Shown here one piece after another: positions 1-5,953 of a stretch of 5,953 bases of DNA; positions within the stretch are counted from its first letter, which is position 1, and each line of letters begins with the position of its first letter. Below the pieces are notes generated by a model, which searched no databases, was not told the origin of the DNA, and was given only the letters and a program-made list of their open reading frames with translations. Origin of the DNA: a bacterium (GTDB taxonomy: Bacteria; Verrucomicrobiota; Verrucomicrobiae; JAJYAR01); NCBI GenBank assembly GCA_021779435.1, contig JAJYAR010000192.1, positions 1 through 5,953 of the forward strand, written 5' to 3'. The position numbers and the translations under genes were made by a program.

Positions 1-89
1 CGGGCCGGCCTCCGCGGCGCAGGACCTAACACCGGACTGTCCGTCGCGAAGCGCGGCGGACGCAGCAACCCGGACCCAACGAGCTGGAC

Positions 90-1043
90 TCAACGACCTG
101 CCTTCGCGCAGGTCGTTTTCGTTCTGTCCACGGCGCCGGTCTGCGCTTCGCGCAACAGCCAGTTCCGGAATGCCGACAGCCGCGGTCTCGCGGCATGTTC
201 CGCCCGATAGACGACGTAGTAGGCCAAGGGCGACGGACACGAAATCTCGCGGAACAACCGCACCAGCCGGCCCGCCGCGAGATCGTCCTGCACCATCACG
301 CTGCGGGCCAGCGCGACGCCGTGCCCCTCGATCGCCGCCTGCAGGACGGCGGCCGAATTGTTGATCCGCAGGCCGTGGGGAGTCGGGACATCCCGCTCAC
401 CGGCCTCCCGCAGCCAGGTGTCCCAGGTCGGAAAGCCCGTGTGGCGCCCCATGGACACATCGTGGATCAGCGGCACCCGCTTCAGATCGCCCGGCACGGT
501 CATCTGCCCGTGCGCCGCCAGCAGGCTGGGCGAGCACACCGGGTACACCTCCTCGTCCATCAGCTTGTCGGCCACCAGCCCCGGCCAGGTTCCCGTGCCA
601 TAGCGCACCCCGATGTCGATGCGGTGGGCGACGAAATCCACGCCCTTGAGATCGGTGTCCAGCCGCAGGTCCGTGGGCCATTCGGAGCGGAAGCGCTCGA
701 TTCGCGGCAGCAGCCACTTGGCGGCGAACGACGGGCTCACCGCGACCGTCAGCACGCCGCCGCCCAGCCCCTCCTTGAGACGTTCCAGACCCAGCGTCAG
801 GCTGTCGAACCCCGCCCGGATGTCCGGCAGCGCCCGCTCCGCCGCCTCCGTCGGAACCAGCCGCACCCCCGGTCGGGTGCCGCGGTGGAATAGCGGAGCG
901 CCGAGCCAGTCCTCCAACGACCGCACGAGCTGGCCCACGGCGGCGGGCGTGACATGCAGCTCCGCCGCGGCGGCGGAAAAGCTCTTGTGGCGCGCACTGG
1001 CTTCGAATGCGCGCAAGGCGTTGAGGTAGGCGGGCGTCTTCAT
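90..1043 (-). CDS. LysR-type transcriptional regulator, GcvA-like
   Basis: This is a complete 317-residue LysR-family DNA-binding regulator, a usual length for the family. The N-terminal winged helix-turn-helix spans about residues 5-65, with the typical run of alanine-rich recognition helix, VTPAAVGQLVRSLEDWLG and LFHR. A helical linker follows (about 68-93), then the periplasmic-binding-protein-like effector domain (about 95-300). The block around residues 128-155 (LRLDTDLKGVDFVAHRIDIG followed by VRYGTGTWPG) is characteristic of the GcvA/AmpR-like branch. The ATG at 1043 is chosen because the following residues (MKTPAYLNALRAFEASAR) match the normal start of this branch. No strong Shine-Dalgarno is visible upstream. 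It is transcribed divergently from the VWA-phosphatase-kinase operon across about 218 bp, the usual arrangement for a LysR regulator and its target, so control of that operon is plausible but inferred. The effector is unknown. Its last codons overlap a convergent terminator. Confidence 0.93.
   Translation of the reverse strand: MKTPAYLNALRAFEASARHKSFSAAAAELHVTPAAVGQLVRSLEDWLGAPLFHRGTRPGVRLVPTEAAERALPDIRAGFDSLTLGLERLKEGLGGGVLTVAVSPSFAAKWLLPRIERFRSEWPTDLRLDTDLKGVDFVAHRIDIGVRYGTGTWPGLVADKLMDEEVYPVCSPSLLAAHGQMTVPGDLKRVPLIHDVSMGRHTGFPTWDTWLREAGERDVPTPHGLRINNSAAVLQAAIEGHGVALARSVMVQDDLAAGRLVRLFREISCPSPLAYYVVYRAEHAARPRLSAFRNWLLREAQTGAVDRTKTTCAKAGR
92..119 (+). terminator. Rho-independent terminator reading rightward, overlapping the lysR 3' end
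   Basis: A perfect 10-bp stem is visible: AACGACCTGC (92-101) pairs with GCAGGTCGTT (108-117) around the 6-nt loop CTTCGC. On the plus strand the stem runs into TTTTCGTTCT, so it reads as an intrinsic terminator for a rightward gene lying mostly or wholly left of the window. A TAA at 27-29 could be that gene's stop, but this is not provable here. On the minus strand the stem is followed by GAGTCCAGC with no U-run, so it is a poor terminator for the LysR gene itself, although a stem-loop there could still protect the lysR transcript end. The stem lies inside the last codons of the LysR gene, whose TGA stop (92-90) sits at its base. Confidence 0.6.
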
Positions 1044-1049
1044 CGCAAT

Positions 1050-1062
1050 AAAGAATTTCTTT
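1050..1062. promoter_or_regulatory. AT-rich dyad, candidate LysR operator
   Basis: AAAGAATTTCTTT is a perfect 6+6 inverted repeat around a central T. It lies within a wider weak repeat, ATAAAG (1048-1053) and CTTTAT (1075-1080), 21 bases apart. It starts only 7 bases upstream of the lysR ATG, where autoregulatory sites of LysR proteins are sometimes found, and a bound protein would cover the lysR translation-start region. LysR sites are usually T-N11-A dyads, and this one is more compact, so the assignment to the adjacent regulator is inference from position and symmetry. Confidence 0.3.
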
Positions 1063-1137
1063 CAACTCGAAACACTTTATCGCGTTTGCGCCCGATCCGG
1101 AACGGGCCAACAATATCGCCCGCTGCTCGCCGCGCCG

Positions 1138-1168
1138 GCCGCCGGATGCGTCCGGCGGCAAACCGCCG
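1138..1168 (+). promoter_or_regulatory. Leader stem-loops with two alternative pairings
   Basis: GCCGCCGGA (1138-1146) and TCCGGCGGC (1151-1159) form a perfect 9-bp stem closed by a TGCG tetraloop. The right arm can instead pair downstream: CGGCGG (1153-1158) with CCGCCG (1163-1168) around a CAAA loop. The two structures exclude each other, as in attenuators and regulatory leaders. They lie 94-124 bases before the VWA-gene ATG and would be in its 5' leader if transcription starts to the left of 1138. No U-run follows, so a simple terminator is not supported. GC-rich sequence makes chance stems likelier. Confidence 0.35.
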
Positions 1169-1261
1169 CTCCGATGCTTCGGCGCGCGGTATGGTTGGAA
1201 AGCTTTGCTTTTCGATTCCAGCAAGCCGTTGCCACGGCGGATCGATCGTAGAGGGAACTGC

Positions 1262-1933
1262 ATGGACAACATCATTCCGGACGTCGCGCTGATCGACAAC
1301 AGCGACGAACGCGCACCGCTCGTGCTCGTGCTCGACTGCTCGGGCAGCATGGCCGAAGACGACAAGATCCACCTGCTCAACGATGGTCTCAAGACTCTCG
1401 AGGCCGAACTCAAGAAGGATCCGATCGCCGCGCGCTGCGGGCGCGTGCTCGTCATCTCCTTCGGCGGCGACAACAACATCGAAATCATGGGCGACTGGAC
1501 CGACGCCATGGACTTCACGCCCCCCGAACTCCATGCCGGCGGCATGACCCCCCTGGGCGCCGCCATGCGCTGCGCCCTCGACGAAATCGAATCCCAGAAA
1601 ACCCAGATGCGCAGCGCCGGCGTCTCCTACAAGCGCCCCATCGTCATGCTCCTCACCGACGGCGATCCCACCGACGACTGGCAGCAGGTCGCCGCCGAAT
1701 GCAAAAACGCCGAGGCCGCCCACAAGGTCAACATCATGCCCATCGGCGTCGGCACCGCCAACCGCGAAATCCTCGCCGAGTTCAGCAACAAGGGCGCACT
1801 CAACCTCAACGGCCTGCGCTTCCGCGAACTCTTCATCTGGCTCAGCCGCAGCATCCAGGCCGTCTCCCGCGCCGCCTCCGGCGGCACCGTCCAGCTCAAC
1901 CCCGTCGACAGCTGGGCCCAGATGCAGGCCTGA
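1262..1933 (+). CDS. terY: TerY/YegL-type von Willebrand A domain protein
   Basis: A 223-residue, single-domain VWA protein of the TerY type, the length expected for that family. The metal-ion-dependent adhesion site is complete: D25-C-S27-G-S29, T96 in GGMTPLGA, and D133 in LLTDGDPTDDW, the last being a hallmark of TerY/YegL proteins. It has no signal peptide or membrane segment, so it should be cytoplasmic. Family members are thought to act as metal-dependent protein-binding adaptors. The ATG at 1262 is preferred over an upstream in-frame TTG (1205) because AGAGGGA at 1250-1256 gives a well-placed ribosome-binding site and the family's N-terminus begins about there. It is the first gene of an apparent operon with a PP2C phosphatase and a kinase, the same trio as yegL, yegK and yegI of E. 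coli. The name terY denotes family membership; no terB, terC, terD or terE gene is present in this window. Confidence 0.92.
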   Translation: MDNIIPDVALIDNSDERAPLVLVLDCSGSMAEDDKIHLLNDGLKTLEAELKKDPIAARCGRVLVISFGGDNNIEIMGDWTDAMDFTPPELHAGGMTPLGAAMRCALDEIESQKTQMRSAGVSYKRPIVMLLTDGDPTDDWQQVAAECKNAEAAHKVNIMPIGVGTANREILAEFSNKGALNLNGLRFRELFIWLSRSIQAVSRAASGGTVQLNPVDSWAQMQA

Positions 1934-1950
1934 TCGCAGCATCCCCGAAT

Positions 1951-1983
1951 GCGGGGCGCAGCCCGTCGACGACGGCGCCCCGC
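1951..1983 (+). other. Stem-loop in the VWA-PP2C gap
   Basis: GCGGGGCGC (1951-1959) and GCGCCCCGC (1975-1983) are a perfect 9-bp inverted repeat. The 15-base loop between them itself contains CCGTC/GACGG (1963-1967 and 1971-1975), which competes for one base of the outer stem. A smaller alternative, CCCCG/CGGGG (1944-1948 and 1953-1957), overlaps on the left. It fills most of the 78-base gap and ends 28 bases before the phosphatase ATG. There is no following U-run, so it is not a standard terminator. It may set the ratio of VWA to phosphatase/kinase by RNA processing, stability or partial termination, which is inference. Confidence 0.4.
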
Positions 1984-2011
1984 GCGACAACCACCGGAAA
2001 TCCGTACTCCC

Positions 2012-2767
2012 ATGCAGTGGAAAGTCTTTCTCGCCTCCGCCACCGGCGCATATCATTTGACCAATGACCAACCCTGCCAGGACGCGGGACATTTTGCCGT
2101 CAACGGCAACGTGCTGGTCGCCGTGGTCTGCGACGGCGCCGGATCGGCCGCGGAGGGTCACGCCGGGTCACGCTTCTTCGCCGAGCGGATCACGCAGCTG
2201 GCATCTGCCGCATTCGGAGCAGAGGACTTCACGGCGCGTTCCGACGCCGAATGGCACGAAGCCGTTGCCGGCATCGTCGAACAGGCCCGCTCGGAGCTGA
2301 CCGAAACCGCCGCCGCCCAGGAACGCAGCCTGCGCGACTTCGCATCGACCCTGGTCGGCTGCGTCACGTCGCGCGATGGAGGATGCTTCTTCCATATCGG
2401 CGACGGCTTTGCGATCCACCAACGCAATACCGGCGAATCGGTGCTCTCACGCCCCGAAAACGGCGAATATGCGGACGAGACCTACTTCGTCACCGACGAA
2501 TCCTGGAAAGAACATCTGCGCGTCACGCCGCTCACCGGGATCGAGCGCGGCTGCCTCATCGGCTTGATGAGCGACGGCACGTCGCCATTCGCGGTCGACG
2601 GCCCGAAGACCGGTTTCTTCCGCCCGTTCATCGACCCGGTCGTGAAATTCCTGCGCGAGGCGACCGAGCAGAACGGCACGCAGGCACTGCAGAACGTGCT
2701 GGCGGACGAGAAGACGCACCGGATCACCGCGGACGACAAGACGCTGCTGCTCGCGCTCGCGCATTGA
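2012..2767 (+). CDS. PP2C-type protein serine/threonine phosphatase (YegK/PphC-like)
   Basis: A 251-residue stand-alone PP2C-family phosphatase expected to remove phosphate from Ser/Thr residues using two metal ions. The metal-binding motifs appear in order: QD (Q23-D24) after the N-terminal strand, DGAGS (D41-G42), HIGDG (D131-G132), MSDGT (D188-G189) and DDKT (D241-D242). The catalytic set therefore looks intact. It has no signal peptide or membrane segment, so it should be cytoplasmic. The ATG at 2012 is chosen because MQWKVFLASATG aligns with the family's first strand. An in-frame ATG at 1949 would add an arginine/proline-rich leader inside the intergenic stem-loop and is unlikely. The ribosome-binding site is weak (GGAA at 1996-1999). 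It lies between the VWA and kinase genes and presumably reverses the kinase's action. E. coli YegK (PphC), from the matching trio, has been reported to be an active phosphatase. Confidence 0.9.
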   Translation: MQWKVFLASATGAYHLTNDQPCQDAGHFAVNGNVLVAVVCDGAGSAAEGHAGSRFFAERITQLASAAFGAEDFTARSDAEWHEAVAGIVEQARSELTETAAAQERSLRDFASTLVGCVTSRDGGCFFHIGDGFAIHQRNTGESVLSRPENGEYADETYFVTDESWKEHLRVTPLTGIERGCLIGLMSDGTSPFAVDGPKTGFFRPFIDPVVKFLREATEQNGTQALQNVLADEKTHRITADDKTLLLALAH

Positions 2768-2804
2768 ACCCGGCCGCATTCCATCGCCTGCGCCCGACGT
2801 CCCC

Positions 2805-4094
2805 GTGAACGCTCCCGCCAGTCCTTCGATCCAGCACGTACGCATCGTCTGGTCGGACGGGCGGTCCGAGCAGGTCCGCCTCGTCTCCATCGGCAAATCG
2901 GGCGGCGCCGGCGAAGTATTCACGATCGACAACAAACTCGAGTACGTCGCCAAGGTCTATCACGCCAACATCCTGCAGGCGCACCGCGCGGAGTATGAGC
3001 AGAAAATCCGCTGGATGATCCGCAATCCGCCCGAACTGCCGCCGGTGCCCACCGGGCAGCGCGGCATCGTCCAGCTCGCCTGGCCGGTCGCCATGGTGAT
3101 GCAGGGTGGGCGCTTCACCGGCTTCGTGATGGAGAAGATCGACTTCCAGCGCACGATGGAGCTCGACTACCTGCTCACACGCAGCCAGGCGGCCAAGGAG
3201 GGGTTCGACACCGACTTCGGCAAGCTCGTCACGATCTGCCACAACCTCGCCTCGCTGCTGCACTGCCTGCACAGCAAGAAGATCGCCGTCGTCGACCTCA
3301 AGCCCATCAACCTGAAGGTGTACAAGAAGGAACTCTACGTCTCGATCCTCGACTGCGACGGGTTCCACATCCACGCAGATGACTTCGTCTCGGCGGCCCC
3401 CCAGGTGACGCCGGAGTACCTTGCGCCGGAGTTCCACGGCCGCTCGGTCAGCAACCCCGAGAACCAGGACCGCTTCGCGCTCGCGACCATCATCTTCCGC
3501 CTGCTCAACTACGGCATCCATCCGTATGCCGGCATCGCGGCGAACCGGCATCAACTCTATCCGTCCGAACTCGCAGGGCGCATCGAGAAGGGCCTGTATC
3601 CCTACGGGCGCAGCGGCAACCGCAGCGTCCGCGCCACGCCGGCCAGCGTCCACGAGTGTTTTCCGGACGTGCTGCGCGAAACCTTCGACCGCGCCTTCGC
3701 ATCGGGAACCTACCGTGCCAGCGCCCAGGAATGGACGGCGATCCTCAATGGCTTCGCCAGCAAGAGTACCGGTGCGATGTCGCTGTGCGAGCAGGGGCAC
3801 GTGCGTTTCACCGGCAAGAACTGCCCGACCTGCCTGCGTGACGCGATCCTGAAGGGGCACGCCGAGCGCCACAAACGTTTCCTGACCCGGGTGCAGACCT
3901 CGCCTACCCGGGCGGCGCGCTACGTCCGCAAGACGATCCGCGGCACCCAGACCTCTCCCTTCCAGGCGGCCCTGGCGCAGGGGCAGGTGCGCGGCCTGCG
4001 CCAGGCACCGCAGACGCTGCCGGTGCGCAACATGATCAGCATCGAGATCCTGTGGATCATGGGCCTGGCCATTTCGTACTGGTGGCTCAAATGA
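2805..4094 (+). CDS. Atypical Ser/Thr protein kinase with zinc-ribbon-like motif and C-terminal membrane segment (YegI-like)
   Basis: A 429-residue protein-kinase-fold protein. Visible in order: a glycine-rich loop (SIGKSGGAGEVF, 29-39), the ATP lysine K50 in YVAKVY, the catalytic loop VVDLKPINL (162-170; D164, K166, N169), the metal aspartate D183 in ILDCDGF where canonical kinases have DFG, APE at 207-209, and D222 in the helix after it. HRD is thus VVD and DFG is DCD, as I recall for the YegI/TerY-associated branch, while the catalytic residues remain. A C-x3-H-x7-C-x2-C pattern (C328, H332, C340, C343) looks like a small zinc ribbon. A basic linker with two QTSP motifs (364-367, 382-385) leads to a hydrophobic segment at about 410-428, probably a tail anchor that leaves the kinase in the cytoplasm. 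The start is GTG at 2805, with no clear Shine-Dalgarno 37 bases after the phosphatase stop; no early in-frame ATG exists. The stop overlaps the next gene's ATG. Confidence 0.9.
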   Translation: MNAPASPSIQHVRIVWSDGRSEQVRLVSIGKSGGAGEVFTIDNKLEYVAKVYHANILQAHRAEYEQKIRWMIRNPPELPPVPTGQRGIVQLAWPVAMVMQGGRFTGFVMEKIDFQRTMELDYLLTRSQAAKEGFDTDFGKLVTICHNLASLLHCLHSKKIAVVDLKPINLKVYKKELYVSILDCDGFHIHADDFVSAAPQVTPEYLAPEFHGRSVSNPENQDRFALATIIFRLLNYGIHPYAGIAANRHQLYPSELAGRIEKGLYPYGRSGNRSVRATPASVHECFPDVLRETFDRAFASGTYRASAQEWTAILNGFASKSTGAMSLCEQGHVRFTGKNCPTCLRDAILKGHAERHKRFLTRVQTSPTRAARYVRKTIRGTQTSPFQAALAQGQVRGLRQAPQTLPVRNMISIEILWIMGLAISYWWLK

Positions 4095-4642
4095 CACAAG
4101 CCGTTGCGATCGCAATCTTCGCCGCGGCGGCATTGGCCATCGCATGGCGGTGGCGTCCGCGCACGCTGCGCGTCGAGCGCGGGGTCTGGGCGCTGCTGGC
4201 CGCATATCTGCTCATGGGGCTGTGGGCGCTGTGGTTCGGCTATTTCGCGCCGGGCACCGAGCCGCCGCGCCTCCAGCACTGGCAGCCGACCATCTTCTAC
4301 TGGACCCTGTGCGCAATCGGGATGCTGTCGCCGCGGCTGGGCGGCGGGTTCCCGGTCAAGGCGATCACCGGCACCTTCTTCATGCTCACCCAGCCCGAAT
4401 GGCGCTGGGCCAACCGCGCCCTCGTCGCGGTGACGGCGGCGCTGGGGACGATGAACCTGCTCGTGATCTATCACCGGATCGATTTCGACTGGGAGAGCTT
4501 CAAGTTCGGCTACATGGCCAATCTCGCGGCGGTGTTCATCCTGCGCTTCGTGTTCGTCTGGTTCGAGATCTTCATGCGGATCGTCACGGCGATCGGGAAC
4601 CGCTCGAAAGCCAGGGCGCGCGCGCGCGCGCCGACGCCGTAG
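4091..4642 (+). CDS. YciB/IspZ-like multi-pass inner membrane protein, fourth gene of the triad operon
   Basis: A 183-residue hydrophobic protein with about five membrane segments (near residues 2-19, 32-52, 66-80, 109-127 and 142-166) and a short arginine-rich tail. The second half resembles YciB/IspZ, the inner-membrane septation family: QPTIFYW (65-71), W104-x-W-x-x-N108, G119-x-x-N122 and W134-x-x-F137-K138 correspond to YciB's KPTVLYW, VWRRLN, G-x-x-N and WVNFK. The N-terminal third looks divergent. YciB proteins have been linked to cell-envelope and division maintenance, but the molecular role is unclear, so no reaction can be given. The ATG at 4091 overlaps the kinase TGA (ATGA, 4091-4094), implying translational coupling. 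An in-frame GTG at 4052 lies inside the kinase's membrane-segment codons and is less likely. The 3' end carries a (GC)8 tract encoding alternating Arg-Ala. It could be a paralogue recruited to the kinase system, not the housekeeping YciB. Confidence 0.7.
   Translation: MTQAVAIAIFAAAALAIAWRWRPRTLRVERGVWALLAAYLLMGLWALWFGYFAPGTEPPRLQHWQPTIFYWTLCAIGMLSPRLGGGFPVKAITGTFFMLTQPEWRWANRALVAVTAALGTMNLLVIYHRIDFDWESFKFGYMANLAAVFILRFVFVWFEIFMRIVTAIGNRSKARARARAPTP
4615..4632. repeat. (GC)8 tract, an 18-nt perfect palindrome inside the YciB-like gene
   Basis: GGCGCGCGCGCGCGCGCC is an uninterrupted alternating GC run flanked by one G and one C, making a perfect palindrome. It encodes the Arg-Ala repeat near the C-terminus (about residues 174-180). 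Alternating GC can adopt Z-DNA and is prone to slippage. A two-base change would alter the last few residues and could shift the stop past 4642 into the convergent gene's end. Confidence 0.75.
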
Positions 4643-4665
4643 CGGGCATTTGAAGGGCTACGGCG
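4635..4665. terminator. Inverted repeat spanning the convergent gene ends
   Basis: CGCCGTAGC (4635-4643) and GCTACGGCG (4657-4665) are a perfect 9-bp inverted repeat with a 13-base loop. Each arm contains the stop codon of one of the two convergent genes: TAG at 4640-4642 on plus, and CTA at 4658-4660 read as TAG on minus. Position and symmetry fit a bidirectional transcript-end structure. Neither side has a U-run, so it is not a canonical intrinsic terminator; it may instead stabilise 3' ends or act with Rho. Confidence 0.45.
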
Positions 4666-5953
4666 CGGAGCGATTGGCCGCGCCGCGAAAATGCCGGTCC
4701 ACGTAGTCGCGCATCGCGAGTCCCAGGATCCAGTCGTTGATCACGAGGTACAGGTGACGCGGACGGCGCCAGGGAATGGAACGCAGGAAATGCAGCCACC
4801 GGACGGGACCGCCCGGGACGATGCCGCGCAGCAGGAACCGCAGCACGATCTGCGCCTGCTGTCGCGCCGGATAGGTCGTGTCGCGGACCGGATCTCCCAT
4901 GTAGCGCAGCTTGTTGCGGATCCGTTTCGCGATCGCGCCGTCGGCGGTCAGGGTCCGATAGAGCTGTTCGTACCCTTCGACGAGCTGCTCGTAGGTCATT
5001 CGCAAAGGCACGATGTTCGTCGCCGGCCGCGTATTGTCGGCACCGCCGTCCCCCGTCCGCAGCCGCCCTGCGGCCGCGAGCCGCTCGTGGAGCGGGGTCT
5101 TCGGCAGGGCGGTGAGCAGCCCCACCATGGCGAGCTGGATCCCGGACGCGAGCAGGAACCGCAGTTGCGACCCGAACGCCGCCGGGGTGTCGGTGTCGAA
5201 CCCGATGATCAGGCCGGCGAGGACGTCGATGCCGTACTCGTAGATTCTCCGGATCGAAACAAGCGCGTCCTCCGCCATGTTCTGGGTCTTCTTCGCGAGC
5301 TTCAGCGCTTCGGGGTCCGGCGACTCCACGCCGATGAACACCCAGGTGAATCCCGCCTCGCGGCACAGCGCAAGCAGTTCGGGCTGTCGCGCGAGGTTGA
5401 TCGACACTTCGGTGCCGAACCGGAACGGATTGCCGTGACGGCGCTGATACCCGACGAGAAACGCCAGCAGTGCCCGCGCGACCGCGGGGTTGCCGATGAG
5501 ATTGTCGTCGACGAAAAAAACGCTGCGCACACCCTGCACGCGCAGCGCATCGAGTTCGCGCTCGACCTGCGCAAGCGACTTGTGCCGCGGCTTGCGACCG
5601 AACATCACGATGATGTCGCAGAACTCGCAGCGATACGGGCACCCTCGCGAGAACTGCATCGTCGCGGTCGTGTAGCGGGAGAGCCGCAGCAGATCGAAGC
5701 GCGGCGTCGGCGACCACGCGAGGTCGACCACCTCCGTTTCCCGATACAACGCGGCGGGCGGCGCGCCGCGCCGTTCATAATCGGCGCAGAACTGCGGCCA
5801 GATCCGCTCGGACTCCCCCGAAACCACGGTATCGGCGATCCCCGCATAGCGTTCGGGGCACAGGGACGCGAAGCTGCCGCCGGCGACGGTGTGATAGCCC
5901 TCGCTTCGATAGTGCCGGAGCAGCGCACACTGGCGCTCGAACTGCACGCCCAT
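4658..5953 (-). CDS. B12-binding radical SAM protein, DUF4070-like; 5' end beyond the window
   Basis: 431 residues are visible. The radical SAM cluster motif is C105-x3-C109-x2-C112 in RGCPYRCEFCDIIVMFGR, which would bind a 4Fe-4S cluster that cleaves S-adenosylmethionine. The TIM-barrel follows, with VFFVDDNLIGN (145-155), a strand ending FIGVESPD (206-213) and VLAGLIIGFD (244-253). The residues before the cluster (about 1-55, with VAGG at 23-26) look like the last part of a cobalamin-binding domain. The C-terminal region (about 310-420) resembles DUF4070. Family members carry about 70-80 more residues at the front, so the Met codon at the very edge (5953-5951) is probably internal and the gene is cut by the window. 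Relatives include cobalamin-dependent methylases such as HpnP, but the substrate cannot be named. It is convergent with the kinase operon, 15 bases apart, and probably functionally separate. Confidence 0.88.
   Translation of the reverse strand: MGVQFERQCALLRHYRSEGYHTVAGGSFASLCPERYAGIADTVVSGESERIWPQFCADYERRGAPPAALYRETEVVDLAWSPTPRFDLLRLSRYTTATMQFSRGCPYRCEFCDIIVMFGRKPRHKSLAQVERELDALRVQGVRSVFFVDDNLIGNPAVARALLAFLVGYQRRHGNPFRFGTEVSINLARQPELLALCREAGFTWVFIGVESPDPEALKLAKKTQNMAEDALVSIRRIYEYGIDVLAGLIIGFDTDTPAAFGSQLRFLLASGIQLAMVGLLTALPKTPLHERLAAAGRLRTGDGGADNTRPATNIVPLRMTYEQLVEGYEQLYRTLTADGAIAKRIRNKLRYMGDPVRDTTYPARQQAQIVLRFLLRGIVPGGPVRWLHFLRSIPWRRPRHLYLVINDWILGLAMRDYVDRHFRGAANRSAP

Follow-up and report, generated by a model that had tools for sequence, protein, structure and literature searches.

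Why should a compact set of phosphorylation genes carry the gene for a membrane protein as its fourth member? The question is raised by a 5,953-nt stretch of bacterial DNA (the window, meaning the whole stretch that was analysed), in which genes for a VWA protein, a PP2C-type phosphatase and a Ser/Thr kinase are followed by a gene for a YciB-like protein (ORF4). The answer that we prefer, with a probability of about 0.53, is that the locus encodes a TerY-P-type switch with a constant YciB-derived fourth protein, which would dock the kinase tail in the inner membrane and signal envelope state to the kinase.

The open reading frames of all four genes were confirmed at positions 1262-4642 of the window (Table 1). 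The first three genes are separated by 78 nt and 37 nt, and the ATGA overlap between the kinase and the fourth gene, described in an earlier sequence-only reading, is present. As a promoter and terminator scan of the locus found none, we call the operon from this gene spacing.

Table 1. Features of the four-gene locus (window positions)
Feature	Position	Strand	Details
VWA (TerY/YegL-like) protein	1262..1933	+	223 aa; MIDAS-type DCSGS = residues 25-29
PP2C-type phosphatase	2012..2767	+	251 aa; PF13672
Ser/Thr kinase	2805..4094	+	429 aa; GTG start
Zinc-ribbon-like C-x3-H-x7-C-x2-C	3786..3833	+	kinase residues 328-343
Kinase C-terminal transmembrane tail	4026..4091	+	residues 408-429; Glu414 codon 4044-4046
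ATGA overlap	4091..4094	+	ORF4 start + kinase stop
YciB-like membrane protein (ORF4)	4091..4642	+	183 aa; PF04279
Arg152 codon, last helix of ORF4	4544..4546	+	Arg in 22/22 ORF4s

Judged by sequence, the first three genes make up a TerY-P triad, as the sequence-only reading had proposed. The VWA and PP2C_2 Pfam models score 42 bits (cut-off 23.8) and 146.4 bits (cut-off 24), and the Pkinase model scores 29.3 bits, just below its cut-off of 31.7. Across the aligned parts, the three proteins share 41, 30 and 25% identity with YegL, YegK and YegI of E. coli, respectively, the last value referring to the kinase region. The active sites, previously described as apparently intact, can be followed in the translations: DCSGS and TDGD in the VWA protein, DGAGSA, GDG, SDG and DDKT in the PP2C, and VAK, VDLKPxN and LDCDG in the kinase, all of which we take to be active-site residues. 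From these residues the kinase is predicted to phosphorylate and the PP2C to dephosphorylate. Within the zinc ribbon, which is identified at the motif level only, C328, H332, C340 and C343 are invariant among 22 aligned kinases. The VWA gene is present in all 15 examined loci of the kinase clade that reach it, and is cut by contig ends in two of them.

Together with the PF04279 protein, these genes form a conserved four-gene cassette. A YciB-like gene lies directly downstream of the kinase homologue in 16 of 16 distinct loci with sequence past the kinase, some of them from close relatives, and this recurrence argues against a chance arrangement; locus L045 was left out of the count because its contig ends within the kinase. 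The ATGA overlap occurs in 9 of the 16 distinct cassettes, including that of the window. In a set of 399 genomes from the order, the eight with the kinase are exactly the eight with the ORF4 subfamily, and the two genes are adjacent by coordinates in every case. The kinase and ORF4 trees have 8 of 13 splits in common (random mean 0.23), and the mirror-tree correlation is 0.94, with none of 2000 permutations as high.

The sequence-only reading left two questions, whether ORF4 is the only yciB of its genome and whether the cassette is limited to close relatives of this strain, and both are answered in the negative, in favour of that reading. The genome has a separate housekeeping yciB on another contig (187.9 bits), and such a housekeeping-type gene was detected in 14 of 17 kinase-bearing genomes, this one included (the three misses are MAGs). 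The distribution of the cassette includes Gallionella, Ferrovum and one Gammaproteobacteria MAG (L050), and the 20 neighbouring genomes of this MAG, none of which is from the 399-genome set, hint that it may belong to a different order, which we do not claim. The protein database held 408 relatives of the kinase (best 120 listed) and about a dozen ORF4s, a gap that we do not read as ORF4 absence, because, in the ORF4 search, scores were computed for just the 7998 candidates that shared most words, and P0004, a row of our own alignment, was not listed. Spread by phage or plasmid was considered and rejected, given that no relatives were found in viral contigs and no ORF4 was found on plasmids. 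Kinase matches on 36 plasmids and in two "phage" records were all below 60% identity.

ORF4 had been described as a YciB/IspZ relative, and its match to Pfam PF04279 (IspA/YciB) bears this out (34.1 bits, cut-off 28.7). It falls below the NCBIfam equivalog cut-offs for ispZ (15.2 vs 165.2 bits) and septation protein A (35.6 vs 180), and ORF4s form a clade separate from housekeeping YciBs, with tree support of 100/100. The structure model (pLDDT 89.1) has helices at residues 3-21, 30-52, 59-82, 101-127 and 134-179, which we take to be five transmembrane helices. A fold search of this model in the PDB returned nothing at E ≤ 0.001, and no solved structure related to ORF4 by sequence was found. 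The profile alignment starts at YciB residue 26, which indicates that YciB helix 1 is missing; the helix-1 motif MKxLxDLxPV was not seen in the N-termini of 16 cassette ORF4s, and four Ferrovum-like ORF4s have a shortened first helix.

The YciB core is common to ORF4s and housekeeping YciBs, with P66, Y70, N122, W134 and K138 invariant and W64 and W104 nearly so. Position 152 is Arg in all 22 ORF4s and uncharged in all 55 scored housekeeping YciBs. The latter set comprised 56 distinct proteins from 61 matches, with L115 and L068 excluded for want of the helix-1 motif; one of these 56 lacked the anchor motif and was excluded from the Arg count. ORF4 dN/dS values are 0.08-0.17 (8 scorable of 11 pairs), and both kinase and ORF4 are under purifying selection.

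At its C-terminus the kinase has a hydrophobic tail, EILWIMGLAISYWWLK, for which the model gives a helix over residues 407-428; the kinase model is poor (pLDDT 68) and was used for this helix alone. The membrane location proposed earlier is supported. All 120 database kinases listed (the best 120 of the 408 relatives) have the tail Glu (Glu414) at a distance of exactly 16 residues from the end, and it is also found in all 13 cassette kinase tails examined. The end-anchored EILW tail is assigned as specific to the window kinase clade, and ten more distant kinases of this type, including E. coli YegI, have neither this tail nor ORF4. Nine of the ten have hydrophobic segments, but these are placed before a longer C-terminus. 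Two, YegI and L055, carry a Glu within a hydrophobic segment without having ORF4, so we rejected a membrane Glu as a mark of the window clade alone. For L094 the absence of ORF4 is weak, with only ~350 nt after the kinase, and L037, L053, L094 and L129 were counted on the kinase alone, their other triad genes being unchecked.

We consider it likely that the kinase tail and ORF4 form an intramembrane pair in which ORF4 is the input of the switch, a reading drawn from the adjacency in 16/16 loci, the co-occurrence in the same eight genomes, the shared tree splits, the tail Glu in 120/120 kinases (best 120 of 408) and Arg152 in 22/22 ORF4s versus 0/55 housekeeping YciBs. Our confidence is limited by the membrane Glu in 2/10 and membrane segments in 9/10 of the distant kinases, by the shortened first helix of four Ferrovum-like ORF4s and by the small number of loci, which include close relatives. 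In the proposed mechanism, ORF4 would dock the kinase tail helix in the inner membrane. This helix, running in-to-out, may pack against the ORF4 bundle at the slot left free by YciB helix 1, a slot suggested by the alignment of ORF4 only from YciB residue 26, and Glu414 and Arg152, which by a depth argument only lie at a similar level, could form a buried charge pair. Neither residue ever varies in the sets examined, so covariation is no test of their pairing. ORF4 may then read fluidity, acid stress or metal stress as the state of the membrane; phosphorylation of the VWA protein or of other targets by the kinase would follow, with the PP2C resetting the switch. A role of YciB, with DcrB, in the maintenance of membrane fluidity is reported (PMC9487459).

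In a bolder form, which we find doubtful, kinase and ORF4 would be one split membrane machine, with the tail in the place of helix 1 and a buried Glu414-Arg152 pair locking the kinase onto the YciB core, and the first kinase switch with a repurposed YciB as transmembrane sensor. Across 119 kinases, the only register that scores is the one that leads from the kinase end directly into ORF4 (mean +3.7 vs ≤ -15 in 11 others), and 0.15% of shuffles were as good. Seven of 167 E. coli transmembrane segments, in their best register, match the score of the tail, and hhalign showed no gain (163.2 to 162.4). On this basis homology between the tail and YciB helix 1 was rejected, and we keep the positional idea.

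ORF4 could instead be the output, phosphorylated or gated by the kinase and thereby altering membrane fluidity or permeability under stress. The link of YciB and DcrB to fluidity, as reported in PMC9487459, and the position of ORF4 as the last gene of the unit fit such a role, as does its basic C-terminal tail, which has Thr last but one in 12/22; however, this Thr is not conserved, only the final Pro is (19/22), and the ORF4-specific invariant Arg152 lies in a helix and not in a phosphorylatable loop. We regard an output role as unlikely and favour the input role, which is a choice. Rather more unlikely is that ORF4 merely anchors or stabilises the kinase tail and takes no part in signalling. 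The EILW tail is strictly paired with ORF4, and translational overlap in 9/16 cassettes would suit an anchor, but ORF4s have kept YciB core residues, more than an anchor should need, and membrane segments occur in distant kinases that have no ORF4.

The defence module suggested by the sequence-only reading was not supported. Ten flanking genes from five loci encode chemotaxis receptors, a SPASM radical SAM protein, a MiaB-like protein, an alcohol dehydrogenase, MipA, a histidine-phosphatase family protein, one integrase-core protein (L040) and two proteins without family. In a PADLOC scan of these ten, the SPASM radical SAM protein matched viperin models (65.6 bits), which we read as generic radical SAM similarity, and nothing else was detected; the four cassette proteins gave weak generic matches of 23.6 bits at most. 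We rejected a defence-island setting on these ordinary neighbourhoods. An anti-phage or anti-toxin module, with ORF4 as a decoy or altered form of the YciB that serves some CDI ionophore toxins as receptor, is very improbable: PMC11090510 places TerY-P triads in CoCoNuT restriction loci and reports TerY-P-like modules with a kinase-OB fusion as anti-phage, and PMC11630599 describes YciB of E. coli as the receptor of a CDI toxin, but the flanking genes scanned hold no defence gene beyond the generic viperin-model matches, and no relatives were found in viral contigs and no ORF4 on plasmids.

The cassette joins a TerY-P triad to a dedicated YciB-family partner. As far as we know, no input has been established for either TerY-P triads or YciB, and neither has a clear mechanism. 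If ORF4 and the kinase work together in the membrane, the switch would be a sensor of the cell envelope, and the role of TerY-P modules could extend beyond defence loci to envelope signalling. The clade-specific buried Arg and the invariant Glu offer direct mutants for studying both TerY-P kinase sensing and the function of the YciB fold.

The TerY-P triad consists of a TerY-like VWA protein, a PP2C and a Ser/Thr kinase with a zinc ribbon (Anantharaman et al. 2012, cited via PMC11090510). The window cassette has the same three proteins in identical order, and in its kinase the catalytic domain is followed by C-x3-H-x7-C-x2-C. It differs in the small size of this kinase (429 aa), in the single conserved transmembrane helix at the kinase's end, and in the fourth gene of the YciB family, which is constant. 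The window flanks and the ten flanking genes of five loci showed no Ter, restriction or DNA-processing genes; we take their link to TerY-P as a literature association and not as strictly defining. The similarity to the STK_OB and PD-T4-6 defence kinases of PADLOC is weak and generic (≤23.6 bits), and the window kinase differs from them by the zinc-ribbon motif and the membrane tail that follow its kinase domain, with no defence neighbourhood seen. In the yegL-yegK(pphC)-yegI set of E. coli, YegI is reported to be bound to the membrane and to be dephosphorylated by PphC (PMC13232886), and like the window kinase it has a Glu in a hydrophobic segment. Unlike the window kinase, YegI lacks an EILW tail and continues with a long C-terminal region beyond its hydrophobic segments, and no yciB-like gene adjoins yegI. 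Finally, ORF4 shares with YciB/IspZ (septation protein A, PF04279) its family and the conserved WKPT..YW, G..N and W..FK positions, whereas it differs in having five helices, versus six as read in E. coli YciB, with helix 1 missing, in the invariant Arg of its last helix, in its C-terminal Pro and in forming a clade of its own.

Over the aligned parts, the VWA, PP2C and kinase proteins share 41%, 30% and 25% identity with E. coli YegL, YegK and YegI, respectively. A zinc-ribbon-like motif, C-x3-H-x7-C-x2-C, follows the kinase domain and is invariant in an alignment of 22 kinases. Given this motif and the match to the make-up of TerY-P systems outlined in PMC11090510 (VWA, PP2C and a zinc-ribbon-fused kinase), the first three genes are, judged by sequence, a TerY-P triad. 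The identities and the motif thus bear out the TerY-type assignment made in the sequence-only reading.

Genes of the window and their arrangement
Feature	Coordinates	Strand	Remark
LysR-type regulator	90-1043	minus	one flank of the four-gene cassette
VWA protein	1262-1933	plus	
PP2C protein	2012-2767	plus	
Kinase	2805-4094	plus	ATGA common to kinase stop and ORF4 start
ORF4	4091-4642	plus	PF04279 match
Radical-SAM gene	4658-5953	minus	convergent; other flank of the cassette

The radical-SAM gene, with a DUF4070 match and a sub-threshold B12-binding match, ends 15 nt beyond ORF4; a homologue likewise comes after the cassette at locus L038.

ORF4, the fourth gene, had been proposed to be a YciB/IspZ relative, and it matches PF04279 at 34.1 bits (Pfam cut-off 28.7); against the NCBIfam septation protein A/IspZ equivalogs, it stays far under the cut-offs. 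Scanning genome contigs with the 22-kinase alignment found 13 loci, the reach being restricted to kinases near that of the window because the scan was keyed on two exact peptides. An ORF4 homologue lies immediately downstream of the kinase in 12 of them; in the thirteenth (L045), the contig stops within the kinase. Across 399 whole genomes searched from the order, the kinase scored >600 bits in eight, and the ORF4 profile scored >200 bits in the identical eight and none besides, adjoining the kinase in every case. The best remaining YciB reached 97.6 bits. A ninth genome of the order, G691, has a weak kinase relative (138 bits) without ORF4.

Merging assemblies of one genome held under two handles gave 16 distinct cassettes: the window, genome G001 and loci L038–L044, L046–L050, L091 and L093 (L049 begins within PP2C, and L038 and L044 within VWA). 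All 16 have ORF4. The ATGA overlap is present in nine (the window, G001, L038–L040, L043, L044, L048 and L050); in the other seven the two genes are separated by short gaps, except in L091, where they overlap by 1 nt. The adjacency count covers these 16 loci, against 408 database relatives of the kinase.

The two genes also appear to share a history. Across the 16 cassettes, the kinase tree and the ORF4 tree have 8 of 13 splits in common (random mean 0.23). The correlation of distances between the two is 0.94, a value reached in none of 2000 permutations. dN/dS was 0.08-0.17 for ORF4 (8 of 11 pairs scorable) and 0.03-0.10 for the kinase (9 of 11). In a tree with some long branches and an unfixed root, the ORF4s form a single group (support 100/100) that excludes the 57 housekeeping YciBs. 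Because of this separation, ORF4 is, on phylogenetic grounds, not a recent duplicate in the window's genus.

The possibility that ORF4 is the only yciB of its genome is excluded by a separate housekeeping yciB (187.9 bits) on contig C44. Separate yciB genes scoring at least 170 bits were found in 11 of 14 distinct further genomes (16 entries searched); G005 (89% complete), G339 and G341 had no match at that threshold. In genomes G363 and G406, the ORF4 profile also picks up a second match of housekeeping type (97 and 92 bits), and overall 14 of 17 kinase-bearing genomes have a separate housekeeping-type yciB. G363 and G406, of genus g280, have the cassette; five g317 genomes from that family, including G517, have housekeeping yciB only.

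Nor is the cassette limited to close relatives, as the sequence-only reading had allowed. It is present in four of seven genomes of the window's genus (its own included), at comparable strength in none of 30 other genomes of the family, and again in one MAG with a Gallionella record title, MAGs titled Ferrovaceae or other Betaproteobacteria, and one MAG titled Gammaproteobacteria. One database ORF4 carries the name Ferrovum sp. PN-J185. A search around the Gammaproteobacteria-titled MAG picked out 1 of 246 genomes, namely the MAG itself, and samples of the class (2 of 274) and phylum (2 of 398) each yielded the window's own genome and one distant match. This patchy distribution suggests horizontal spread.

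YciB helix 1 is missing from ORF4: the profile alignment starts at YciB residue 26, and five long helices are seen in the ORF4 structure model (pLDDT 89.1). The last helix carries Arg at position 152 in 22/22 ORF4s, where all 55 housekeeping YciBs scored have Ala, Gly, Leu, Val, Ile or Pro. The final residue (window 4637-4639) is Pro in 19 of 22 ORF4s vs 1 of 56 housekeeping YciBs, and the sequence ahead of it is variable. Four Ferrovum-like ORF4s (L043, L044, P0129 and P0131) have a shortened first helix.

The kinase ends in a transmembrane tail with the majority form RN-x-I-S-I-E-I-L-W-x-x-G-L-x-I-T-Y-W-W-L-K. Its Glu (Glu414) lies 16 residues from the end in 120/120 kinases listed, the best 120 of 408 database matches. 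Homology of the tail to YciB helix 1 found no support in a profile test, and the case for it is weak when set beside real transmembrane segments as controls. The end-anchored tail and ORF4 are both absent from ten distant kinases and their loci (L037, L051–L056, L094, E. coli YegI in L127, and L129). In nine of the ten, the kinase domain is followed by hydrophobic segments and then further sequence, and two (YegI and L055) have a Glu inside such a segment. Thus, the membrane location of the kinase may predate the ORF4 partnership, as perhaps may the Glu; the short end-anchored tail and ORF4 Arg152 are special to the cassette. L055 (MT836238.1), an 11.7 kb human faecal contig deposited as "UNVERIFIED: Bacteriophage sp.", encodes VWA and PP2C proteins plus a kinase in which three hydrophobic segments are seen, lacks ORF4, and may be bacterial.

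The positive-inside rule would give ORF4 an N-out, C-in topology, with the kinase tail crossing in-to-out. Arg152 lies 14 residues from Lys138, and Glu414 lies 15 from the last kinase residue; with both distances taken from the presumed periplasmic edge, the two would sit at similar membrane depth. We propose that ORF4 would be a transmembrane input subunit, docked onto the kinase tail and relaying envelope state to the kinase, whose phosphate marks the VWA protein would read and PP2C would strip. Placing ORF4 at the input is our choice of signal direction. The reported role of YciB and DcrB in membrane fluidity (PMC9487459) offers a lead for the kind of input. Ferrovum strain PN-J185 was obtained by enrichment from acid mine drainage water (PMC4886054), which makes acid or metal stress a plausible candidate for the signal.

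A literature search on TerY-P triads, yegI/K/L and YciB/IspZ found no YciB-TerY-P pairing among the matches listed; its scope did not extend to Anantharaman et al. 2012, reportedly the founding TerY-P paper. E. coli YegI has a hydrophobic segment with Glu and neither end-anchored tail nor ORF4, whereas the cassette kinase has both. The triad is of a known kind, here coupled with a YciB-family fourth gene.
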